Source of the DNA: Tsukamurella sp. 1534
Lineage (GTDB): Bacteria; Actinomycetota; Actinomycetes; Mycobacteriales; Mycobacteriaceae
Direction of reading: 5' to 3'
DNA: 64,000 nucleotides
Assembly (NCBI RefSeq): GCF_000312385.1
Contig: NZ_HE997626.1
Location: 1,456,572-1,520,571 of the forward strand
Shown here piece by piece: positions 1-64,000 of the stretch (position 1 is its first letter; each line of letters begins with the position of its first letter). Below the pieces are notes generated by a model. The model saw only the letters and a program-made list of their open reading frames with translations. It was not told the DNA's origin and made no database searches. The position numbers were made by a program, and so were the translations under genes.

Positions 1-384
1 GGCGAGCTGCCCGACGGTCCCGGCTACTTCTACCCGCCGACGCTGCTCACCGGCGTGCGCCCCGGTATGGCCGCCTGCGCGGAGGAGACCTTCGGCCCGG
101 TCGCCGCGGTGATGACGGCGGTCGACGTGGACCACGCCCTCGACCTGGCCAACAACACGCCGTACGGCCTCGCCGCCAGCGTGTGGACGACCGCGGACCG
201 GGGTGAGGCGCTGGCGCGGGAGATCGAGGCCGGGCAGGTGAGCGTCAACGGCATCGTCAAGACCGACCCGCGGCTGCCGAGCGGCGGCATCAAGCGGTCC
301 GGCTACGGCCGGGAACTCGGCCGCGCCGGCATCCACGAGTTCGTCAACGCGCAGCAGGTGTGGATCGGGCCCAAGCGGGCCTGA
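1..384 (+). CDS. Aldehyde dehydrogenase, C-terminal part (succinate-semialdehyde dehydrogenase-like)
   Basis: The reading frame is open from base 1, so the gene begins before the window; about 127 residues remain. It holds the family motif EETFGPV, then LANNTPYGLAASVWT and the end-of-domain block around SVNG, GGIKRSGYGRELG and GIHEFVNAQQVWIG. This last block is most like NAD(P)-dependent succinate-semialdehyde dehydrogenases (GabD type), which oxidise a semialdehyde to the acid in the cytoplasm. The catalytic Cys and the N-terminal cofactor domain lie outside the window. The gene runs toward glmS, with only 13 bases between the two stop codons. The family call is firm; the substrate is inferred. 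Confidence 0.85.
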   Translation, partial: GELPDGPGYFYPPTLLTGVRPGMAACAEETFGPVAAVMTAVDVDHALDLANNTPYGLAASVWTTADRGEALAREIEAGQVSVNGIVKTDPRLPSGGIKRSGYGRELGRAGIHEFVNAQQVWIGPKRA

Positions 385-397
385 TCCACACCGCCCG

Positions 398-2218
398 CTA
401 CTCGACGGTGACCGACTTCGCCAGGTTGCGGGGGCGGTCGATGTTGAGGCCCAGGCTGAGCGCCGCGTAGTAGGCGAGCAGCTGCGTGGGGATCATGAGC
501 AGGATCGGGTCCAACTCAGGCTCGCTCTTGGGCACGGTGAGGACCACCTTGGCCTCGGGCACGTCGACGCCGGGGTTGGTGATCGCCACGATCTCGCCGC
601 CGCGGGCCCCGATCTCGTGCAGCGCACCGACGTTGCGGTCCAGCAGCTCGTCCTCGGGCACGATCGCGACCGTCGGGAGCTCGGGGCTGATCAGGGCCAG
701 CGGGCCGTGCTTGAGCTCGGAGGTCTGGTACGCCTCGGCGTGCCGGTAGCTGATCTCCTTGAACTTCTGCGCACCCTCGCGGGCCGTCGGGTAGCCCCGC
801 ACCCGGCCAACGAAGAACAGGCTGGGAGCCTCGGCCAGCAGCTTCGCGGCGCGGTCGATCTCCTCCGGCATCGCGGTGATCTCGGCGATCTGTGCCGGGA
901 GCGCCTTGAGCGCCTTGACGATCCGCGTCCCGTCGGTGATCGAGAGGTCACGGACCCGGCCCAGGGCGAGCGCCATGAGGGCGAATCCCACCGCCATGTG
1001 AGTGTTGGCCTTGGTGGAGGCGACGGACACCTCGGGGCCGGCGTGCAGGTAGATGCCGCCGGACACCTCGCGGGCGATGGTGGAGCCGACCACGTTCACC
1101 AGGCCGACGATGGTGCCGCCCTTGCGCTTGACCTCCTGCACCGCGAACGCGGTGTCGGCGGTCTCGCCGGACTGGCTGACCGCGACGTACAGGGTGTCGG
1201 GTTCGACAATGGGGTTCCGGTAGCGGAACTCGCTGGCGGGCTCCGCATCTGCAGGGATGCGGGCGAGCTCCTCGATCATCGCGGCGCCCATCTGGCCCAT
1301 GTAGTACGCGCTGCCGCAGCCCAGGATCTTGACCCGCTTGAACCGGCGCAGCGCCTGTGCGTCCAGGTTGAGGCCGTCCAGGCGCGCGGTGGCGAAGCGC
1401 TCGTCGAGCCGGCCGGAGAGCATGCGTTCCAGCGACTGCGGCTGCTCGGCGATCTCCTTGAGCATGAAGTGGCTGTGGTTGCCGAGCTCCAGCTCGTCGG
1501 GGGAGATGTCCACGGTGGTAGCGGATTTGGCGACGGCACGCGCGTCGTCGGCGCTGAACATCCGGAAGCCGGAGGCCGTGACGGTGGCGCACTCCCCGTC
1601 GTCCAGGTGCACCACCTGGCTGGTGTGCCGGACCACGGCGGAGATGTCCGATGCCACGAACATCTCCTTGTCGCCCACGCCGATGATGAGGGGGGAGCCG
1701 TTGCGGGCCACCACGATGCGGTCGGGGTGCTCGATGTCGATGACGGCGAGCGCGTAGGTGCCGCTGAGCCGGTGCAGCGTCTGGCGGACGGCGTCCTCCA
1801 GGGTGTCCGCGCCGCTGCGGGCGATCAGGTGGGCCACGGCCTCGGTGTCGGTGTCGGAGGTGAGCTCCACCCCGTCGGCCTCGAGCTCGACCCGCAGGTC
1901 GCGGGCGTTGTCGATGATGCCGTTGTGCACGACGAAGATCCGCTCGGTGGCGTCGGTGTGCGGGTGCGCGTTGGCCTCCGACGGCGCGCCGTGCGTCGCC
2001 CACCGGGTGTGGCCGATGCCGGTCTTGCCGGCCAGGCGCTTGGGCAGCGCCGCCTCGAGGTCACGGACGCGACCGAGGCTGCGGACGCGGCGGGCGCCCG
2101 ACGGGCCGAGCACGGCGACGCCCGCCGAGTCGTAGCCCCGGTACTCGAGCTGGGTGAGCCCGTCGATGAGGATGTCCACGGCCGTCTGGCCGCCGATGTA
2201 ACCGACGATTCCGCACAT
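398..2218 (-). CDS. glmS: Glutamine-fructose-6-phosphate aminotransferase (isomerizing)
   Basis: Makes glucosamine-6-phosphate from fructose-6-phosphate and glutamine, the first step toward UDP-GlcNAc for peptidoglycan. The 606-residue protein starts MCGIVGYIG, where Cys2 becomes the N-terminal nucleophile of the class II glutaminase domain (roughly residues 1-215). GHTRWATHG and HNGII follow. Two SIS sugar-isomerase domains occupy about 280-420 and 455-600, and the end is PRNLAKSVTVE, typical of GlmS. Length is normal for the family. An AGGAG box lies 11 bases before the ATG. It has its own start 14 bases after the end of the small upstream gene at 2233-2493, so the two may be co-transcribed. 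Confidence 0.97.
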   Translation of the reverse strand: MCGIVGYIGGQTAVDILIDGLTQLEYRGYDSAGVAVLGPSGARRVRSLGRVRDLEAALPKRLAGKTGIGHTRWATHGAPSEANAHPHTDATERIFVVHNGIIDNARDLRVELEADGVELTSDTDTEAVAHLIARSGADTLEDAVRQTLHRLSGTYALAVIDIEHPDRIVVARNGSPLIIGVGDKEMFVASDISAVVRHTSQVVHLDDGECATVTASGFRMFSADDARAVAKSATTVDISPDELELGNHSHFMLKEIAEQPQSLERMLSGRLDERFATARLDGLNLDAQALRRFKRVKILGCGSAYYMGQMGAAMIEELARIPADAEPASEFRYRNPIVEPDTLYVAVSQSGETADTAFAVQEVKRKGGTIVGLVNVVGSTIAREVSGGIYLHAGPEVSVASTKANTHMAVGFALMALALGRVRDLSITDGTRIVKALKALPAQIAEITAMPEEIDRAAKLLAEAPSLFFVGRVRGYPTAREGAQKFKEISYRHAEAYQTSELKHGPLALISPELPTVAIVPEDELLDRNVGALHEIGARGGEIVAITNPGVDVPEAKVVLTVPKSEPELDPILLMIPTQLLAYYAALSLGLNIDRPRNLAKSVTVE

Positions 2219-2232
2219 GTGTCGTGTGGCTC

Positions 2233-2493
2233 CTAGCTGTAGATGAGGCGGCGCAGCTGCCGCTCGGTGAGGTCGGGGGCGGCGACGAGCCGCGTGCGCA
2301 GCTCGTCGGTCAGGGTCGCGAAGATCTCCGCGTTCTTCGCCCCTCGGCCCTGCAGGGAACGGTGCCGGCGCCGCACGAACTCCTCGACGGGTTCGGAGTA
2401 GTACGCGGTGACGTCGTCAATGACGCGCACGGCCTCGGCGGCGGTGAGCCCCGTGGTGCGCGCGATGTGGTCGACGAGGTCGCTGTCCGGCAC
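2233..2493 (-). CDS. Small conserved-looking protein upstream of glmS, unknown function
   Basis: I do not recognise this 86-residue protein. The open frame extends further upstream, but the GTG at 2493 has a good GGAAG box nine bases before it and leaves room for the promoter region shared with the divergent XRE gene. The protein is charged and mostly helical by eye, with DHIARTTGLTAAEAVRVIDD near the N terminus and ERQLRRLIYS at the end; no cysteines, signal peptide or membrane segment are visible. It sits 14 bases before glmS on the same strand, suggesting co-transcription. The start and coding status are inferred from the ribosome-binding site and codon pattern. Confidence 0.6.
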   Translation of the reverse strand: MPDSDLVDHIARTTGLTAAEAVRVIDDVTAYYSEPVEEFVRRRHRSLQGRGAKNAEIFATLTDELRTRLVAAPDLTERQLRRLIYS

Positions 2494-2595
2494 GACGTCG
2501 ATCTTCCGGTGCTGCGGTGTCGGTGTCAATTTCCTGCCCGGATTCGGGCAGGAACGTGTCGCATTCGACGGGTCGACGGGGATGGCGGGCACGAA

Positions 2596-2636
2596 TGTCA
2601 AGGGCTCTTGACAGAAGATGTCAAGAATGCTTGACT
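2596..2636. promoter_or_regulatory. Tandem inverted-repeat operator GTCAAG-N4-CTTGAC (two copies)
   Basis: Two copies of GTCAAG-N4-CTTGAC occur at 2597-2612 and 2620-2635, with starts 23 bases apart, so the two dyads are about two helical turns apart. The second ends eight bases before the GTG of the XRE gene at 2644. TTGACA at 2608-2613 lies within the first dyad, and 17 bases later TTGACT (2631-2636) occupies the -10 position, so a bound repressor would cover the promoter. The likeliest binder is the adjacent XRE protein, giving autoregulation; it may also control the divergent small gene and glmS. Confidence 0.75.
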
Positions 2637-2643
2637 TCGTGCT

Positions 2644-2862
2644 GTGGAGGACGACGCGAATCCGGTGCGCATGCGACGCCGGGCACGGCGGATCACGCAG
2701 GCGGACCTGGCCGGGGAGGTCGGCGTCAGCAGGCAGACCGTCGTGTCGGTGGAGAAGGGCGACTACGCGCCCAGCGTGTACCTCGCGCTGAGGATCGCGC
2801 GGGCGTTGGAGTCCACGGTCGAGGAACTGTTCCCGCTGGAGGAGGCGAGCCATGTCGAGTGA
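2644..2862 (+). CDS. XRE-family helix-turn-helix regulator, small single-domain type
   Basis: A 72-residue DNA-binding protein that is little more than one HTH_3 domain: VRMRRRARRITQADLAGEVG, then SRQTVVSVEKGDYAPS as turn and recognition helix, then LALRIARALESTVEELFPLE. This compact form is common where the partner gene encodes a membrane protein, as here. It starts at GTG 2644, directly after the double operator. Its 3' end overlaps the next gene by 11 bases, so the two are translationally coupled. It probably represses its own operon; the signal is unknown. Confidence 0.88.
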   Translation: MEDDANPVRMRRRARRITQADLAGEVGVSRQTVVSVEKGDYAPSVYLALRIARALESTVEELFPLEEASHVE

Positions 2863-3373
2863 GATGTCGGTCGAGGACCGCGTGGAGGGGTTCATCCTGG
2901 CCCCGTCGGACCCCGCCTGGGGCGACGAGCGCAACCGGGACGAGTACTATCGCGCCGCCACCATCGGCCAGTTCTGGTGCACCTACGCGTTCGTGCTGGT
3001 GGCGATCATCGCGGCGTTGCAGGGCGCCGCGGCGGCGTCGCTCGCGGCGATGATCCTGCCGGGCGTCATCACCCTGGCGATGTTCCGCTACTGCCGGCGC
3101 CGCGGGGTCGCGTACGCCCAGCTCACCGCCGCGTTCTCGAAAGGGCGCCGGAAGCTGATCGTGCTCGCCACCGTGGTCCCGCTCATCGTCGTGTGGCTGG
3201 GGGCGATGGCGGTGGGGGCCGACTACTTCGACACCGACCCGAGCAGCCTGTTCGGCGCCGTCGTGGGCGCCGCCTTCGGGATCGGGGTGGTGATCGGCGC
3301 GGCCGCGTGGGTGAAGCACCGGGAGAAGCGGCAGGACGCGCGCGCCGCCGAGGACGACGACGTCTTCGAGTAA
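2852..3373 (+). CDS. Four-helix membrane protein coupled to the XRE regulator
   Basis: A 173-residue integral membrane protein of unknown function. After about 37 soluble residues there are hydrophobic segments near 38-56, 60-76, 100-120 and 133-152, with a basic loop RYCRRRG between the second and third and an acidic tail AAEDDDVFE. The ATG lies inside the XRE gene, so expression depends on it. XRE plus small membrane protein pairs are frequent in actinobacteria, and the membrane partner is often thought to sense the envelope or sequester the regulator; nothing in this sequence settles that. No enzyme motif was seen. Confidence 0.75.
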   Translation: MSSEMSVEDRVEGFILAPSDPAWGDERNRDEYYRAATIGQFWCTYAFVLVAIIAALQGAAAASLAAMILPGVITLAMFRYCRRRGVAYAQLTAAFSKGRRKLIVLATVVPLIVVWLGAMAVGADYFDTDPSSLFGAVVGAAFGIGVVIGAAAWVKHREKRQDARAAEDDDVFE

Positions 3374-3388
3374 CGGGCCCCGGGTGGG

Positions 3389-3394
3389 TACCCT
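3389..3394 (+). promoter_or_regulatory. -10 hexamer for leaderless gtrA transcript
   Basis: TACCCT fits TANNNT and ends eight bases before the GTG at 3403, so transcription would begin at or within a base or two of the start codon. Confidence 0.55.
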
Positions 3395-3402
3395 GAACCT
3401 CC

Positions 3403-3852
3403 GTGACCACATCTGACGCCCCGGAACAGGGAGAGCATCGGGAACACCTCGATCTCAAGACCCAGCTCATCCGGTTCGTGCTCACGGGCGGGTTCTCGGC
3501 GATCGTCGACTTCGGCATCACGCTGATCCTGGGCAAGGGGCTGGGGCTCGACGAAGCGCTCGCGAAGACCATCGGCTTCATCTGCGGCACCACCACGGCG
3601 TACCTGCTGAACCGGCGCTGGACGTTCAAGGCGGCCCCGTCGACCAAGCGGCTCATCGCGGTGTGGGCGCTGTACATCGCCATGTACGGGGTGCAGCTGG
3701 GCATCTACATGGCCTTCTACCACCTGTTCCCGCCGCCGGAGGACGGCATCGGCAGCTACGTCAATCGCCTGATCGGGTTCGTGCTCGCGCAGGGTACGGC
3801 GACGGTCGTCAACTTCATCGTGCAGCGCACGGTGATCTTCCGATTGATGTGA
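3403..3852 (+). CDS. GtrA-family membrane protein (Rv3789-like)
   Basis: A 149-residue GtrA protein with four predicted membrane helices; KTQLIRFVLTGGFSAIVDF opens the first, the signature AYLLNRRWTF follows the second, and NFIVQRTVIFRLM closes the protein. GtrA proteins act with polyprenyl-phosphate sugars, as flippases or anchors for membrane glycosyltransferases. The sequence recalls mycobacterial Rv3789, which is linked to decaprenyl-phosphoryl-arabinose in arabinan synthesis (from memory). Its stop codon overlaps the start of the GT-C glycosyltransferase at 3849, so the two are coupled and probably act in one pathway. The start GTG 3403 is favoured by the TACCCT hexamer eight bases upstream. 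Confidence 0.85.
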   Translation: MTTSDAPEQGEHREHLDLKTQLIRFVLTGGFSAIVDFGITLILGKGLGLDEALAKTIGFICGTTTAYLLNRRWTFKAAPSTKRLIAVWALYIAMYGVQLGIYMAFYHLFPPPEDGIGSYVNRLIGFVLAQGTATVVNFIVQRTVIFRLM

Positions 3853-5423
3853 GGCGCGCTGCACCCTGGGCGCTCGCCCTTCTCGGAATCCTGCTGTCGC
3901 TGTGGCACGGCGGCAGGCCGTCGGTCTGGTTCGACGAACTGGCCACGGGGTCGGCGGTGGACCGCTCGCCCGGCGAGATGTGGCGGATGCTCGGCCACAT
4001 CGACGCGGTGCACGGCCTCTACTACTACGCGCTGAAACTCTTCACCCTGCCGCTCGGTCTCGACGAGGCGTCGCTGCGCGCGTTCTCGGCCGTGGGCGTG
4101 GGCGTCGCGACGGCCGCGTGCTACGCGCTCGCGCGCCGGCTCGGCGGAGACGCCCTCGCGCTGGTCGCGGGAGTCGTCGCGCTGGTCCTGCCGCGGATCA
4201 CCTGGTCCGGCGTGGAGGCGCGCTCCTACTCCTGGGTGATCGCCGCGGCGGCGCTCGTGCTCATCGCCGCGCACCGCGCGGCCGCGTCGGGCCGCCGGCG
4301 TGATTGGGTCGGCTACGGCGCCGCGCTCGTGCTCGCGACGGCGCTGTTCCTCTACTCGGCCACGATGGCGGCCGCGGTCGTCGTGGCGATCGCGTGGACG
4401 GCGACCGATGAGCGCCGCGCGCGGCTGAAGCAGGCCCTCATCGCGTCCGCGGCGGCGGTGCTGATCGCAAGCCCCGTCGCGGTCCTCGCCGCCACCCAGC
4501 GCGATCAGGTGTCGTGGCTGCAGTGGCCCGGCTGGATGATCTTCCAGAACGTCCTCGTCGACCAGTGGTTCGATCACTCCTACGCCTTCGCCGTCGCGGC
4601 GTGGCTCGTGCTCGCGGCCGCCGGCGTGCTGTGGTGGCGGCGCGGCGTCCCGTCGGACCTGGTGCCCGCGCTGCGCTGGGGCGTGACCGCGGCGCTCGTG
4701 CCGCTCGCGGTGATCCTGCTGGTGTCCACGGTGGCCCCGTCGTACGTGGGGCGGTACGTCAGCTTCACCGTGCCCGGTGTGGTGCTGGTGCTCGCGGCGG
4801 CGGTGACCACGCTGGCGCGCGCACTCCCGCGCCCGCGGCTCGTGGCTGCGGGTGTGCTGGCCGTGCTCGCGGTGACCGCGATCCCGGGGTACCTGTGGCA
4901 GCACAGCCCGCTGTCGAAGCCCGGCGGCAGCGATTTCAGCTACGCGGCCCGGTACATCCGCGATAACGCGCGGCCGGGGGACTGCGTGTTCTTCCAGGTG
5001 CAGCCGAGCTGGGCGTACCCGTCGCTGCGGATCGCGCACGACGGGCTGCCGGGGATGTTCGACGGCCTGCGCGACATGGGGAACGACGGTGACCGCCGCG
5101 TCGACGGCAAGCTCTGGGACAGGGAGAAGGGCGTCAACCAGTGGGCGTCGTGGGCGGCCGACAACTGCACTGCCGCATGGGTTCTCACCGACGCCGATCG
5201 CCCCGACGAGGACTTCCGGCAGGAGAACGGGAACCTGTGGTGGACCTTCCGCCCGTCGCAGTTCATGGGGACCGACATGCAGGTGTCGCTGGACTACGGC
5301 GGCCTCGCGGTGGTGCACCAGGAGCAGTTCCACATCCTGCAGGTGGTCCGGCTGGTGCGACCCGAGCCCGCCGTGGGCCCCGACCCGCAGCCCCTCCCCA
5401 TCACCCACCACCGCTACTGGTGA
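3849..5423 (+). CDS. GT-C fold polyprenyl-phosphate-dependent glycosyltransferase (family 39-like)
   Basis: A 524-residue multi-pass protein. The first periplasmic loop carries VWFDELATG, with the Asp-Glu pair placed as the catalytic acids of GT-C enzymes, and AVHGLYYYALKLFTLPLG then follows, as in PMT-type mannosyltransferases. About nine to ten hydrophobic helices run to near residue 365, followed by a soluble periplasmic domain (SYAARYIRDNARPGDCVFF onward). It should transfer a sugar from a polyprenyl-phosphate donor to a wall or lipid acceptor outside the membrane. The GTG overlaps the gtrA stop by four bases (GTGA), pointing to a shared role in arabinan or mannan assembly. The sugar and acceptor are not readable from the sequence. 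Confidence 0.8.
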   Translation: MRRAAPWALALLGILLSLWHGGRPSVWFDELATGSAVDRSPGEMWRMLGHIDAVHGLYYYALKLFTLPLGLDEASLRAFSAVGVGVATAACYALARRLGGDALALVAGVVALVLPRITWSGVEARSYSWVIAAAALVLIAAHRAAASGRRRDWVGYGAALVLATALFLYSATMAAAVVVAIAWTATDERRARLKQALIASAAAVLIASPVAVLAATQRDQVSWLQWPGWMIFQNVLVDQWFDHSYAFAVAAWLVLAAAGVLWWRRGVPSDLVPALRWGVTAALVPLAVILLVSTVAPSYVGRYVSFTVPGVVLVLAAAVTTLARALPRPRLVAAGVLAVLAVTAIPGYLWQHSPLSKPGGSDFSYAARYIRDNARPGDCVFFQVQPSWAYPSLRIAHDGLPGMFDGLRDMGNDGDRRVDGKLWDREKGVNQWASWAADNCTAAWVLTDADRPDEDFRQENGNLWWTFRPSQFMGTDMQVSLDYGGLAVVHQEQFHILQVVRLVRPEPAVGPDPQPLPITHHRYW

Positions 5424-5429
5424 CGCCGA

Positions 5430-6041
5430 TCAGCCCGCGATCATCGCGCACGACAACGCGACGATGAGGGCCGCGGAAACGAGCCCGGAGAGCCTCCTGC
5501 CTGCGCCGCTGAGGATCCTGCGCCCCACGACCCCACCCACGGACGCGATGAACGCCTGCCACGTCAGGGACCCGAGCAGGACGGCGGCGATGTAGAGGAG
5601 GTTGGCGGATGCCGACCCTGCCCCTACTCCGCCTCCGAGAACCAGCGCGGTGAAATACAGGAGCGGCCATGGGTTGACCATCGTGAGGGTGAAGAGGCTG
5701 ACGAACACACGCCTCGGCGTCAGCGCGGTACCGCCCTCTGCGCCGTCGCCTTCTGCGGGGCGCAGAGCGCGGGCGGCGATGTAGAGCGCCATCGCGATGA
5801 GGACGGCACCCGCGGCGATGCGCAGATGCCCCTCGACCGGCGCGATCACGCGTGCCGCGGCGGCGCCTGCGAACACGGCGACGGCCGCGTACACCGCGTC
5901 GGCGACCGCCGCTCCCAGTGCGCCCCAGAGCGCTGTGCGGATCGAACTCCGGGCCGCGATACCGATCAGCAGGATTGCGAACGGGCCCAGCGGCATGGCG
6001 AGCGCGAACCCGGCGACGTAGCCGCTGAGGAGGGTGTCCAT
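5430..6041 (-). CDS. LysE-family exporter
   Basis: A 203-residue membrane protein of the LysE/RhtB exporter family, which expels amino acids or related small solutes. The N terminus reads GYVAGFALAMPLGPFAILL, with the PLGP signature of the family; five or six helices follow, with TMVNPWPLLYF (the conserved Asn-Pro of the fourth segment) near residue 120. The ATG has a GGAAGG box seven bases upstream. It ends only six bases from the convergent glycosyltransferase. The substrate is unknown. A second LysE gene lies at 13368-14012. Confidence 0.87.
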   Translation of the reverse strand: MDTLLSGYVAGFALAMPLGPFAILLIGIAARSSIRTALWGALGAAVADAVYAAVAVFAGAAAARVIAPVEGHLRIAAGAVLIAMALYIAARALRPAEGDGAEGGTALTPRRVFVSLFTLTMVNPWPLLYFTALVLGGGVGAGSASANLLYIAAVLLGSLTWQAFIASVGGVVGRRILSGAGRRLSGLVSAALIVALSCAMIAG

Positions 6042-6151
6042 ACCGCCTTCCGGGTCGAGACCGGCGTCGATCGTTAATAACGTCAGGGAAGGAATTGAGA
6101 TTCCGGGCGGAACGGTTCAGCATTCGGGAGGCTCGTTCAGCTGCGCGCGAT

Positions 6152-6195
6152 CTCCGGTCACGAACCCCCGCGAAAGGCGGGGTTCGTGACCGGAG
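6152..6195. repeat. Perfect 17-bp stem hairpin, copy 1 of a repeated element
   Basis: Arms 6152-6168 and 6179-6195 are perfect complements (CTCCGGTCACGAACCCC), with a ten-base loop. The hairpin begins nine bases past the stop of the AbiEi/DUF559 gene (minus strand) and may act as its terminator, though no T-run follows. The right arm recurs at 7142-7159 on the other side of that gene in the same orientation. Confidence 0.8.
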
Positions 6196-6203
6196 TTCGT
6201 GGT

Positions 6204-7073
6204 TCAGGCCGCTCGCCCTGCCAGCGTCTCGGCGAGTGTGGTGATCACGCCCTCCGGATCCTCGGCCAGGTGATGCCAGGAGAAGTTCAACACCGACCAG
6301 CCCGCGGAGCTCAGTGCGTTCGACTTGTCCTGGTCCCGCATCCAGCGGGATCGGGAACGGTGGAACGCCCAGCCGTTGATCTCCACCGCGAGACGCGATT
6401 CCGGGAACGCGAAATCGATCGACCACCCACGGAAGGGTGCCTGCGCGGTCCATCCCGTGATGCCGTGGAGCCGCAGCAACTCCACGAACAGGCGCTCGGC
6501 CTCGGACTCGGTGTCGCCCGCCGCGACGGCGAACACCTCGCGCGCCCGGCAGATCCCCCGCGCGCCCGCGTTCCTGCCCAGGGCCGCCTCGAGATCGGCG
6601 AGCGTGACCGCCTGCTGCTGGAGAGCGCGGTCCATGATCCGCGCGTCGCACACCTCGAGGACGGAGAGCGGCTTCCGGGTGACGGACAATCCGCCGACCT
6701 CGGTCACGTCAGCGGGATCCAACCACCGCCGCCGCGTCTCGATCCGGTAGCCCGCGCACGAGCGGAGTCGGCGCTCCGTGGGAACCGTGACCGTGATCTC
6801 GCCGGGTGGTTCGTCGAGCAGTCCGTGCCAGAACAGCGCGGTGCGTCGATCGGCGGCGCCGCCCGCGAGAAGCACGCCGATCCGCACGCCCGTGCGATCG
6901 GTGTGTGGATGATGGGTCGTGCGGAACAGCCCGCGAGCGACCCGGATCAGTTCTCCGGAAGCGAGCCTCGACGAGATCATGAGGTCGGTGACGCCCACCG
7001 CCCGCAATTGGGCGAGAGTCGCGACCCCGTCCTGGTCCGCGAACACCTCTGCAGCGTGCTTCCACATACCCAT
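6204..7073 (-). CDS. AbiEi-type N-domain plus DUF559 (Vsr-like) C-domain protein
   Basis: A 289-residue protein with two parts. Residues 1-60 form a winged-helix segment (GVATLAQLRAVGVTDLMISS, then ARGLFRTTHHP) like AbiEi antitoxins. Residues about 195-285 form a DUF559 restriction-endonuclease-fold domain, with ESEAERLFVELLRLHGI, then IDFAFPESRLAVEINGW and the acidic or basic residues expected in the active site (E, D, E-x-N), ending in SWHHLAEDPEGV. Such proteins are frequent in Mycobacteriales and often annotated as type IV toxin-antitoxin components without proof. No AbiEii nucleotidyltransferase partner is adjacent, so a classical AbiE pair is absent. Related hairpins lie on both sides. 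Confidence 0.82.
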   Translation of the reverse strand: MGMWKHAAEVFADQDGVATLAQLRAVGVTDLMISSRLASGELIRVARGLFRTTHHPHTDRTGVRIGVLLAGGAADRRTALFWHGLLDEPPGEITVTVPTERRLRSCAGYRIETRRRWLDPADVTEVGGLSVTRKPLSVLEVCDARIMDRALQQQAVTLADLEAALGRNAGARGICRAREVFAVAAGDTESEAERLFVELLRLHGITGWTAQAPFRGWSIDFAFPESRLAVEINGWAFHRSRSRWMRDQDKSNALSSAGWSVLNFSWHHLAEDPEGVITTLAETLAGRAA

Positions 7074-7111
7074 TGGACGCAGCAGGAGCGACCTTGGTTC
7101 CGGCGCGGCAG

Positions 7112-7159
7112 AACTTCGGTCACTGAACCCCGGAGAACAGAGGGTTCGTGACCGGAGTT
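7112..7159. repeat. Imperfect hairpin, copy 2 of the repeated element
   Basis: Left arm 7112-7130 (AACTTCGGTCACTGAACCC) and right arm 7142-7159 (GGGTTCGTGACCGGAGTT) pair with one inserted T and one G-T. The right arm is identical to the one at 6180-6197. It lies just past the stop of the acyl-CoA ligase gene (minus strand), where it could terminate that transcript. Confidence 0.75.
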
Positions 7160-7162
7160 TCG

Positions 7163-8806
7163 TCAGTCCTTGGGGAGCTCGCGCCGGACGATCTTGCCCG
7201 TGGGGTTGCGCGGCAGGTTCTCCAGGAACACCACGTCGCGCGGCACCTTGAAGCGGGCGAGGTTGGCACGCACGAAGTCCCGGATCTCGCCGGACAGGGC
7301 CTCGCTCGCCTCGTCCGAGGCGGGCGGGCCGTCGGCGGTCACCACGAACGCCCGCAGGCGCTGCCCGAACTCCGGGTCGGGGACGCCGATGACGGCGGCC
7401 TCGATGACGTCGTCGCGCGTGGCGAGCAGGTTCTCCACCTCGAGCGGGTACACGTTCTCGCCGCCGGAGACGATCATGTCGTCGTCGCGGCCGTCGATGT
7501 GCAGCAGTCCGTGCTCGTCCCAGTGGCCCATGTCGCCCGACGAGAGGTGCCCGTCGATGATCTGCTTGGTCTTGCCGTCGCTGTAGCCCTCGAACGGTGC
7601 ACCCGCGCGCACGAAGACCCGGCCGCGCCTGCCGGTGCCCTCCACCAGCCGATCGTTCTCGTCGTAGAGCCGGACGGTGGTCAGCACCGGGGGCTTACCC
7701 ACGGTCCCGGGCGCCGTGCGCAGGTCCTCCGGCTTCGCGACGGTCGCCACGGCGACCTCGGTGGAGCCGTACACGTTGTGCAGCACGTCGCCGAAGGTGT
7801 CCTGGAACCGCTCGGACAGCTCCGGCGAGACGGCGGAGCCGGCCACCACCACGGACTTCAGGCAGCTCGTGTCGTACTTCGCGAGCACGTCGGCGGGCAG
7901 GTTCAGCATGCGGGTCAGCATGGTGGGCACCGCGACCAGCATGTCGGCGCGGTTGTCGGCGATCAGCTTGAGCGTGTTCTCGGGGTCGAAGCGGCGCATC
8001 GTGACCGTCGTACAGCCCACCGACATCCCCGCGGACCACATGGCGAAGCCGGTGGAGTGGAAGATCGGCGACGCGATCACGATGGTGCCGCGGCGCCGGA
8101 ACGGGATGCGGTCCACGAGCATCGCCGTGGCGAGCGGCGGCACCTTGCTGCGGGCCGCGCCCTTGGGCAGGCCCGTGGTGCCCGACGTGAGGATGATGAA
8201 GCCGCCCTGCTTCTCCGGCGGCGGCACCCGCTTGGCGTCGCGGCCGGCGGCCAGCTGGTCGATGGTCTGCGCGCCGTCGGGCAGTTGGTCGGACTCGTCC
8301 ACCCAGGTGAGGTAGCGCGGCATGTCCTCGGGCAGCGCGTCCAGCAGGCCCGTGAACTCGCTGTCGTGGAACACCGCCTGCACCTTCTCGCGGGCGCAGA
8401 CCTCGGAGAACTGGGGCTTGGCGAAACCGGTGTTCATCATGGCCAGGCGCATCCCGGCGCGGGCCGCCGCGCTGATGATGAGCAGCAGACCGCGGTGGTC
8501 CCGGGCGAGCACGGCGATCACGTCGCCGGACTTGAGGCCGGACGCGCGGAGGCCGCGGGCCAGCGCGTTGGACTGCGCCTCGTACTGCGCGTAGGTCAGG
8601 CTGCCGCGCTCGTCGACGATGGCCACGCGGTCGGGGTTCTCCGCGGCGCCCTTGATGACGAGTGCCGCCTGCGGCCCGTACCGGCGGTTGTAGCCGAGGG
8701 CGCGGAGCGCGACGTCCGGACGAACCGGGTCCACGACCCGTCGCTGGAGCATGCGCAGCAGGGCGTGGCCCTGCGGAAGCAGATCGGAGACCAGGCTCGT
8801 TCCCAT
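7163..8806 (-). CDS. Fatty acyl-CoA/acyl-AMP ligase (FadD family)
   Basis: Activates a fatty acid to acyl-AMP and then acyl-CoA. The 547-residue protein has the AMP-binding core: ILTSGTTGLPKGAARS (phosphate loop), YGSTEVAVA in the middle, then SSGDMGHWDEHGLLHIDGR and DDMIVSGGENVYPLEVE, and the C-terminal PRNPTGKIVRREL with the conserved Lys. Length matches medium- to long-chain FadD12/FadD2-like enzymes. ATG 8806 is chosen over an in-frame TTG at 8854, because MGTSL fits the usual N terminus. It lies 69 bases after glfT1 on the same strand and might share its transcript. Chain-length preference is unknown. Confidence 0.92.
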   Translation of the reverse strand: MGTSLVSDLLPQGHALLRMLQRRVVDPVRPDVALRALGYNRRYGPQAALVIKGAAENPDRVAIVDERGSLTYAQYEAQSNALARGLRASGLKSGDVIAVLARDHRGLLLIISAAARAGMRLAMMNTGFAKPQFSEVCAREKVQAVFHDSEFTGLLDALPEDMPRYLTWVDESDQLPDGAQTIDQLAAGRDAKRVPPPEKQGGFIILTSGTTGLPKGAARSKVPPLATAMLVDRIPFRRRGTIVIASPIFHSTGFAMWSAGMSVGCTTVTMRRFDPENTLKLIADNRADMLVAVPTMLTRMLNLPADVLAKYDTSCLKSVVVAGSAVSPELSERFQDTFGDVLHNVYGSTEVAVATVAKPEDLRTAPGTVGKPPVLTTVRLYDENDRLVEGTGRRGRVFVRAGAPFEGYSDGKTKQIIDGHLSSGDMGHWDEHGLLHIDGRDDDMIVSGGENVYPLEVENLLATRDDVIEAAVIGVPDPEFGQRLRAFVVTADGPPASDEASEALSGEIRDFVRANLARFKVPRDVVFLENLPRNPTGKIVRRELPKD

Positions 8807-8875
8807 GCGGACGATGATAGGCGCACCGTCGTCCGTTTGTTGAGGGGCCTTCAATAAGAACCTGTGCCCGGAGGT

Positions 8876-9805
8876 TCAGGGGCGGGTGAAGTGCTCGTCC
8901 CTGCCCAGTTTGCGCAGCCGCAGCCACTCCTTGAAGCCCGCCACGTCGCGCTGCTGCACCAGGAAGAACCAGCCGAACCGGGCCCACTCCTGCGGGACCA
9001 GCTTGCGCATGCCGGGCTGGGACTGCAGGTAGCCGCGGTTGCGGTAGGTGAAGAAGCGCTTGGTCTCGTTGTCGGGGTACTGCGTGTGCATGCGCCCGCC
9101 GAGGATCGGCCGGAACTCGTCGGCGCCGTTGGGATGCAGGTAGGCGGTGGTGAGGCAGGTGCCGAACGGCAGCCCGGAGCGCACCAGGCGCCGGTGCACC
9201 TCCACCTCGTCGCCGCGGATGAACAGCCGCAGGTCGGGCACGCCGACCGCCGCGACGGTGTCCTTGTGCAGCAGCGCCCCGTTGAACAGGGAGGCGATAC
9301 CGGGCAGCAGGTCGTCCGACGGTGCGCTCGGGTCGATCAGCTCGGCCCGCTTACGCCGCCACACGAGACCGCGCCGCAACGGGAACGCGAGCGTCTCGGG
9401 ATCGTCGATGGTGGCCACCACGGGCGAGACCTCGGCGAGGCCGTGCCGCTGCGCGCAGTCCCGCAGCGTCGCGAGCACCTCGGGCCCCTCGGGGCGGCCG
9501 TCGTCGTCGGCGAGCCAGATCCAGTCGGCACCCATCGCGAGGGCGTGCAGCATGCCGAGCGCGAATCCTCCGGCGCCGCCCAGGTTGTACTTCGACGGCA
9601 GGTACACCGTCTCGACGGGCTGCCGGGCCACGAGCTCGGCCACCTCGGCCTGGTCGGCGTTGTCCACCACGACGATGGCGTCGACGGGGCGGCTCTGCGC
9701 GCTGAGGACCTCCAGCGATTTCGCGAGCAGCTCGGCGCGGTCGTGCGTGACGACGACGGCGACGATGCTCTCCGCGCGGGCGGCGCCTCCGCCGGCGTCA
9801 GGCAT
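8876..9805 (-). CDS. glfT1: Galactofuranosyltransferase GlfT1
   Basis: Adds the first galactofuranose residues to the rhamnosyl-GlcNAc-PP-polyprenol primer of mycobacterial cell-wall galactan. It is a 309-residue GT2-fold enzyme: AVVVTHDRAELLAKSLEVL opens the nucleotide-binding half, VDNAD and NLGGAGGFALGM follow, and WIWLADDDGRP contains the acidic metal/UDP-Galf motif. Size and gene context match M. tuberculosis Rv3782. It overlaps rfbE by eight bases and is the third gene of the rfbD-rfbE-glfT1 operon, so the enzyme that makes the lipid-linked chain and its exporter are produced together. Confidence 0.92.
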   Translation of the reverse strand: MPDAGGGAARAESIVAVVVTHDRAELLAKSLEVLSAQSRPVDAIVVVDNADQAEVAELVARQPVETVYLPSKYNLGGAGGFALGMLHALAMGADWIWLADDDGRPEGPEVLATLRDCAQRHGLAEVSPVVATIDDPETLAFPLRRGLVWRRKRAELIDPSAPSDDLLPGIASLFNGALLHKDTVAAVGVPDLRLFIRGDEVEVHRRLVRSGLPFGTCLTTAYLHPNGADEFRPILGGRMHTQYPDNETKRFFTYRNRGYLQSQPGMRKLVPQEWARFGWFFLVQQRDVAGFKEWLRLRKLGRDEHFTRP

Positions 9806-10601
9806 CCGCGTCGTCCTCGGCCTGGACCTTCTCGATCACCTTGCGCACCTGCTCGCCCGCCTCGGGGCCCTCGTAGGCGGTGACCACGGACTCGATGTCG
9901 CCCTCCTTGCGGACCTGGCCGTGGTCGATCCACATCGCCGTGTCGCAGAGCTGGGCGAGGAACTCGTTGGAGTGCGAGGCGAACACGAGGATGCCGGACC
10001 GCTCGACGAGCGCCTGCAGGCGCTTACGCGCCTTGCGCAGGAACTCGGCGTCGACGGCGCCGATGCCCTCGTCGAGCAGCAGGATCTCGGGATCGATCGA
10101 GGTGACCACGCCGAGGGCGATACGCACCCGCATGCCGGTCGAGTAGGTGCGCAGCGGCATCGTGAGGTAGTCGCCGAGCTCGGTGAACTCGGCGATGTCG
10201 TCGAGCTTCCGCTGCATCGACTTGCGGGTCTGCCCCAGGAACAGTCCGCGGATGATGATGTTCTCGAGGCCCGAGATCTCGGGGTCCATGCCCACGCCCA
10301 GGTCGAACACGGGCGCCACGCGGCCCTTGACCACGGCGGTGCCGCGAGTCGGCTCGTAGATGCCGGACAGCAGGCGTAGCAGCGTCGACTTGCCCGCGCC
10401 GTTGTGGCCCACCAGGCCCACCCGGTCGCCCTCGTCGAGGCTCATGGTGATGTTCCGGAGCGCCTCGACGACCACCACGTTGTCGTCGGCCATCACCTTG
10501 CCGCCGGCCGAGCCCATCACCGCGCGCTTGAGCGAGCGCGATTTCGCGTCGAACACCGGGAAGTCGACGCAGGCGTCCTGCGTACGGATCGAAACGCTCA
10601 T
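9798..10601 (-). CDS. rfbE: ABC transporter ATPase for galactan export (RfbE/Wzt)
   Basis: The 267-residue ATP-binding subunit of a polysaccharide ABC exporter. Walker A is GHNGAGKST (about residues 63-71), the signature region is YSTGMRVRIALGV, and Walker B is EILLLDEGIGAVD, followed by the switch His in ASHSNEF. It lacks the long C-terminal carbohydrate-binding domain of some Wzt proteins, like mycobacterial Rv3781, which is thought to flip lipid-linked galactan. It starts one base after the rfbD stop codon and overlaps glfT1 downstream, so the three proteins are coupled. Confidence 0.92.
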   Translation of the reverse strand: MSVSIRTQDACVDFPVFDAKSRSLKRAVMGSAGGKVMADDNVVVVEALRNITMSLDEGDRVGLVGHNGAGKSTLLRLLSGIYEPTRGTAVVKGRVAPVFDLGVGMDPEISGLENIIIRGLFLGQTRKSMQRKLDDIAEFTELGDYLTMPLRTYSTGMRVRIALGVVTSIDPEILLLDEGIGAVDAEFLRKARKRLQALVERSGILVFASHSNEFLAQLCDTAMWIDHGQVRKEGDIESVVTAYEGPEAGEQVRKVIEKVQAEDDADA

Positions 10602-10602
10602 C

Positions 10603-11460
10603 TCACACCCAATACGCGACTCGGGAACGGAACTGCTTCATCAGCACCAGCGTCACGGCGCAGCCGACCACGGTGCACCCGATCACCACGTACCAGTGCT
10701 GCGGGTCGAACGGCTTGCCCGTGAGCGGCCCCCGGACCAGCTCCAGGTAGTGGTACAGCGGGTTCAGCTTGACCAGCTGGGCGCGCTCGCTGTTGCCGCC
10801 GGGCACGGTCTCTAGCGTCCACACCACCGGCGTCACGTAGAACAGCAGCTGGGTGAGGGCCGTGAGCAGCGGCGCGATGTCGCGGAACCGGGTGGCCAGG
10901 ATGCCGAAGGACATCGACACCCAGACGCCCGTGATCGCGAGCATGGCGACGGCGGGGATCAGGCTGAGCTGCGTCCACGACCAGTGCTTCGGCGGGAAGA
11001 TCGCGAGCACGATCACCACGATGATCATGTTGTGGGCGAGGAACAGCATGTGCCGCCACACCAGTCGGTAGACGTGCACCGACAGCGGCGCGGGTAACTG
11101 TTTGATCAGGCCCTCGTTGGCGATGAACACCTCGGCGCCGTCGATGATCGAGCTCTGGATGAACGCCCACAGCACGAACCCGACGGTGAGCTGCGGCAGC
11201 AGCACCTTGACGTCGGCCTGGAGCAGCACGGACCACAGCAGCGCCAGCGCGCTGGCGGTGACGCCGGTGGCGATGGTGATCCAGAACGGGCCGATGACCG
11301 AGCGGCGGTAGCGCTGCTTGATGTCCTGCCAGCCCAGCTCGAGCCACAGCTCGCGGTGCACGGTGGCGCCGTCCACCAGGTCGCGGATCGCGCGCTGGAA
11401 GGAGCGCGAATCCGACTGCATGGACGCCGGCTGGGGGGCGGCGGGGCTATCGACGGGCAC
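10603..11460 (-). CDS. rfbD: ABC-2 type permease for galactan export (RfbD/Wzm)
   Basis: A 285-residue membrane subunit with six predicted helices, starting after a soluble N-terminal stretch of about 60 residues that contains LGWQDIKQRYRRSVIGPFW, the usual amphipathic entry of Wzm-type permeases. LFYVTPVVW and the following LNPLYHYLELVRGPL are typical of the family. It pairs with the ATPase encoded immediately downstream to move lipid-linked galactan across the plasma membrane, as inferred for Rv3783. The start GTG 11460 is supported by a TACCCT hexamer eight bases before it, which gives this operon a promoter separate from bpa. Confidence 0.92.
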   Translation of the reverse strand: MPVDSPAAPQPASMQSDSRSFQRAIRDLVDGATVHRELWLELGWQDIKQRYRRSVIGPFWITIATGVTASALALLWSVLLQADVKVLLPQLTVGFVLWAFIQSSIIDGAEVFIANEGLIKQLPAPLSVHVYRLVWRHMLFLAHNMIIVVIVLAIFPPKHWSWTQLSLIPAVAMLAITGVWVSMSFGILATRFRDIAPLLTALTQLLFYVTPVVWTLETVPGGNSERAQLVKLNPLYHYLELVRGPLTGKPFDPQHWYVVIGCTVVGCAVTLVLMKQFRSRVAYWV

Positions 11461-11468
11461 GATTGTGA

Positions 11469-11474
11469 AGGGTA
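11469..11474 (-). promoter_or_regulatory. -10 hexamer for the rfbD-rfbE-glfT1 operon
   Basis: On the minus strand TACCCT is followed by eight bases and then the GTG of rfbD. The spacing fits a leaderless transcript and separates this operon from bpa, which ends at 11518. Confidence 0.6.
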
Positions 11475-11517
11475 CCCGCCGCCACGGCGGCGTTCCGGGA
11501 GGTCGGCCTGCGGGCGG

Positions 11518-12036
11518 TCACAGGTATTGGCCGTGTCCGGTCTGCGACTCCGGGCCGGGGTTCATCGACGGCGGCAGCGCGCCCTGGCGCATCTGCTCCA
11601 GCTGGGCCCGGGCGGCCATCTGCTGCGCGAACAGGGCCGTCTGGATGCCGTGGAACAGGCCCTCGAGCCAACCGACCAGCTGGGCCTGCGCGATCCGCAG
11701 CTCGGCGTCCGACGGGTTCGAGTCCTCCGTGAACGGGAGCGCGAGCCGTTCCAGCTCGGCCTGCAGATCGGGGGAGAGCCCGTCCTCGAGCTCCTTGATC
11801 GAGGATTGGTGGATCTCCTTCAGGCGCGCCCGGCTGGCCTCGTCGAGAGGAGCGGCGCGGACCTCCTCCAGGAGCTGCTTGATCATGGTGCCGATCCGCA
11901 TCACCTTCGCGGGCTGCTCCACCATGGTGTGCAGCTCGTCGGCGCCGGATTCGGGCTGCTCGCCGTCGGCCTGTCCGTCGCCGGTCGTGCCCGCTCCCAC
12001 GGCGGGGATGATCTCCACCTCGTTGCGATCGCTCAT
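11518..12036 (-). CDS. bpa: Bacterial proteasome activator Bpa (Rv3780-like)
   Basis: Bpa forms a ring that opens the 20S proteasome gate without ATP and feeds it unfolded proteins. The 172-residue protein matches it in length. It has a disordered acidic N terminus (MSDRNEVEIIPAVG) and a helical bundle that includes KVMRIGTMIKQLLEEVR and AQAQLVGWLEGLFHGIQTAL. The last residues are GQYL, the tail that docks in the proteasome alpha-ring pockets. ATG 12036 is preferred over longer readings because it matches the family N terminus. It lies before rfbD as in mycobacteria, although the functions are unrelated. A proteasome is therefore expected elsewhere in this genome. Confidence 0.93.
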   Translation of the reverse strand: MSDRNEVEIIPAVGAGTTGDGQADGEQPESGADELHTMVEQPAKVMRIGTMIKQLLEEVRAAPLDEASRARLKEIHQSSIKELEDGLSPDLQAELERLALPFTEDSNPSDAELRIAQAQLVGWLEGLFHGIQTALFAQQMAARAQLEQMRQGALPPSMNPGPESQTGHGQYL

Positions 12037-12092
12037 AGCACCATTCTGGCAGCAGGACGCGGGCGGTCGGTCGACTGATGGGCGTCCGGGTG

Positions 12093-12098
12093 TAATCT
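12093..12098 (+). promoter_or_regulatory. -10 hexamer for the class V aminotransferase gene
   Basis: TAATCT ends eight bases before GTG 12107, consistent with a leaderless start. Confidence 0.6.
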
Positions 12099-12106
12099 GC
12101 GACGCA

Positions 12107-13363
12107 GTGAACGCGTTCTCGGTCGGCCAGAGTGCACCCGGTCGGGCCTCAACGTCGGTTGCCGTTTCGGCGTTCGACGTAGCCCGAGTCCGGGGGCTTT
12201 TCCCTGCCCTGGGAGACGGGTGGATCCACTTCGACACGCAGGCGGGAGCCCAGATCCCCGGCGCTGTCTCCTCGGCGGTCGCGAATGCATTTCGCGGATT
12301 CGTAAGTAACCCCGGCGGAGTCTATGCTGCGGCCGCACACACCCGGGGCATCGTCAACGCCGCGCGGGTCGCGGTATCGGACCTGGTCAACGGGAAACCC
12401 GAAGGCGTCGTGCTGGGCCCCAGCCGCGAACAACTGCTCAATTCGCTCGCGGAATCGCTGAGCGCCCGGCTCGGGCTCGGCTCCGAGGTCGTCCTCTGCC
12501 GGCTCGACGACGAGGCGAACCAGGTGCCGTGGCTCCGGGTCGCGGACCGCGGCGGCGCCCACGTCCGGTGGGCCGAGGCGGACATCGAGACGGGCGAGGT
12601 ACCGGGCTGGCAGTTCGAGGAGCTCGTCTCCCCGGCGACGTCCGTCGTCGCCGTCACCCTGGCCTCGTCGACCATCGGGACGGTCGTCGACGTGGCGGCC
12701 GCGGCGCAGGCGGCGCACCGCGTGGGCGCGCTCCTGGTCGTGGACGCGACCAGCGCCGCCCCCTACGAGCTCCTCGACATCGAGCGCCTCGGCGCCGACG
12801 TGATGGTGGTCAGCGCGAATCGGTGGGGCGGCCCGCAGGTGGCCGCGATGGCCTTCCGGGACCCGTCGGTGTTCGCCCGGATGCGGGCGGTGAACCCGGA
12901 CCCCTTCGCCGCGGGCCCGGAGCGGCTGGAGGTGGGTGAGCACCAGTACGCCATGCTCGCCGGCCTGATCGCCTCGATCGATCACCTCGCCGGGCTCGAC
13001 GAATCGTCCGTGGGTACCCGACGGGATCGTTTGGAGCAGTCGATGTTCGGCCTGCGCCAGTACCAGCAGCGGCTGCTGTTCTACTTGCTCAACTCGCTCG
13101 CGTCCACGCCGCAGGTGGCGATCATCGGGCGGGCCGAGCGCAGGATCCCCACGGTGTCCTTCACCATGCCGGGGGTCCCCGCCGCCAAGGCGGCGAAGCG
13201 CTTGGCGGACAACGGCGTCTGCGCGCTGTCCAACGTGCCCAGCCAGTTCTTCGCCGGCCTCGGCGTGCCCGAGTACGGGGGCGCCGTCACCGTCGGGCTC
13301 GGTCAGTACTCCACGCCGTACGACGTGGATCAGCTGATCCGGGCGCTCGCCTCGCTCGGGTAG
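12107..13363 (+). CDS. Cysteine desulfurase-like class V aminotransferase (Rv3778c-like)
   Basis: A 418-residue PLP enzyme of the class V family. WIHFDTQAGAQIP near residue 50 is the usual opening, VVDATSAAPYELLDIE provides the Asp that holds the PLP pyridine nitrogen, and MVVSANRWGGPQVAAMAF should carry the PLP site. In canonical members the Schiff-base Lys lies in a SxHK(x) motif; here the matching segment reads SANRWGGP, so an Arg stands near the Lys position. That could mean a changed or absent transaminase activity. The order bpa, divergent aminotransferase, matches mycobacteria. GTG 12107 is chosen from the TAATCT hexamer. The true substrate is unknown. Confidence 0.8.
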   Translation: MNAFSVGQSAPGRASTSVAVSAFDVARVRGLFPALGDGWIHFDTQAGAQIPGAVSSAVANAFRGFVSNPGGVYAAAAHTRGIVNAARVAVSDLVNGKPEGVVLGPSREQLLNSLAESLSARLGLGSEVVLCRLDDEANQVPWLRVADRGGAHVRWAEADIETGEVPGWQFEELVSPATSVVAVTLASSTIGTVVDVAAAAQAAHRVGALLVVDATSAAPYELLDIERLGADVMVVSANRWGGPQVAAMAFRDPSVFARMRAVNPDPFAAGPERLEVGEHQYAMLAGLIASIDHLAGLDESSVGTRRDRLEQSMFGLRQYQQRLLFYLLNSLASTPQVAIIGRAERRIPTVSFTMPGVPAAKAAKRLADNGVCALSNVPSQFFAGLGVPEYGGAVTVGLGQYSTPYDVDQLIRALASLG

Positions 13364-13367
13364 GCGC

Positions 13368-14012
13368 GTGGACTATTCGATGGTGCCGGCGGCGTTCGGT
13401 GCCGGAATCATCGCCGGGCTCGGTGCGACGGTGCCCATCGGCGCCATGGGCGTGATGCTCCTGCGCGAGGGCACCGAGCGCGGGTGGCGGCACGGCACGC
13501 CCGCCGCGATGGGCGTGGGGTTCGCCGATTTCGTGTTCTGCGTGGTGGCGCTCGCCGCCGGATCCGTGGTGGCACCGCTCATCACGGCCTGGGGCAAGTG
13601 GCCGGCCGCGGTGGGCGGCGTGCTGCTGCTGGTGGTCGCGGCGCTCACGCTGCGCCGGGCCTATCGGGGCAAGCCCCCGGCGCCCAGGCCCGACGGTCCG
13701 CGGGCCGCCGCCGCGCACGGCATCGCGCGGGCGTCGATGTTCTTCGGGCTCACCATCGTCAACCCGATGCCGCTGCTGTATTTCATGGCGATCTCTGTGG
13801 GACTGGGTGATTCGCTGCACCAGCGGCCGGTGGCCGGGGTGTTCGCCATCGGCGTGGGCATCGCGTCGTTCGGTTGGTGCGTGGTGCTCGTCGCGATCGG
13901 CGCGGCGCTGCGGGCGCGGTCGACGGACAGGATGCAGAAGACGCTCTCGGTGATCGGCGGCCTCATCGTGGCGGTGTGCGGAGTGATCCTGATCCTCGCC
14001 GCGGTGCTGTAG
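13368..14012 (+). CDS. LysE-family exporter, second copy
   Basis: A 214-residue LysE/RhtB-type membrane protein with about six helices. GLGATVPIGAMGVMLL holds the family's conserved N-terminal glycine/proline segment, and GLTIVNPMPLLYFMAI the Asn-Pro of the fourth helix, as in the copy at 5430-6041. The helices after LVAIGAALRARS complete the fold. It starts at a GTG four bases after the aminotransferase stop, so the pair forms an operon; export of an amino-acid-like product of that enzyme is possible but unproven. Confidence 0.85.
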   Translation: MDYSMVPAAFGAGIIAGLGATVPIGAMGVMLLREGTERGWRHGTPAAMGVGFADFVFCVVALAAGSVVAPLITAWGKWPAAVGGVLLLVVAALTLRRAYRGKPPAPRPDGPRAAAAHGIARASMFFGLTIVNPMPLLYFMAISVGLGDSLHQRPVAGVFAIGVGIASFGWCVVLVAIGAALRARSTDRMQKTLSVIGGLIVAVCGVILILAAVL

Positions 14013-14016
14013 GTCG

Positions 14017-14784
14017 TCAGTCGGCGCGCAGCAAGTCGAGGACGCCCGGGCGGAGCAGATCGGCGATCCGGTCCCACGGGACCAGGACGGAGACGAAGTC
14101 GCCGGCGGCGTGCGGCACGCCGATGTAGAACTCCAGTCCCGTCGCCGTCGGGAGCCAGTGGTCGAGGATCCGGTCGTCGTCGACGTCCCTCGGGTCCAGG
14201 CGCTTACTGGAATCGGACTCCGGCAACAGTTTCCGGATCCGGTCGAGCGCGGCGGCCCGGTCTCGGTACAGGTCGTCGACGGTGACCGGCTGCGCCGTCC
14301 CGGTCGCGATGACGACGGTGCCGAGGTTCTGGTTCGGATGCGCGGCGCCTTTGCTGTACCAGAGCACTACGAGCCGCCCGGCGATCGCGCCCGCACCGAT
14401 GCGGGTGACGCCGCTCCGGTGGCCTCCGGGGAGAGCGCCGTCGTCGACGGAGGTCTCCGGCGACGGCTGTGGCATGCCGGCGAGCGAGGCGCGCATGGCG
14501 GAGTTGAAGCGGTTCGTCACCGCGGGGTCGCCGCCGCGGAGCTGCGGCAGGGTGAGTACGCGGCCCGGTCCCGCGCCGGGAGACGAGACGGGCGACGGTG
14601 AGTACCCGTGCGCGGGCCCGGCGAGTGGACCTGCGGGCGCCGGGGCCGAGGAAGGTGTCGCGGTTGCGGATCCGGTCGCCGGCGCGGGTGACGGGGTGCT
14701 GATGGCGGACGGTTCGGTTGCACCGGTGTCGCAGGCGCAGAGGAGGAGCGCCACCGCCGTGAAGGCCGCGGCGCCGCGCCTCAC
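14017..14784 (-). CDS. Putative lipoprotein with RsiV/DUF3298-like C-terminal domain
   Basis: A 255-residue secreted protein. The N terminus RRGAAAFTAVALLLCACDTG is a lipoprotein signal with the probable acylated Cys near residue 18, though Cys at the -2 position is unusual. A Pro/Ser/Thr/Ala-rich linker of about 60 residues follows. The C-terminal part (VTVDDLYRDRAAALDRIRKL, then LPTATGLEFYIGVPHAAG and VLVPWDRIADLL) resembles the DUF3298/RsiV fold found in surface proteins. Its GTG overlaps the stop of the upstream gene by four bases, so the two are coupled. Role unknown; outer face of the plasma membrane is expected. Confidence 0.7.
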   Translation of the reverse strand: MRRGAAAFTAVALLLCACDTGATEPSAISTPSPAPATGSATATPSSAPAPAGPLAGPAHGYSPSPVSSPGAGPGRVLTLPQLRGGDPAVTNRFNSAMRASLAGMPQPSPETSVDDGALPGGHRSGVTRIGAGAIAGRLVVLWYSKGAAHPNQNLGTVVIATGTAQPVTVDDLYRDRAAALDRIRKLLPESDSSKRLDPRDVDDDRILDHWLPTATGLEFYIGVPHAAGDFVSVLVPWDRIADLLRPGVLDLLRAD

Positions 14785-15776
14785 GCGAGGTCTCCGACGG
14801 CCGCGTGGTACTCCGCGGATTCGAAGAACGGGGCGATCCGCCTGCGCAGCAACGCGTCCAGGGTGCCGCGGTCGTCGAGGGTGGCGATCACCGGCGGACC
14901 GAACCGGAGCGCCTCTTCGATCATGTCCTCGCGGCCCACCCCGAGCTCGGCGAGCAGCTCGTACAGCGAGGTGTCGCCGTACTTGTCGAAGACGTGGTCG
15001 ATGCCCTCGTCGAGCAGGGCGCGGAAGTAGTCGGTGTCGCGGAAGGTGCGCCAGAATTCGAAGATGAGTACCACGAAGTCCTCGATGTCGGCGTCGGTGA
15101 CCACGTCGCGGTAGGCGGCGAGCGACTTCTGCCGGTTGCGGCGCCACACGTCGCGCACCGTCTCGGCCAGGGAGTCGTCGCCCTCGGCGGTGGCGCGCCG
15201 CAGGACGGCGCCGATGCCGCGCCGGGCGGCCTCGTCGGCGCGCTCGCCGATCGCGGGGAGCGCAGGCCCGAGGGCCTTGGCGGCGGCGCCGAACACGGTA
15301 CGGGTCACCGCGTTCCGGGCGACTGCCTGGGCCGCGTCGTCGGCGGCGGAGGAGGCCGCGGCGTGCAGCACCGAGGTCACCGCGTCGGCGGTCGCGGGGC
15401 TCTCGCCGAGCACGTGGATCAGCCGCTGCGTGGCCTCCATCTGCATGACGGCGGTGAGCAGGTCGTCGAAACTGCGTGTGTCCACCACATCGGCGAGGCG
15501 CGTGGTGTCGTTGACCGAGTGCCGGTAGAGGCGACCCGCGATCTCGCCCACCAGTTCCGGGATGGCGCCCTCCACGGGGACCTGCACGGCGTACTTCGCC
15601 GCGACGGCCTTGATCATGTCCGGGGTCACGGCCTCGGCGAGGGTGATCCGCGACGCCTCGGCGAGCGCGTGATCCACCTCGTCGATCACGAGGGAGTGGT
15701 ACTCCGTATCGCGCAGTTGGCGTTTGGCGAACTCGACCTGGGCGTCGAGGAGGCGGGAGGCGAGATCGTCGCTCAT
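14781..15776 (-). CDS. Helical protein of unknown function
   Basis: I do not recognise this 331-residue protein. It is largely alpha-helical and rich in Ala, Asp and Glu, with no clear signal peptide. A weakly hydrophobic Ala-rich stretch near 150-185 (AVTRTVFGAAAKALGPALPA) might associate with the membrane. It starts MSDDLASRLLDAQVEFAKRQ. It is the middle gene of a coupled trio: it overlaps the quinone oxidoreductase by four bases upstream and the lipoprotein by four bases downstream, so all three are probably made together. No catalytic motif was found. Confidence 0.75.
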   Translation of the reverse strand: MSDDLASRLLDAQVEFAKRQLRDTEYHSLVIDEVDHALAEASRITLAEAVTPDMIKAVAAKYAVQVPVEGAIPELVGEIAGRLYRHSVNDTTRLADVVDTRSFDDLLTAVMQMEATQRLIHVLGESPATADAVTSVLHAAASSAADDAAQAVARNAVTRTVFGAAAKALGPALPAIGERADEAARRGIGAVLRRATAEGDDSLAETVRDVWRRNRQKSLAAYRDVVTDADIEDFVVLIFEFWRTFRDTDYFRALLDEGIDHVFDKYGDTSLYELLAELGVGREDMIEEALRFGPPVIATLDDRGTLDALLRRRIAPFFESAEYHAAVGDLA

Positions 15777-16738
15777 ACGGTCAGCAGCACCTTCCCGATC
15801 GATTCCGGCGAATCCAGTAGCCCCTGAGCGGCTTCCGCCTCGGCGAGCGGGAGGCGCGCGGAGATCACGGGCGCGATCCGGCCCTCCTCGATCAGGGGCC
15901 ACACGTCCCTGCGGACGCCGGCGACGACGGCGGCCTTGCCGTGCGGCCCGTCGAGCGGTCGGCCCCGCAGGTTGGTGGCGCTGATCCGGCCGCGCTTGGC
16001 GAGCAGCGCGCCGATGTTCAGGGCGCCCTCCGCGCCGCCCTGCAGGCCGATGATCACGAGCCGGCCCTGTTTCGCCAGCGCGCGGACGTTGCCGGGGAGG
16101 TATTTCGCGCCCATGATGTCGAGGATCACGTCCGCGCGGCCGTCGAGGACCTCGGCGAAGTCCTGCTCGCGGTAGTTGATCACGATGTCGGCCCCCAGCT
16201 CGCGGCAGCGCTGCGCCTTGAAATCGGAGCCCACGGTCACGGCCACCGTCGCTCCGAGCGCCTTCCCCAGCTGGATGGCGTGCGTGCCGATGCCGCTGCC
16301 GCCGCCGTGCAGGAGCAGGGTCTCGCCCGCTTGGAGCCCGCCCTCGGTGACCACGTTGGAGTACACGGTGCACGCGACCTCGGGGAGGCCCGCCGCATCT
16401 ACCAGGCTCACGCCCTTCGGGACCGGGAGGCATTGTGTGGCAGGCGCGATCGCGTACTCGGCGTAGCCGCCGCCGGCGAGGAGAGCGCACACCTCGTCGC
16501 CGGGGCGCGGGCCGGTCGTGTCCGGTCCGACGGCGTCGACGGTGCCCGACACCTCGAGGCCCAGCGTCTCGCTGGCCCCGGGCGGCGGCGGGTAGTGGCC
16601 GCGGCGCTGGTGCAGATCGGCGCGGTTCACCGCCGCCGCAGCAACCTTGATCCGCACCTCGCCGGGGCCCGGCTCGGGGACGGGCAGGTCGATGAGCTGC
16701 AGATCCTTACTGGTTTCGTCGACGCCGATCGCCTTCAT
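15773..16738 (-). CDS. NADPH:quinone oxidoreductase-like MDR protein (Rv3777-like)
   Basis: A 321-residue zinc-free medium-chain dehydrogenase/reductase. The N-terminal GroES-like half contains AAVNRADLHQRRGHYPPPPG, typical of PIG3/quinone oxidoreductases. The Rossmann half contains the motif LLLHGGGSGIGTHAIQLGK, which binds NADPH, and GADIVINYREQDF. Such enzymes reduce quinones or enones in the cytoplasm. It is the first gene of an operon with the helical protein and the lipoprotein, and it sits where Rv3777 lies beside Rv3778c in mycobacteria (from memory). The physiological substrate is unknown. Confidence 0.9.
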   Translation of the reverse strand: MKAIGVDETSKDLQLIDLPVPEPGPGEVRIKVAAAAVNRADLHQRRGHYPPPPGASETLGLEVSGTVDAVGPDTTGPRPGDEVCALLAGGGYAEYAIAPATQCLPVPKGVSLVDAAGLPEVACTVYSNVVTEGGLQAGETLLLHGGGSGIGTHAIQLGKALGATVAVTVGSDFKAQRCRELGADIVINYREQDFAEVLDGRADVILDIMGAKYLPGNVRALAKQGRLVIIGLQGGAEGALNIGALLAKRGRISATNLRGRPLDGPHGKAAVVAGVRRDVWPLIEEGRIAPVISARLPLAEAEAAQGLLDSPESIGKVLLTV

Positions 16739-16805
16739 GGTTCATGGGTAGCACACCGGATACGCAGGCGCTGTGCCGCCGCCCGTCCGGTACGATTCGC
16801 CGCAG

Positions 16806-16890
16806 GGAAGTGTGGCAGAGCGGCCGAATGCACTCGCCTTGAAAGCGAGCGTGGGTGAAACCACCGGGGGTTCAAATCCCTCCACTTCCG
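16806..16890 (+). tRNA. tRNA-Ser (anticodon TGA)
   Basis: An 85-base class II tRNA. The acceptor GGAAGTG (16806-16812) pairs with CACTTCC (16883-16889), the discriminator base is G, the anticodon loop is CTTGAAA and GGTTCAAATCC is the T-arm. The long variable arm (GTGGGTGAAACCAC) marks it as tRNA-Ser. CCA is not encoded. TACGAT at 16791-16796 is a likely -10 box only nine bases upstream. The 245 bases from here to the P450 start hold no gene that I can support. Confidence 0.97.
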
Positions 16891-17135
16891 CCCAGTTCGG
16901 GGAGCGCGGAGCGCGAGGCAGACGTGTGCCTCTTGTCGTGTACCCGGTAGCCGCTGGCTCCGGGGGCGTCCATCGCATGGTGCGGCCAGCCGTCGAGGGT
17001 GCGAGGCGATGGGGCGAGGCTTCGATCGATTTTCGGCCCGGCGGCCGATCGAATACCAGAAACCCGGCCGCGCGACGTGACGGACGGCTTAGTTTGGGTA
17101 CGTCCACACATCTTCGTTCGCAAGGCGGTTGGACC

Positions 17136-19556
17136 ATGCGCTTTCTCGAACGGGTCATCAACAAGGCCCAGGCAACCATCCCGATGGAACGGCAAGTGCA
17201 GGGCTTGCACCTCTTCCAGAAGGCCAAGACGATGGCTCTGGGTGACCGGCAGCCGGACTTCGTCGAGGAGGAGATCCCCGACGTCGACGCGGTGACGCTG
17301 ACAGAGATCGACATGAGTAACCCGTTCATGTGGCGGCAGGGCCAGTGGCTCCCCTACTTCGAGCGCCTGCGCAACGAGGCGCCGGTTCACTTCCGGGCGT
17401 CGAGCGAATTCGGTCCGTACTGGTCGGTCACGCGGTACGACGACATCGTCACGGTGGACCGCGACTTCGAGACCTACTCGGCCGAGCCGCAGATCGTCAT
17501 CGGCGTACCGCCAGAGGGCCTGGACATCGAGATGTTCATCGCGATGGACCCGCCACGCCATGACGTGCAGCGCGGGGCGGTCCAGGGCGTCGTGGCACCG
17601 CAGAATCTCGAGGAGATGCAGGGACTGATCCGGTCGCGCGTCCAGGAAGTCCTCGACGACCTGCCGGTCAACGAACCGTTCGACTGGGTGGACAGGGTCA
17701 GCATCGAGCTGACATCCCGCATGCTCGCCACCCTGCTCGACTTCCCCTATGAGGAACGGCGCAAGCTCGTGCACTGGACCGAGTTGGCAGGCGCCAGCGC
17801 CGCGGCCACCGGCGGCGACGTCGACATGGACGAGATGTACCAGGGTGTCGCCGAGATGGCGAAGAGCTTCAGCGACCTGTGGCACGACAAGGCGGCGCGC
17901 CTCAAGGCGGGCGAGAAGCCGGGATACGACCTGATCACCCTGATGCAGATGTCCGAGGACACCAAGGACCTGATCAACAGGCCGATGGAATTCCTCGGCA
18001 ATCTGATCCTGCTCGTCGTGGGCGGGAATGACACCACTCGCAACTCGATGTCGGGCGGCGTGTACGCCCTCAACCTGTTCCCGGACCAATTCGATCGTCT
18101 CAAAGCCGATCACAGCCTGATCCCGAAGTTCGTCCACGAGAACATCCGCTGGCAGACGCCGCTGGCCTACATGCGGCGCATCGCCAAGAAGGACACCGTC
18201 CTGAACGGTCAGTTCATCCGCAAAGGCGACAAGGTCGTCATGTGGTACGCCTCGGCGAACCGGGACGAGCGCACCTTCGAGAACCCGGACGACTTCATCA
18301 TCGACCGGCACAACGCCCGCCACCACCTCTCGTTCGGCATCGGCGTGCACCGCTGCATGGGCAGTCGCGTGGCCGAACTGCAGCTGCGGATCCTCTGGGA
18401 GGAATTGCTCGCGCGGTTCGCGGACATCGAAGTGGTGGACGAGCCGGAGTACCTCCAGTCGAACTTCATCCGGGGTTACACGAAGATGATGGTCACGTTG
18501 ACGCCGATCGGGCAGGAGCCTCGCCCCCGCGACCAACGGCCCCTGCAGCCCGCCGCGGCACGGACTCCCGTTCGTCAACCGATTCGTCGCTCCCGCGAAG
18601 CGACCACCACCACCGAGACGGAAGTCGACGTTCAGGTCACGGGCCGGCGCGAGGTGGCGGACGGGGTCGTCGAGCTCACGCTCGGCGACCCGGCGGGTGC
18701 ACCGCTTCCGTCGTGGACTGCCGGGGCGCACATCGACCTCCTCCTGGAGCCGTCGCTGACGCGGCAGTACTCGCTGTGCGGCAGCGCCTCGGACGAGTCG
18801 TCGTGGAAGATCGGCGTCCTTCGCGACCCGGACAGCCGGGGTGGCTCGGCGTTCGTACACGAGAAGCTGACGGAGGGTGCGACGGTGCGCGTGCGTGGTC
18901 CGCGCAATCACTTCCCCTTGATCGCCTCCGCGAACTACCGATTCGTCGCGGGCGGCATCGGGATCACTCCGATCCTCCCGATGATCGAGGCCGCCGAGGC
19001 GCGTGGGGCGAAATGGAGCCTGCTCTACTGCGGCCGCTCCCGCGAGTCGATGGCGTTCCTGGACCGATTCGAGGACTCCGAGCGGGTCACGATCTGGCCG
19101 AGCAGCGAGAACGGTCGGATCGACCTGGCTGCGACGCTCGGAACGCCCACACCGGACACGGTGGTCTACTGTTGCGGCCCAGGCAATTTCCTCGACGCCG
19201 TGGAGGAGGCGTGCGCGCCGTGGCCCGACGGCAGCCTGCACATCGAGCGCTTCGCGGCCAAGGAGGTCGCGGCGTCCGAGGATGCGCTCGACTCGTTCGA
19301 GGTCGTGTGCTCGCGCTCGGGAGTGACGGTGACCGTTCCGGAAGGCACCACGATCTTCGACGCGGTCGAGAAGGCCGGCGTCGACGTGCTCGGATCCTGC
19401 ATGGAAGGCATCTGCGGCACCTGTGAGGCCGACGTGCTCGAGGGCACGCCGGAGCACCGTGACTCGATCCTGTCCAAGGCGGAGAAGGAACGTGGCGACA
19501 CGATCATGCTCTGCGTTTCCCGTTCCCTGTCGAAGAAGCTGGTGCTGGACGTATGA
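17136..19556 (+). CDS. CYP153-like cytochrome P450 fused to a phthalate-type reductase (self-sufficient P450)
   Basis: One 806-residue protein carries a whole electron chain. Residues 1-460 are a P450: the I-helix motif is GGNDTTR near 298, the EXXR motif falls in HENIRWQTP, and the heme signature FGIGVHRCMG puts the thiolate at Cys407. The text of this domain (FIAMDPPRHDVQR, LGNLILLVVGGNDTTRN, RKGDKVVMWYASANRD) is that of CYP153 terminal alkane hydroxylases. After an Arg/Pro/Thr linker (about 460-495) come an FMN domain (RQYSLCGS), an NAD(P)H domain (GGIGITPILPMI, YCCGPG) and a plant-type [2Fe-2S] domain with Cys755, 760, 763 and 793. The ATG at 17136 is preferred because the upstream frame runs through the tRNA. 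The Rieske gene overlaps its stop. Confidence 0.9.
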   Translation: MRFLERVINKAQATIPMERQVQGLHLFQKAKTMALGDRQPDFVEEEIPDVDAVTLTEIDMSNPFMWRQGQWLPYFERLRNEAPVHFRASSEFGPYWSVTRYDDIVTVDRDFETYSAEPQIVIGVPPEGLDIEMFIAMDPPRHDVQRGAVQGVVAPQNLEEMQGLIRSRVQEVLDDLPVNEPFDWVDRVSIELTSRMLATLLDFPYEERRKLVHWTELAGASAAATGGDVDMDEMYQGVAEMAKSFSDLWHDKAARLKAGEKPGYDLITLMQMSEDTKDLINRPMEFLGNLILLVVGGNDTTRNSMSGGVYALNLFPDQFDRLKADHSLIPKFVHENIRWQTPLAYMRRIAKKDTVLNGQFIRKGDKVVMWYASANRDERTFENPDDFIIDRHNARHHLSFGIGVHRCMGSRVAELQLRILWEELLARFADIEVVDEPEYLQSNFIRGYTKMMVTLTPIGQEPRPRDQRPLQPAAARTPVRQPIRRSREATTTTETEVDVQVTGRREVADGVVELTLGDPAGAPLPSWTAGAHIDLLLEPSLTRQYSLCGSASDESSWKIGVLRDPDSRGGSAFVHEKLTEGATVRVRGPRNHFPLIASANYRFVAGGIGITPILPMIEAAEARGAKWSLLYCGRSRESMAFLDRFEDSERVTIWPSSENGRIDLAATLGTPTPDTVVYCCGPGNFLDAVEEACAPWPDGSLHIERFAAKEVAASEDALDSFEVVCSRSGVTVTVPEGTTIFDAVEKAGVDVLGSCMEGICGTCEADVLEGTPEHRDSILSKAEKERGDTIMLCVSRSLSKKLVLDV

Positions 19557-20599
19557 ACGACACCGCCCGGAATCATCCCGCCGTCGACTATCCGAGGGAC
19601 TGCTGGTACGTCGTCGCCACCGTTGCCGAGGTCGGATACGGATTCACCGCGCGGCGCGTCCTCGACACACCGGTCGTGCTCTTCCGCCTCTCCGACGGCA
19701 CGGTCGCCGCGCTGGAGGACCGCTGCGCGCATCGGCCCTACCCGCTGTCGGCCGGACACCGCGAGGACGACTTCATCGTGTGCGGCTACCACGGCTGCAC
19801 CTACGACGCGACCGGGCGCTGGGTGAGCGTGCCGTCCCAGGACAACCCGCCCTCCGCGCGGGTGCGAGCCTTCCCGGTCGTCGAGCGCGGACCCTTCGTC
19901 TGGATCTGGGTTGGGACGCCCGGCGGCGAGCGGTTGCGGCCGCCGCCGACGACACCGTGGTTACACGGTGACGGCTGGTCGAGCGTCGGGGAACGGCGCG
20001 AGGTGGCCGCCAGCCTGCAGTTGCTGCACGAGCACTACCTCGACCTCTCCAACGTCTTCGCGATGCACCCGGAGATGGTGCCGCCCGGCATCGAGGCGCT
20101 GCCGCCGCTGGAGGACGTCGAGGTGTCCGAGGTCTCGGTCTCCTACCGGCGAGAACTGCCCGAGGCGCCGCTGGCTCCGTGGGAAGCCGGGGTCACCGGG
20201 ATCGACGATGCCACTGTGGCAACGTCATTCGGTCGGACGGAGACGGGCACGTTCGTGACGCCGGGCCTGCACAAGCAGACCTACAGCATCATCGGTACGG
20301 CCGGCCCGGAGCTGGAGCTCGTGCGGACTCACGGTTTCACACCGCAGTCGTCCGGAGTCACCCATGTCTTCCTACAGATCTCGTGGCGGGGCGCTTCGGT
20401 CTCACTCGACATCGGCGAGCAGTTGATCGCGGTCTTCCGCGCGATGGCAGACCGGGACGCCGCCGTGCTCGAGACCATGCAGCGGTGCCTCGACGAGGAC
20501 CCGATCCCACGGCGCTACGTCAACGTCAAGGCGGACCGGGCCGCTGTACGCGCGCGTCGGATCCTGACGGCGATGGTGGAAGACGAGCGGGGAAACTAG
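19553..20599 (+). CDS. Rieske non-heme iron oxygenase alpha subunit (VanA-like), altered iron site
   Basis: A 348-residue ring-hydroxylating or O-demethylase-type oxygenase. The Rieske cluster ligands are Cys58, His60, Cys77 and His80 (CAHRPYPLS, then CGYHGCTYD). The catalytic mononuclear iron motif is normally N-x2-D-x2-H-x4-H; here it reads H161-Y-L-D164-L-S-N167 and then H172, so the first histidine ligand is Asn. The start codon overlaps the stop of the P450-reductase (ATGA), so translation is coupled. No separate reductase gene is adjacent; the phthalate-type reductase fused to the P450 is of the class that normally serves VanA-type oxygenases and could serve both. Substrate unknown. Confidence 0.88.
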   Translation: MNDTARNHPAVDYPRDCWYVVATVAEVGYGFTARRVLDTPVVLFRLSDGTVAALEDRCAHRPYPLSAGHREDDFIVCGYHGCTYDATGRWVSVPSQDNPPSARVRAFPVVERGPFVWIWVGTPGGERLRPPPTTPWLHGDGWSSVGERREVAASLQLLHEHYLDLSNVFAMHPEMVPPGIEALPPLEDVEVSEVSVSYRRELPEAPLAPWEAGVTGIDDATVATSFGRTETGTFVTPGLHKQTYSIIGTAGPELELVRTHGFTPQSSGVTHVFLQISWRGASVSLDIGEQLIAVFRAMADRDAAVLETMQRCLDEDPIPRRYVNVKADRAAVRARRILTAMVEDERGN

Positions 20600-20626
20600 G
20601 CCGGGCGACGAGAACACGAACGGGCC

Positions 20627-21517
20627 CTATCCGCTCGCCGGGTACCAGGGGGTCGACGGCAGGTCGGAGATCTGCTGCGCCGCTGCGGAGGCCGTGTCGA
20701 TGGCCTCCGTCGTCCACGGCGATGAGGTGACCAGGACGAGGTGATCGATCCCCCACGTCGCGGCGGTCCGCGCCCTGCGTGCGAGGTCGTCGGCGGTCTC
20801 GGAAGGGCCGAGCCGCGTGCTCAGAGTGGTCTCGATCTCGGCGGGATTCCTTGCGACGGAGGCGCAGTGCTCGGCGAGCACGGCGAGCTTGCGGCGCACG
20901 GTTCGTCCCTCGTCGGGGATGTCGAACACGTTGCAGGCGTCGGCGTACTCGGCCACCATGCGGAGCGTCCGCTTCTCTCCCGCGCCGCCGATCAGGATCG
21001 GCGGCCGGTGGGCCGGCAACGGGGCCAGTCGCGGGCGGTCGAGGCGCACCGTCGAACCGCGGAACGGACGGTCGTCGCCGGACCAGACCCGGCGGGCCAG
21101 GCGCGCCGTGTCCTCGGCCGCGTCGAGCCGCGCGCGATCCGCGGGGAAAGGCAGGCCGAGGTCGGCGGCCTCGCCCCCGTGGTGGCCGGCGCCGAGCCCG
21201 AGCCACGCTCGGCCCTCGGACAGTAGGGCGAGGGTGGTGACGGCGGCGATGAGCACCGCGGGCGGCCGGAAGGTGGCGGGGGAGACCATGGCGCCCAGGC
21301 GGATCCGCTCGGTGCGTGCGGCGAGGTATCCCAGCGTCGTGTAGGCCTCGAGATGGTCGTGATCACCCTCCGGCGCGGTCGGATCGATCTGCACCAGGTG
21401 GTCGGCGACCCACAGGGTGTCGAAGCCGGCGCCATCGGCCAGAGCCGCGACGCGCGCGAGTCCGGGCAAGGGGCCGTCGGCGAAGGATGGGTTCGTAACG
21501 GAAACACTGACTTTCAT
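20627..21517 (-). CDS. LLM-class F420-dependent oxidoreductase
   Basis: A 296-residue luciferase-like TIM-barrel enzyme. GFDTLWVADHLVQI near residue 35, RIRLGAMVSPATFRPPAVL and WLGLGAGHHGGEA are typical blocks of F420-dependent members, and PPILIGGAGEKRTLRMVAEYADACN is the phosphate-binding region. Hydride transfer from reduced F420 (or FMN) to an unknown substrate is expected. It ends 28 bases from the convergent Rieske gene and overlaps the TetR gene upstream by four bases, so TetR and this enzyme form a unit. It could belong to the same catabolic pathway as the P450 cluster. Confidence 0.88.
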   Translation of the reverse strand: MKVSVSVTNPSFADGPLPGLARVAALADGAGFDTLWVADHLVQIDPTAPEGDHDHLEAYTTLGYLAARTERIRLGAMVSPATFRPPAVLIAAVTTLALLSEGRAWLGLGAGHHGGEAADLGLPFPADRARLDAAEDTARLARRVWSGDDRPFRGSTVRLDRPRLAPLPAHRPPILIGGAGEKRTLRMVAEYADACNVFDIPDEGRTVRRKLAVLAEHCASVARNPAEIETTLSTRLGPSETADDLARRARTAATWGIDHLVLVTSSPWTTEAIDTASAAAQQISDLPSTPWYPASG

Positions 21518-22167
21518 CGTCCACTCCTTGTGTTGGCGTCCTCTGCGGCGAGGCCGGCGATCAGGAGGTCGACGGCGCGCGCGCCTTGCGGGAGAACGAT
21601 TTCGGCGATGTCGGTGCCGGAGTGCCCGGCGGCGGCCAGGCGGTGGATCTCGCTGGTCATCGCCTGCGTGATGCCGACGACGGCGGCGGCGAGGAACCGT
21701 GGGTGCACGGCGTCGGGGGCGCCGCCGGCGAACAGCTCGGCGACGTCAGCCGCCGTGGCTTCCGCGATGAGGAGTTGGCGGGCTCGGAGCGCCGGACTAC
21801 CGGCGATGATCTCGTGTACCCGCACCAGGCCGTCGATCGCTGACGGATCATTCTGCGCCAGAACGCCCCTGGGTTCGAGGATCTCGGCGCGGAAAGTCTG
21901 GAGCATGGGCACGCCGCCGGGGTGGTCGCGCAGCGTGTCGACGAGTCGATCGCCGTACGCGGCCATCCCATGGAGGACCAGGTCCTCCTTGGTGGGGAAG
22001 TAGTTGAAGACGGTGGCCTGTGAGACGTTCGCGGCGCGCGCCACCTCCGTGACGGTCACGTCGTCGAATCCCCGTTCGCCGAAGAGGTCGATCGCAACCT
22101 GCTGGATCCGCTGCCGCGTCTCCAGCTTCTTCCTCTCACGCAGGCCGAGTCCGTCGGGCGGTGCCAT
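21514..22167 (-). CDS. TetR-family repressor
   Basis: A 217-residue regulator. Residues about 10-55 form the TetR HTH: TRQRIQQVAIDLFGERGFDD, then TVTEVARAANVSQATVFNYF and PTKEDLV. The rest is the helical ligand domain. ATG 22167 is chosen over the GTG two codons upstream because GGAG lies five bases before it. A perfect 7-1-7 inverted repeat stands 31 bases upstream in the region shared with the divergent SnoaL-like gene, so it should repress itself, the LLM enzyme and that neighbour. The ligand may be a substrate of the nearby oxygenases. Confidence 0.9.
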   Translation of the reverse strand: MAPPDGLGLRERKKLETRQRIQQVAIDLFGERGFDDVTVTEVARAANVSQATVFNYFPTKEDLVLHGMAAYGDRLVDTLRDHPGGVPMLQTFRAEILEPRGVLAQNDPSAIDGLVRVHEIIAGSPALRARQLLIAEATAADVAELFAGGAPDAVHPRFLAAAVVGITQAMTSEIHRLAAAGHSGTDIAEIVLPQGARAVDLLIAGLAAEDANTRSGR

Positions 22168-22197
22168 GATCACTCCAAAAATATGGTTGCTCGAAAC

Positions 22198-22212
22198 TTA
22201 GAGTCACTCTAA
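22198..22212. promoter_or_regulatory. TetR operator TTAGAGT-C-ACTCTAA
   Basis: A perfect 15-base inverted repeat midway between the TetR and SnoaL-like starts. TAACAT (22210-22215), a probable -10 box for the rightward gene, overlaps its right arm. The layout is classic for autoregulation by TetR. Confidence 0.85.
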
Positions 22213-22253
22213 CATAGCTGGTGGGTGAGGCACAGACCCTGAGGAGACGGAAA

Positions 22254-22622
22254 ATGAGTGACCACGACACGGTGATCGAGGCGCAGAGCAGATTCGACGA
22301 CGCCGAGCTGCGTGACGACCGGGCGGTGCTGAACGAGCTGTTGCACCCGGAGTTCCAGTCGATCGGGCCGAAGGGGTTCGTGCTGGACAAGGAGCAGTGG
22401 ATCGGCCGGCACGAGTTCTTCAGGTATCACGAGCTGGACGTCGACGAGATCGACGCGCGCGTGTTCCGCGACGCGGCGATCGTCCGCTCCGTGCAGCGCA
22501 ATCACGCCGACTCGTCCGGGCACGACGTCCGCATCGCCACCCGCGTCTCGCAGACGTGGGTGCGCGACGACGGGGCGTGGCGGCTCGCGGGCATCCAGTT
22601 CAGCCCTTTCGCCGACGGCTGA
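22254..22622 (+). CDS. SnoaL/DUF4440-like (NTF2 fold) protein
   Basis: A 122-residue cone-shaped NTF2-fold protein. DTVIEAQSRFDDAELRDDRA, then LNELLHPEFQSIGPKGFVL and TWVRDDGAWRLAGIQFSPF are the conserved blocks of DUF4440/SnoaL-like proteins, which may be enzymes, isomerases or binding proteins. GAGGAG lies eight bases before ATG 22254. It is divergent from TetR across the operator, so it is likely a TetR target. The closing W-R-L-A-G-I-Q-F-S segment is typical. Function is not determined. Confidence 0.85.
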   Translation: MSDHDTVIEAQSRFDDAELRDDRAVLNELLHPEFQSIGPKGFVLDKEQWIGRHEFFRYHELDVDEIDARVFRDAAIVRSVQRNHADSSGHDVRIATRVSQTWVRDDGAWRLAGIQFSPFADG

Positions 22623-22690
22623 CGACGCCCCGGCGGTACGCGGGGCGCCGTCGCGGTTGGCGCGCGTTGAACGGGTGCCGCGTCGTGGAA

Positions 22691-23014
22691 TCAGTCGAGC
22701 TTCGCGCCCCCGGCGTTGTCGCGAACGTTCGCCGAAGCCCTCTCGGCATTCGCCCTGTTGGCGAAGGACTCTCCTGAGGCTGCAACCTTGCGCCCGCCTC
22801 GTACGGCACGCCATCGCCACTCGTTGCCGGCATCGAGGTAGACGTCGTACGTCGCGTACTTCGCGCCTGTCTTGAAGTCGGAGGCGGCTCGGCGGGCGTT
22901 CGAGAAGCTCGCGAACGTCTCGCCTGCCCATGCCACCATCTCGTTATTACCGGCGTGGAGCCGCCAGGTCGCCTGTCCGTTCTCAGCGTTGCTGACCGTG
23001 AATCTGTACCCCAT
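22691..23014 (-). CDS. Tandem DUF1508 (YegP-like) protein
   Basis: A 107-residue protein with two repeats of the DUF1508 fold, about residues 4-52 and 57-103. Each has an aromatic-rich strand ([18 protein letters not shown]), then GETFAS or GESFAN, then a helix beginning NARRAA or NAERAS. YegP-type proteins are small and cytoplasmic with unknown function; some are stress-linked. It is convergent with the SnoaL-like gene, and GGAGG lies seven bases before its ATG. Confidence in the family is high, in function low. Confidence 0.88.
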
Positions 23015-23147
23015 GGTTGTCCTCCTGCAGTCGTGCGCCTGTCCGAATCGGGCCGGCGCTGTCGGGTGCCGGCGTCGGTGGTCGAGCGATGTGGGCTGGT
23101 GACCTGCCGGTGTCGTCGATCGTCGTGTGGCGCGTGCCGGGAGCGCG

Positions 23148-23165
23148 CGAGTAGACGGCTACTCG
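23148..23165. promoter_or_regulatory. Perfect 7-4-7 palindrome upstream of the SDR gene
   Basis: CGAGTAG-ACGG-CTACTCG lies in the 297-base gap 23015-23311, between the divergent YegP-like and SDR genes. No T-run follows, so an operator is likelier than a terminator. The rest of the gap holds no gene that I can support; an AT-richer stretch near 23245-23275 (TTAATGACTGTTCTGTAAC) probably holds the SDR promoter. Confidence 0.5.
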
Positions 23166-23311
23166 AATCGCGGCGCCAGACGGTAGAGAAGGTGCGTACT
23201 GCGGAGGGTTCGTTTGCTCATCTGCTGGACCAGGCTCCGGTCCACATGCTAGAAGTTAATGACTGTTCTGTAACTGAGCGACCGTGTCGCCTGTCGAGGA
23301 GAGCTTCGAAG

Positions 23312-24070
23312 ATGGATGTGAAGAACAAGACCGCGCTGGTGACCGGGGGTGCCTCCGGGCTCGGACTCGCGACGGTCACCCGGCTCGCCGCCGACGGTGC
23401 GCGCGTGGTCGCCATCGACCTTCCGGGTGCGGACACCACCGCGCTCGACGCGCTGGGCGAGGCCGTCCGCTTCGCGCCCGCCGACGTCACCGACGAGGCA
23501 GCGGTGCAGGCCGCGGTGGACCAGGCGAACGATCAGGGCACGCTCGCGATCGTCGTCAACTGCGCCGGTATCGGCAACGCGATCAAGACAACCAGCAAGA
23601 AGGGCGCGTTCCCGCTGGACGCGTTCACGAAGGTCGTCAACGTCAATCTCATCGGCACGTTCAACGTGATCCGCCTGGCCGCCACGGCGATCGCCGCGAA
23701 CGAGCAGGACGGCGAGGAGCGTGGCGTCATCGTCAACACGGCCTCGGTCGCCGCGTTCGACGGCCAGATCGGGCAGGCCGCCTACTCGGCGTCCAAGGGC
23801 GGCATCGTCGGTATGACCCTGCCGATCGCCCGTGACCTCGCCTCCGTCGCGATCCGCGTCGTCACCATCGCGCCCGGGCTGTTCCACACGCCCCTCCTCG
23901 GCACCTTGCCCGAGGAGGTCCGCGCCGCGCTCGGTGCGCAGGTCCCGCACCCCGCGCGCCTCGGCGGCCCGTCGGAGTACGCGGATCTGGTGGCGGCCAT
24001 CGTCGGCAATCCGATGCTCAACGGCGAGACGATCCGCCTCGACGGCGCCATCCGCATGGCCCCGCGCTGA
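23312..24070 (+). CDS. SDR dehydrogenase, 3-hydroxyacyl-CoA dehydrogenase type II-like
   Basis: A 252-residue short-chain dehydrogenase. [11 protein letters not shown] near residue 11 is the NAD(P) loop, VNCAGIG the second structural motif, ASVAAFDG gives the catalytic Ser and YSASKGG the Tyr and Lys. Overall it resembles the HSD10 (17-beta-hydroxysteroid/3-hydroxyacyl-CoA dehydrogenase) group. GAGGAGAG lies nine bases before the ATG. The thiolase follows 41 bases downstream on the same strand, which supports a role in beta-oxidation: 3-hydroxyacyl-CoA to 3-ketoacyl-CoA, then cleavage. Confidence 0.9.
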
Positions 24071-24111
24071 GCGCACCGTCATACCCTCCCAACCAGATCG
24101 AAGGAACCACC

Positions 24112-25287
24112 ATGACCGACGCCGTCATCGTCGACATCGTCCGCACCGCGTCCGGCAAGGGGAAGCCGGGCGGTGCACTGCATCCCGTTCACCCCGTCGA
24201 CCTGTTCGCGGGCGTGATCTCGGCCCTGGTGCAGCGCAACGACATCGATCCCGCCGTCATCGACGACGTGATCGCAGGTTGCGTGCACCAGGTGGGGGAC
24301 CAGGCTCTCAACATCGCGCGGATCGCGGGGCTGACCGCGGGCCTGCCGGTGGAGGTGCCTGGAACCACGATCGACCGTCAGTGCGGATCCTCCCAGCAGG
24401 CGGCGCATTTCGCTGCGCAGGGAGTGATCGCCGGCGCGTACGACGTGGTGATCGCGGGTGGCGTCGAGTCCATGAGCCGTGTGCCCATGGGCTCGACGTC
24501 GCTCGTCGGCGCGCCGATGGGGCCGCTCGCAGCCCGCTTCCCGAGCCTGCCCCACCAGGGGATCGGTGCCGAGTTGATGGCCGCCCGCTGGAAACTGGAC
24601 AGGGAGAGCCTGGACTCCTTCGCAGCCGAATCACACCGTCGTGCAGCGAATGCGCACGCCTCCGGGGCGTTCGACTCCGAGATCGTTCCGGTCGCCCTGC
24701 CCGACGGTACGGTGCACTCGGTCGACGAGACGGTGCGCGCAACCACGACCGCCGAGGGGCTCGGCGCCCTCAAGCCCGCGTTCGCCGACCCTGCTTTCGC
24801 CGAGCGCTACCCCGAGATCGACTGGTCCATCACGCCGGGCAACTCGTCGCCGCTGACGGACGGCGCCTCGGCCGCGCTCATCATGAGCGCCGAGAAGGCC
24901 GCCGCCCTCGGCCTCACGCCCCGCGCCCGTTTCCATTCGTTCTCCGTGGTGGGCTCGGATCCGGAGATCATGCTCAGCGGCCCGATCCCCGCCACGCACA
25001 AGGCGCTCGACCGGGCCGGCCTCACCGCGGATCGGATCGACGCGTTCGAGGTCAACGAGGCGTTCGCATCGGTGCCCATGGCGTGGGCGGCGGAGTTCGA
25101 CGTGGATCCCGAGCGGCTCAATCCGCGCGGCGGCGCCATCGCGCTCGGCCATCCGCTCGGTGGTTCGGGCACTCGCCTCCTCGCGACGCTCGTGAACCAC
25201 CTCGAATCGAGCGGCGGTCGCTTCGGTTTGCAGACGATGTGCGAGGGCAACGGCATGGCCAACGCCACCATCATCGAGCGCCTCTGA
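24112..25287 (+). CDS. Acetyl-CoA acyltransferase (thiolase)
   Basis: A 391-residue thiolase. The acyl-carrying Cys91 sits in DRQCGSSQQA; the catalytic His is in ALGHPLGGSGTRL and the second Cys in MCEGNGMANA. N- and C-domains are both complete. It cleaves 3-ketoacyl-CoA to acetyl-CoA and a shortened acyl-CoA, or runs in reverse. It forms an operon with the SDR, with AAGGA before its ATG. The stop codon abuts the stop of the convergent dehydratase, with no bases between. The chain or ring system degraded is not evident; the nearby oxygenases suggest an alkyl or steroid-like substrate. Confidence 0.93.
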   Translation: MTDAVIVDIVRTASGKGKPGGALHPVHPVDLFAGVISALVQRNDIDPAVIDDVIAGCVHQVGDQALNIARIAGLTAGLPVEVPGTTIDRQCGSSQQAAHFAAQGVIAGAYDVVIAGGVESMSRVPMGSTSLVGAPMGPLAARFPSLPHQGIGAELMAARWKLDRESLDSFAAESHRRAANAHASGAFDSEIVPVALPDGTVHSVDETVRATTTAEGLGALKPAFADPAFAERYPEIDWSITPGNSSPLTDGASAALIMSAEKAAALGLTPRARFHSFSVVGSDPEIMLSGPIPATHKALDRAGLTADRIDAFEVNEAFASVPMAWAAEFDVDPERLNPRGGAIALGHPLGGSGTRLLATLVNHLESSGGRFGLQTMCEGNGMANATIIERL

Positions 25288-25842
25288 TCAGGCCGTCACC
25301 ACGCCGTGCATCACGATGCGCTCGGCGATGTCGGTGAAGTCGGACTCTTCGTCGGGCGACATGCCGATCAGCGTGGTGGAGAACGTCACCAGGTGCTCGT
25401 CGTCCTGCGAGTACATCTCGTTGCGGATGGTGACCATGTCGTAGCCGCCCACCTGGCGGTACTTGTCCACGTGCACGTGCATGGTCAGCTCGTGGCCGGC
25501 GACGACGGGCCGGTGGTAGGTCATCGACTCGTCGGCCTGCATCAACTGGCTGGCGCCGTAGCCGATCACGCCGTCGTCGAACAGGTGCCGGTTGGCCACG
25601 ATCCCGGCAACGCTCACCAGCATCGGCGGCGCCACCAGATCGTCGTGGCCCGCGGCGCGCGCCACCTCGAGGTCGTAGTGAACGGGGGCCGTGAACTGCG
25701 ACGCCCACGCGTACTCGCGGATCTTCTCGCGGCCCACGAGGTAGGTGTCCTTGTGCACGTAGTGATATCCCACGGCGGCCTCGGCCCGCGCGCTGATCTC
25801 TTCCTTGGACAGAGCCTCGGGGGACACCACATCGTTCGACAT
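25288..25842 (-). CDS. MaoC-like/FAS1-type dehydratase subunit (HadA/HadC-like)
   Basis: A 184-residue single hotdog protein of the N-terminal MaoC (FAS1-like dehydratase) type. HYVHKDTYLVGREKIREYAW and PVHYDLEVARAAGHDDLVAP are the landmarks, and QADESMTYHRPVVAGHEL follows. Mycobacterial HadA and HadC, which serve as non-catalytic partners of HadB in mycolate elongation, look like this, as do related (R)-hydratase subunits. ATG 25842 fits the family; the frame is open further. It is convergent with the thiolase. Whether it serves mycolate synthesis or beta-oxidation is undecided, because no HadB-type partner is adjacent. Confidence 0.82.
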   Translation of the reverse strand: MSNDVVSPEALSKEEISARAEAAVGYHYVHKDTYLVGREKIREYAWASQFTAPVHYDLEVARAAGHDDLVAPPMLVSVAGIVANRHLFDDGVIGYGASQLMQADESMTYHRPVVAGHELTMHVHVDKYRQVGGYDMVTIRNEMYSQDDEHLVTFSTTLIGMSPDEESDFTDIAERIVMHGVVTA

Positions 25843-25940
25843 GCAGTCGAACGTACGGGGGCGACCCCGTCGACGACTTGTGCGGACCTCCAACATTCGG
25901 TCCGACCGGTTGGAAACGGCGGGCCGAAGGGGGTGCGAGA

Positions 25941-26219
25941 TCAGGAGATGGGGATCTCCTTGATGGGCGAATCGGGCTTGCCGGCGGTCTTGCACCACAC
26001 CGACACCTGCTGCTGGAGCCCGGTGATCACCAGCGCCGACGGGTCCTCACCGTGCTTGTCCTTGTAGAGCTTGCCGACCTGCTCGCGCTGGTCGCCGTCG
26101 GACATCTTCAGGTAGTTCTCGCAGGTGGTGTCGCCGCCCGCCTTCGCGCACCCGCCGAACGCGAGCACGCCCACCGCGATCAGAGCGGCCGCACCGCTTC
26201 TCCGCCAAGACTTTTGCAG
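25941..26219 (-). CDS. Small lipoprotein, HdeA-like two-cysteine domain; start codon uncertain
   Basis: The mature part (from CAKAGGDTTCENYLKM to the end) has two further Cys, TTCENYL and VSVWCKT, spaced as in small HdeA-like acid-stress domains. The only standard start in frame (GTG 26174) leaves eight residues before the lipobox FGGC, too short for a signal peptide. Reading the same frame upstream gives KSWRRSGAAALIAVGVLAF before GGC, an excellent lipoprotein signal. No ATG, GTG or TTG opens it; CTG 26219, with AGGACGG just upstream, is the best candidate. I therefore extend to 26219 (92 residues). Function is unknown; it is expected on the outer face of the plasma membrane. Confidence 0.6.
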   Translation of the reverse strand: MQKSWRRSGAAALIAVGVLAFGGCAKAGGDTTCENYLKMSDGDQREQVGKLYKDKHGEDPSALVITGLQQQVSVWCKTAGKPDSPIKEIPIS

Positions 26220-26259
26220 TTCCGTCCTGCCGCCCTCTCCGTCCGGTTGCTCGGACAGA

Positions 26260-26769
26260 TTAGCCCGCGCGGTGCCGGCGGACGGCCTCCCGGCTGCCGC
26301 AGCGCGGCGAACAGTACCGCTGCGTCCCGTTGCGGGAGACGTCGGCGAAAACGCGCGAGCAGTCGCTCGACGAGCACCGCGCGAGCCGCGACATTCCCTG
26401 CGTGGTGAGGTGCAGCGCCGTCCCCACCAGGATCAGGACCGCCAGCTGGGCCTGCAGCGACGAGTCGGAGTCGCGGTAGTGCACGTGCCACCCCGAGCCC
26501 GCATGGTCGGTCACCCGTGGATACGACACATGCTGCGCCAAAAGAGAATTGAGTCGTTCGGCGCGCTCCGCCGGCCCGGTCGCGTCGACCACGGTGAGCC
26601 ACGCGTCCACGAGTGCGCGGCAGGCGGGGAAGTCCGACGGTGCCGCGCGCTCGACCACCATGTCGTGGTCGGCGCACCGTCGGAGGAGCTCCTCCAGGCC
26701 GGCCGGCGGGTCGTTCGCCAGGTCGGCGGCGAGTAGCACCGGGGCCGACCCGTAAGGGTTGATATGCAC
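26260..26769 (-). CDS. CGNR zinc-finger (ABATE domain) putative regulator
   Basis: A 169-residue protein. The N-terminal ABATE-like part (NPYGSAPVLLAADLANDPPA) precedes a C-terminal treble-clef zinc finger, ARCSSSDCSRVFADVSRNG then QRYCSPRCGSREAVRRHR, with four Cys as metal ligands. CGNR proteins are thought to bind DNA and regulate stress genes. The start is GTG 26769. It diverges from the TSUP exporter with only 26 bases between the starts, so the two promoters must overlap and the exporter is a plausible target. Confidence 0.85.
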   Translation of the reverse strand: MHINPYGSAPVLLAADLANDPPAGLEELLRRCADHDMVVERAAPSDFPACRALVDAWLTVVDATGPAERAERLNSLLAQHVSYPRVTDHAGSGWHVHYRDSDSSLQAQLAVLILVGTALHLTTQGMSRLARCSSSDCSRVFADVSRNGTQRYCSPRCGSREAVRRHRAG

Positions 26770-26795
26770 AAGGCCATTACAGCACGATCTATCCC

Positions 26796-27572
26796 GTGCC
26801 GGACATCACCACAACGACGCTGCTCCTTCTCCTGCTCGCGGCCCTCGCCGCCGGGTGGGTGGACTCCGTCGTGGGCGGGGGCGGCCTGATCCAGCTCCCC
26901 GCGCTGCTCATCGCGTTCCCGACCGCCGCGCCGATCCATCTGCTCGCCACCAACAAGATGGCGTCGATCGCGGGGACCGCCACCAGCAGCATCACCTACT
27001 GGCGGCGCGTCCGGCCCGACGCCCGGACCGCCGTCGCCCTCGCGATCCCCGCCTTCGCGGGCGGCGTCGCCGGTTCGCTCATCGCCTCGCACATCCCGCG
27101 TTCGGCCTTCAACCCGATCATCCTGTTCGCGCTCATCGTGGTGTTCGTCTACACGCTGCGCCAGCCGGACCTCGGCGACGCCACGAACCTGCGGTTCCGC
27201 GGGCACAGGCACCTGGTGACGGCCGGGCTCGCCGGGTTCGCGATCGGGGTGTACGACGGTGCGCTCGGCCCGGGCACGGGCTCGTTCCTCGTCTTCGCGA
27301 TGGTCGGCCTCATGGGCTACGCCTTCCTCGAGGCGTCGGCCAAGGCGAAGGTCGCGAACTTCGCGACCAACCTCGCCTCGCTCGTCGTGTTCCTCCCGCA
27401 GGGCGCCGGCTACTGGAAGCTGGGCCTCGCCATGGCGTGCGCCAACGTTGCGGGCGGCTACCTCGGGGCGCGCACCGCGGTATCGAAGGGGAGCGGTTTC
27501 GTGAAGGTCGTCTTCCTCGTGGTGGTCTCCGCGTTCATCTGCAAGATCGGTTTCGACGTAGTGACTCAGTGA
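26796..27572 (+). CDS. TSUP (TauE/SafE) family sulfite/organosulfonate exporter-like protein
   Basis: A 258-residue membrane protein with eight predicted helices and the internal two-fold symmetry of TauE/SafE. VDSVVGGGGLIQLPALL holds the GGGGLI signature of the first repeat, and GVYDGALGPGTGSFLVFAMV its counterpart in the second half. Members move sulfite, sulfoacetate or similar anions. The GTG is 26 bases from the divergent CGNR gene. The substrate is unknown. Confidence 0.88.
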   Translation: MPDITTTTLLLLLLAALAAGWVDSVVGGGGLIQLPALLIAFPTAAPIHLLATNKMASIAGTATSSITYWRRVRPDARTAVALAIPAFAGGVAGSLIASHIPRSAFNPIILFALIVVFVYTLRQPDLGDATNLRFRGHRHLVTAGLAGFAIGVYDGALGPGTGSFLVFAMVGLMGYAFLEASAKAKVANFATNLASLVVFLPQGAGYWKLGLAMACANVAGGYLGARTAVSKGSGFVKVVFLVVVSAFICKIGFDVVTQ

Positions 27573-27622
27573 GCTGGTTCACGCACAGCGGAACGGTTTG
27601 CGTTGTAGCCCATGGCTGGACG

Positions 27623-27628
27623 TAAAAT
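27623..27628 (+). promoter_or_regulatory. -10 hexamer for leaderless transcript of the zinc-ribbon gene
   Basis: TAAAAT ends six bases before GTG 27635, one of the clearest leaderless layouts in the window. Confidence 0.7.
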
Positions 27629-27634
27629 GGCGGG

Positions 27635-28348
27635 GTGAGCGAAGCCGGTGGCGCCCCCGAAGACCCGATCGACCTCGAGGCGTGGCGGAGCACCAACGAA
27701 CTGTCCGTCCCGTTCAGCGAAGCGCTGGACCGGTGGGCCGACGCCGCCCACGCGGCGCTCGCCCAGGACGCCGGACGCTTCGGATTCTTCATCAGTTACG
27801 CGGAGCTCGCGGCTCGCGCCCAGGCGGACGCCGGGATCGCCACGCGTGCGCCCGTCCGCCTCTGGGTCGCCGCCCTGCAGCGGCGGATCACGGACCTCTG
27901 CCAGGCCGCTGGCGAGCCCCCGCTCGTGGCGCTGATGGTCGGTCACGACCACAAGGTCGGCGAGGGCTACGCGTACGCGGTCGCCGCCGCCGGTCTCCCG
28001 GTTCCCGGGAACCTCGACGAGCACGCCGCGGCCGCGCGCTTCGCCTGCTACCAGCACTTCGGTGCCGCCGTCCCCTCCGGCGCCGGCCCCCGCCTCACGC
28101 CCAAGCTGGAGGAGGCCCGTCGCGCGGCGGCGGCGAAGGCCGCGAAGTCCCGGCCGTCGACCGGACGCGTCGTGAAGGCCCGCTCGGCCGCGCCGCGCTC
28201 CGGCGCGGCCCGCGCGACGGCGCCGGGGGAGCGGAAGGCACCGTCGGCCACGAAGGCCGCACCCGCCAAGCCCGAACCGCGGCAACCGAAACTGTGCCCC
28301 AATTGCTTCACCGAGCTCGCCGCAACCGGTATCTGCGGCTACTGCTGA
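27635..28348 (+). CDS. Protein with C-terminal zinc ribbon, unknown function
   Basis: A 237-residue protein I do not recognise. Residues 1-150 are folded-looking (DRWADAAHAALAQDAGRFGF, then LRQ-like helices and VALMVGHDHKVGEGYAYAV). Residues 155-215 are an Ala/Lys/Pro/Ser-rich, strongly basic linker that may bind nucleic acid. The tail LCPNCFTELAATGICGYC is a compact zinc ribbon with two CxxC pairs. The frame starts at GTG 27635, six bases after TAAAAT. The basic linker and zinc ribbon together hint at a nucleic-acid-associated or scaffold role; this is inference. Confidence 0.75.
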   Translation: MSEAGGAPEDPIDLEAWRSTNELSVPFSEALDRWADAAHAALAQDAGRFGFFISYAELAARAQADAGIATRAPVRLWVAALQRRITDLCQAAGEPPLVALMVGHDHKVGEGYAYAVAAAGLPVPGNLDEHAAAARFACYQHFGAAVPSGAGPRLTPKLEEARRAAAAKAAKSRPSTGRVVKARSAAPRSGAARATAPGERKAPSATKAAPAKPEPRQPKLCPNCFTELAATGICGYC

Positions 28349-28414
28349 TCCGCTAGCATCGGTCCGGGTACATCGGGCTCCCGGGCCTTCGCGCCGCGGG
28401 TCCTCCACCGCCCG

Positions 28415-29269
28415 GTGATCACAGTGAACAACCTGTCGTCAATCGACGATTCCCTTGTCCACGTTCGTATCTCGAACTGGCAGTACCAGTGCTGCGGCAC
28501 GGTGCCCCATCTCGGCGCCGAACTCACCGGCTCGCTCTCCGTCCACTCGGCCGAGGTGCCGGCGTATCTCGCCCCCGCAGTCACCGGCTGGGACCCGCAC
28601 AGCGGGCTCGTCACCATGGGCGAGGTGGTGGCGCAGCTCGGCTACGGCCTCGCCGATCCCACCGGCCCGCTCCACCTCGCGCTGAGCTGGCACGAGCACG
28701 ACGTACGCCCCGTCCTGACGGGCGTGGTCGAGCGCCTGTACGAGGAGACCGGCAGGTTCCTGCGGACCGGCGAGCGGTCGTATCGGTTCGCCCCGGAGTC
28801 AGCCGTCCACACTCCCGTGCGGGAGGCCACCCGGTGGCCCGACGACCTGCTGGAGGACGGTGGCCGGGCGACCACCGGCGTCGTCGCGGGCATCCGGATG
28901 ACCGCGCTGCGGATACCGACCGCCGGCGAGGTCGACGCGCGGCTCGCGACGGAGGAGCGGGAGCGCCGCACCCTGATGATCACCGGGCCGACCGGCTGCT
29001 TCGGGGCGCGGATCCCTCAGGTGGGAAGCCGGATCCACGTCGACCTGGGTGATCCGCGAATGGTCAAGCAGGGGATTCTCGACGGCCTCACAGCCACCGT
29101 CGGCGGTGAGGTGCTGCAGGCCAGTGCGACGCTCGAGCACAGTTCCGGCGGGGGCGCGATGTTCACCGCGTTCATTGAGCCCGACCCCGGTAACCCGCCG
29201 GCCGAACTCATGGTCCGCCTCCTCGTCGACTCGAAGGACGCCGTCCCCGAGGGCGCCGCTTCGGACTAG
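28415..29269 (+). CDS. Protein of unknown function with WQYQCCG motif
   Basis: A 284-residue cytoplasmic protein. The N-terminal HVRISNWQYQCCGTVPHLG recalls the WxxxCCG motif of a family often annotated DUF6578 in actinobacteria, but I cannot confirm membership. A second conserved-looking segment is ITGPTGCFGARIPQVGS near residue 190. No signal peptide or membrane helix. GTG 28415 is the first possible start; a later GTG four codons on is also possible. It overlaps the convergent MFS gene by four bases at the stop codons. Confidence 0.65.
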   Translation: MITVNNLSSIDDSLVHVRISNWQYQCCGTVPHLGAELTGSLSVHSAEVPAYLAPAVTGWDPHSGLVTMGEVVAQLGYGLADPTGPLHLALSWHEHDVRPVLTGVVERLYEETGRFLRTGERSYRFAPESAVHTPVREATRWPDDLLEDGGRATTGVVAGIRMTALRIPTAGEVDARLATEERERRTLMITGPTGCFGARIPQVGSRIHVDLGDPRMVKQGILDGLTATVGGEVLQASATLEHSSGGGAMFTAFIEPDPGNPPAELMVRLLVDSKDAVPEGAASD

Positions 29270-30549
29270 ACGGCCACCGGCTCGGGCGTCGCCGTCGACG
29301 CCCGGGCCCGAGGGACGGCCCAGCACATGACCGCCGCCGCCACGCAGAGCGCGCCGGCGGTGTAGAACGCCGGGTCGTAGCCGCCCGAGGCGTCGCGGAT
29401 GTAGCCCGCGCCGAACGCGGCCACCGCAGCGCCCACCTGGTGCGAGGCGAAGATCCAGCCGAACACGACGGGCGTCGATTCGCCGAAGTGCTGCCGGGCC
29501 AGCGCCATCGTGGGCGGCACGGTGGCCACCCAGTCGAGCCCGTAGAACAGCACGAACACCAGCAACCCGGGCGCCACCTCCGGCGAGAGCAGCGAGGGCA
29601 GCAACGCCAGCGCCAGACCGCGACCGAGGTAGTAGACCACCAGCAGGATGCGCGAATCCACGCGGTCGGTCAGCCAGCCGGAGGCGATGGTGCCGATCAC
29701 GTCGAAGATCCCGATGACGGCGAGGAGCGAGGCCGCCGCGGTGGCGGGCATCCCGTGATCGCCGGCGGCGGGGATGAAGTGGGTCTGCAGCAGCCCGTTC
29801 GTGGTGGCGCCGCAGATCGCGAAGCTCGCTGCCAGCAACCAGAACGCGGGCCTGCGGGCGCCCAGTACCAGGCCGGCGAACGCCGACTTCACGGCGCCGC
29901 CGCCGGCCGGCTGCGGCGGCGCCACCTCGTCGGCGCCGAACGGCGGCAGCCCCTTGTCGGCGGGCCACGAGCGCAGCAGCAGGCCCGCGACGGGGATCAC
30001 CGCCACTGCCACGGCGGTCACCACGAGCGTGGCGGCACGCCAGCCCAACGATTCCGACAGCGCCGCGACGATCGGCAGGAAGATCAGCTGCCCGGTGGCG
30101 CCGGCGGCGGTGAGCACGCCGGTCACCAGGCCCCGTCGGGCCACGAACCAGCGCTGGGCGATCGTCGCGACGAACGCCGTCGAGAGCGAGCCCGTGCCGA
30201 GGCCGACGAGCACGCCCCACAGCAGCATCAGCTGCCACGAGGCCGTCATGAACACCGCGAGGCCGGTGCCGGCGGCCACGAGCGACAGCGCACCGACCAC
30301 CACCGGCCGCACGCCGAGCTTGTCCATGAGCGCCGCCGAGAACGGGGCGGTGAGCCCGAACAGCGCCATGTTCACCGACATCGCCGCGCCGATCATCGCG
30401 TGCGACCAGCCGAACTCCATGTGCAGCGGGTCCATCATGACGCCGGGCACGGAGCGGAATCCCGCCGCTCCGAGCATGGTCACGAAGGCCACGCCGAGGA
30501 CGATCCACGCGTAGTGAGCGCGTCGCGCGCGCCGCAGTGTCGTAGTCAC
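29266..30549 (-). CDS. MFS transporter
   Basis: A 427-residue major facilitator with 12 predicted helices. GAAMSVNMALFGLTAPFSAALMD and KLGVRPVVV hold the loop-2/3 signature region, and GWLTDRVDSRILLVVYYLGRG its second-half counterpart. It resembles the oxalate/formate antiporter-like and monocarboxylate-like MFS group. GTG 30549 is preferred over the frame's first start at 30600 because the latter would cross the operator between this gene and the divergent GlxA regulator. The substrate is unknown; control by the GlxA protein is likely from the shared operator. Confidence 0.85.
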   Translation of the reverse strand: MTTTLRRARRAHYAWIVLGVAFVTMLGAAGFRSVPGVMMDPLHMEFGWSHAMIGAAMSVNMALFGLTAPFSAALMDKLGVRPVVVGALSLVAAGTGLAVFMTASWQLMLLWGVLVGLGTGSLSTAFVATIAQRWFVARRGLVTGVLTAAGATGQLIFLPIVAALSESLGWRAATLVVTAVAVAVIPVAGLLLRSWPADKGLPPFGADEVAPPQPAGGGAVKSAFAGLVLGARRPAFWLLAASFAICGATTNGLLQTHFIPAAGDHGMPATAAASLLAVIGIFDVIGTIASGWLTDRVDSRILLVVYYLGRGLALALLPSLLSPEVAPGLLVFVLFYGLDWVATVPPTMALARQHFGESTPVVFGWIFASHQVGAAVAAFGAGYIRDASGGYDPAFYTAGALCVAAAVMCWAVPRARASTATPEPVAV

Positions 30550-30585
30550 CCGATCAGGATTCCGCCGACGGTCGGCCCGAACCAG

Positions 30586-30620
30586 TGGCATGAATGACAA
30601 GATATGAAAGAATCATGCCA
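30586..30620. promoter_or_regulatory. Long-spaced inverted repeat TGGCATGA-N19-TCATGCCA
   Basis: Eight-base arms match perfectly (nine of ten if extended inward), centred between the MFS and GlxA genes and ending on the first base of the GlxA start codon. The wide spacing suits a dimer of AraC-type domains. The probable binder is the GlxA protein encoded at 30620. Confidence 0.75.
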
Positions 30621-31585
30621 TGCATACGGTGGCAGTGCTCCTGGTGGAACCGATCGTCGGCTTCGACGCGGCCATCCCGTCCCTGTGCTTCTCCGAGGCC
30701 ACCGACGACGCGGACGCCCCGCTCTACCGGGTCGTCACGTGCAGCACGGACGGCGGCCCGGTGCGCGCCATCGGCGGCTACACGATCACGCCCGAGGCCG
30801 GACCCGAGGTGCTCGCCGACGCGGACACCGTGATCGTGCCGGGTACCAAGATCGACGGTCCGCGGTTCGAGGGCACCCTGCCCGCGGAACTGCGCGCCGT
30901 GCTCGACACCATCCGTCCCGGAACCCGACTGGTGTCCATCTGCACCGGCGCGTTCGTCCTCGCCGCCGCTGGCTTCCTCGACGGCCGCGACGTGACCACG
31001 CACTGGAAGTACGGCGCCCAACTGCGCCGGCTCTACCCGCGCGTCGGGCTCGTGGACCACGTCCTGTTCACCGACGACGGGGACGTGCTCACCTCAGCCG
31101 GTCTCGCCGCGGGCCTCGACCTGTGCCTGCACCTGATCCGCACGGACCACGGCGCCGCCGTGGCCAACAAGGTGGCCCGGCACTGCGTGATCCCGCCCGG
31201 CCGCGAGGGCACCCAGGCCCAGTTCGTGGACGCACCCGTGCCGGCCCGAGGCCCGGGAAGCACCGTCGCCGTCCGGGATTGGGCGCTGCGCAACCTCGCC
31301 GAGAACCTGGGCGTGGAACGCCTCGCCCGCAGGGCTGGCATGTCCGTGCGCACCTTCAACCGCCGGTTCCGCGAGGAGACCGGGCAGACCCCCGGCGCCT
31401 GGGTGCTGCGCCGCCGGCTCGATCACGCCCGGGAGCTCCTGGAGGCCACCGATCGCCCCGTCGACGCCGTGGCCCGCGACGCCGGATTCGGCACCGGGGC
31501 GAGCCTGCGCGCGCACCTGCGGCGCGACACCGGGATGACCCCGCTCGGCTACCGCCGGGTGTTCCGACCGGCGGTCGGCGCCTGA
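30620..31585 (+). CDS. GlxA-family AraC regulator (DJ-1/PfpI domain plus HTH)
   Basis: A 321-residue regulator. Residues 1-190 form a DJ-1/PfpI amidotransferase-like sensing domain, with the elbow Cys in VSICTGAFVLAAAG; residues about 215-315 hold two AraC helix-turn-helix motifs (LGVERLARRAGMSVRTFNRR, then VDAVARDAGFGTGASLRAHL), closing with TGMTPLGYRR. It should sense a small metabolite and act on the divergent MFS transporter and on itself through the repeat at 30586-30620. The GlxA protein at 57052-58023 is a paralogue. Confidence 0.9.
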   Translation: MHTVAVLLVEPIVGFDAAIPSLCFSEATDDADAPLYRVVTCSTDGGPVRAIGGYTITPEAGPEVLADADTVIVPGTKIDGPRFEGTLPAELRAVLDTIRPGTRLVSICTGAFVLAAAGFLDGRDVTTHWKYGAQLRRLYPRVGLVDHVLFTDDGDVLTSAGLAAGLDLCLHLIRTDHGAAVANKVARHCVIPPGREGTQAQFVDAPVPARGPGSTVAVRDWALRNLAENLGVERLARRAGMSVRTFNRRFREETGQTPGAWVLRRRLDHARELLEATDRPVDAVARDAGFGTGASLRAHLRRDTGMTPLGYRRVFRPAVGA

Positions 31586-31608
31586 GCGCGCCACGGCATC
31601 ATGGAGGC

Positions 31609-32784
31609 ATGCAGGGTCGGATCGCTCCGCTCACCGGACTGCGCGCCGTCGCCGCGGCCGCGGTCTGCCTGACGCACGCCGCGTTCTCCACCGGCCACTA
31701 CACGGACGATTTCGTCGGTCATTTCTGGGCGCGATTCGAGATCGGCGTCCCCATCTTCTTCGCGCTCTCCGGCTTCCTCCTGTTCCGGCCGTGGGTCGCG
31801 CTCCTGTGCGACGGGACGGGGCGCCAGCCCGACCTGCGGCGCTACGCGTGGCACCGCTTCCGCCGGGTGGTGCCCGCCTACTGGGTGGTGGTGAGCGCGG
31901 TCTACCTGCTGGGGATCATCCGGTTCGAGCCGAACCCGTCCGGACGCGGCATCGACGGGTACCTGCGCAACCTGGGCTTTCTCCAGATCTACGGGTTCGG
32001 CCACATGCGGGTGGGACTCACCCAGGCGTGGAGCCTGTGCGTGGAGATGGCCTTCTACCTGGCGCTACCGCTGCTCGGCTGGCTGCTCACCGCGGTGGTG
32101 TGCCGCTATCGCTGGCGGCCCGGCCGGCTGTTCGCGGGGCTGGCCGCGCTGGCGGCGATCACGCCGGCGTGGATCACGGTGGCCCCGGACATCGAGCTCA
32201 CCGCCCGGATGTGGCCGCCGGCGTACCTGTGGTGGTTCATCGCCGGGATGGCGCTCACCGTCGCGGCACGGACGCTGCGGGCGTGGCCCCGCTGGGCCAC
32301 CCCGGCGTGCCTCGCGCTCGCCGTGGCCGCGTTCGTCGTCTCCGCCCTCCCGGCGATCGGCGGGCCGCCCACGATGGTGCCCCGCAGCCCCGTCGAGGCG
32401 ATCATGAAGTCCGCGCTCTACCTGGTGATCTCCGCCGCGCTCATCGCCCCGCTCGGCCTCGCGCCGCGCGGCGGTGCCCTCTATCACCGGCTGCTCGGCA
32501 GCCGGCCGATGGTGTGGCTCGGCGGCATCTCCTACGAGTTCTTCCTCATCCACCTCATCGTGATGGACGTGCTGCTGCTCGACGTGTTCGACTGGGTGCC
32601 GTTCACCGGGAACATCGCGATCGCCTTCGTCACGACGACCCTGGTGACGATCCCGCTCGCGTGGGCGCTGCGCGCCGCCCTCCCCTTCGGGGACAATGAC
32701 CGGGACCGACCGCGAAAGGGGGTGGACGATGACGGAGCCGGATCCGGAGGTGCACATCGACGCGCCGGTACGCCGGTGGTGTGA
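31609..32784 (+). CDS. Membrane acyltransferase (acyltransferase 3 family)
   Basis: A 391-residue protein with about ten membrane helices. The motif VCLTHAAFSTGH supplies the catalytic His near residue 22 and QAWSLCVEMAFYLALP the second family motif. Such enzymes O-acylate sugars, lipids or antibiotics at the membrane. The start ATG 31609 has GGAGG six bases upstream. The C-terminal 35 residues (GDNDRDRPRKG onward) are soluble and overlap the next gene's start in another frame by 56 bases. Acceptor and donor are unknown. Confidence 0.82.
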   Translation: MQGRIAPLTGLRAVAAAAVCLTHAAFSTGHYTDDFVGHFWARFEIGVPIFFALSGFLLFRPWVALLCDGTGRQPDLRRYAWHRFRRVVPAYWVVVSAVYLLGIIRFEPNPSGRGIDGYLRNLGFLQIYGFGHMRVGLTQAWSLCVEMAFYLALPLLGWLLTAVVCRYRWRPGRLFAGLAALAAITPAWITVAPDIELTARMWPPAYLWWFIAGMALTVAARTLRAWPRWATPACLALAVAAFVVSALPAIGGPPTMVPRSPVEAIMKSALYLVISAALIAPLGLAPRGGALYHRLLGSRPMVWLGGISYEFFLIHLIVMDVLLLDVFDWVPFTGNIAIAFVTTTLVTIPLAWALRAALPFGDNDRDRPRKGVDDDGAGSGGAHRRAGTPVV

Positions 32785-33868
32785 GGCGCGGGCCATCCCG
32801 ATGCCGCGCCGGGAGCTCTCCGACGAGGCGGCCCTCCTCATCGCCGCGGGCCACCTGGAGCCCGCCGCCCGCGAGGTGGTGCTCAACCGGTTCGACACCG
32901 AGCGCGCCTTTCCCGACATCGGCGGCTACTCCAAGCTGCGCAGGCTCAGCAGGATCGCCGAGGCGACCGAGCCGGAGCCCCTCGCCGAGGATCTGCCACC
33001 CAACCCTTTCGTGCAGGCCAAGACGGCGGCCGAGGCCCTGCGCGCCGCCGACGCCCGTCGCAAGCTCGCCGGTTTCCGGCACGCGTTCACGCTCAACCGG
33101 CTGTCCTTCGCCGCGGGAGTCCGGGCCGTCCGCCGCGCCCGCAAGGACGCGGTGCACCTCGACCTCGACGAGCGGGACGCCCTCTTCGACGCGCTGTGCC
33201 GGACCCCGCTGCCCCTGACCCCGTCGGCCGCCGCCGTGGCCGCGCGCACCGTCGCCCGGGTGGCCGGGCCCGTGCTGCGGCTCGCTCCGCAGGTCGCCGG
33301 CTGGGTCGACGGCCACGGCGCTCCCGACGAGCGGCTGCTGGTGTTCGAGGACCGGTACGACGTGCTGCTGTTCCTCGCCGGCCTCGTCTACGACAAGGTC
33401 AGCTACTCACGGTCCGTCAGCGCCGGCGATCTCGACGAGCAACTGCTCCAGCTGGACCTGCCCACCGACCTGGTGCAGATCTCCGCCGACGTCGCGCAGA
33501 TGCGGGCCGTGTGGGGGCAGCTCCGCTACGCCCCGGGACTGGCCGACGGTACGCGGTCCGGCGAGCTGGACCGGGTCTGGGAGGAACTGCTGGCGCGCGT
33601 CACCGCCCTCACCCGCGTGGGGGACCTGGTGGACGTGGCCGATTCCAAACGGCCGCGGCGGATGTCGATCGAATCCATCGACCAGCAGATCCACGAGCTG
33701 GTGCTGCGCTCGGGCGAACGCGAGATCTCCACGCAGAGCGCCACCCGCGTGGCGGGGCAGATCCTCGGCGCCCGAGGCGAACTCGGCTCGGCGTCGCGCC
33801 CCGCGCTCCCGGGTAGCGGCCCGGCGGGCCCGCCGCCGGATCAGGCGCGTGACCAGGACGCCAGGTAG
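32729..33868 (+). CDS. Unknown 379-residue cytoplasmic protein
   Basis: I do not recognise this protein. It has no signal peptide; composition is Arg/Ala/Leu-rich and helical. Landmarks are SKLRRLSRIAEATEPEPL near residue 70, LDLDERDALFDALCRTPLPL near 145 and DVADSKRPRRMSIESIDQQI near 310. The tail is Pro/Gly-rich. ATG 32729 is chosen over the in-frame ATG at 32696 because AAAGGGGG precedes it. It overlaps the acyltransferase upstream by 56 bases and the convergent thioesterase by 28 bases at the 3' end. Probably co-transcribed with the acyltransferase. Confidence 0.7.
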   Translation: MTEPDPEVHIDAPVRRWCEARAIPMPRRELSDEAALLIAAGHLEPAAREVVLNRFDTERAFPDIGGYSKLRRLSRIAEATEPEPLAEDLPPNPFVQAKTAAEALRAADARRKLAGFRHAFTLNRLSFAAGVRAVRRARKDAVHLDLDERDALFDALCRTPLPLTPSAAAVAARTVARVAGPVLRLAPQVAGWVDGHGAPDERLLVFEDRYDVLLFLAGLVYDKVSYSRSVSAGDLDEQLLQLDLPTDLVQISADVAQMRAVWGQLRYAPGLADGTRSGELDRVWEELLARVTALTRVGDLVDVADSKRPRRMSIESIDQQIHELVLRSGEREISTQSATRVAGQILGARGELGSASRPALPGSGPAGPPPDQARDQDAR

Positions 33869-34275
33869 CCCTTCTCCTCGTCCGTGAGGCGGCGCAGGCT
33901 GCGCTTCTCGATGTTCACCACGGCCATCTGCGTGGTCGCGAGGATCGCGGGCTTCGACTCCGGTGCCGCGCCGCGCGCCCGCACCTCGTAGCCCAGCGTG
34001 AAATCCACGCTGCGGTTCCCGGCGATGTACATCCCCACCTGGACGGGCGAATCCTCGTGGTACAGCTGGGCCTTGTACTTGATCGCCACATCCGCGATGA
34101 ACGCGCTCTTGATCAGCGGCGCGTACTTCTCACCCGCGGACAGCAGCCACTGGATGCGGGCCTCCTCGAGCAGCGTCACCATACGCGCGTGGTTCACGTG
34201 GCCCAGCGCGTCCATGTCCGACCAGCGCACCGGCACGTGCGCCGTGAACGCGAACTCGTGCTTGCCGAGGGTCAT
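33841..34275 (-). CDS. Acyl-CoA thioesterase, hotdog fold (4HBT-like)
   Basis: A 144-residue thioesterase. VPVRWSDMDALGHVNHARMV is the 4-hydroxybenzoyl-CoA thioesterase signature, with the active Asp near residue 22; LLEEARIQWLL follows as the long helix. Such enzymes hydrolyse acyl-CoA in the cytoplasm. The ATG overlaps the stop of the aminotransferase (ATGA), so the two are coupled. The chain specificity is unknown. Confidence 0.9.
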   Translation of the reverse strand: MTLGKHEFAFTAHVPVRWSDMDALGHVNHARMVTLLEEARIQWLLSAGEKYAPLIKSAFIADVAIKYKAQLYHEDSPVQVGMYIAGNRSVDFTLGYEVRARGAAPESKPAILATTQMAVVNIEKRSLRRLTDEEKGYLASWSRA

Positions 34276-35363
34276 TCCGCCCACCCCTTCGCGAACGCGA
34301 GGAACGCGTCGTTCTCCTCCCGGTTGGTCACCGTGACGCGGACGCCGTCGCCGTCGAACCCGCGGACCAGCAGCCCGGCCTCCGCGGCGTCGGCGGTGAA
34401 CCGGCTCGCGTCGGCGCCCAGCGGCAGCCACACGAAGTTCGACTGCGTCGGCGGAACCTCGTACCCGTTCTCCCGCAACGACTCCCGCACCCGGTTCCGC
34501 TCCACGACCACGGCGTCGGTGCGGGCCAGCAGCTCGTCGCCGGCGTGCAGCGAGGCGATCGCGGCCGCCTGCGCGGGGACGCTCACCGAGAACGGCAGGT
34601 GCACCTTCGTGAGCGCCGCGATGAGCTCGGGGTCCGCGATCGCGTATCCCACCCGGAGCCCCGCGAGGCCGTACGCCTTGGAGAAGGTGCGCAGCGCGAT
34701 CACGTTGCGGTGCCGGGAGATCAGCGCCGCACCGTCGATCCGCTCGCCGGACTCCTCGTTGGGCCGGTGGTACTCGTAGTAGGCCTCGTCGAGGGCCACG
34801 ATCACGTGCGGAGGCACCTTCGCGAGGAACGCCTCCAGCTGCTCCTCCGACACCGTCGTCCCGGTGGGGTTGTTGGGGTTGCAGACGAAGACCAGGCGGG
34901 TGCGGTCCGTGATCGCGGCGGCCATGGCGTCGAGGTCGTGCACGTGGCCGTCGGTGAGCGGCACCTGGACCGGCGTCGCGCCGACGACCCTCGTCACGAT
35001 CGGGTACGCCTCGAAGCTGCGCCACGCGAACACCACCTCGTCGCCCGGGCGGCACGTCACCTGCACCAGGTCCTGGCACAGCGCCACCGAACCGCAGCCC
35101 GCGTGCACGCGGTCCTCGGTGACGCCCGTCAGCTTCGCCAGCTCGGCCCGCAGCGCGACCGCGCCGTTGTCCGGGTAGCGGTTGGCGCTGCGCAGCACGT
35201 CGGAGAGGGCGGCGGCGACGGACGGCAGCGGACCGTCGACGATCTCGTTGGACGCGAGCTTGATCGCCCCCGGCGCAGACCTGCCCGGGACGTACGCGGG
35301 CAGCGCGTCGAGATCCGGGCGGAGGGCGAGCGCGTCGGGACGGGGCTGGTTCTGCGTGGCCAC
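34272..35363 (-). CDS. Histidinol-phosphate/aromatic aminotransferase (HisC2/Pat-like, Rv3772-like)
   Basis: A 363-residue PLP class I/II aminotransferase of the HisC group. IKLASNEIVDGPLPS near residue 35 and NRYPDNGAVALRAELAKL are HisC landmarks, FVCNPNNPTGT is the conserved cofactor segment and LRTFSKAYGLAGLRVGY holds the Schiff-base Lys. Actinobacterial genomes carry a second HisC that acts on phenylpyruvate (Pat); the gene here matches Rv3772. It lies four bases after the double-Lrp regulator on the same strand and before the thioesterase, forming a three-gene operon. Confidence 0.92.
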   Translation of the reverse strand: MATQNQPRPDALALRPDLDALPAYVPGRSAPGAIKLASNEIVDGPLPSVAAALSDVLRSANRYPDNGAVALRAELAKLTGVTEDRVHAGCGSVALCQDLVQVTCRPGDEVVFAWRSFEAYPIVTRVVGATPVQVPLTDGHVHDLDAMAAAITDRTRLVFVCNPNNPTGTTVSEEQLEAFLAKVPPHVIVALDEAYYEYHRPNEESGERIDGAALISRHRNVIALRTFSKAYGLAGLRVGYAIADPELIAALTKVHLPFSVSVPAQAAAIASLHAGDELLARTDAVVVERNRVRESLRENGYEVPPTQSNFVWLPLGADASRFTADAAEAGLLVRGFDGDGVRVTVTNREENDAFLAFAKGWAE

Positions 35364-35367
35364 CCCG

Positions 35368-36312
35368 TCAGGGTAGTCCGACGGTGCGCCCGTCCCCCTC
35401 CGCGGTCCGGGTGCCCGGCGCCCCGTGCGACCAGGGCCCCGCGTCCAGCGACGCGTACGACTCCTTGACGAACCGCAGGTGCGCCCACGTTTCCACGCCG
35501 GCCACGGACGACAGCCCCCGCACGGCGTCGGCCGCGTCGGCCAGCGCGGCGGCCGTCGGCGCGCGGACCGTCGCCAGCAGGTCGAAGGCTCCGGATGTGC
35601 GCGCCAGGAAGGACACCCCGGCCGCGGCCTCCACCTCGGCCGCCGCCTCCGCGGTGTCGCCCCGCACGTGGATGCCCATTCCCATCGCGTGCTCGGAGGC
35701 GCGGCTCACGATCGGCCCGATCCGCACGATCGACTCCTCCACGAGTCGCAGCACCCGCCGCCGCGCCGCGGCCGCGGACAGGCCGGCGGCGTCCCCGAGC
35801 CGCACGTAGGAGGCGCGCCCGTCGTGCTCGAGGGTGCGCAACAGGGCCACGTCGGCCGCGTCGAGCTGCGCCCGGGCGTCCCCGACCGGGCCCACCGCGT
35901 CCCGCAGGATCCGCCGGTAGGCGAGGGCCTCCACCCGCGCCACCCCGGGCAGCCCGCGGATCCGGGCGAGCGCGCCGTCGACCGCGGCGACGGAGCCCGC
36001 GCGGATCTCGGCGGCGATCCCGAACCGGCCGGTGGTGATCGAGACGTAGACGACGTCCGGGAGCGTGGCGAGCGCGAGGGCGACGGGGGTGGCGGCACCG
36101 TCGACCGCGATCCGGGCGTAGCAGATCTCGCCCCGGCCGATCACCGACGGATGGACGACGCCCTGCACCGTGACGCCGCCCGCATCGAGAAGCCGGCGCA
36201 GCCGCGCGGCGACGGTCGCCCGGGTGATGCCGGCGGCCGCAGCGAGATCCCGGTGGCTCATGCGCCCGTCGAGCCCCAAGAGGTCCACGAGCCGCTGATC
36301 GACCTGGTCCAT
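35368..36312 (-). CDS. Double Lrp/AsnC-family regulator
   Basis: A 314-residue protein with two Lrp/AsnC units in tandem. The first HTH is VDQRLVDLLGLDGRMSHRDL through ITRATVAARLRRL (about residues 3-50), followed by its ligand-sensing RAM domain; the second HTH starts LDAADVALLRTLEHDGRAS near residue 155, with its own RAM-like half. GGGAGG lies six bases before ATG 36312. It begins an operon with the aminotransferase and thioesterase, so it probably senses an amino acid and controls that operon and perhaps the divergent NTF2/permease/cyclase genes across the 221-base gap. Confidence 0.88.
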   Translation of the reverse strand: MDQVDQRLVDLLGLDGRMSHRDLAAAAGITRATVAARLRRLLDAGGVTVQGVVHPSVIGRGEICYARIAVDGAATPVALALATLPDVVYVSITTGRFGIAAEIRAGSVAAVDGALARIRGLPGVARVEALAYRRILRDAVGPVGDARAQLDAADVALLRTLEHDGRASYVRLGDAAGLSAAAARRRVLRLVEESIVRIGPIVSRASEHAMGMGIHVRGDTAEAAAEVEAAAGVSFLARTSGAFDLLATVRAPTAAALADAADAVRGLSSVAGVETWAHLRFVKESYASLDAGPWSHGAPGTRTAEGDGRTVGLP

Positions 36313-36533
36313 CGCGCCTCCCGATATTCGGTGCGGGCAGTTTCGGCGTGCCAGTGCACGCAGATCATGCGTGAAGTGGTGCGTGATCGGCCGGATTGGA
36401 CGCGTACGCCTCGTCACTGTCGAGCATATGCGTCACCGGCGCCGGTCGCGGGTATTCGAACTGCTTGCGGACTCGTGTGACCGGGCTTACAGTTGCGCCC
36501 TCAGGCAGAGGAACTGCCAGGTCAGGAGGCGCA

Positions 36534-36929
36534 GTGAACCAGACCATCACCGATTCGGACGTGACGGCCGCAGCGGACCGGATCATCGCGGCCTTCGCTG
36601 CGACGGACACCGAGGCGTACTTCGCCGGCTTCGACCCGCGGGCGACGTTCGTCTTCCACAGCGAACCCCGCACCCTCCGCGACCGCGCCGAGTACGAGCG
36701 GCTCTGGGCGGGCTGGGTGGAGAGCGGCTGGCGCGTGGTCTCCTGCGACAGCTCCGAACGGACCGTCACCGTGGTCGACCGGACCGCGGTGTTCAGCCAC
36801 AGCGTGCGCACCGTGACCGAGGACGCCGACGGCACGCGTACCGAGACCCGCGAACGCGAATCCATCGTGTTCGCCGCCCGCGACGACGGCGCGCTCCTCG
36901 CCGTCCACGAACACCTCTCGGAGGCATGA
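36534..36929 (+). CDS. SnoaL/DUF4440-like (NTF2 fold) protein of a permease operon
   Basis: A 131-residue NTF2-fold protein: VTAAADRIIAAFAATDTEAY, then FAGFDPRATFVFHSEPRTLR, and SIVFAARDDGALLAVHEHLS at the end. AGGAGG is five bases before GTG 36534. The stop overlaps the ATG of the NCS1 permease (ATGA), so it belongs to a three-gene coupled operon with the permease and the cyclase. It may be a small enzyme on the transported substrate. The 221-base gap upstream (36313-36533) shows only promoter-like sequence, with a possible -10 at TTACAG near 36487. Confidence 0.85.
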   Translation: MNQTITDSDVTAAADRIIAAFAATDTEAYFAGFDPRATFVFHSEPRTLRDRAEYERLWAGWVESGWRVVSCDSSERTVTVVDRTAVFSHSVRTVTEDADGTRTETRERESIVFAARDDGALLAVHEHLSEA

Positions 36930-38284
36930 TGCTGCGCTACTACCGCCGCCTCGACGCGCACCTGCACGCCGGTGCCGACGACGGACAGCCCGTGGCGGGC
37001 GATCTCAGCGGGCCCCGGATCGGATTCATCTGGCTCGCCGCCAATCTCGTGGTCACCACCATGCTCACCGGCACGCTGTTCGTGCCGTCGGTGTCGCTCA
37101 CCACCGCGCTGTGGCTCATCGTCGCCGGCACGGTCGTGGGCGCCCTCGTGCTGGTGGCCGTCGGCAACGTCGGCACCCGCACCGGGCTGCCCACCATGGC
37201 CCTCACCCGCGCCTCGTTCGGCGTGCGCGGCAGCCGGATCCCCGTGGCCGCCAACATCGCCGTGCTCATGGGGTGGAGCTGGGTGCAGGCCATGCTCGCC
37301 GGCGTCACCGTCAACCACGTCATCGCGGCGCAGACGGGCTACTCCAACCCCGTGCTGTTCTCGGTGCTCTGCGAGGTGATCGTGGTGTCGCTGGCCATCT
37401 TCGGCCACGCCGGCATCGCCCGTGTCGAGCCGATCCTCGCCGTGGTCATCCTCGCGATCATGGGCTACCTGTTCGCGATGATGCTGGGCGACGGCTACTC
37501 CCGCCTCGACTCCCTGCCGCTCGACCCGGAGGGGCTGAGCGGCCTCGGCATCTTCGACATCGTGGTCGCGACCGCCATCTCCTGGACGGTGCTCTCCGCC
37601 GACATCAACAGGTTCGCCCGCACCTCGCGCGGCGGCGTCGTGGGATCCGGGCTCGGTTACGTCGGGTCGACGGTGGCGGCGATGGCCCTGGGCGCCACCG
37701 CGATCGCCTACCTGTTCGCGCAGGGCAAGAACGTCCCGTCGTTCGACCCGACGGTGATCGTGGACGAGTTCGGCGTGCCCCTGGCGATCGTGGTGTTCTT
37801 CTCCGTGATGGCCACCAACACCATGGCCGTCTACGGCATGGTGACGTCGCTGGTGAACTCCGAACCCGGCCGGATCCGTTTCCTCCCCGCGGCATTGGGG
37901 CTCGGCGTGATCTCCATCGCCGGATCGGCGTGGCTCGCCCTGCTCGACAAGTTCACCGCGTTCCTCACCGCCATCGGCATCGTGTTCATCCCCGTGTTCG
38001 CGATCATCGTCGTGGACTTCTACGTGCTGCGCCGCGGGCGGTACGCGGCCTCGCTCGCCTCCGCGGACTCCCGCGAGTACTGGTACCGCGGAGGCTGGAA
38101 CCCCATCGCCGTCGTGGTGTGGATCGTGGGGGTGGCGTTCTCCTCGGCCATCACGTATCTGTGGGTGAGCCCCGTCGGGGCCACGGTGCCCACGTTCCTC
38201 GTGAGCGCCGGGTTGTACTGGGCGGCGAGCGTCGCCGTCAGCGGACGACGCGAAGGCGAACGGGAGGAGCCGGTGACCGCGTGA
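36926..38284 (+). CDS. NCS1-family permease (cytosine/allantoin-type)
   Basis: A 452-residue symporter with 12 predicted helices. GPRIGFIWLAANLVVTTML, then TGLPTMALTRASFGVRGS and SWTVLSADINRFARTS are NCS1 (codB-like) landmarks, the last being the substrate/cation region of helix 6. It imports a nucleobase-like compound with protons or sodium. It is coupled to the NTF2-like protein upstream and the cyclase downstream through four-base overlaps, so the operon probably imports and opens a cyclic amide; this is inference. Confidence 0.9.
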   Translation: MMLRYYRRLDAHLHAGADDGQPVAGDLSGPRIGFIWLAANLVVTTMLTGTLFVPSVSLTTALWLIVAGTVVGALVLVAVGNVGTRTGLPTMALTRASFGVRGSRIPVAANIAVLMGWSWVQAMLAGVTVNHVIAAQTGYSNPVLFSVLCEVIVVSLAIFGHAGIARVEPILAVVILAIMGYLFAMMLGDGYSRLDSLPLDPEGLSGLGIFDIVVATAISWTVLSADINRFARTSRGGVVGSGLGYVGSTVAAMALGATAIAYLFAQGKNVPSFDPTVIVDEFGVPLAIVVFFSVMATNTMAVYGMVTSLVNSEPGRIRFLPAALGLGVISIAGSAWLALLDKFTAFLTAIGIVFIPVFAIIVVDFYVLRRGRYAASLASADSREYWYRGGWNPIAVVVWIVGVAFSSAITYLWVSPVGATVPTFLVSAGLYWAASVAVSGRREGEREEPVTA

Positions 38285-38904
38285 GCTGGATCGATCTCAC
38301 CCACCCGCTCACGCCCGGGACCGAGTACCCGGGCGACCCGCCCATCGCCGCGGAGCCGGCGCTGACGCTGGACGACGACGGGGTGGCCGTCACGCGGCTG
38401 CTGCTGTCGACGCACAGCGGCACCCACGTCGACGCCCCGTGCCACACCGTGGCCGGAGGGCGGACCGTCGCCGACGTGCCGCCGGAGGAGCTGATCGGAC
38501 CCGCCCGCGTGATCCCCGTCGACGTGGCCGCCGGCGCCGCGATCCGGCCCTCGGATCTCGGGGCGCTCCCCGCGCGGCTCCCGGCGATCGTCCTGATCGC
38601 CACCGGCTGGGACCGCTGGTTCGGGACGGCCCGGTACCGCGAACACTCCGCTCTCGCGCCGGAGGCGGTGGGGGAGTTGTGGGACCGGGGGATGCGGGTG
38701 CTCGGCGTCGACTGCTACAGCCCCGACGCCATCGATTCCGCGACCTTCCCCGTGCACGCCCTCGTGCTCGGGCGGGACGGGCTCATCGTGGAGAACCTGT
38801 GCGGGCTCACGGGCCTGCCCGCCGAGTGCGAGGTGGGGATCCACCCTCTCGCCGTGGGCCCGTTCGACGGTGCGCCGGTCCGCGCGCTCGCCCGGGTGCC
38901 GTGA
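38281..38904 (+). CDS. Cyclase family protein (kynurenine-formamidase-like metal hydrolase)
   Basis: A 207-residue metal-dependent hydrolase. STHSGTHVDAPCH is the HxGTHxDxPxH metal motif of the cyclase/KynB family. Opening WIDLTHPLTPGTEYPGDPP and VLGVDCYSPDAID are also conserved. Members hydrolyse N-formylkynurenine, isatin or creatinine-like compounds. It starts at a GTG overlapping the permease stop (GTGA). The link with an NCS1 transporter suggests that an imported cyclic amide or formamide is its substrate. Confidence 0.9.
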   Translation: MSWIDLTHPLTPGTEYPGDPPIAAEPALTLDDDGVAVTRLLLSTHSGTHVDAPCHTVAGGRTVADVPPEELIGPARVIPVDVAAGAAIRPSDLGALPARLPAIVLIATGWDRWFGTARYREHSALAPEAVGELWDRGMRVLGVDCYSPDAIDSATFPVHALVLGRDGLIVENLCGLTGLPAECEVGIHPLAVGPFDGAPVRALARVP

Positions 38905-38928
38905 GCGGGATCGAGGCGTGGCCTGCGG

Positions 38929-38957
38929 TTTTGTGGGTTGGGAAGGCGTTGTGTAAA
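38929..38957 (+). promoter_or_regulatory. tRNA promoter TTGTGG-N17-TAAAGT
   Basis: A -35 box TTGTGG (38929-38934), a 17-base spacer and TAAAGT (38952-38957) lie upstream of tRNA-Ser(GCT). The same TAAAGT stands before tRNA-Ser(CGA) at 51314. Confidence 0.7.
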
Positions 38958-39016
38958 GTAGCTGCTCGGCGGTTGCGCGTGACCCGTAAGGATCGCTCGC
39001 GCATCGCGTCCGATTT

Positions 39017-39105
39017 GGAGGCGTGCCAGAGCGGCCGAATGGGACTCACTGCTAATGAGTTGTCCGGCCAACACCGGACCGGAGGTTCAAATCCTCTCGC
39101 CTCCG
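39017..39105 (+). tRNA. tRNA-Ser (anticodon GCT)
   Basis: An 89-base class II tRNA. Acceptor GGAGGCG (39017-39023) pairs with CGCCTCC (39098-39104), discriminator G. The anticodon loop CTGCTAA closes on ACTCA/TGAGT, the variable arm is GTCCGGCCAACACCGGAC and the T-arm GAGGTTCAAATCCTC. CCA is not encoded. It is followed 41 bases later by tRNA-Arg, probably in one transcript. Confidence 0.97.
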
Positions 39106-39146
39106 CCACGTCGGTCTTCGGACCGGCGACAATTGAAGATGGGTAT

Positions 39147-39219
39147 GCGCCCGTAGCTCAGTGGATAGAGCATCTGACTACGGATCAGAAGGTCAGGGGT
39201 TCGAATCCCTTCGGGCGCA
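39147..39219 (+). tRNA. tRNA-Arg (anticodon ACG)
   Basis: A 73-base tRNA. Acceptor GCGCCCG (39147-39153) pairs with CGGGCGC (39212-39218), discriminator A. The anticodon loop is CTACGGA within TCTGA/TCAGA; the T-arm is GGGGTTCGAATCCC. A34 would be edited to inosine by TadA, which is encoded at 50817-51281. Confidence 0.97.
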
Positions 39220-39222
39220 CAG

Positions 39223-39260
39223 GACAACACCCGGTCGACATCCGTCGTCCGGGTGTTGTC
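39223..39260 (+). terminator. Terminator after the tRNA pair
   Basis: A perfect 12-bp stem (GACAACACCCGG with CCGGGTGTTGTC) and a 14-base loop start four bases past tRNA-Arg; GTTCTTC follows. It should end the tRNA transcript. Confidence 0.85.
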
Positions 39261-39330
39261 GTTCTTCGTCAACCGCCCGCCGGGTGCCTTTCGCGAGACT
39301 ACCGTCGACGGGGACGAGAGGGGCGTGTGC

Positions 39331-39705
39331 ATGACTGAGCGCGTGGATTCCACCGAGCCGGCGCGGGAGATGCTGCGGCGGCTGTGGGCCAGCAACGGGC
39401 CGCTGCTGATCCATCAGAGCGGCGGCTGCTGCGACGGGTCCGCACCGATGTGCTTCACGGTGGACGAGTTCCGCGTCGGCGATGCCAACGTGCGGCTCGG
39501 CACCGTCGACCTGGGGAACGGCGACGTGGTACCCGTATGGGTCTCCGACGGGGAGGCCCGGGTGTGGGAGAACAGCCGCCTCATCCTGGACCTCGAGCCC
39601 GGCCGCGCCGCCGGCTTCTCGCTGGAGGGCTCCACCGGGCACCGGTTCGTGTCCCGCGTGGAGATCACGGGCGACGGTGCCGCCTGCTCCGTCCCGCAGG
39701 CCTGA
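39331..39705 (+). CDS. DUF779 protein (aldehyde-dehydrogenase-associated)
   Basis: A 124-residue cytoplasmic protein. GPLLIHQSGGCCDGSAPMCF near residue 25 is the hallmark of DUF779, with paired and single cysteines that may bind metal. DUF779 genes usually sit next to an acetaldehyde-type dehydrogenase (Rv0458-Rv0459 in M. tuberculosis, from memory). Here that dehydrogenase is 2.7 kb away on the other strand (42458-43981), past CPBP, muramidase and VapBC genes. ATG 39331 is chosen from GAGAGGGG upstream. Role unknown. Confidence 0.87.
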   Translation: MTERVDSTEPAREMLRRLWASNGPLLIHQSGGCCDGSAPMCFTVDEFRVGDANVRLGTVDLGNGDVVPVWVSDGEARVWENSRLILDLEPGRAAGFSLEGSTGHRFVSRVEITGDGAACSVPQA

Positions 39706-39847
39706 CGGTCAGCGCCACGGCGTCGCCGAGCGCCGAGGGGCGCTATGCGGGCATCAGCCCGGATCGCCCGCGCGAGAGATGGTCTCGCAACCCGTGAGCG
39801 GGTGAACCGATGGTGGGCGCTGGGTGGAGGTCGATCTCGGTTCCGGG

Positions 39848-39853
39848 TAGCGT
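39848..39853 (+). promoter_or_regulatory. -10 hexamer for the CPBP gene
   Basis: TAGCGT ends seven bases before GTG 39861; leaderless layout. Confidence 0.6.
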
Positions 39854-39860
39854 CCCCCTG

Positions 39861-40784
39861 GTGACGCCTCAGGACGTTCGTGCACCCCTGGAATCGGGAA
39901 TGTTGCTCGCCGCGAACCGGACCGGGCCGTTGCTCGGAGTGCTCGTGGTGTTCGTCTGCTTCCTGCTGGGGCAGCTGCCGCCGTCGGTGATCGGCCTCGC
40001 GATCGCCGGCGGTGGGGCGACGCGGATGACGTTCGTCCTCCAGGCCGTGTTCACCGTCGGATTCGCCTGCACGCTCGGACTCCTCGCGCTCTGGGTGCGG
40101 TACCGGGAGGGCCGACGGTTCGCCACGGTCGGCTTCCCCGGCGGCCTGCGCCCGGGCGCGGCGGGCAGCCAGGTGGCGCGGGGCGCGGCCGTCGCCGCGG
40201 CGATGATCGCGCTGCTCGTCCTGGTGAACGTCGCGAGCGGGGCGGCGACGCTCTCCGCACCCGCATGGGGTTCCCTCGTGCCCGTGCTGATCCTGCTGGC
40301 GGGGTTCGCGGTGCAGGGATCGACCGAGGAGGTGCTGACCCGCGGCTTCCTGGTGCAGGCCGTGGCCTGGCGGTGGGGCGTGTGGGCGGCGATCGTCGTC
40401 CAGGCGATGGTGTTCGCGTTCCTGCACGGCGCCAACGGCGACGTCAGCCTGTTCGCCGTCGCGAACCTCCTGATCGTCGCGGTGATGCTGGGCTTCTGGG
40501 CGCTCGCCGAACGCGGCCTGTGGGGCGTGTGCGCGTTCCACGCCGTGTGGAACTGGGGCCTCGCCAACGTGGCCGGCGGCACCGTCTCGAACATCGAGGT
40601 GACCACCTCGCTCACCCGATTCTCGCCGGCCGAGGGCGCGAACGACCTGCTCACCGGCGGCGGATTCGGGCTCGAGGGATCGGCGGTGGCCACCGCGCTG
40701 CTGGGGATCGGGGCGGTCGTCGCGCTCGTCGCCTGGCGGCGCCGGGCATCGTCGGGCACCGCGGACGGACGGCCCGCCGCCTGA
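39861..40784 (+). CDS. CPBP-family intramembrane metalloprotease
   Basis: A 307-residue CAAX-protease/bacteriocin-processing type membrane protein with about eight helices. The catalytic motifs are visible: STEEVLTRGFL (the EExxxR motif), VFAFLHGANGD (FxxxH) and FHAVWNW (HxxxN/B). Actinobacterial CPBP proteins are abundant and mostly uncharacterised, with suggested roles in protein processing or immunity. GTG 39861 is chosen over the frame's first start (39810) because TAGCGT stands seven bases before it. Confidence 0.87.
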   Translation: MTPQDVRAPLESGMLLAANRTGPLLGVLVVFVCFLLGQLPPSVIGLAIAGGGATRMTFVLQAVFTVGFACTLGLLALWVRYREGRRFATVGFPGGLRPGAAGSQVARGAAVAAAMIALLVLVNVASGAATLSAPAWGSLVPVLILLAGFAVQGSTEEVLTRGFLVQAVAWRWGVWAAIVVQAMVFAFLHGANGDVSLFAVANLLIVAVMLGFWALAERGLWGVCAFHAVWNWGLANVAGGTVSNIEVTTSLTRFSPAEGANDLLTGGGFGLEGSAVATALLGIGAVVALVAWRRRASSGTADGRPAA

Positions 40785-40828
40785 CGCACCACCTTCCCGA
40801 GGACGCAAACTCGGTGTGCCCGAGCGGG

Positions 40829-40834
40829 TAGCGT
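40829..40834 (+). promoter_or_regulatory. -10 hexamer before the MEVPR mini-ORF
   Basis: TAGCGT ends seven bases before GTG 40842, the start of a five-codon reading frame that leads into the muramidase gene. Confidence 0.55.
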
Positions 40835-40841
40835 CGCCGGT

Positions 40842-40859
40842 GTGGAGGTGCCGCGGTGA
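40842..40859 (+). CDS. Leaderless five-codon upstream ORF (MEVPR)
   Basis: GTG GAG GTG CCG CGG TGA follows TAGCGT by seven bases, as for leaderless genes. Its TGA overlaps the GTG start of the muramidase at 40856 (GTGA). It may load ribosomes that then restart on the main gene. Coding status is inferred from position only. Confidence 0.45.
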   Translation: MEVPR

Positions 40860-41542
40860 GGAAGAGGCTTCGCAAGCGCAGGTCGGGTACGGACACGCTG
40901 TATGCGGACGTCTCCGAGTGGCAGCCGGCGTTACCGGACAAGTACCCGTATCGCTGGGTGGCGATCCGCTCCAACGACGGCACCTACCGGGACCGGCGGT
41001 TCGCCGAGAACTGGGACACGGTGCGCCGCATGCTCGACGACGGGCGCCTGGTGGGCGCCATCGTGTACGCCGTCGTCCGCCCCAACTGGCAGGACAGCCT
41101 GGACGTGCACATCGAGATGCAGGGCGAGGACAGGCCCGACGTGGTCACCATGGCCGACGCGGAATCGTGGGGCGGGCAGATCGTGGGCGACCACTCCGAC
41201 GCCTTCAACGGCTTCGTCCGCGGCGCCTCGGAATGGCGCGGCGGCACCGGAACCCGGATCACCCGCTGCCTCGGCTACCTCAACCCGAACGACGCCGGCA
41301 TCTGGCAGAAGCTGCCCGACATCCCGTTCGTGGTGCCCTCCTACGGCGCACCGCCGGACTTCGCGAACGCCCCGGAACTGGGGCGGCGCTACGTGATCCA
41401 CCAATACACCGACGGCAGCGGCTACGGTGACGGACTGCCCGAGGGCTACGGACGGGTGCGCTGCGACATGAACGCCGCGAACGGTCGCGACCCGTGGCAG
41501 CTCGGGGACGTCCTGGGCACCACCACGATCCCGGTGGATTGA
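40856..41542 (+). CDS. GH25-like muramidase (endolysin-type) protein
   Basis: A 228-residue protein with a basic N-terminal tail (MRKRLRKRRSG) and a GH25-type TIM-barrel. YADVSEWQP has the Asp of the first strand (about residue 18), FAENWDTVRRM the first helix, VTMADAESWGG the D-x-E catalytic pair, and RRYVIHQYTDGSGYG the closing strand. Similar domains occur in actinophage endolysins. No signal peptide, so export would need a holin or another route; the N-terminal charge is unlike a Sec signal. Start GTG 40856 has GGAGG eight bases upstream and overlaps the mini-ORF stop. Confidence 0.75.
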   Translation: MRKRLRKRRSGTDTLYADVSEWQPALPDKYPYRWVAIRSNDGTYRDRRFAENWDTVRRMLDDGRLVGAIVYAVVRPNWQDSLDVHIEMQGEDRPDVVTMADAESWGGQIVGDHSDAFNGFVRGASEWRGGTGTRITRCLGYLNPNDAGIWQKLPDIPFVVPSYGAPPDFANAPELGRRYVIHQYTDGSGYGDGLPEGYGRVRCDMNAANGRDPWQLGDVLGTTTIPVD

Positions 41543-41706
41543 CCCGATCCGCATGGACGCCGTATCGGCGCTGCGGAGGTGCGCCGGTGCGCGGCCACCT
41601 GCGGGAGCAGGCGGCGGTCCTCCGCGGCGTACCGGGCGCGGGCGTCGGACGCGGTGAGGTGTGCGAATGCATAGACGAATGGCAGGAACGGTGGTAGAAA
41701 AATGGC

Positions 41707-41952
41707 ATGAGAACTACCATCGATGGGGCGGGGCGGATCGTGGTGCCGAAGGCCATCCGGGACGCGATGGGGCTGGATGCCGGGAGGGCGGTGGACGTGA
41801 CATTGGCAGACGGACGCATCGAGATCGAGATCGCACCGGCCAAGGTGCACATCGATAAGGGAGGGATTCTGCCGGTCATTCGGGCGGCGGAAGACCTGCC
41901 ACCACTGACTGACGACATCATCCGCGAGACGCTCGAGGCCACGCGACGATGA
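41707..41952 (+). CDS. vapB: VapB-type antitoxin, AbrB/MazE fold
   Basis: An 81-residue antitoxin. TTIDGAGRIVVPKAIRDAMG is the SpoVT/AbrB swapped-hairpin DNA-binding domain; the tail PPLTDDIIRETLEATRR is the segment that would wrap the toxin. Its stop overlaps the vapC ATG by four bases. The 164 bases before it hold the probable promoter and operator, AT-rich near GGTAGAAAAATGG. It should repress the operon alone and together with VapC. Confidence 0.9.
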   Translation: MRTTIDGAGRIVVPKAIRDAMGLDAGRAVDVTLADGRIEIEIAPAKVHIDKGGILPVIRAAEDLPPLTDDIIRETLEATRR

Positions 41953-42356
41953 CCTTCTACGCCCTCGACTCGAGTGTGCTGCTTCCGATGCTGATGAAAT
42001 GGCACCCGGCGCACGACGAGCTGCGGGGTTCGGTGCGTCTGTCGGAGAGCGTTCTGCCGACCCACGTTCTCCTTGAGACCTTCTCCGTGCTCACGCGACT
42101 ACCTTCGCCCCACCGGATATCCCCGGCGGAGGCCTCGGAGACGATCGAGGATTTCGGGTTGCAGGTGATTGGATTTCCGACCAACGACATGCGCTCATTC
42201 GTCGCGGGGCTGGGTGCCAAAGGTGTTCGCGGCGGAGCGATCTACGACGCGTTCGTCGGAGCCACTGCTGCCCACGCCGAGGTTCCGCTGCTGACCCGTG
42301 ACCGTCGGGCGATTCCCACCTACGAGGCCGTCGGGGCGAAGTACCAGACGGTGTGA
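41949..42356 (+). CDS. vapC: VapC-type PIN-domain toxin
   Basis: A 135-residue PIN-domain ribonuclease. The acidic metal-binding residues are Asp7 (ALDSSVLL), Glu43 (LLETFSV), Asp100 (IYDAFVG) and Asp118 (LTRDRRA), all conserved, so the toxin looks active. VapC toxins cut tRNA or rRNA; the target cannot be read here. Coupled to vapB through ATGA. It lies between a phage-like muramidase and the aldehyde dehydrogenase, in what may be an acquired stretch. Confidence 0.92.
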   Translation: MTFYALDSSVLLPMLMKWHPAHDELRGSVRLSESVLPTHVLLETFSVLTRLPSPHRISPAEASETIEDFGLQVIGFPTNDMRSFVAGLGAKGVRGGAIYDAFVGATAAHAEVPLLTRDRRAIPTYEAVGAKYQTV

Positions 42357-42457
42357 GGCGGACCGTCGGGCGGCGGGGCCGGAGACGGCGGCGGCGCCGC
42401 CCCGACGGATCGGGGCGGCGCCGTGACACCCTCACATGGTGCCGGTCACGCCGGGGC

Positions 42458-43981
42458 TCAGAAGAAGCCCTGCGCGGTCGGCGCGTAGGAGACCAGCAGG
42501 TTCTTGGTCTGCTGGTAGTGATCGAGCATCATCTTGTGGTTCTCACGCCCGATGCCCGAATCCTTGTAGCCGCCGAACGCCGCGTGCGCGGGGTACTGGT
42601 GGTACGTGTTGGTCCACACGCGGCCCGCCTGGATGTCCCGGCCGGCGCGGTAGGCGACGTCGCCGCTGCGCGACCACACGCCGGCGCCCAGGCCGTAGCG
42701 GGTGTCGTTGGCGATCTCGATGGCGTTGTCGTAGCCGTCGAACGAGGTGACCGCCAGCACGGGGCCGAAGATCTCCTCCTGGAAGATCCGCATGTCGTTG
42801 GTGCCGCTGAAGATCGTCGGCTGCATGTAGTAGCCGCCGGACAGGTCGCCGCCCAGATCGGCCGCTTCGCCGCCGGTCACCAGCGTGGCGCCCTCCTCCT
42901 TGCCGATATCGATGTAGGAGAGGATCTTGTCGAGCTGCTCCTTCGACGCCTGGGCGCCGATCATCGTGTCGGTGTCGAGCGGATCGCCCTGGCGGATCGA
43001 CTTGGTGCGGATCGAGCCGAGCTCCAGGAACTCGTCGAAGATCGGCCGCTCCAGCAGCGCGCGCGACGGGCACGTGCATACTTCGCCCTGGTTCAGCGCG
43101 AACATCGTGAAGCCCTCGAGGGCCTTGTCCTGGTAGTCGTCGTTGTCGGCCATCACGTCCTTGAAGAAGACGTTCGGGCTCTTGCCGCCCAGCTCCAGCG
43201 TGACCGGAATCAGGTTGTCGGCCGCGTAACCGGCGATCAGCTTGCCCGTGGTGGTCTCGCCGGTGAACGCGATCTTCCGGATGCGCTTCGACGACGCCAG
43301 CGGCTTACCGGCCTCCAGGCCGAAACCGTTGACGATGTTCACCACGCCGTCGGGCAGCAGGTCGCCGATGAGCGAGAACAGGTACAGCACCGAGACCGGC
43401 GTCTGTTCGGCCGGCTTGAGCACGATCGCGTTACCCGCGGCCAGCGCCGGCGCCAGCTTCCACACCGCCATGAGGATGGGGAAGTTCCACGGAATGATCT
43501 GTCCCACAACGCCGAGCGGCTCGTGGTAGTGGTACGCGACGGTGTTCTCGTCGATCTCGGAGAGGCTGCCCTCCTGCGCGCGCAGGCAGGCCGCGAAGTA
43601 GCGGAAGTGGTCGATCGCGAGCGGGATGTCGGCGTTGAGCGTCTCGCGGACGGGCTTGCCGTTCTCCCACGACTCGGCGACGGCGATGGCCTCCAGGTTC
43701 TCCTCCATCCGGTCGGCCATCTTGTTGAGGATGTTCGCGCGGACCGTCGAGGAGGTCTTGCCCCACGCCGGGGCGGCCGCGTGCGCGGCGTCCAGCGCCA
43801 GCTCGATGTCCTCGGCGGTCGACCGCGCGACCTCGCAGAAGGGCTGCCCCGTGACCGGCGACGGGTTCTCGAAGTACTGGCCCTTCACCGGCGGCGTCCA
43901 CTGCCCGCCGATCAGGTTGTCGTACCGCGACTGGTAGCTCATGAGGGAGCCTGCGGCCCCGGGACGTGCGTAAACGGTCAT
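42458..43981 (-). CDS. NAD-dependent aldehyde dehydrogenase (Rv0458/ExaC/AldB-like)
   Basis: A 507-residue aldehyde dehydrogenase. [20 protein letters not shown] binds the cofactor, [12 protein letters not shown] holds the general-base Glu, [14 protein letters not shown] holds the catalytic Cys and [10 protein letters not shown] is the C-terminal motif. It matches the acetaldehyde or chloroacetaldehyde dehydrogenase group in length and start (MTVYARPG). GGAGG lies six bases before ATG 43981. A TGCAAC-ACC-GTTGCA palindrome is 59 bases upstream, and a GAF-domain regulator is encoded immediately upstream on the same strand. Confidence 0.95.
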
Positions 43982-44040
43982 GTCGTGCCTCCGAAAGAAA
44001 GGGGTGACGGGCGTCACAGTCCACGGTACGCGCGGACCGT

Positions 44041-44055
44041 TGCAACACCGTTGCA
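44041..44055. promoter_or_regulatory. Operator TGCAAC-ACC-GTTGCA upstream of the aldehyde dehydrogenase
   Basis: A perfect 6-3-6 palindrome lies 60-74 bases before the ATG, a typical activator position. The nearby GAF regulator is the likely binder. Two imperfect 12-base repeats, ACTGTTCGGGGC and ATTGTTCGGGGC (44069-44092), stand just upstream. Confidence 0.75.
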
Positions 44056-44128
44056 CGTGCCTCGGGGCACTGTTCGGGGCATTGTTCGGGGCGCCGCGGG
44101 GGCGGGGCGGTCGTGGCCGGGAGGCTCC

Positions 44129-45361
44129 TCAGCCCAGGTCGACGGCGATCGCGGCGAGCCTGCCGTCCGCCTCCGCGCGGGCCTGCGCGTCCCCGTGCGT
44201 GCGCAGCACGCGCCAGCCCTGCTCGTCGTCCCGGGCGTCCGGGAGGTCCAGCCACCGCCGCAGCAACCCCAGATCGCGGCTCGCCAGCACCGCCGACCGC
44301 ACGCTCCCGGCCAACTCCGCACGCAACCGCGCGACCCCCGGCGCCGACGAATTCGGCAACAGCGGACCGCGATACACGCTCAGCGCGTCCCCGACCCGGC
44401 CGGCACGGATCGCCGCGACCACCTCCTCCGCATCGGAGGCCAGCGGCCGCAGCAGCCGGTACGGGCGCGAGCCCAGGAACTCGGCGCCGATCGTCTTGCG
44501 CAGCCGGGACACCTCCGCGCGCACGGTGACCACGTCGAGGTCCCGCTCGTCGAGCAGGAGCGCCAGGTGGTCCGCGGTCAGGCCCTCGGGATGCCGCGAC
44601 AGCAGCGCTAGGATGTCGGCGTGCCGCCCCGTGAGCCGCACCTCCCCGCCGTCGCGCTCCAGCACCGGAGGCCCGGCCAGGAGGCGCAGGCGGTCCGACG
44701 GTGCCGGATCCCGCGGGGCCAGCCGCAGCACCGCGAGCTGCCCTTCGACCGCGAGCGCCGCGGCGCGGACCAGCGCCATCGCCTGCGGAGTGGTCACCTC
44801 GGGACCCCCGGTCACGTCCAGCACGCCGATCGGGGTGCGGGTCACCGGATCGTGGATCGGGACCGCGGTGCAGTTCCAGGTGTGGGCGAGGCGGGCGAAG
44901 TGCTCCGACCCCGCGATCTGCACTTCGGTGTCCAGGGCCAGCGCCGTGCCCGGCGCGTTCGTGCCCGCCGCCGTCTCGCTCCAGTCCGCGCCCGGGGCGA
45001 AGTTCATCGCCTCCGCGCGGCGCACCGTCGAACCGTCGCCCTCGACCCACAGCAGCGTGCCGTCGCGGTCGCCGACAGCGACCATCGCGCCGGCGGAATC
45101 GTCCACCAGCAGGCGGCGCACCACCGGCATGACGGAACTCAGGGGGTTGCGGGCGCGCAGCCGATCCAGCGCCGCGGCGCCCGACGGTGCCTCTCCGTCC
45201 GGGTTCACGCCCAGGGCGCGGCTGCGCTGCCAACTGTCCGCGATCAGTCCGCGCAGCTGGGAGCGGCGCAGGGCGGAGTCGTCGACAGCACCGTCGACGA
45301 ACTTGCTGTGCAGCCGCGCGGCGGCCGAGGCCGACGTGGCGGCGAGGGACCCTGCAACCAT
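44129..45361 (-). CDS. GAF-domain transcriptional regulator (AcoR-like, no AAA+ domain)
   Basis: A 410-residue regulator. Residues about 25-60 (LRRSQLRGLIADSWQRSRAL GVN, split here by helices) match the AcoR N terminus; a GAF domain (MNFAPGADWSETAAGTNA, then HTWNCTAVPIHDPVTRTPI) occupies about 70-215. Unlike sigma-54 AcoR activators there is no AAA+ domain; the C-terminal half (RLTGRHADILALLSRHPEGL, then RAEVSRLRKTIG) is a winged-helix DNA-binding region. Such proteins are the standard control gene of acetaldehyde dehydrogenases in actinobacteria. ATG 45361 is chosen from TATCTT ten bases upstream. Confidence 0.82.
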   Translation of the reverse strand: MVAGSLAATSASAAARLHSKFVDGAVDDSALRRSQLRGLIADSWQRSRALGVNPDGEAPSGAAALDRLRARNPLSSVMPVVRRLLVDDSAGAMVAVGDRDGTLLWVEGDGSTVRRAEAMNFAPGADWSETAAGTNAPGTALALDTEVQIAGSEHFARLAHTWNCTAVPIHDPVTRTPIGVLDVTGGPEVTTPQAMALVRAAALAVEGQLAVLRLAPRDPAPSDRLRLLAGPPVLERDGGEVRLTGRHADILALLSRHPEGLTADHLALLLDERDLDVVTVRAEVSRLRKTIGAEFLGSRPYRLLRPLASDAEEVVAAIRAGRVGDALSVYRGPLLPNSSAPGVARLRAELAGSVRSAVLASRDLGLLRRWLDLPDARDDEQGWRVLRTHGDAQARAEADGRLAAIAVDLG

Positions 45362-45452
45362 CGTGCTACCGAAGATAGCGCCGAACCCGCCGCCGGGAGG
45401 CCGCTTCGCCGTCACCGTTCGCCGTCGCAGCGGCGCCCGGGCCGACCGGGGC

Positions 45453-47474
45453 TCACCAGCCCGGGTCGCCGACGAACTGCAAGCTCACGTACGACGGCTG
45501 ATCCGGGCTGAGCAGCACCGTCTGCTTGCCGAGCCTGGTGCGCGCCAGGTCCGGCAGCGTGGCCAGGTACCGCGGCACGCTGCCCGCGTACACGTCGATC
45601 CGCAGGCGGTGCCCCTCGTCGAGGAGCGCGTCGGTGGGGACCACGTCGACGTCCAGCTCGATGGTCTCGCCGGGCGGCACCTTCTGCTTCGCCGACCAGG
45701 TGAGCGGGTGGAACGCCGACAGCAGCTCGCCGTCCACGTCGTACTCGCTGCGCGCCGGGTCTACCGCGCGGTTCGACGCCAGGAGGGCGCCGCCGGAGAG
45801 CACCCTCGACGTGCCGTCGGGCGCCACGTCGTTCACGGTCACCGTCCAGATCGCCTCGTCGCCCTCGCACTGCGTCACCAGGTGCACGTTGATCGCGCCG
45901 CTCAGTTGCACCGGCACGGCCGCCGGCGGCGAGGTGAAGGAGATCGCGCCCCGTTCCTGCGCCCCGGCGTCGTCGAGGAAGGGCAGTGTCTTGGTCAGGC
46001 CGGCCAGCACCTGCGTGAGGTCCGGCGAGACCATTCCCCGCAGGTCCAGCCGTGTGGACGCGGACGCCCGCTGCCGGGCGGGGAAGGGCGCGAGGCCCCC
46101 GTCGTACTTGGCGTGCGCCGCGGTCCCGGACGCCACCGGTGTGGCGTAGAGCCGTGCGGTGCGCGCGCCCTGGCGGGGGAAGGACTCTCCCGCGGACCAT
46201 CCGCCGCCCTGCTGCTTGAGCGTGACGGGGCCGTAGCCGTCCACGCCGTTGTCGATGCCCTTGAGCCACTTGTCGTACCAGGCCCGCTGCAGGACGTCGA
46301 TCCGCGGCGGCGACTGGCTGCCGCCGAACCCGGCGCCCATGTCGAAGTGGTACCCGTCGGTGATCACCATCTGCTTCTGTCCCGCAGGAAGATTCAGCCG
46401 CGAGAAGGTGCGTGGCGTGCTGCGGCCGAACAGGTCGTGCCAGCCGCCGAACAGGAAGGTGGGTGCCGCGATCGATTCGATCCTCGCGTGCCGCTCCGTG
46501 AAGTACGGGTTGTCGTTGACCCGCGGATCCCGCCCCGTCACGACGCCGGACGCCACTGAGCCCAGCTCCGTGGCCGGGGACCCGAGACGGCTGAGCAGCC
46601 ACCGAAACGTGTTGCCGTTCACGGTGTCGCGCAACAGCGTGCGCGGGTTGTAGAGCCACTTCAGCGCGTTCACCGCGCCCAGCCAGATCGGGATGAACAC
46701 GGAGGGAAGGCCGCCCGTGATGTAGATGTCGCGAACGATGTCCTCGCTGCCCTCGATCGCGAACACCGCGCCGAGCCCCGGCGGATTGTGGCCCGCAGCC
46801 TGCAGGGAGTTGATCGCCGAGTACGACCAGCCGCCCATGCCCAGTTCGCCGTCGCACCAGTCCTGTTCGCGCGCCCAGGCGAGTACCTCGACCGAATCCT
46901 GCTGCTCGCGTGCGCCCATGATCTGCCACACCCCGTGCGAGGTACCCGTACCGCGCACGTCGACGATCACCTGCACGTAGCCGCTGCGCACCAGGCGCCG
47001 GTTGATGCCGAAGCCCTCCAGGATCCCGCCCGTGGGGTCGATGGTGCTGCCGGTCAACGTCTTCGTCGCGGTGTTCACCACGGGGCCCAGGAACGGCGCG
47101 TGGGTCGCCTCGTCGATCGCGTCGACCACCGCCCGGTTGTACGGGTTGATGTTGAGGATCGCGGGGTACGGCGTGGTCACCGGCTCGCCGTCGCGCTCCG
47201 CCGGTCGCACGACGGTGGCGCGCAGCCGCACACCGTCGGACATCCGGATGTCCACGTTCCGGTCGATGTGCACCCGGGGGTACGTGAGCCGGCCGTCCAC
47301 GGCCTCCCGCCAGGCGCGGGCGTCCGCACCGCCGGTGGGATCGCCGAGCGGCAGAGCGTGGTCCACCCGCGGGTGGTGCTCCCCGCGGACGGGCGTGGGC
47401 AGCGACCGGTGCCGGTCCCACAGCGGGAACCGACCCAGGCGCGCATTCGCTCTACCGGATTGGCTGCTCGTCAT
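45453..47474 (-). CDS. CocE/NonD-family hydrolase (X-Pro dipeptidyl-peptidase S15 type)
   Basis: A 673-residue alpha/beta-hydrolase. DVDIR-like opening, then YPAILNINPYNRA and VDVRGTGTSHG lead to the nucleophile elbow GGWSYSAINS; GGWHDLFGRS carries the later acid, and YHFDMGAG the His region. The C-terminal third is the jelly-roll (VQLSGAINVHLVTQCEGD and HRLRIDVYAGSVPRYL). Members cleave esters or acyl-peptides. No signal peptide is obvious. It begins at ATG 47474 with a direct repeat GTTCAAG-GTTCAAC in the promoter (minus strand sense reversed). The substrate is unknown. Confidence 0.88.
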   Translation of the reverse strand: MTSSQSGRANARLGRFPLWDRHRSLPTPVRGEHHPRVDHALPLGDPTGGADARAWREAVDGRLTYPRVHIDRNVDIRMSDGVRLRATVVRPAERDGEPVTTPYPAILNINPYNRAVVDAIDEATHAPFLGPVVNTATKTLTGSTIDPTGGILEGFGINRRLVRSGYVQVIVDVRGTGTSHGVWQIMGAREQQDSVEVLAWAREQDWCDGELGMGGWSYSAINSLQAAGHNPPGLGAVFAIEGSEDIVRDIYITGGLPSVFIPIWLGAVNALKWLYNPRTLLRDTVNGNTFRWLLSRLGSPATELGSVASGVVTGRDPRVNDNPYFTERHARIESIAAPTFLFGGWHDLFGRSTPRTFSRLNLPAGQKQMVITDGYHFDMGAGFGGSQSPPRIDVLQRAWYDKWLKGIDNGVDGYGPVTLKQQGGGWSAGESFPRQGARTARLYATPVASGTAAHAKYDGGLAPFPARQRASASTRLDLRGMVSPDLTQVLAGLTKTLPFLDDAGAQERGAISFTSPPAAVPVQLSGAINVHLVTQCEGDEAIWTVTVNDVAPDGTSRVLSGGALLASNRAVDPARSEYDVDGELLSAFHPLTWSAKQKVPPGETIELDVDVVPTDALLDEGHRLRIDVYAGSVPRYLATLPDLARTRLGKQTVLLSPDQPSYVSLQFVGDPGW

Positions 47475-47692
47475 CGAGTACCCCTTCGTTCAAGGTTCAA
47501 CCTAGAGCACAGGTGACGCACCTCACAAAACCGGATCCCGCATCGTTGCCGTTTCGTGGCCGAACGATGTCCTCCCCGTGCACCGCGGAGCGCCGTCCTC
47601 CCGCACCCCTGCGGCCGCCCCCGCGCGGCCTATAAGCTGCCTGGTAGGCGCTGACAGCGCCCGAATCGCACCCGAATCACGGAGGATCCATC

Positions 47693-48139
47693 GTGCCCAC
47701 GTCGCTGACCACCTCGCTGCTCGATCCCGCGCGCCAGCCCGCGGTGGTGGCCGATTTCGCGTCCGTGGTGGACGCCGAGGTCAAGGAGAAGAGCGGCCTC
47801 TCGGGCACCGCGATCAAGGCGGCGTACTCCGCGGTCAAGAAGGTCTCGCCGTCGGTCATCGAATCGGCCCTGACCAAGCTGCTTCCGGAGTTCGCGTCCG
47901 CCCTCGACCCGTTCTGGGCCGACTTCCAGGCGCAGGGCCCCGGCGACTTCGGCCAGTACCTCGCCTCGCGCGGCGACGAGGCGGGCGACGCGCTGCTCGC
48001 CGTCACCGACCGCAAGGCCGAGTCCACCACCCAGCCCGCCCTGCGCAAGGCGTACCAGAGCCTGCGCGGCAAGGCGAAGGAGAACGTCGTGGCGGCCCTC
48101 CCGCGGGTCGGCGCCGCGATCCAGAAGAACGCGGCCTGA
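47693..48139 (+). CDS. Small helical protein of unknown function, operon with RidA
   Basis: A 148-residue helical protein I do not assign. LTTSLLDPARQPAVVADFAS, then VKKVSPSVIESALTKLLPEF and QPALRKAYQSLRGKAKENV are characteristic; repetitive amphipathic helices suggest a scaffold or lipid-binding bundle. It resembles proteins annotated DUF6918 in Mycobacteriales, from memory. The start is GTG 47693. TATAAG at 47631-47636 is a likely -10 box and GGCGCTGACAGCGCC near 47648 a small hairpin in the leader. RidA follows three bases downstream. Confidence 0.72.
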   Translation: MPTSLTTSLLDPARQPAVVADFASVVDAEVKEKSGLSGTAIKAAYSAVKKVSPSVIESALTKLLPEFASALDPFWADFQAQGPGDFGQYLASRGDEAGDALLAVTDRKAESTTQPALRKAYQSLRGKAKENVVAALPRVGAAIQKNAA

Positions 48140-48141
48140 TC

Positions 48142-48534
48142 ATGGCGAACGTCCAGCTCAACGGGTCGGAGAAGCTGACGACCGCGGTGCCGCACGCCTA
48201 CAGCGCGACGGTTCCCGGCGGTGCCACCCTGCACATCGCGGGCGTCGCCCCGCTCGACGAGGGCGGCACCACGATCGCCCCCGGCGACGTGCAGGGGCAG
48301 GTCCGCGCGGCCGTCGCGAACCTCGACGTGATCCTGGCGGAGCGGGGCGCCGGCCTGGCCGACGTCGCCCGCCTGACCGTGTACGTGGCCGAGCGGCTGC
48401 AGATCGACCTGCAGGTCGCGGTGGACACCCTGGCGGAGGAGTTGGACGCGCTGCCGCCGCTCTCGGTGGTCGGCGTCACCCGGCTGCGCTACGACGATCA
48501 GGTGGTCGAGCTCGAGGCCGTCGCCGCGCTGTAA
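48142..48534 (+). CDS. RidA/YjgF-family protein
   Basis: A 130-residue RidA-like protein. ATLHIAGVAPLDEGGTTIAP and VRAAVANLDVILAERGAGLA are family landmarks; LTVYVAERL precedes the final strand VVGVTRLRYDDQVVELEAVA. RidA deaminates reactive 2-aminoacrylate and similar imines. The catalytic Arg of canonical members (RxxV near the end) is not placed clearly, though an Arg lies in TRLRYDD, so activity is uncertain. It starts two bases after the upstream stop, so the genes form an operon. Confidence 0.85.
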   Translation: MANVQLNGSEKLTTAVPHAYSATVPGGATLHIAGVAPLDEGGTTIAPGDVQGQVRAAVANLDVILAERGAGLADVARLTVYVAERLQIDLQVAVDTLAEELDALPPLSVVGVTRLRYDDQVVELEAVAAL

Positions 48535-48613
48535 CCGCGGCCATATGTCCGGTGTCGACCGCCGGTACGTCACTGCTCGCGCGGTGAGTCGTCGGCGGCG
48601 GAAGCCGAGGGTT

Positions 48614-48619
48614 TACGGT
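48614..48619 (+). promoter_or_regulatory. -10 hexamer for the glycolipid-binding protein gene
   Basis: TACGGT ends seven bases before GTG 48627; leaderless layout. Confidence 0.6.
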
Positions 48620-48626
48620 AGAGGGC

Positions 48627-49241
48627 GTGAGTACCCCTTCCTCCGCAGACGCGCCCGCGACCGTGATCACCGGGGGCAGCTGGCCCCGCATCCTCACGTG
48701 GCGGTCCGACGACGGGAACCTGCTCGAATCTGTTCGCGTGCAGGTCACCGGTGATCGGATCCGTGCCTACGGGCGGATCATCGGCGCCCCGGCCGGCGAC
48801 ACCCCCGCGTTCAACGCGTCGTACGACCTGGTGACCGACGACGAGGGCGTCACCAAGCGCCTCTCGGTGCACGCCCTCACCGCGGCCGGCGAGTCGCAGG
48901 TGACGATCGCGCGCGACGGCGAGAGCCACTGGCTCGTGCAGGGCGCGCAGGGCGCCGAGCGGGGCTTCTTCTCGGGCGCCCTGAGCGTGGACGTGCTCAA
49001 GTCGGCGTTCTTCAACGCCCTCACCATCCGCCGGTACGACCTGCAGACGCACACCGAGGAGGTCGACGTGCCGGTCGTGTACGTCGAGTTGCCCAGCCTG
49101 CAGGTGAAGGAGACCGTGATCAACTACGCGGCCGCGGCCGACGGCATCACGGTGATCTCGCCCGTCTCCAGCTCGAAGGTCTCGGTCGACGAGGACGGTT
49201 TCATCCTCGACTACCCGGGCCTGTCGAGCCGCGTCGACTGA
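48627..49241 (+). CDS. Putative glycolipid-binding protein (PF06475-type)
   Basis: A 204-residue cytoplasmic protein that matches the putative glycolipid-binding family. ILTWRSDDGNLLESVRVQV near the start, SVDVLKSAFFNALTIRRYDL in the middle and VDEDGFILDYPGLSSRV at the end are its conserved blocks. No signal peptide is seen. The start GTG 48627 follows TACGGT by seven bases. It overlaps the convergent tyrA by 31 bases. In a mycolate-bearing organism a glycolipid ligand is plausible but unproven. Confidence 0.83.
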   Translation: MSTPSSADAPATVITGGSWPRILTWRSDDGNLLESVRVQVTGDRIRAYGRIIGAPAGDTPAFNASYDLVTDDEGVTKRLSVHALTAAGESQVTIARDGESHWLVQGAQGAERGFFSGALSVDVLKSAFFNALTIRRYDLQTHTEEVDVPVVYVELPSLQVKETVINYAAAADGITVISPVSSSKVSVDEDGFILDYPGLSSRVD

Positions 49242-50218
49242 TCCGCTTCCGCGGGGAGCGCCGTCACCACGCCGCCGGCGTGCCCGGCCTCCCGCAACGC
49301 CCGCTGCCATCCCGCCCCGTCCAGCACGGGGGCGAACGGGGTGCGGCGGGCGTTCTCGTACCTGCGGCGGGCCGCGTAGCCGCGCTCGGTGATCGTCCCG
49401 ACGGTGCCGTGCTCGGCCAGCTCGGCGCGGGCCGCGTTCAGCGCGGCGATGGTGTCGTCCAGCGCGTCCAACAGGGCGCCGGCGTTCGCCTCGCACATGG
49501 CGTTCACCAGTGACGGTGCCGTGCCCGCCACCCGCGTCACGTCGCGGAAGCTGCTCGCCGCGAGCGTGAGCGCCAGCTGTTTCGCGGCCGGATCCGACTC
49601 GGCTGCGATCGCCACCGCCTCCGCCACCACGTGCACCGAGTGCGAGATCCGGGCGACGGCCGCATCGTGTTCCGCGGATCCCGCGGGAACGATCACGGCG
49701 CCGCAGTCCAGCCCCACGGACGCGGCGAGCCGCCAGGCCCGCGACGGGGTGTCGTCGTCGGCCGTGACGACCCACATCGCCCCGTCGAACAGGGTGGCGT
49801 CGGTGGCCTCCCAGCCGGAGAACGCCGTCCCCGCCATGGGGTGCCCGCCGGCGTAGCGGCCCGTCAGGCCCGCGGCGGCGACCCGCCGGGCCACGTCGCC
49901 CTTGACGCTGACGGCGTCGGTCAGCCACGCGCCGGGCGCGTGGTCGGCGACGGCCGCGAGCACCCCGTCGAGCGCGGGCACCGGGACCGCCACCACGATC
50001 ACGTGCCCGCCGTCGTTCGCCCGGCGCAGGGTGGCGGCGAGGTCCGTCGTCGCGTCGAAACCGGCGGCCGAGGCGTCGTCGGCGGCCGCCGCGGACCTGT
50101 TCCACCCGTACGCGGGTCGCCCCGCGCGGTCGAGCGCGCGCAGGATCGAGCCGCCGATCAGGCCGAGGCCCAGGACGCAGACGGGGACGGCGGAACGGGG
50201 GGTACGCGGGGCGGACAC
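49211..50218 (-). CDS. tyrA: Prephenate dehydrogenase
   Basis: Oxidises prephenate to 4-hydroxyphenylpyruvate in tyrosine synthesis. The 335-residue protein has the NAD loop CVLGLGLIGGSILRALD at the N terminus, TDAVSVKGDVARRV, then the substrate region GRYAGGHPMAGTAFSGWEAT with the catalytic His, and the helical half FRDVTRVAGTAPSLVNAMCE. Start GTG 50218. It is divergent from the tadA pair with 78 bases between, as in M. tuberculosis Rv3752c-Rv3754 (orientation from memory). Confidence 0.93.
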   Translation of the reverse strand: MSAPRTPRSAVPVCVLGLGLIGGSILRALDRAGRPAYGWNRSAAAADDASAAGFDATTDLAATLRRANDGGHVIVVAVPVPALDGVLAAVADHAPGAWLTDAVSVKGDVARRVAAAGLTGRYAGGHPMAGTAFSGWEATDATLFDGAMWVVTADDDTPSRAWRLAASVGLDCGAVIVPAGSAEHDAAVARISHSVHVVAEAVAIAAESDPAAKQLALTLAASSFRDVTRVAGTAPSLVNAMCEANAGALLDALDDTIAALNAARAELAEHGTVGTITERGYAARRRYENARRTPFAPVLDGAGWQRALREAGHAGGVVTALPAEADQSTRLDRPG

Positions 50219-50284
50219 GCCACCAGCGTTCCACAGGGCGGGCGCGATGCCGCTCGAGGCGTGTCGTTTCACCCGGATTGCGGT

Positions 50285-50290
50285 TACGGT
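50285..50290 (+). promoter_or_regulatory. -10 hexamer for the tadA operon
   Basis: TACGGT ends six bases before ATG 50297; leaderless layout. Confidence 0.6.
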
Positions 50291-50296
50291 TCTTCC

Positions 50297-50815
50297 ATGG
50301 CCGCACAGACCTCGCCGGAGAAGTATGACGACACCGACGGATACGCCGTCGCGGTGGTGCGCGACGAGACGTCGTGGTCCGTGTCCCTGCTCGACCCCGG
50401 TGCGCTGCGGACCATCGGCAACGCCGAGCAGGAGCTCAAGGGCCTGCGCGCGGCGGGCGCCCTGTTCGGCCTGCTCAACGTGGACGACGAGTACTTCGTC
50501 ATCGTGCGCCCGGGCCCGTCGGGCACCCGGCTGCTGCTGTCGGATGCGACCGCGGCCGTGTTCGACGACCTCGCCGAGCAGGCCCTCGACCGGCTCAACG
50601 TGGAGGTACCGGACATCGATCCGGACGAGATCGAGGACACCGACCCGTGGCCCGAGGGCGATCTCGCGATCCTCGCGGACCTGGGGCTGGGGGAGCAGGA
50701 GCTCGGCGTGCTCCTCGCCGACCCCGATCTGTACCCCGATGAGCAACTGCAGGTGATCGCGGAGCGGCTCCGGTTCGACGGGGAGCTGGGCGCGATCCTC
50801 GACGCCCTGAACTGA
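50297..50815 (+). CDS. tRNA adenosine deaminase-associated protein (Rv3753c-like)
   Basis: A 172-residue acidic protein always found beside tadA in Mycobacteriales. YAVAVVRDETSWSVSLLDPG opens it; VDDEYFVIVRPGPSGTRLLL and the Asp/Glu-rich VPDIDPDEIEDTDPWPEGDL follow; the end is LRFDGELGAILDAL. It has no enzyme motif and may help TadA or bind tRNA. It precedes tadA by one base. Confidence 0.85.
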   Translation: MAAQTSPEKYDDTDGYAVAVVRDETSWSVSLLDPGALRTIGNAEQELKGLRAAGALFGLLNVDDEYFVIVRPGPSGTRLLLSDATAAVFDDLAEQALDRLNVEVPDIDPDEIEDTDPWPEGDLAILADLGLGEQELGVLLADPDLYPDEQLQVIAERLRFDGELGAILDALN

Positions 50816-50816
50816 C

Positions 50817-51281
50817 GTGCCCCACCTCGCCTCCGAGCGTTCGGCGATGGGGCTCGCGCTCGACGCCGCGCGCCTGTCCGGCCCGGACGACGTGCCCGTG
50901 GGCGCCGTCGTCCTCGGGCCCGACGGTGCCGTGCTCGCCCGGGCGGGGAACCGGCGGGAGGCGCTGGGCGACCCGACCGCGCACGCCGAGGTGCTCGCGC
51001 TGCGCGAGGCCGCCGCGCTGTTCGGCGACGGGTGGCGCCTCGGTGGCTGCACGCTGGCCGTGACCCTGGAGCCGTGCGCGATGTGCGCGGGCGCCCTGGT
51101 CTCCGCGCGGATCGGCCATCTCGTGTTCGGGGCGTTCGAGCCGAAGACGGGCGCGGTGGGCTCGGTGTGGGACGTGGTGCGCGATCCGCGGGTGGCGCAC
51201 CGGGTGACGGTCCGCGCGGGCGTCCGGGAGGCGGAGTGCGCTGCGCTGCTCACCGAGTTCTTCGCCCCGCACCGCGGCTGA
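50817..51281 (+). CDS. tadA: tRNA-specific adenosine deaminase
   Basis: Converts A34 to inosine in tRNA-Arg(ACG), which is encoded in this window at 39147. The 154-residue deaminase has the zinc motif HAEVLALREA (His plus general-base Glu) and EPCAMCAGAL (two Cys). Length and motif spacing are normal. The GTG lies one base after the upstream stop. It is an essential housekeeping gene. Confidence 0.95.
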   Translation: MPHLASERSAMGLALDAARLSGPDDVPVGAVVLGPDGAVLARAGNRREALGDPTAHAEVLALREAAALFGDGWRLGGCTLAVTLEPCAMCAGALVSARIGHLVFGAFEPKTGAVGSVWDVVRDPRVAHRVTVRAGVREAECAALLTEFFAPHRG

Positions 51282-51327
51282 CCTGCCGATTCGGCGCTCC
51301 GGTGGGTGTCCGGTAAAGTACTCCGAC

Positions 51328-51415
51328 GGTGGCGTGTCCGAGCGGCCGAAGGTGCAACACTCGAAATGTTGTGTGCGGTAACCCCGTACCGAGGGTTCAA
51401 ATCCCTCCGCCACCG
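51328..51415 (+). tRNA. tRNA-Ser (anticodon CGA)
   Basis: An 88-base class II tRNA. Acceptor GGTGGCG (51328-51334) pairs with CGCCACC (51408-51414), discriminator G. Anticodon loop CTCGAAA in CAACA/TGTTG; long variable arm GTGCGGTAACCCCGTAC; T-arm GAGGGTTCAAATCCCTC. TAAAGT at 51314-51319 is the probable -10 box. The C-terminal codons of the convergent DUF2306 gene overlap its 3' part. Confidence 0.97.
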
Positions 51416-52101
51416 CCGAGAGGAACCCTCTCCGACCGAGTTCGGAGGGGGTTCTTCGCTTTTCGGGCCGCGTCGCGTCGCCCCGACCCTGTCGCCGCCG
51501 GCCGCCGCCGGCGCGGGGTGCGGCGGATCCACCACTCGCACAGTCCCAGCGCGATCATCCAGCTGAGCCACGCGGTGAGGCCCGTGACGAGGGTGTCCCC
51601 GAGCGGGCCGTCGATCCCGAGCGCGCCGATCGTGATCGCCAGCACCGGGGCCAGGATGCGGTTGATGATCACGGAGTACATGAGCGTCGCGCTGCGCAGC
51701 ATCCAGCGGCGGTGCGACGGGACGTCGCCGCGCAGGATCGCGCGCACGCCGAGGCCGGTGAACAGCAGGGTGAGGGTCCCGAGCGTCACGTTGGAGACCG
51801 CGTTGACGGGCCCGAACGGGGAGACGGTGCCGACGGCGATCGCGCCGAGCGCCCCGGGGATCGCGCACGCGACGTAGACCCGGCCGGCGATCCGGTGGTA
51901 TCGGGCGAACCAGCGGCGGCCCAGCTGGATCAACCCGGCGAGCATCGCGACGGAGCCCAGCATGATGTGGCCGACGAGGAGCGCGTAGTACCAGGACGGC
52001 TGGTCGTCGAGGGGGACGCGACTGCCCCCGGTGAGGTACGGCGGCAGCGAGTACGCCAGGAACACCGCCACGATCAGCGCGCCGATCAGCATCTTCTTCA
52101 T
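51397..52101 (-). CDS. DUF2306-like membrane protein with an unusual C-terminal tail
   Basis: A 234-residue membrane protein with six or seven helices. The core WYYALLVGHIMLGSVAMLAG, then FARYHRIAGRVYVACAI and DVPSHRRWMLRSATLMYSV is typical of DUF2306 (heme-b-like His positions in helices). Residues about 190-234 form a basic tail (RRTPRRRRPAATGSGRRDAA onward) that reads through the tRNA terminator at 51423-51454 and stops inside tRNA-Ser(CGA). The natural end of the protein was therefore probably lost or displaced. Function is unknown; cytoplasmic-membrane location is sure. Confidence 0.78.
   Translation of the reverse strand: MKKMLIGALIVAVFLAYSLPPYLTGGSRVPLDDQPSWYYALLVGHIMLGSVAMLAGLIQLGRRWFARYHRIAGRVYVACAIPGALGAIAVGTVSPFGPVNAVSNVTLGTLTLLFTGLGVRAILRGDVPSHRRWMLRSATLMYSVIINRILAPVLAITIGALGIDGPLGDTLVTGLTAWLSWMIALGLCEWWIRRTPRRRRPAATGSGRRDAARKAKNPLRTRSERVPLGGGGGI
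51423..51454 (+). terminator. Terminator after tRNA-Ser(CGA)
   Basis: A 13-bp stem with one G-T pair (GAACCCTCTCCGA with TCGGAGGGGGTTC) starts seven bases past the tRNA; TTCGCTTTTCG follows. It lies within the C-terminal coding region of the convergent DUF2306 gene. Confidence 0.8.
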
Positions 52102-52185
52102 GCCCGCGACGGTAGGAAGAGGGCCCGCGCGGGCGGATCACCCGCGCGGGCCGTTCCGCCTCACCCCTGCGGGTGAGGCGGGCGC

Positions 52186-52599
52186 TCAGTGCGAGCTGAA
52201 GAAGCCGATCGACTTCGGCGCGCTGTCGCACCGCGCCAGCATGCCCGGGGTGTCGGTGAAGTGGCAGTTCCAGCCCTCGACGGTGGCGGGCTTCGCCGAC
52301 GCGATCATCGGGCCGAAGGCGTTCGCCACCTTCATGGCCTCACCGCAGTCGACCTTCGCGCTGCCCACGACGTGGACGTACAGCGCACCGTCGGGTCCGC
52401 GGGTCTGGCCGCACATCTGCCCGCGGGTGACCTCCTGTGCCGCGGAGGACTCGGCGGCCGTCGCGGTGGAGGTGGCGGCGCCGGATTCGGCGCCGGAGGA
52501 GGATTCGGAACCGCCGCCGCAGCCGGCGAGGAGGAGCCCCCCGAGAGCGGCTACTGCGACGGTTGTGACTGGTGTTGTTAGCCTGCGCGCGTTGCTCAT
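52186..52599 (-). CDS. Small lipoprotein, unknown function
   Basis: A 137-residue secreted lipoprotein. After the signal TVAVAALGGLLLAGC (acylated Cys at the end of a LLAGC lipobox) comes a Ser/Thr/Ala linker, then a folded domain with VTRGQMCGQTRGPDG, KVDCGEAMKVANAFG and WNCHFTDTPGMLARCDS, with several Cys likely in disulphides. It might bind a small ligand or metal on the outer face. ATG 52599 lies seven bases after TAGGGT (minus strand). Confidence 0.85.
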   Translation of the reverse strand: MSNARRLTTPVTTVAVAALGGLLLAGCGGGSESSSGAESGAATSTATAAESSAAQEVTRGQMCGQTRGPDGALYVHVVGSAKVDCGEAMKVANAFGPMIASAKPATVEGWNCHFTDTPGMLARCDSAPKSIGFFSSH

Positions 52600-52606
52600 G
52601 CACCCC

Positions 52607-52612
52607 ACCCTA
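52607..52612 (-). promoter_or_regulatory. -10 hexamer for the lipoprotein gene
   Basis: TAGGGT on the minus strand ends seven bases before ATG 52599; leaderless layout. Confidence 0.55.
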
Positions 52613-52744
52613 CCGGCGTACCGGTGATTGACGTCACAAAACTGCCGGTCAGCGGGTTACTTGCACTCTGAATCGATCGGTACACTGGCGGGCAGACCGC
52701 AGCGCGGCAGCCCGTGCGCCTTCCGACGAACCGGAGTTCCTCCC

Positions 52745-55700
52745 ATGGCACTGCTTCTGTACCGGTTGGGCAAGTTCGCCTACCTGAACCGCTTCAAGGT
52801 CATCGCCGTCTGGCTGCTGGTGTTCATCGGCATGGGCTTCGGCGCCTTCGCACTCAGCAAGGCCACCGTCGACAACTTCAACCTGCCCGGCCTGCCCTCC
52901 GAGAAGGCGACGAACATCGTCTCCGAGGGCTTCGGCGGCGAAGGCGGCGAGGACCCGTTCACCAGCGCGTCGGCGACGCTCGTCTTCCACGCCACGCAGG
53001 GCAAGCTGACCGATCCCGACAACGCCAAGGGCATCGACAAGACGATCGCCGACCTCAAGGCGATGAAGGACGGGGACAAGGAACTCGTCAAGGATCCGCA
53101 GCTGCTGATCAACCCCACCGCCCAGCTGGACCAGAACACGCTCTCGGCCGAGCAGCGCCAGAAGCTGGAGGCGATGGCGGCGCAGCAGAAGGACATCGAG
53201 TCCACCAAGTCGCCTGAGCAGAAGAAATCCGACGCGGACGCGACGGCGAAGGTCAGCCCCGACGGGAAGACCGCGCAGCTCAAGGTCGAGTTCGTGGGCA
53301 AGGTGACGGACCTGCCGAAGGACACCGCCGAGAAGATCAAGGACGCCCGGGAGGCCGGCCAGGACGCCTCCGGCGGCTCGCTCCAGGTGGAGGCCGACGG
53401 TTCCGCCGCCAAGGGCATGGAAGACATGGGCATGACCAGCGAGCTGATCGGCATGCTGGTGGCCGCGGTGGTCCTCATCATCACCTTCGCGTCGCTCGTC
53501 GCCTGGGGCCTGCCCCTGCTCAACGCGATCATCGCGGTGCCGGTCGCGCTGTGCGGCGTCATGATCGCGACCCACTTCATCGAGCTGGGCACCTTCCCCA
53601 CGGTGCTGACCTCGATGATCGGCCTCGCCGTGACCATCGACTACGCGCTGTTCATCGTCTCGCGGTACCGGCACGAGTTGCGGAGGCTCAGCGCCTCGTC
53701 TCGGGAGGAGCGCGCCGAGGCCGCGGGCATCGCCGTGGGCACCGCGGGCACGGCCGTCATCTTCGCCGGCCTGACGGTGATCATCGCGCTCGCCGCGCTC
53801 GCGTTCATCGGCATGGACTTCCTCGGCCAGATGGGTGTCGCCGCCGCGTGGGGCGTGCTCGTGGCCGTGATCGTCGCGATCACGCTGCTGCCCGCCCTGC
53901 TGGGCCTGTTCGGCGGCAAGGTGTTCGCCGGCCGGGTCAAGGGCCTGCACCCGCAGGACACCGACCAGGGCGAGGGCCGCACCGCCAACGGCCTGCGCTG
54001 GGCCAACGTGGTCAAGAAGGTCCCGGTGGTCACGCTCGTCGCGGGTATCGCCGTCCTCGGCATCCTCGCGATCCCGATGAAGGACATGCAGACCGCGCTG
54101 CCGGGCTCCGGCATGAGCGAGAAGTCGACGTCGGAGCGCAAGGCGTACGACCTCATCGCCGACGGCTGGGGCGCGGGCGCCAACGGGCCGCTCATGGTGG
54201 CGATCGACGGTTCGAAGGTGCTGCCGGAGCAGCGGCTGCGGACCTACGGCAACATCGTCGAGAGGCTCAACCAGGATCCGGTGTTCAAACCCCTCGTCGC
54301 GAACGCGCAGATCGCCGCGCTCGCCCCGGACAACCGCGCCGCCCAGGTGATCGTCACGTCCAAGACGGGGCCCAACGAGCAGGGCACCAAGGACCTGGTC
54401 GAGAAGCTCCGCGCGCTTCCCAACGGGCCCAACGGCACCGAGGCGCGGCTCAACACGGACCTCGGCGTGGCCGGCGCCACGGCGATCGAGATGGACATCT
54501 CGGAGAAGCTGAACAAGGAGGCGCTGCCGAAGTACCTGGCGATCGTCGTGGGACTGGCGTTCCTGTTGCTGCTCATCGCCTTCCGGTCGATCCTCGTGCC
54601 GCTCACCGCGGCGCTGGGGTTCCTGCTGTCGGTGGTCGCCACGTTCGGCGTGACCTCCGCGATCTTCACCGACGGCGCGCTCGGGCTCATCGACAACACC
54701 CAGCCGCTGGTCTCGTTCCTGCCGATCTTCATGATCGGCATCGTGTTCGGCCTCGCGATGGATTACCAGGTGTTCCTGGTGTCCCGCATGCGCGAGGAGT
54801 TCGTGCACACGGGGGACGCGAAGCAGTCGGTGGTCACCGGCGTCCGGTACGGCGCCCGCGTGGTGACCGCCGCGGCGATCATCATGATCTCCGTGTTCGC
54901 CTCGTTCATCCTCAACGAGCAGGTGTTCATCAAGGAGATCGGCTTCGGCCTCGCCATGGCCGTGCTGTTCGACGCCTTCGTGGTGCGGATGGTGATCATC
55001 CCGTCGATCATGATGCTGCTGGGCAAGCACGCCTGGTGGCTGCCCAAGTGGCTCGACAGGATCCTGCCGAACGCCGACATCGAGGGCGAGAAGCTGGTCG
55101 CGCGGCTCGCCGAGCGCGACCCGAAGACCACCGCGATCCTCGCGGATTCCGTCACCGAGAACTTCGGCGTCCCCGCGGCGGCGACCGCACCGATTCCGGC
55201 CGGCGCGGGCGCGGCGGCCGCCGGTGCGGCCGCGACCGCGGCGATCGCCGGCAGCACCGAGGAGCGGCACGACACGGCCGAGGTCGGGCTCGCCCGACCC
55301 GCGGGCCGCAACGGTGCCCCGGTCAACGGGGTCAACGGCGCGGACCGTCCGGGGGAGGCGCCGACGGTGCCCGTCCCCGCCGCGAACGCCGATGCGGCGA
55401 AGGGCGATGCGGGGCAGCCCGCGCGGGACGCGGTTCCCGCGGATGAGGCGGCGGAGGCCGCCGCGGAGCCGTCGGCACCCGACACGGCCGAGTACCCGGT
55501 CGCGCGGCCCGGCGCCCCGACGTCCGCGCAGGCCACGACGGGCCCGATCCGCGAGCGCAGCCGCCCCGGCACCACGCGTGACGAGATCGCGCAGCTGCGG
55601 GAGCAGAACCGGGCGATCGCGGCCGAGCTCAGCGCGCTGCGCTCGGACTACCGGTCGATGGCCAGCCGCACCCGCCTGCAGAGCGAGCACGTCAGCGATC

Positions 55701-56965
55701 CCACGCGATTCGACGTGGAGGCCCGCCTCGAGGGCCCGGGCGACCCGCTGGGCCGCGCCGGGCGCCTGCTCACCCCGCACGGCGAGATCCTCACGCCGGC
55801 CTTCATCCCGGTGGGCACCAAGGCCACGGTGAAGACGGTGATGCCGGACGCCGTGGCGGACCTGGGCGCGCAGGCTGTGCTGGCGAACGCCTACCACCTG
55901 TACCTGCAGCCGGGCCCGGAGATCGTGGAGCAGGCCGGCGGCCTCGCGAAGTTCATGAACTGGGAGGGCCCCACCTTCACCGATTCCGGTGGCTTCCAGG
56001 TGATGTCGCTGGGATCCGGGTTCAAGAAGGTCATCGACATGACCGGCGGCTCTGGCGAGGAGCCGCTGGGCGACGACGCGATCGCCGAGGGCAAGGACCG
56101 GCTGTCGCGGGTGGACGACGACGGGGTGACCTTCCTCAGCCACCTCGACGGCACGGAGCACCGGTTCACCCCGGAGCGCTCGATGCAGATCCAGCACCAG
56201 CTGGGTGCCGACATCATCTTCGCGTTCGACGAGCTGACCACGCTGCACAACAGCCGCGACTACCAGGTGACGTCGCTGGAGCGCACGCGGCTGTGGGCGC
56301 GGCGCTGCCTGTCCGAGCACAACTGGCTCACGGCGCAGCGGCACGACGCCGCGTCGCTGTGGGGCGTGGTGCAGGGCGCGCAGTACGAGGACCTGCGCCG
56401 CAAGGCGGCCCGGGACCTGCGGGCGCTGAGCGAGGAGGACCAGCTGTCCGGCGGCCTCGGCTTCGGCGGCTACGGCATCGGCGGTGCGCTGGAGAAGGCG
56501 AACCTGTCGACGATCGTGCGCTGGGTCAACCAGGAGCTGGAGGAGGACAAGCCCAAGCACCTGCTGGGCATCTCCGAGCCGGACGACATCTTCGCCGCGA
56601 TCGAGCAGGGCGTGGACACGTTCGACTGCGTCTCCCCGTCGCGGGTGGCGCGCAACGGCGCGATCTACTCGGTGGACGGCCGTTACAACGTGACCAACTC
56701 CCGGTTCAAGACGGACTTCCGGCCCCTGGACCCGGAGACGGAGAACTTCACGTCGCAGTACTCGCGGGCGTACATCCATCACCTGTTCAAGGCCAAGGAG
56801 GGGCTCGCCGCCACGCTGGCGACGATCCACAACGAGCAGTTCATCGTCTCGCTCGTGGCGCGTATCCGGCAGTCGATGGTCGACGGGACGTACTGGGAGT
56901 TCAAGGAGGAGTTCCTGGGGCGCTACTACAAGGGCACCCAGCAGCACCTCGCCAAGTCCGACTAG
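52745..56965 (+). CDS. MMPL-family lipid transporter fused in frame to a tRNA-guanine transglycosylase-like domain
   Basis: One 1406-codon frame without a stop. Residues 1-785 form an MMPL/RND transporter with 12 helices: YRLGKFAYLNRFKVIAVW, the loop domain up to about 235, SMIGLAVTIDYALFIVSRYR and MIGIVFGLAMDYQVFLVSRM (the proton-relay helices with Asp-Tyr pairs). Residues 785-945 are a Pro/Ala-rich linker, 945-975 a coiled coil (REQNRAIAAELSALRS). Residues 985-1406 are TGT-like: TDSGGF with Asp1080, FDE with Asp1162 and FDC with nucleophile Asp1294. The zinc Cys positions read T1332, N1334 and S1337. A separate tgt starting at ATG 55658 is possible, but there is no ribosome-binding site before it. 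MMPL and TGT homology are sure; the fusion is what the sequence shows. Confidence 0.88.
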   Translation: MALLLYRLGKFAYLNRFKVIAVWLLVFIGMGFGAFALSKATVDNFNLPGLPSEKATNIVSEGFGGEGGEDPFTSASATLVFHATQGKLTDPDNAKGIDKTIADLKAMKDGDKELVKDPQLLINPTAQLDQNTLSAEQRQKLEAMAAQQKDIESTKSPEQKKSDADATAKVSPDGKTAQLKVEFVGKVTDLPKDTAEKIKDAREAGQDASGGSLQVEADGSAAKGMEDMGMTSELIGMLVAAVVLIITFASLVAWGLPLLNAIIAVPVALCGVMIATHFIELGTFPTVLTSMIGLAVTIDYALFIVSRYRHELRRLSASSREERAEAAGIAVGTAGTAVIFAGLTVIIALAALAFIGMDFLGQMGVAAAWGVLVAVIVAITLLPALLGLFGGKVFAGRVKGLHPQDTDQGEGRTANGLRWANVVKKVPVVTLVAGIAVLGILAIPMKDMQTALPGSGMSEKSTSERKAYDLIADGWGAGANGPLMVAIDGSKVLPEQRLRTYGNIVERLNQDPVFKPLVANAQIAALAPDNRAAQVIVTSKTGPNEQGTKDLVEKLRALPNGPNGTEARLNTDLGVAGATAIEMDISEKLNKEALPKYLAIVVGLAFLLLLIAFRSILVPLTAALGFLLSVVATFGVTSAIFTDGALGLIDNTQPLVSFLPIFMIGIVFGLAMDYQVFLVSRMREEFVHTGDAKQSVVTGVRYGARVVTAAAIIMISVFASFILNEQVFIKEIGFGLAMAVLFDAFVVRMVIIPSIMMLLGKHAWWLPKWLDRILPNADIEGEKLVARLAERDPKTTAILADSVTENFGVPAAATAPIPAGAGAAAAGAAATAAIAGSTEERHDTAEVGLARPAGRNGAPVNGVNGADRPGEAPTVPVPAANADAAKGDAGQPARDAVPADEAAEAAAEPSAPDTAEYPVARPGAPTSAQATTGPIRERSRPGTTRDEIAQLREQNRAIAAELSALRSDYRSMASRTRLQSEHVSDPTRFDVEARLEGPGDPLGRAGRLLTPHGEILTPAFIPVGTKATVKTVMPDAVADLGAQAVLANAYHLYLQPGPEIVEQAGGLAKFMNWEGPTFTDSGGFQVMSLGSGFKKVIDMTGGSGEEPLGDDAIAEGKDRLSRVDDDGVTFLSHLDGTEHRFTPERSMQIQHQLGADIIFAFDELTTLHNSRDYQVTSLERTRLWARRCLSEHNWLTAQRHDAASLWGVVQGAQYEDLRRKAARDLRALSEEDQLSGGLGFGGYGIGGALEKANLSTIVRWVNQELEEDKPKHLLGISEPDDIFAAIEQGVDTFDCVSPSRVARNGAIYSVDGRYNVTNSRFKTDFRPLDPETENFTSQYSRAYIHHLFKAKEGLAATLATIHNEQFIVSLVARIRQSMVDGTYWEFKEEFLGRYYKGTQQHLAKSD

Positions 56966-57036
56966 CGGCAGCGGCAGAACTTCGGCCTCCAGGGAGCCGC
57001 GAACGTCGATCACCCTGGTGGCATGAAGTCTCCGCA

Positions 57037-57056
57037 CGGTAAGATACGGCCATGTC
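57037..57056. repeat. 20-bp inverted element, copy 1, with promoter hexamer
   Basis: CGGTAAGATACGGCCATGTC contains the -10 hexamer TAAGAT (57040-57045) and the ATG of the GlxA gene. Its reverse-complement copy, with two changes, lies at 58000-58019 over the other end of the gene. Confidence 0.8.
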
Positions 57057-58023
57057 GCACGTCGTCGCCCTACCCGTCTGCGACGGGATGACCCTGTTCG
57101 AATACGGCATCGTGGTAGAGGCTCTGGGATTCGCCTGGGGCGATCTCACGCTCGATTACGACGTGCGCGCCTGCGGGCCGGCGGGCGGTGTGCACACCGT
57201 GGGCGGGGCGGTGCTCCGGCCCGGTTACGGCCTGGACGACATCGACACCGCGGACACCGTGATCGTGACGGCCGTGTCGGACCCGCGCCGCGACTCCAAC
57301 CCGGAGTGGACGGAGCACCTCCGCGCCGCGGCCGCGAACGGCGCCCGGATGGTCTCCATCTGCAGCGGCGCCTTCGCGCTCGCCGAGGCGGGCCTGCTCG
57401 ACGGCCGTCGGGCGACCACCCACTGGCGCTACGCGGGCCTGCTGCAACACCGGTTCCCGCGCGTGCGCGTCACGCCGTCGGATCTGTACGTGCGGGACGG
57501 CGGCGTCACCACGGGCGCGGGATCCGCGGCGGGACTGGACCTGTGCTTCACGCTGATCCGCGAGGACCACGGGCCGGCGGCGGCCAACGAGATCGCCCGG
57601 CGGATGGTGGTGGCGCCGAACCGGGACGGCGATCAGTCGCAGTTCGTCACCATCGACGCGCTCCGTCCCGACGTGGACGCGCGCTTCGCCGACTACCTGC
57701 AGGACCTGTCGCACCGCATCGAGTCCGTCGCGGGGATCGATGAGATGGCGGAGCGGGCGGGCGTCTCGCGCCGCACCCTGCACCGGCAGTTCCGCCGGCA
57801 CACGGGTGCTGCCCCGCTGGAATGGCTCACCCGGCAGCGGGTGTACCGGGCGATGAGCCTTCTCGAGACCACCGAGGAGCCGGTCACGGCGGTGGCGGCG
57901 CGCGCCGGGTTCGACGCGGAGGAGACCCTGCGGTACCACTTCAAGCGCCAGACGGGCCTGAGCCCCACCGCGTACCGCGAACGTTTCCGCGTGAACCGCG
58001 ATATGGCCATATCTTACCGATAG
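57052..58023 (+). CDS. GlxA-family AraC regulator, second copy
   Basis: A 323-residue regulator with a DJ-1/PfpI domain (elbow Cys in VSICSGAFALAEAG) and an AraC HTH pair (VAGIDEMAERAGVSRRTLHR, then PVTAVAARAGFDAEETLRYH) ending in GLSPTAYRERF. It is related to the protein at 30620-31585. It starts six bases after TAAGAT. The 20-base sequence that covers its promoter and start recurs inverted over its last codons. Autoregulation and control of the gene at 58075 are possible. The ligand is unknown. Confidence 0.9.
   Translation: MSHVVALPVCDGMTLFEYGIVVEALGFAWGDLTLDYDVRACGPAGGVHTVGGAVLRPGYGLDDIDTADTVIVTAVSDPRRDSNPEWTEHLRAAAANGARMVSICSGAFALAEAGLLDGRRATTHWRYAGLLQHRFPRVRVTPSDLYVRDGGVTTGAGSAAGLDLCFTLIREDHGPAAANEIARRMVVAPNRDGDQSQFVTIDALRPDVDARFADYLQDLSHRIESVAGIDEMAERAGVSRRTLHRQFRRHTGAAPLEWLTRQRVYRAMSLLETTEEPVTAVAARAGFDAEETLRYHFKRQTGLSPTAYRERFRVNRDMAISYR
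58000..58019. repeat. 20-bp inverted element, copy 2
   Basis: GATATGGCCATATCTTACCG is the reverse complement of the start-side element, with changes at two of 20 positions. It contains a perfect 14-base palindrome, GATATGGCCATATC, and spans the last codons of the GlxA gene. Confidence 0.8.
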
Positions 58024-58062
58024 ACGGCATCTGGGCCGCTGGGCGACCGGCTCCCCACGCCG

Positions 58063-58068
58063 TACGTT
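58063..58068 (+). promoter_or_regulatory. -10 hexamer for the short gene at 58075
   Basis: TACGTT ends six bases before ATG 58075; leaderless layout. Confidence 0.55.
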
Positions 58069-58074
58069 CGGAGC

Positions 58075-58506
58075 ATGACGAATCAGCAGAGGGAAAAGAG
58101 CGGCGCCGCAACGATCTTCGCCTGGATCGGCGAGTTCCTCGCCGGTGTCGCGGCGGCGAACACGGTGCGCCACGGGGGCCGCGTGCCGCCCGGTCACCGG
58201 GCGCGCGCGGATCAGAGGGGCAGGGTCCAGGGCTCCGTGGGGAGCGCCGCCGGATCGAAACCGTCGAGCATCTCGGCGGGCGTGGAGCCGCGCAGCCCCA
58301 GGCTGCCCGCGAGCTCCGGCAGCACGACGGACGGGCCGCCGCGCTCGGCGAGGGTGACCGCGCCGTCGCGCTTGGCCAGCCGGACGCCGTTGGGCCCCAG
58401 CACCATCGGCACGTGCGCGTACCGCGGCGGCGCCGCGCCCAGGAGCGATGCGAGGTACGCCTGCCGCGGTGCGGATGAGAGGAGGTCGTCGCCGCGGACC
58501 ACCTGA
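58075..58506 (+). pseudogene. Possible gene remnant, antisense to gluQ at its 3' end
   Basis: The first 35 residues (NQQREKSGAATIFAWIGEFL then AGVAAANTVRHGG) look like a real protein start with a short hydrophobic helix, and TACGTT six bases upstream of the ATG is a good leaderless promoter. From base 58212 the frame runs antisense through the C-terminal third of gluQ, where the composition becomes that of a shadow frame. The original 3' end was probably lost, leaving a truncated gene. It may still be expressed under the GlxA element. Function unknown. Confidence 0.4.
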
Positions 58507-59063
58507 TCCACGCCCTGCGCCGCGTCGTCCACCACCACGGCCAGGTTGTAGGCGTAGGTCCCGTCGCCGCGGCGAAGCACGACATCGTCCACGGCGCCGG
58601 TGTATTCGCCGTGCAGCTCGTCGGCCACGGTGTACGAGCGGACCGTCGAGCGCAGCCGGAGGGCGGCCGGCCGGTCGCGGCGGCGCGCCTCCCGTTCGGC
58701 CTCGGTGAGGTCCCGGCACGTGCCCGGGTAGGCCCCCTCGGGCGCGTGCGGGGCGGACGGCGCGGACAGGATCTCCCTTCGGGTGCAGTAGCACTCGTAC
58801 ACGTCCAGCCGGGACAACGCGTCGGCGTACAGTCCGGCGCGGCCGGACTGCCGCACGACGGGGCCGTCCCAGTCGAGGCCGATCGCGGCGAGGTCCGTCA
58901 GCTGCCGCGCCTCGGCGCCGTCCTGCACCCGGTCCAGGTCCTCGACGCGCAGCAGGAACTCCCGCCCCGTCGACCGCGCGAACAGCCAGGCGAGCAGCGC
59001 GGTGCGCAGGTTGCCCACGTGGAGGTCGCCCGACGGGCTCGGCGCGTATCGTCCCGCTGTCAC
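58212..59063 (-). CDS. gluQ: Glutamyl-Q tRNA(Asp) synthetase
   Basis: Attaches glutamate to the queuosine base of tRNA-Asp. The 283-residue enzyme is a truncated glutamyl-tRNA synthetase without the anticodon domain: RYAPSPSGDLHVGNLRTALL (HIGH-like motif), a zinc-type loop in YECYCTRREIL with YPGTC, and LAKRDGAVTLAE in place of KMSKS. GTG 59063 follows TAGGCT by six bases (minus strand). A TGT-like domain, the other queuosine-type enzyme, is encoded 1.2 kb away. Its presence suggests that queuosine, or salvaged queuine, is used. Confidence 0.93.
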   Translation of the reverse strand: MTAGRYAPSPSGDLHVGNLRTALLAWLFARSTGREFLLRVEDLDRVQDGAEARQLTDLAAIGLDWDGPVVRQSGRAGLYADALSRLDVYECYCTRREILSAPSAPHAPEGAYPGTCRDLTEAEREARRRDRPAALRLRSTVRSYTVADELHGEYTGAVDDVVLRRGDGTYAYNLAVVVDDAAQGVDQVVRGDDLLSSAPRQAYLASLLGAAPPRYAHVPMVLGPNGVRLAKRDGAVTLAERGGPSVVLPELAGSLGLRGSTPAEMLDGFDPAALPTEPWTLPL

Positions 59064-59069
59064 CGCTCC

Positions 59070-59075
59070 AGCCTA
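59070..59075 (-). promoter_or_regulatory. -10 hexamer for gluQ
   Basis: TAGGCT on the minus strand ends six bases before GTG 59063; leaderless layout. Confidence 0.55.
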
Positions 59076-59086
59076 CGAAAGCCCGG

Positions 59087-60040
59087 TCAGGGACCGGTGA
59101 CCCGCGCGAGGTTCTGCGCCCACCCGCGGACGTGCTCCGCGAGCTCGGGCGGCTGCACGACGGTCACGTCGGCGCCCAGCACGGCGATCGCCATCGCCGG
59201 CCAGTCCAGGGTGTCCGCCTGCATCCGCACGACGGTCCGCTCCCCGTCCTCTTCGATCCGCGCCCACCGACCGATGGCGGCCCGCACGCGGTCGATCGGC
59301 GCGGACACCACGAACTCGATGGTGAAGCCGGGGGTGCGCTGGCCCACGGCGGCGCGCACGTAGGCGGCCGCGTCCTCGGCCGGGAGCTCGCGGGGCCGGA
59401 ACCGGTCGCCCGTGCGCCGGGGCGCGGTGATCCGGTCCAGCCGGAAACTCCGCCAGTCGTGCCGGTGCAGGTCGTACGCCACCAGGTACCAGCGCCGGCC
59501 CAGCGACACCAGCCGCAGCGGTTCGGCGAGCCGCTCGGTCACCGCCCCGTCGGCGGCGGTGTAGCCGAACTCGATCCGCTCCTCCGCGCGGCAGGCCTCG
59601 GCGAGCGCAGTGAGGATGCGGGAGTCGACGGCCGGCCCGCCCGCCAGTGCGGCGGGCTGCGTGACGGCGCCCAGTGCTTCCACCCGCTTGCGCAGCTTCG
59701 GCGGCATCACGGCCGCGACCTTCCCCAGTGCGCGCACCGAGGTCTCGGCGATACCGGCCACGCCGCCCTGCGCCGCGGCCTGCAGGCCCACCGCGATCGC
59801 GACGGCCTCCTCGTCGTCCAGCACGAGCGGGGGGAGCGCGGCGCCCGCGGCCAGCTGGTAGCCGCCGTCCACGCCGCGCGACGCCGTCACCGGGTAGCCC
59901 AGGTCGCGCAGCCGCTCCACGTCGCGCCGCAGGGTGCGGACGGACACCTCGAGCCGGTCCGCCAGTTCCGCCCCCGGCCAGTACCGGTGCGTCTGCAGGA
60001 GCGAGAGCAGGCGCAGTGTTCGTGAGCTCGTGTTCGCCAT
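59087..60040 (-). CDS. HTH-WYL regulator (DeoR-like N-domain)
   Basis: A 317-residue regulator. The N-terminal HTH (RLLSLLQTHRYWPGAELADR through SVRTLRRDVERLRDLGYPV) is followed by the WYL domain around GRRWYLVAYDLHRHDWRSF and a C-terminal WCX segment. WYL proteins bind nucleic acid or nucleotides and often react to DNA damage. It diverges from the DinB-like gene across 61 bases, so it probably controls DinB and maybe the repair genes beyond. ATG 60040 has a GGAAA box. Confidence 0.9.
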   Translation of the reverse strand: MANTSSRTLRLLSLLQTHRYWPGAELADRLEVSVRTLRRDVERLRDLGYPVTASRGVDGGYQLAAGAALPPLVLDDEEAVAIAVGLQAAAQGGVAGIAETSVRALGKVAAVMPPKLRKRVEALGAVTQPAALAGGPAVDSRILTALAEACRAEERIEFGYTAADGAVTERLAEPLRLVSLGRRWYLVAYDLHRHDWRSFRLDRITAPRRTGDRFRPRELPAEDAAAYVRAAVGQRTPGFTIEFVVSAPIDRVRAAIGRWARIEEDGERTVVRMQADTLDWPAMAIAVLGADVTVVQPPELAEHVRGWAQNLARVTGP

Positions 60041-60089
60041 GTTTCCAGGATGATTTCTATTGAGGACAGAAACTGACACTAATGCTCCA

Positions 60090-60095
60090 TAGTCT
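60090..60095 (+). promoter_or_regulatory. -10 hexamer for the DinB-like gene
   Basis: TAGTCT ends six bases before ATG 60102; leaderless layout. Confidence 0.6.
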
Positions 60096-60101
60096 TATCC
60101 C

Positions 60102-60635
60102 ATGACCGAAACACAGCAGCAAGTCAGTGGAGAACGCGCCGACATCCTCAGCCTCCTCGCGGAGCGCCGGCACTTCCTCCGATTCACCGCGCAGAACCTC
60201 ACGGACGAGCAGGCCACCACCCGCAGTACCGCCAGCGAGCTCACCGTGGGCGGCCTGATCAAGCACGTGACCGACGTCGAGAAGAGCTGGCAGGACTTCG
60301 CGCTGGGCAAGGCGCACCCCGTCGAGGCCATGGATTTCGACAACCTCACCCCGGAGCAGATCGCGGCGTTCCAGAACGGGTTCCGGTTCGTCGACGGCGA
60401 GACCCTGGAGTCCGTCCTCGCCGAGCACGAGAAGACCGCGGCCGCCACCGACGAGCTGGTCCGCACCCTGGACCTCGACACCGCGTACGAGCTGCCGGAG
60501 GCACCCTGGCAGCCGCCGGGCGTGTTCTGGACGGTGCGCCGCGTGTTCCTGCACATCGCCGGCGAGACCGCGCACCACTCCGGCCACGCCGACATCATCC
60601 GCGAGACGATCGACGGCCAGAAGAGCATGGGCTGA
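60102..60635 (+). CDS. DinB-family protein (DUF664-like)
   Basis: A 177-residue four-helix bundle of the DinB/YfiT type. His of LIKHVTDVEKSW near residue 55 and the two His in GETAHHSGHADIIRETI near 165 form the usual metal site. Members act as thiol-dependent transferases or hydrolases or have unknown roles. It starts six bases after TAGTCT and is probably controlled by the divergent WYL regulator. Function unknown. Confidence 0.88.
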   Translation: MTETQQQVSGERADILSLLAERRHFLRFTAQNLTDEQATTRSTASELTVGGLIKHVTDVEKSWQDFALGKAHPVEAMDFDNLTPEQIAAFQNGFRFVDGETLESVLAEHEKTAAATDELVRTLDLDTAYELPEAPWQPPGVFWTVRRVFLHIAGETAHHSGHADIIRETIDGQKSMG

Positions 60636-60679
60636 GGGCGGGCCTTCGCGAGTTCCGGCCCGGTGTCGGCGGTCCCGCC

Positions 60680-60685
60680 TACGAT
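60680..60685 (+). promoter_or_regulatory. -10 hexamer for ligC
   Basis: TACGAT ends seven bases before GTG 60693; leaderless layout. Confidence 0.6.
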
Positions 60686-60692
60686 CGTCGGT

Positions 60693-61721
60693 GTGGACCT
60701 CCCCGTGAACCCGCCGCTGGATCCGATGCTCGCGAAGGCCGCCAAGGCCGTCCCCGCCGAGGGGTACTCGCACGAGCCCAAGTGGGACGGCTTCCGCGCC
60801 CTGATCTTCCGCGACGGGGACGAGGTGTTCATCGGCTCGCGCAGCGGTAAGGATCTGGGCCGCTACTTCCCCGAGGTGGTGGCCGCGGCCCGCGCGGAGC
60901 TGCCCGCCCGCTGCGTTCTCGACGGCGAGATCGCCGTCGCCGTGCACCGGGAGGGCCGCAAGCGGCTCGACTGGGAGTCGCTCTCCGCGCGGATCCACCC
61001 GGCGCAGTCCCGGATCACGAAACTCGCGGAGGAGACCCCCGCGATCTTCATCGGCTTCGACGCGATCGCGATGGCGGACGTGAACCTCATGGACCGCCCG
61101 TTCACCACTCGGCGCGAGGTCCTCGAAACCGCCTACGCCGGAACCGGAACCTGCAAGATCAGCCGGGTCACCACCGACGCCGCCGCGGCGCAGGACTGGT
61201 TCGAGCGGTTCGAGGGCGCCGGGCTCGACGGGGTGATCTCCAAGCGGATCGACGGGCACTACCTCCCCGGCAAGCGGGAGATGATCAAGGTCAAGCACGC
61301 CCGCACCGCCGAGGGCGTGGTGATCGGCTACCGGCCGCACAAGTCGCAGCCGGACGCCGTCGGCTCCATGCTGCTCGGCCTCTACCAGGGCGATCAGTTG
61401 TTGCCCATCGGCGGTATCGGCGCGTTCACGGCGGCCAAGCGGGCGGAGTACTTCCACCTGCTGCAGCCGATGCGCACCGCGGATTCGGTCCAGGGCGAGC
61501 CCAACCGGTGGGCCACGCCGGAGAAGACGGGGGAGTGGGTGCCCGTGCGGCCCGAACTGGTCGTGGAGTTCGATTACGACCAGATGGAGGGGATGCGCCT
61601 GCGGCACACCGCGAAGTTCACCCGCTGGCGCCCGGATCGCACCCCCGAGAGTTGCGGGTACGAGCAGCTCGACACCCCGGTCAACTACGACCTCGACGAT
61701 GTGCTGCAGGAGGGCAAGTAG
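60693..61721 (+). CDS. ligC: ATP-dependent DNA ligase LigC
   Basis: Seals nicks in DNA with ATP. The 342-residue enzyme is the compact LigC of actinobacteria: motif I is KWDGFR, with adenylated Lys30; GSRSGKDL, DGEIAV and IFIGFDAI are later motifs; EGVVIGYRPHKSQ and the OB-fold follow (LVVEFDYDQMEGMRLRHTAK). GTG 60693 is chosen because TACGAT lies seven bases before it, giving MDLPVNPPLDPML. The primase-polymerase starts one base after its stop. It matches Rv3731. Confidence 0.93.
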   Translation: MDLPVNPPLDPMLAKAAKAVPAEGYSHEPKWDGFRALIFRDGDEVFIGSRSGKDLGRYFPEVVAAARAELPARCVLDGEIAVAVHREGRKRLDWESLSARIHPAQSRITKLAEETPAIFIGFDAIAMADVNLMDRPFTTRREVLETAYAGTGTCKISRVTTDAAAAQDWFERFEGAGLDGVISKRIDGHYLPGKREMIKVKHARTAEGVVIGYRPHKSQPDAVGSMLLGLYQGDQLLPIGGIGAFTAAKRAEYFHLLQPMRTADSVQGEPNRWATPEKTGEWVPVRPELVVEFDYDQMEGMRLRHTAKFTRWRPDRTPESCGYEQLDTPVNYDLDDVLQEGK

Positions 61722-62813
61722 ATGGCCAAGACCCCGGCGGCCGAGGTCGTCGTTCCCGGTCCCGCCGGTGACCGTGCCGTGCGTGTGTCGAGTCCGGACA
61801 GGATCATCTATCCTGCAACCGATCTCACGCCGGATGTCACCAAACTCATGGTGGCGCAGTACTTCGCGACGGTCGGTGAGCCGCTCATGGCCGCGATCGG
61901 CGGCCGGCCCACCGCGCTCGAGAGACGGCCCGGCGGTGTGCATCCCGGCGGCCGGCTGGCGCAGGGCCCGATGGACAAGGACGCCGACGGCTTCTACCAG
62001 AAGCGCATGATGAAGGGCGCACCGTCGTACGCCGAGACGGTGCGGATCGCGTTCCCGTCCGGCCGCCCCGCGGACGAGCTCTGCCCCAGCGAGCCGGCGA
62101 TCCCGGTGTGGTGCGCCCAGATGGGCACCATCACCTTCCACCCCTGGCCCGTGCGTCGCGCCGACGTGGACCACCCGGACGAGCTGCGGATCGACCTGGA
62201 CCCGCAGCCCGGCACGGGATTCGCGGACGCGGTACGCGTGGCCGCCGTCGCGCGCGAGCTGTTCGCCGACCTCGGGATGCGCGCCTACTGCAAGACCTCC
62301 GGGAACCGCGGCGTTCACGTGTTCGTGCGGATCGAGCCGCGCTGGGACTTCACCGACGTGCGGCACGCCGCCATCGCGTTCGGCCGGGAGCTGGAGAAGC
62401 GCGACGACGGCGTCACGACCGCCTGGTGGAAGGAGGAGAGGGGGGAGCGGATCTTCGTGGACTACAACCAGAACTGCCGCGACCGCACGATCGCCTCCGC
62501 GTGGTCCCTGCGCGCCGTGCAGGGCGCCACCGTTTCCACCCCGCTGGAATGGGATGCGCTCGCCGAGCTGAAGGACCCCCACACGCTGAACATCGTCACC
62601 GTCCCCGAGCGCCTCGCCGACGGGAACCCGTGGGCGGGCATGGACCGCACGGCGCACGACATCACGCCGCTCCTCGAGAAGTGGGAGGAACACCCCGTCG
62701 AGCTGAACTATCCCCCGGACTACCCGAAGATGCCGGGCGAGCCGCCGCGGGTGCAGCCCAGCAAGAAGGTCGCGGAGCACTGGGACGAGCAGGGCAACCG
62801 CATTGATTCCTGA
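61722..62813 (+). CDS. LigD-type primase-polymerase (PrimPol/PolD-like)
   Basis: A 363-residue archaeo-eukaryotic primase-fold polymerase, the stand-alone version of the LigD polymerase domain. ELRIDLDPQPG has the two metal-binding Asp; CKTSGNRGVHVFVR holds the nucleotide-binding Ser, Gly and His; FVDYNQNCRDRT follows. It adds nucleotides at broken ends or gaps, acting with LigC in a backup repair route. Gene order ligC then polymerase matches mycobacteria (Rv3730c-Rv3731, from memory). No Ku is in the window. Confidence 0.93.
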   Translation: MAKTPAAEVVVPGPAGDRAVRVSSPDRIIYPATDLTPDVTKLMVAQYFATVGEPLMAAIGGRPTALERRPGGVHPGGRLAQGPMDKDADGFYQKRMMKGAPSYAETVRIAFPSGRPADELCPSEPAIPVWCAQMGTITFHPWPVRRADVDHPDELRIDLDPQPGTGFADAVRVAAVARELFADLGMRAYCKTSGNRGVHVFVRIEPRWDFTDVRHAAIAFGRELEKRDDGVTTAWWKEERGERIFVDYNQNCRDRTIASAWSLRAVQGATVSTPLEWDALAELKDPHTLNIVTVPERLADGNPWAGMDRTAHDITPLLEKWEEHPVELNYPPDYPKMPGEPPRVQPSKKVAEHWDEQGNRIDS

Positions 62814-62845
62814 CGATGTCATGTCGGTCTGGTAAGCACAGGGGC

Positions 62846-64000
62846 ATGCGTTCACGCCGTCACCTCGCAGCCGCTCTCACCGCCGTCCTCGCGGGCGCCG
62901 CCACCGTGGGGGCATGTTCGACCGGGGGAGACGAGAAGGCACCGGCGACGCTCGACCTCAAGACCGGCGCGAACGCGCCCGTCACGATCACGGCGGCCCA
63001 GCTCGCGGGGCTCGCGGAGGGCGGCGCCGTGGTGGACGTGAAGCCCAACGCCGACGGCACTGTGGCGGCCGCGAAGGGCGGCGCTCTCGTGTTCACGCCG
63101 AAAGCGGGCTTCACCGGCGCCACCAAGCTGCAGGCCGTGGTCTCGCCGGCGGTCTCGCTGTTCTCGTCGAACATCCCGCCGCTCGCCACGGTGGGCGGCG
63201 CGTCGATCGACGGCAGCGGCTACGGCTCGGCGTGGGTGCCGGTGCCGGGCGCGCCCGGCGAGTTCTACGGGCTCACCGACCGCGGCCCCAACGTCGACGG
63301 GCCGGACGGCGCCAAGATCGCCGTCACCCCCGATTTCACGCCGCAGATCGGCCGGTTCAAGCTGGTCGACGGCAGCGCCGAGCTGCAGAGCGTGATCGAC
63401 CTCAAGGGCCGCAACGGGAGGCCGTTCAACGGCATGACCGACACCGCCGCGCCGACGGGCGAGAAGATCGTCGACATGGACGGCCGGGACATCCCGCCCA
63501 CCGACCACGGGATCGATTCGGAGGGCCTCGTCGCCCTGCCCGACGGTTCGTTCTGGGTGTCCGACGAGTACGGGCCGTTCCTCGTGCACTTCGACGCCAA
63601 CGGCCAGGAGCTGGACCGGCTCGCGCCCGGCAAGGGCCTCCCCGAGGTGCTCAAGGAGCGCACGCCCAACCAGGGCATGGAGGGCCTGACCGTGACGCCC
63701 GACGGTGCGCGCTTGGTGGGGATCATGCAGTCGGCGCTCAACGTCGGGGGACTGGGCGGCACCGCGAAGGAGGTGCCGGTGACACGGATCGTGTCGGTGG
63801 ACCTCAAGACCAAGGCCGTGCAGCAGTACGCCTACATGCTGGACGACCCCAAGGACACGAAGAAGGCCGCCTCGGAGATCACGGCGATCTCGAACACCGA
63901 GTTCCTCGTGGTCGAGCGCGACGGTAAGCCGGGCCCGGGTGCGAACAAGTCGATCTACCGGATCAGCCTCGACGGCGCCACACCGCTCGGCGAGCAGAAC
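62846..64000 (+). CDS. Esterase-like phytase-family lipoprotein (partial, N-terminal 385 residues)
   Basis: The frame runs off the window end. The signal RRHLAAALTAVLAGAATVGAC leads to a lipobox TVGAC with the acylated Cys near residue 24. A small Ig-like segment follows (AAQLAGLAEGGAVVDVKPN). The beta-propeller starts near residue 105 with GSAWVPVPGAPGEFYGLTDR, DHGIDSEGLVALPDGSFWVS, then PNQGMEGLTVTPDGARLVG, all hallmarks of the esterase-like activity of phytase family. Probably a surface hydrolase or phosphatase. ATG 62846 is 33 bases after the polymerase stop. The C terminus is not seen. Confidence 0.88.
   Translation, partial: MRSRRHLAAALTAVLAGAATVGACSTGGDEKAPATLDLKTGANAPVTITAAQLAGLAEGGAVVDVKPNADGTVAAAKGGALVFTPKAGFTGATKLQAVVSPAVSLFSSNIPPLATVGGASIDGSGYGSAWVPVPGAPGEFYGLTDRGPNVDGPDGAKIAVTPDFTPQIGRFKLVDGSAELQSVIDLKGRNGRPFNGMTDTAAPTGEKIVDMDGRDIPPTDHGIDSEGLVALPDGSFWVSDEYGPFLVHFDANGQELDRLAPGKGLPEVLKERTPNQGMEGLTVTPDGARLVGIMQSALNVGGLGGTAKEVPVTRIVSVDLKTKAVQQYAYMLDDPKDTKKAASEITAISNTEFLVVERDGKPGPGANKSIYRISLDGATPLGEQN

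Follow-up and report, generated by a model that had tools for sequence, protein, structure and literature searches.

The locus raises the question of whether a CYP153-type P450 has become self-sufficient in nature by fusion to its own reductase and, if so, where that reductase came from. The window analysed is a 64,000-nucleotide stretch of the genome of Tsukamurella sp. 1534, in which a first-pass annotation had read positions 17136 to 20599 as one fusion of a CYP153-like heme domain to a phthalate-type reductase. The fusion is real but shorter than proposed: the open frame runs from an ATG at 17136 to a TGA at 19554–19556 and encodes 806 residues, and the annotation had missed that the remainder of the interval is a separate Rieske gene (Table 1). 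Pfam domains follow one another along the fusion in the order p450 (best stretch 328–428), NAD_binding_1 and Fer2. The heme domain carries its thiolate within FGIGVHRC, GGNDTTR at 296 and ENIR at 335, and the reductase domain carries RQYS at 543 and GGIGITP at 606; the four cluster cysteines lie where the annotation had numbered them. The chain has the make-up of class VII, in which FMN, NAD(P)H and [2Fe-2S] domains follow the P450 on its C-terminal side; FMN is the presumed flavin, judging from the family.

Table 1. Features of the fusion gene and its Rieske partner, in window positions.
Feature	Position	Strand	Description and basis
CYP153A-reductase fusion gene	17136..19556	+	806 aa in a single open frame; P450 followed by NAD(P)H-binding and [2Fe-2S] domains
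CYP153A heme domain, residues 1–460	17136..18515	+	thiolate Cys407; 5fyf match and motifs
Linker, residues 461–490	18516..18605	+	Pro/Ala/Arg-rich, variable
Phthalate-family reductase domain, residues 491–806	18606..19553	+	putative FMN, NAD(P)H and [2Fe-2S] modules; PDB matches
[2Fe-2S] ligands Cys755, 760, 763, 793	19398..19514	+	invariant in 35/35 distinct fusions
ATGA overlap, fusion stop/Rieske start	19553..19556	+	window sequence
Rieske (VanA_C) partner gene	19553..20599	+	348 aa; Rieske and VanA_C domains (Pfam)
Rieske cluster ligands CAH (58–60) and CGYH (77–80)	19724..19792	+	sequence motif
Altered mononuclear-iron motif HEHYLDLSNVFAMH, residues 159–172	20027..20068	+	alignment to 7qwt and DdmC

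P450s are assigned to a family at 40% identity or more to its named members and to a subfamily at 55% or more. A PDB sequence search matched residues 5–457 of the fusion to 5fyf, which we take to be the CYP153A of Marinobacter aquaeolei, at 65.1% identity (295 of 453 aligned residues), above the value for subfamily A; 3rwl, entered as CYP153A7 in the results table, matched as well (446.7 bits). Identity was 68–70% to the CYP153As of three-component operons (L106–L108) and 23–29% to three fusions that we ourselves assigned as CYP116B-type (L109–L111), and membership in CYP116B was rejected on the latter values. By sequence identity the heme domain is a CYP153A, outside CYP116B, which bears out the family named in the first-pass annotation.

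The annotation had also implied that a natural CYP153 fusion was unreported, and in this it was mistaken. According to the part of a review available to us (PMC8918992), Nie et al (2014) already reported CYP153-reductase fusions, with an N-terminal CYP153, a ferredoxin reductase and a C-terminal ferredoxin, in Gordonia polyisoprenivorans VH2 and NBRC 16320 and in G. araii NBRC 100433, and numerous others are found by BLAST. These Gordonia proteins, described in silico, share the three-domain order of the present fusion, and the same part of the review mentions neither a Rieske gene nor the origin of the reductase. Two of the three strains, G. araii NBRC 100433 and G. polyisoprenivorans NBRC 16320, are represented among our loci (L046, L054).

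One relative, G749 (L137/L158), in which a TGA separates the P450 and reductase halves, might suggest that the chain is two genes wrongly joined in assembly. Against this, the junction is open and free of stops in 35 distinct fusion sequences, obtained from 47 locus records, so that sequencing error or misassembly is refuted with near certainty. The carriers belong to actinobacterial genera and to Solimonas (Gammaproteobacteria). Fusions were present at 31 of 51 loci in a scan of genome contigs, in 6 of 16 genomes of the genus and 4 of 298 of the order (own genome counted in both), and in 11 of 245 genomes of the Nocardioides family. A supposed second kind of fusion in G738 and G741 (42–44% identity at full length) was rejected, the open reading frames being separate adjoining genes.

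Only 19 of the 47 records matched a strict motif pattern, and motifs were therefore counted by aligned column. Across the 35 fusions, 20 of 23 tested motif columns are invariant; the exceptions are R543 (Lys in two), I610 (Val in one) and C679 (different in two). Over the whole chain, invariant columns number 226 of 457 in the heme domain, 1 of 37 in the linker region (residues 458–494) and 98 of 312 in residues 495–806. The dN/dS ratio lies well below 1 for both heme and reductase domains, with or without a Rieske gene, and for the Rieske gene it is 0.12–0.23 (11 of 12 chosen pairs, those computable). The fusions, at least 35 distinct sequences, are maintained under purifying selection.

The coupled gene is found with 21 of the 35 distinct fusions. 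In all 20 other Rieske-bearing loci it overlaps the fusion by four bases, as ATGA (18) or GTGA (2). Its product in the window contains the CxH and CxxH ligands of a Rieske [2Fe-2S] cluster. The mononuclear iron of such oxygenases is held by a 2-His-1-carboxylate triad, NxxDxxHxxxxH plus an Asp, and this canonical triad is absent from the protein: HEHYLDLSNVFAMH aligns to DNVMDLSHIDHVH of 7qwt and DNLMDLGHAQYVH of DdmC. With the ligand columns counted off visually in the alignment, the first His ligand is replaced by Asn167, and the canonical Asn position by His161, in 21 of 21 coupled Rieske proteins (the altered motif appears in 28 rows when near-copies are included); the usual Asp column holds Val or Leu, and an invariant Asp286 follows three positions on. 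The Rieske partner may possibly bind iron through a changed ligand set. Apart from this gene, clustering of the neighbourhood left a single item worth retaining, a convergent TetR gene, the all-ORF clusters being mostly shadow ORFs. Among the literature matches listed, as far as their titles and abstract openings go, none describes a Rieske gene coupled to a CYP153 fusion, the altered mononuclear-iron motif, or loss of the Rieske gene with the reductase still fused.

The reductase half most resembles, among PDB entries, the P450 chains 6kbh and 6laa, which we take to be CYP116B, and then 2pia, phthalate dioxygenase reductase; by these matches it belongs to the phthalate family, as the annotation had supposed. 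The two leading matches are P450 fusions and would be expected if a CYP116B-type fusion had exchanged its heme domain for a CYP153A while keeping a reductase of CYP116B descent, and an AU test that joined the fused reductases with three CYP116B-type ones did not reject the grouping (p 0.069). Such a descent nevertheless appears very improbable. Identity to the same three reductases is 46–48%, versus 58–64% to eight standalone reductases coupled to Rieske genes, and the highest-identity unfused reductases (63–64%; Antrihabitans L076 and Skermania L077) are both Rieske-coupled. The fused reductases form one clade in both reductase trees (support 99, or 98.1 with the split gene), to which the standalone Rieske-coupled reductases are nearer than the CYP116B-type; in the tree with the split gene, the sister group of the fused clade also contains L082 and L088, whose neighbour is a P450 instead of a Rieske gene, and L028 (supports 84–86). 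In the heme tree with a near outgroup, 27 fused rows and the one split gene make a single clade (SH-aLRT 98.9); immediately outside it lie the unfused L066 of Skermania and, next, L117. An AU test rejected the fused heme rows alone as a clade (p 0.0014) because the split gene, L158, sits inside. A first heme tree, with the very distant root L084, placed unfused CYP153As within the fused set and was set aside because the end branch of L084 is about 4.5 changes per column. All trees were of the quick kind, without bootstrap; the later heme and reductase trees used 27 fused rows, excluding near-copies, and the earlier ones 37 and 34. These data favour, but do not prove, one fusion event and descent of the reductase from a Rieske-coupled ancestor.

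It is also conceivable that the reductase mainly supplies the Rieske protein, the fusion serving to co-express or co-locate two oxygenases while the heme draws electrons from other ferredoxins. The unfused reductases closest in identity are coupled to Rieske genes, and the four-base overlap of the fusion loci recurs in all five printed standalone reductase-Rieske pairs, of eight such pairs found. We nevertheless think this improbable, since 14 of the 35 fusions have no coupled Rieske gene and retain the reductase, none of these 14 genomes when searched held a Rieske copy above 31% identity, and the reductase domain in Rieske-less fusions has a dN/dS of 0.19–0.22 (four pairs computed). Somewhat more plausible, yet still doubtful, is a double role, in which the fused reductase would supply electrons both to its own CYP153A heme and, in trans, to the Rieske protein. 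The latter would then either have permuted mononuclear ligands (His161 replacing the residue at 167, Asp286 replacing the usual Asp) or have lost that iron and work for the P450 as an electron relay or a regulatory subunit.

We therefore consider the protein probably a natural self-sufficient CYP153A monooxygenase, and the best reading of its sequence is that the reductase of a terminal hydroxylase once served, and may still serve, a Rieske protein. The binding of cofactors, the path of the electrons, the substrate and any delivery of electrons to the Rieske protein are inferred. NAD(P)H would reduce the FMN of the fusion, electrons would pass from FMN to the C-terminal [2Fe-2S] cluster and from there to the heme of the same chain, and the heme would hydroxylate a medium-chain alkane, or a fatty-acid-like substrate, at its terminus. 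A single origin is most likely for the gene, by in-frame joining of a CYP153A gene to the 5′ end of a reductase gene that was translationally coupled to a Rieske gene; many descendants, that of Tsukamurella included, retain the Rieske gene and its four-base overlap, and others have the fusion without it.

Known systems resemble this arrangement in part. The class VII self-sufficient CYP116B proteins (P450 RhF, CYP116B46) have the same order of heme, FMN, NAD(P)H and [2Fe-2S] domains and a reductase of the same broad family, but their heme domain belongs to another P450 family, and a coupled Rieske gene accompanies many of the fusions described here. The three-component CYP153A operons (ferredoxin, CYP153A, FAD-dependent reductase) share the heme domain but keep ferredoxin and reductase as separate genes and include an AraC regulator. 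Two-component Rieske oxygenases of the VanA/VanB and DdmC kind likewise combine Rieske and VanA_C domains with a phthalate-family reductase; here, in contrast, the reductase is fused to a P450 and the mononuclear-iron ligand positions are altered. In the available part of PMC3815936, an engineered chimera of CYP153A and the CYP116B3 reductase shares the domain plan of the natural fusion; the chimeras are artificial, whereas the natural fusions possess a linker of their own, and their reductase is closer to the Rieske-coupled ones. That construct hydroxylates dodecanoic acid, leaves octanoic acid unconverted and couples more poorly than a construct with the BM3 reductase (PMC3815936), so placing a phthalate-family reductase on CYP153A does not guarantee efficiency.

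There is demand for self-sufficient P450s as catalysts, and the value of terminal hydroxylation has prompted the artificial construction of CYP153A fusions. Since close relatives of the two halves occur in Skermania as separate genes, the rise of self-sufficiency could be followed step by step, and the coupled Rieske protein with its changed iron site makes it possible to test directly whether a single fused reductase drives two oxygenases.

The 806-aa fusion protein contains, in order, P450, NAD-binding and plant-type [2Fe-2S] Pfam domains. When its residues 5-457 were searched against the PDB, the top match was 5fyf (295 of 453 aligned residues identical), called a cytochrome P450 in the search table and which we take to be CYP153A of Marinobacter aquaeolei. 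Residues 491-806 matched phthalate dioxygenase reductase 2pia together with 6kbh and 6laa, again called cytochrome P450 and presumably CYP116B enzymes. Scanning contigs with the 806-aa query yielded 51 distinct loci, and in 31 of them both halves lay in one open frame (best-segment identity at least 68%). With the plasmid record L089 and further genomes, and excluding L127-L136, the set came to 47 records representing 35 distinct fusion sequences, across all of which 20 of 23 motif columns were invariant, including the heme Cys, Asp-Thr, ExxR and the four cluster Cys. The first-pass annotation had suggested surveying genomes for the same domain order, and this survey found it repeatedly; the error it had considered, two genes joined by faulty sequencing, is contradicted by a junction free of stops in 35 distinct sequences, none of which has an internal stop.

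Coordinates and loci of the features discussed
Feature	Locus	Coordinates	Remarks
Fusion ORF	window	17136-19556 (+)	ATG start, 806 codons, single frame
Rieske/VanA_C gene	window	19553-20599 (+)	ATGA overlap with fusion; Pfam
Mononuclear-iron motif of Rieske partner	window	20027-20068	HEHYLDL(S/T)N....MH
tRNA-Ser gene	window	16806-16892	precedes fusion
Another P450 of the window's genome	G000	C1:339931-341163	in 915-codon open frame
T. tyrosinosolvens region with the fusion	L089	9665-14421	fusion comes after nrdE
TetR gene example	L057	8469-9023	equivalents in 14 other distinct loci
Divergent regulator, Solimonas	L049	4686-5696	AraC-type by Pfam (run for this locus only)
Divergent regulator, Solimonas	L050	4820-5854	similar regulator
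Split gene, Nocardioides family	L158 (G749)	5463-7886	halves share frame; TGA in linker
Unfused P450, reductase, Rieske row, Nocardioides family	L157	3824-7317	
Fused loci of scan (31)	L038-L065, L067, L075, L087		
Fusions without Rieske gene	Solimonas L050, Rhodococcus L052, Marmoricola L053, L135 (G618), Williamsia/Rhodococcus/Gordonia clade		

Fused loci came from Tsukamurella, Gordonia, Nocardioides, Marmoricola, Actinomycetospora, Williamsia, Rhodococcus, Rhodococcoides, Jongsikchunia and the gammaproteobacterial carrier Solimonas. The fusion was present in 6/16 genomes of the same genus and in 4/298 of the order (own genome included in each; three candidates scored per listed genome of the order), another 9/298 having an unfused match only, at E 1e-150. 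The Nocardioides family contributed 11/245 genomes, two already in the set (at most four candidates scored per genome), and a further genome in which the halves are apart, the TGA between them reflecting either a genuine separation of the gene or an error in the sequence. Fusions of four same-genus genomes (G006, G008, G009, G015) are identical to loci L038, L039, L041 and L089 of named Tsukamurella strains, on which basis the window's genome is assigned to Tsukamurella. The window belongs to a genome of 4.5 Mb; the different genes preceding the fusion here and in T. tyrosinosolvens indicate that the surroundings of the unit vary within the genus.

In the heme tree with a near outgroup, the split gene fell with the 27 fused rows in a single clade (SH-aLRT 98.9), outside which lay unfused Skermania L066 (83% identical) and then unfused Skermania L117 (74%). 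A tree rooted on L084, a very long row, places unfused rows within the fused ones and carries less weight. The heme domains of three unfused three-component CYP153A operons (L106-L108) are 68-70% identical to that of the window fusion; these operons comprise a ferredoxin, CYP153A, an FAD-dependent reductase and an AraC regulator, the type that Pfam also assigns at Solimonas L049.

The reductases likewise formed a single fused clade (support 99 in one tree, 98.1 in that including the split gene). Eight standalone Rieske-coupled reductases share 58-64% identity with the fusion reductase, and the unfused ones with most identity, of Antrihabitans (L076, 63%) and Skermania (L077, 64%), each followed by a Rieske gene, adjoin the fused clade in the first tree (89). 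In the tree with the split gene, the sister group (support 84-86) contained five reductases coupled to Rieske genes as well as L082 and L088, which neighbour a P450, and a further reductase, L028. Identity was 46-48% for the reductases of L109-L111, three plasmid fusions taken as CYP116B-type from annotation and low heme identity. An AU test did not reject placing them together with the fused reductases (p 0.069), which leaves a Rieske-coupled ancestor of the reductase favoured but unproven. Skermania sp. ID1734 carries unfused CYP153A genes (L066, L117) and the reductase-Rieske pair L077; near relatives of both fusion halves are thus separate genes there, on different contigs.

A Rieske gene lies directly downstream in 21 of the 35 distinct fusions and is absent there in 14. 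An ATGA or GTGA stop/start overlap joins reductase and Rieske genes in the window, in 20/20 other loci examined and in 5/5 standalone pairs examined, of eight found. Of the 14 genomes in which the coupled gene is missing, three had a Rieske match at E 1e-15, of 30-31% identity, and the other 11 had none; among 296 sampled phylum genomes (at most seven candidates scored in each), the Rieske protein was matched at E 1e-45 in its own genome only. In the heme tree, Rieske-less fusions do not group as one clade (many forks are open, and L135 was judged from a 1.5-kb flank), which suggests that the gene was lost several times. The reductase is still fused in all 14 of these sequences, an argument for its working on behalf of the heme. 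In 15 of the 35 distinct loci, of both types, the fusion or the Rieske gene is immediately followed by a convergent TetR gene (Pfam); none was detected in the window at E 1e-8.

The Rieske partner retains its cluster ligands, and its mononuclear-iron motif aligns with DNVMDLSHIDHVH in 7qwt and DNLMDLGHAQYVH in DdmC. Relative to what we take to be the canonical motif and ligand positions, all 21 partners have Asn167 at the first His position and His161 at the Asn position; Val or Leu fills the usual Asp column, and the Asp found three residues further along, Asp286, never varies (by-eye count of columns). Five relatives (L076-L079, L112) have His161, with Asn, Asp, His, His and Tyr respectively at position 167, and L113 and L124-L126 have canonical residues. 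The dN/dS was 0.12-0.23 in 11 of 12 chosen pairs, the twelfth not being computable. Judged from these sequences, either the ligands are permuted or mononuclear iron is no longer held. In the unfused L157 row, the P450 matches CYP125 and CYP124 best in the PDB, and the Rieske protein is without both mononuclear His and has CGLC at the expected CxxH (by eye).

In two research papers of 2025, in the portions available, the bacterial P450 families described as self-sufficient are CYP102 and CYP116 (PMC12126322, PMC11889516). The accessible text of a 2022 review credits Nie et al. 2014 with three CYP153s of this domain order, two from G. polyisoprenivorans (VH2 and NBRC 16320) and one from G. araii (NBRC 100433), and reports that BLAST brings up numerous similar ones (PMC8918992); two of those strains are the sources of L054 and L046. 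The CYP153 fusion is therefore already known, as a prediction from genomes, and the first-pass annotation's implication that a natural CYP153 fusion is unreported is not supported. Among the literature matches inspected, which leave most subscription papers outside, the Rieske coupling, the two types and the altered iron motif did not come up.

Most likely, electrons would pass from NAD(P)H through FMN and [2Fe-2S] to the heme within one chain, and the heme would hydroxylate the terminal position of an alkane-like substrate, a reading based on family knowledge and an engineered CYP153A-CYP116B3 reductase. By the available text, that construct hydroxylates dodecanoic acid, couples more poorly than a BM3-reductase construct and leaves octanoic acid unconverted (PMC3815936). 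Coupling and ancestry suggest that this reductase may also pass electrons to the Rieske protein, as a second acceptor.
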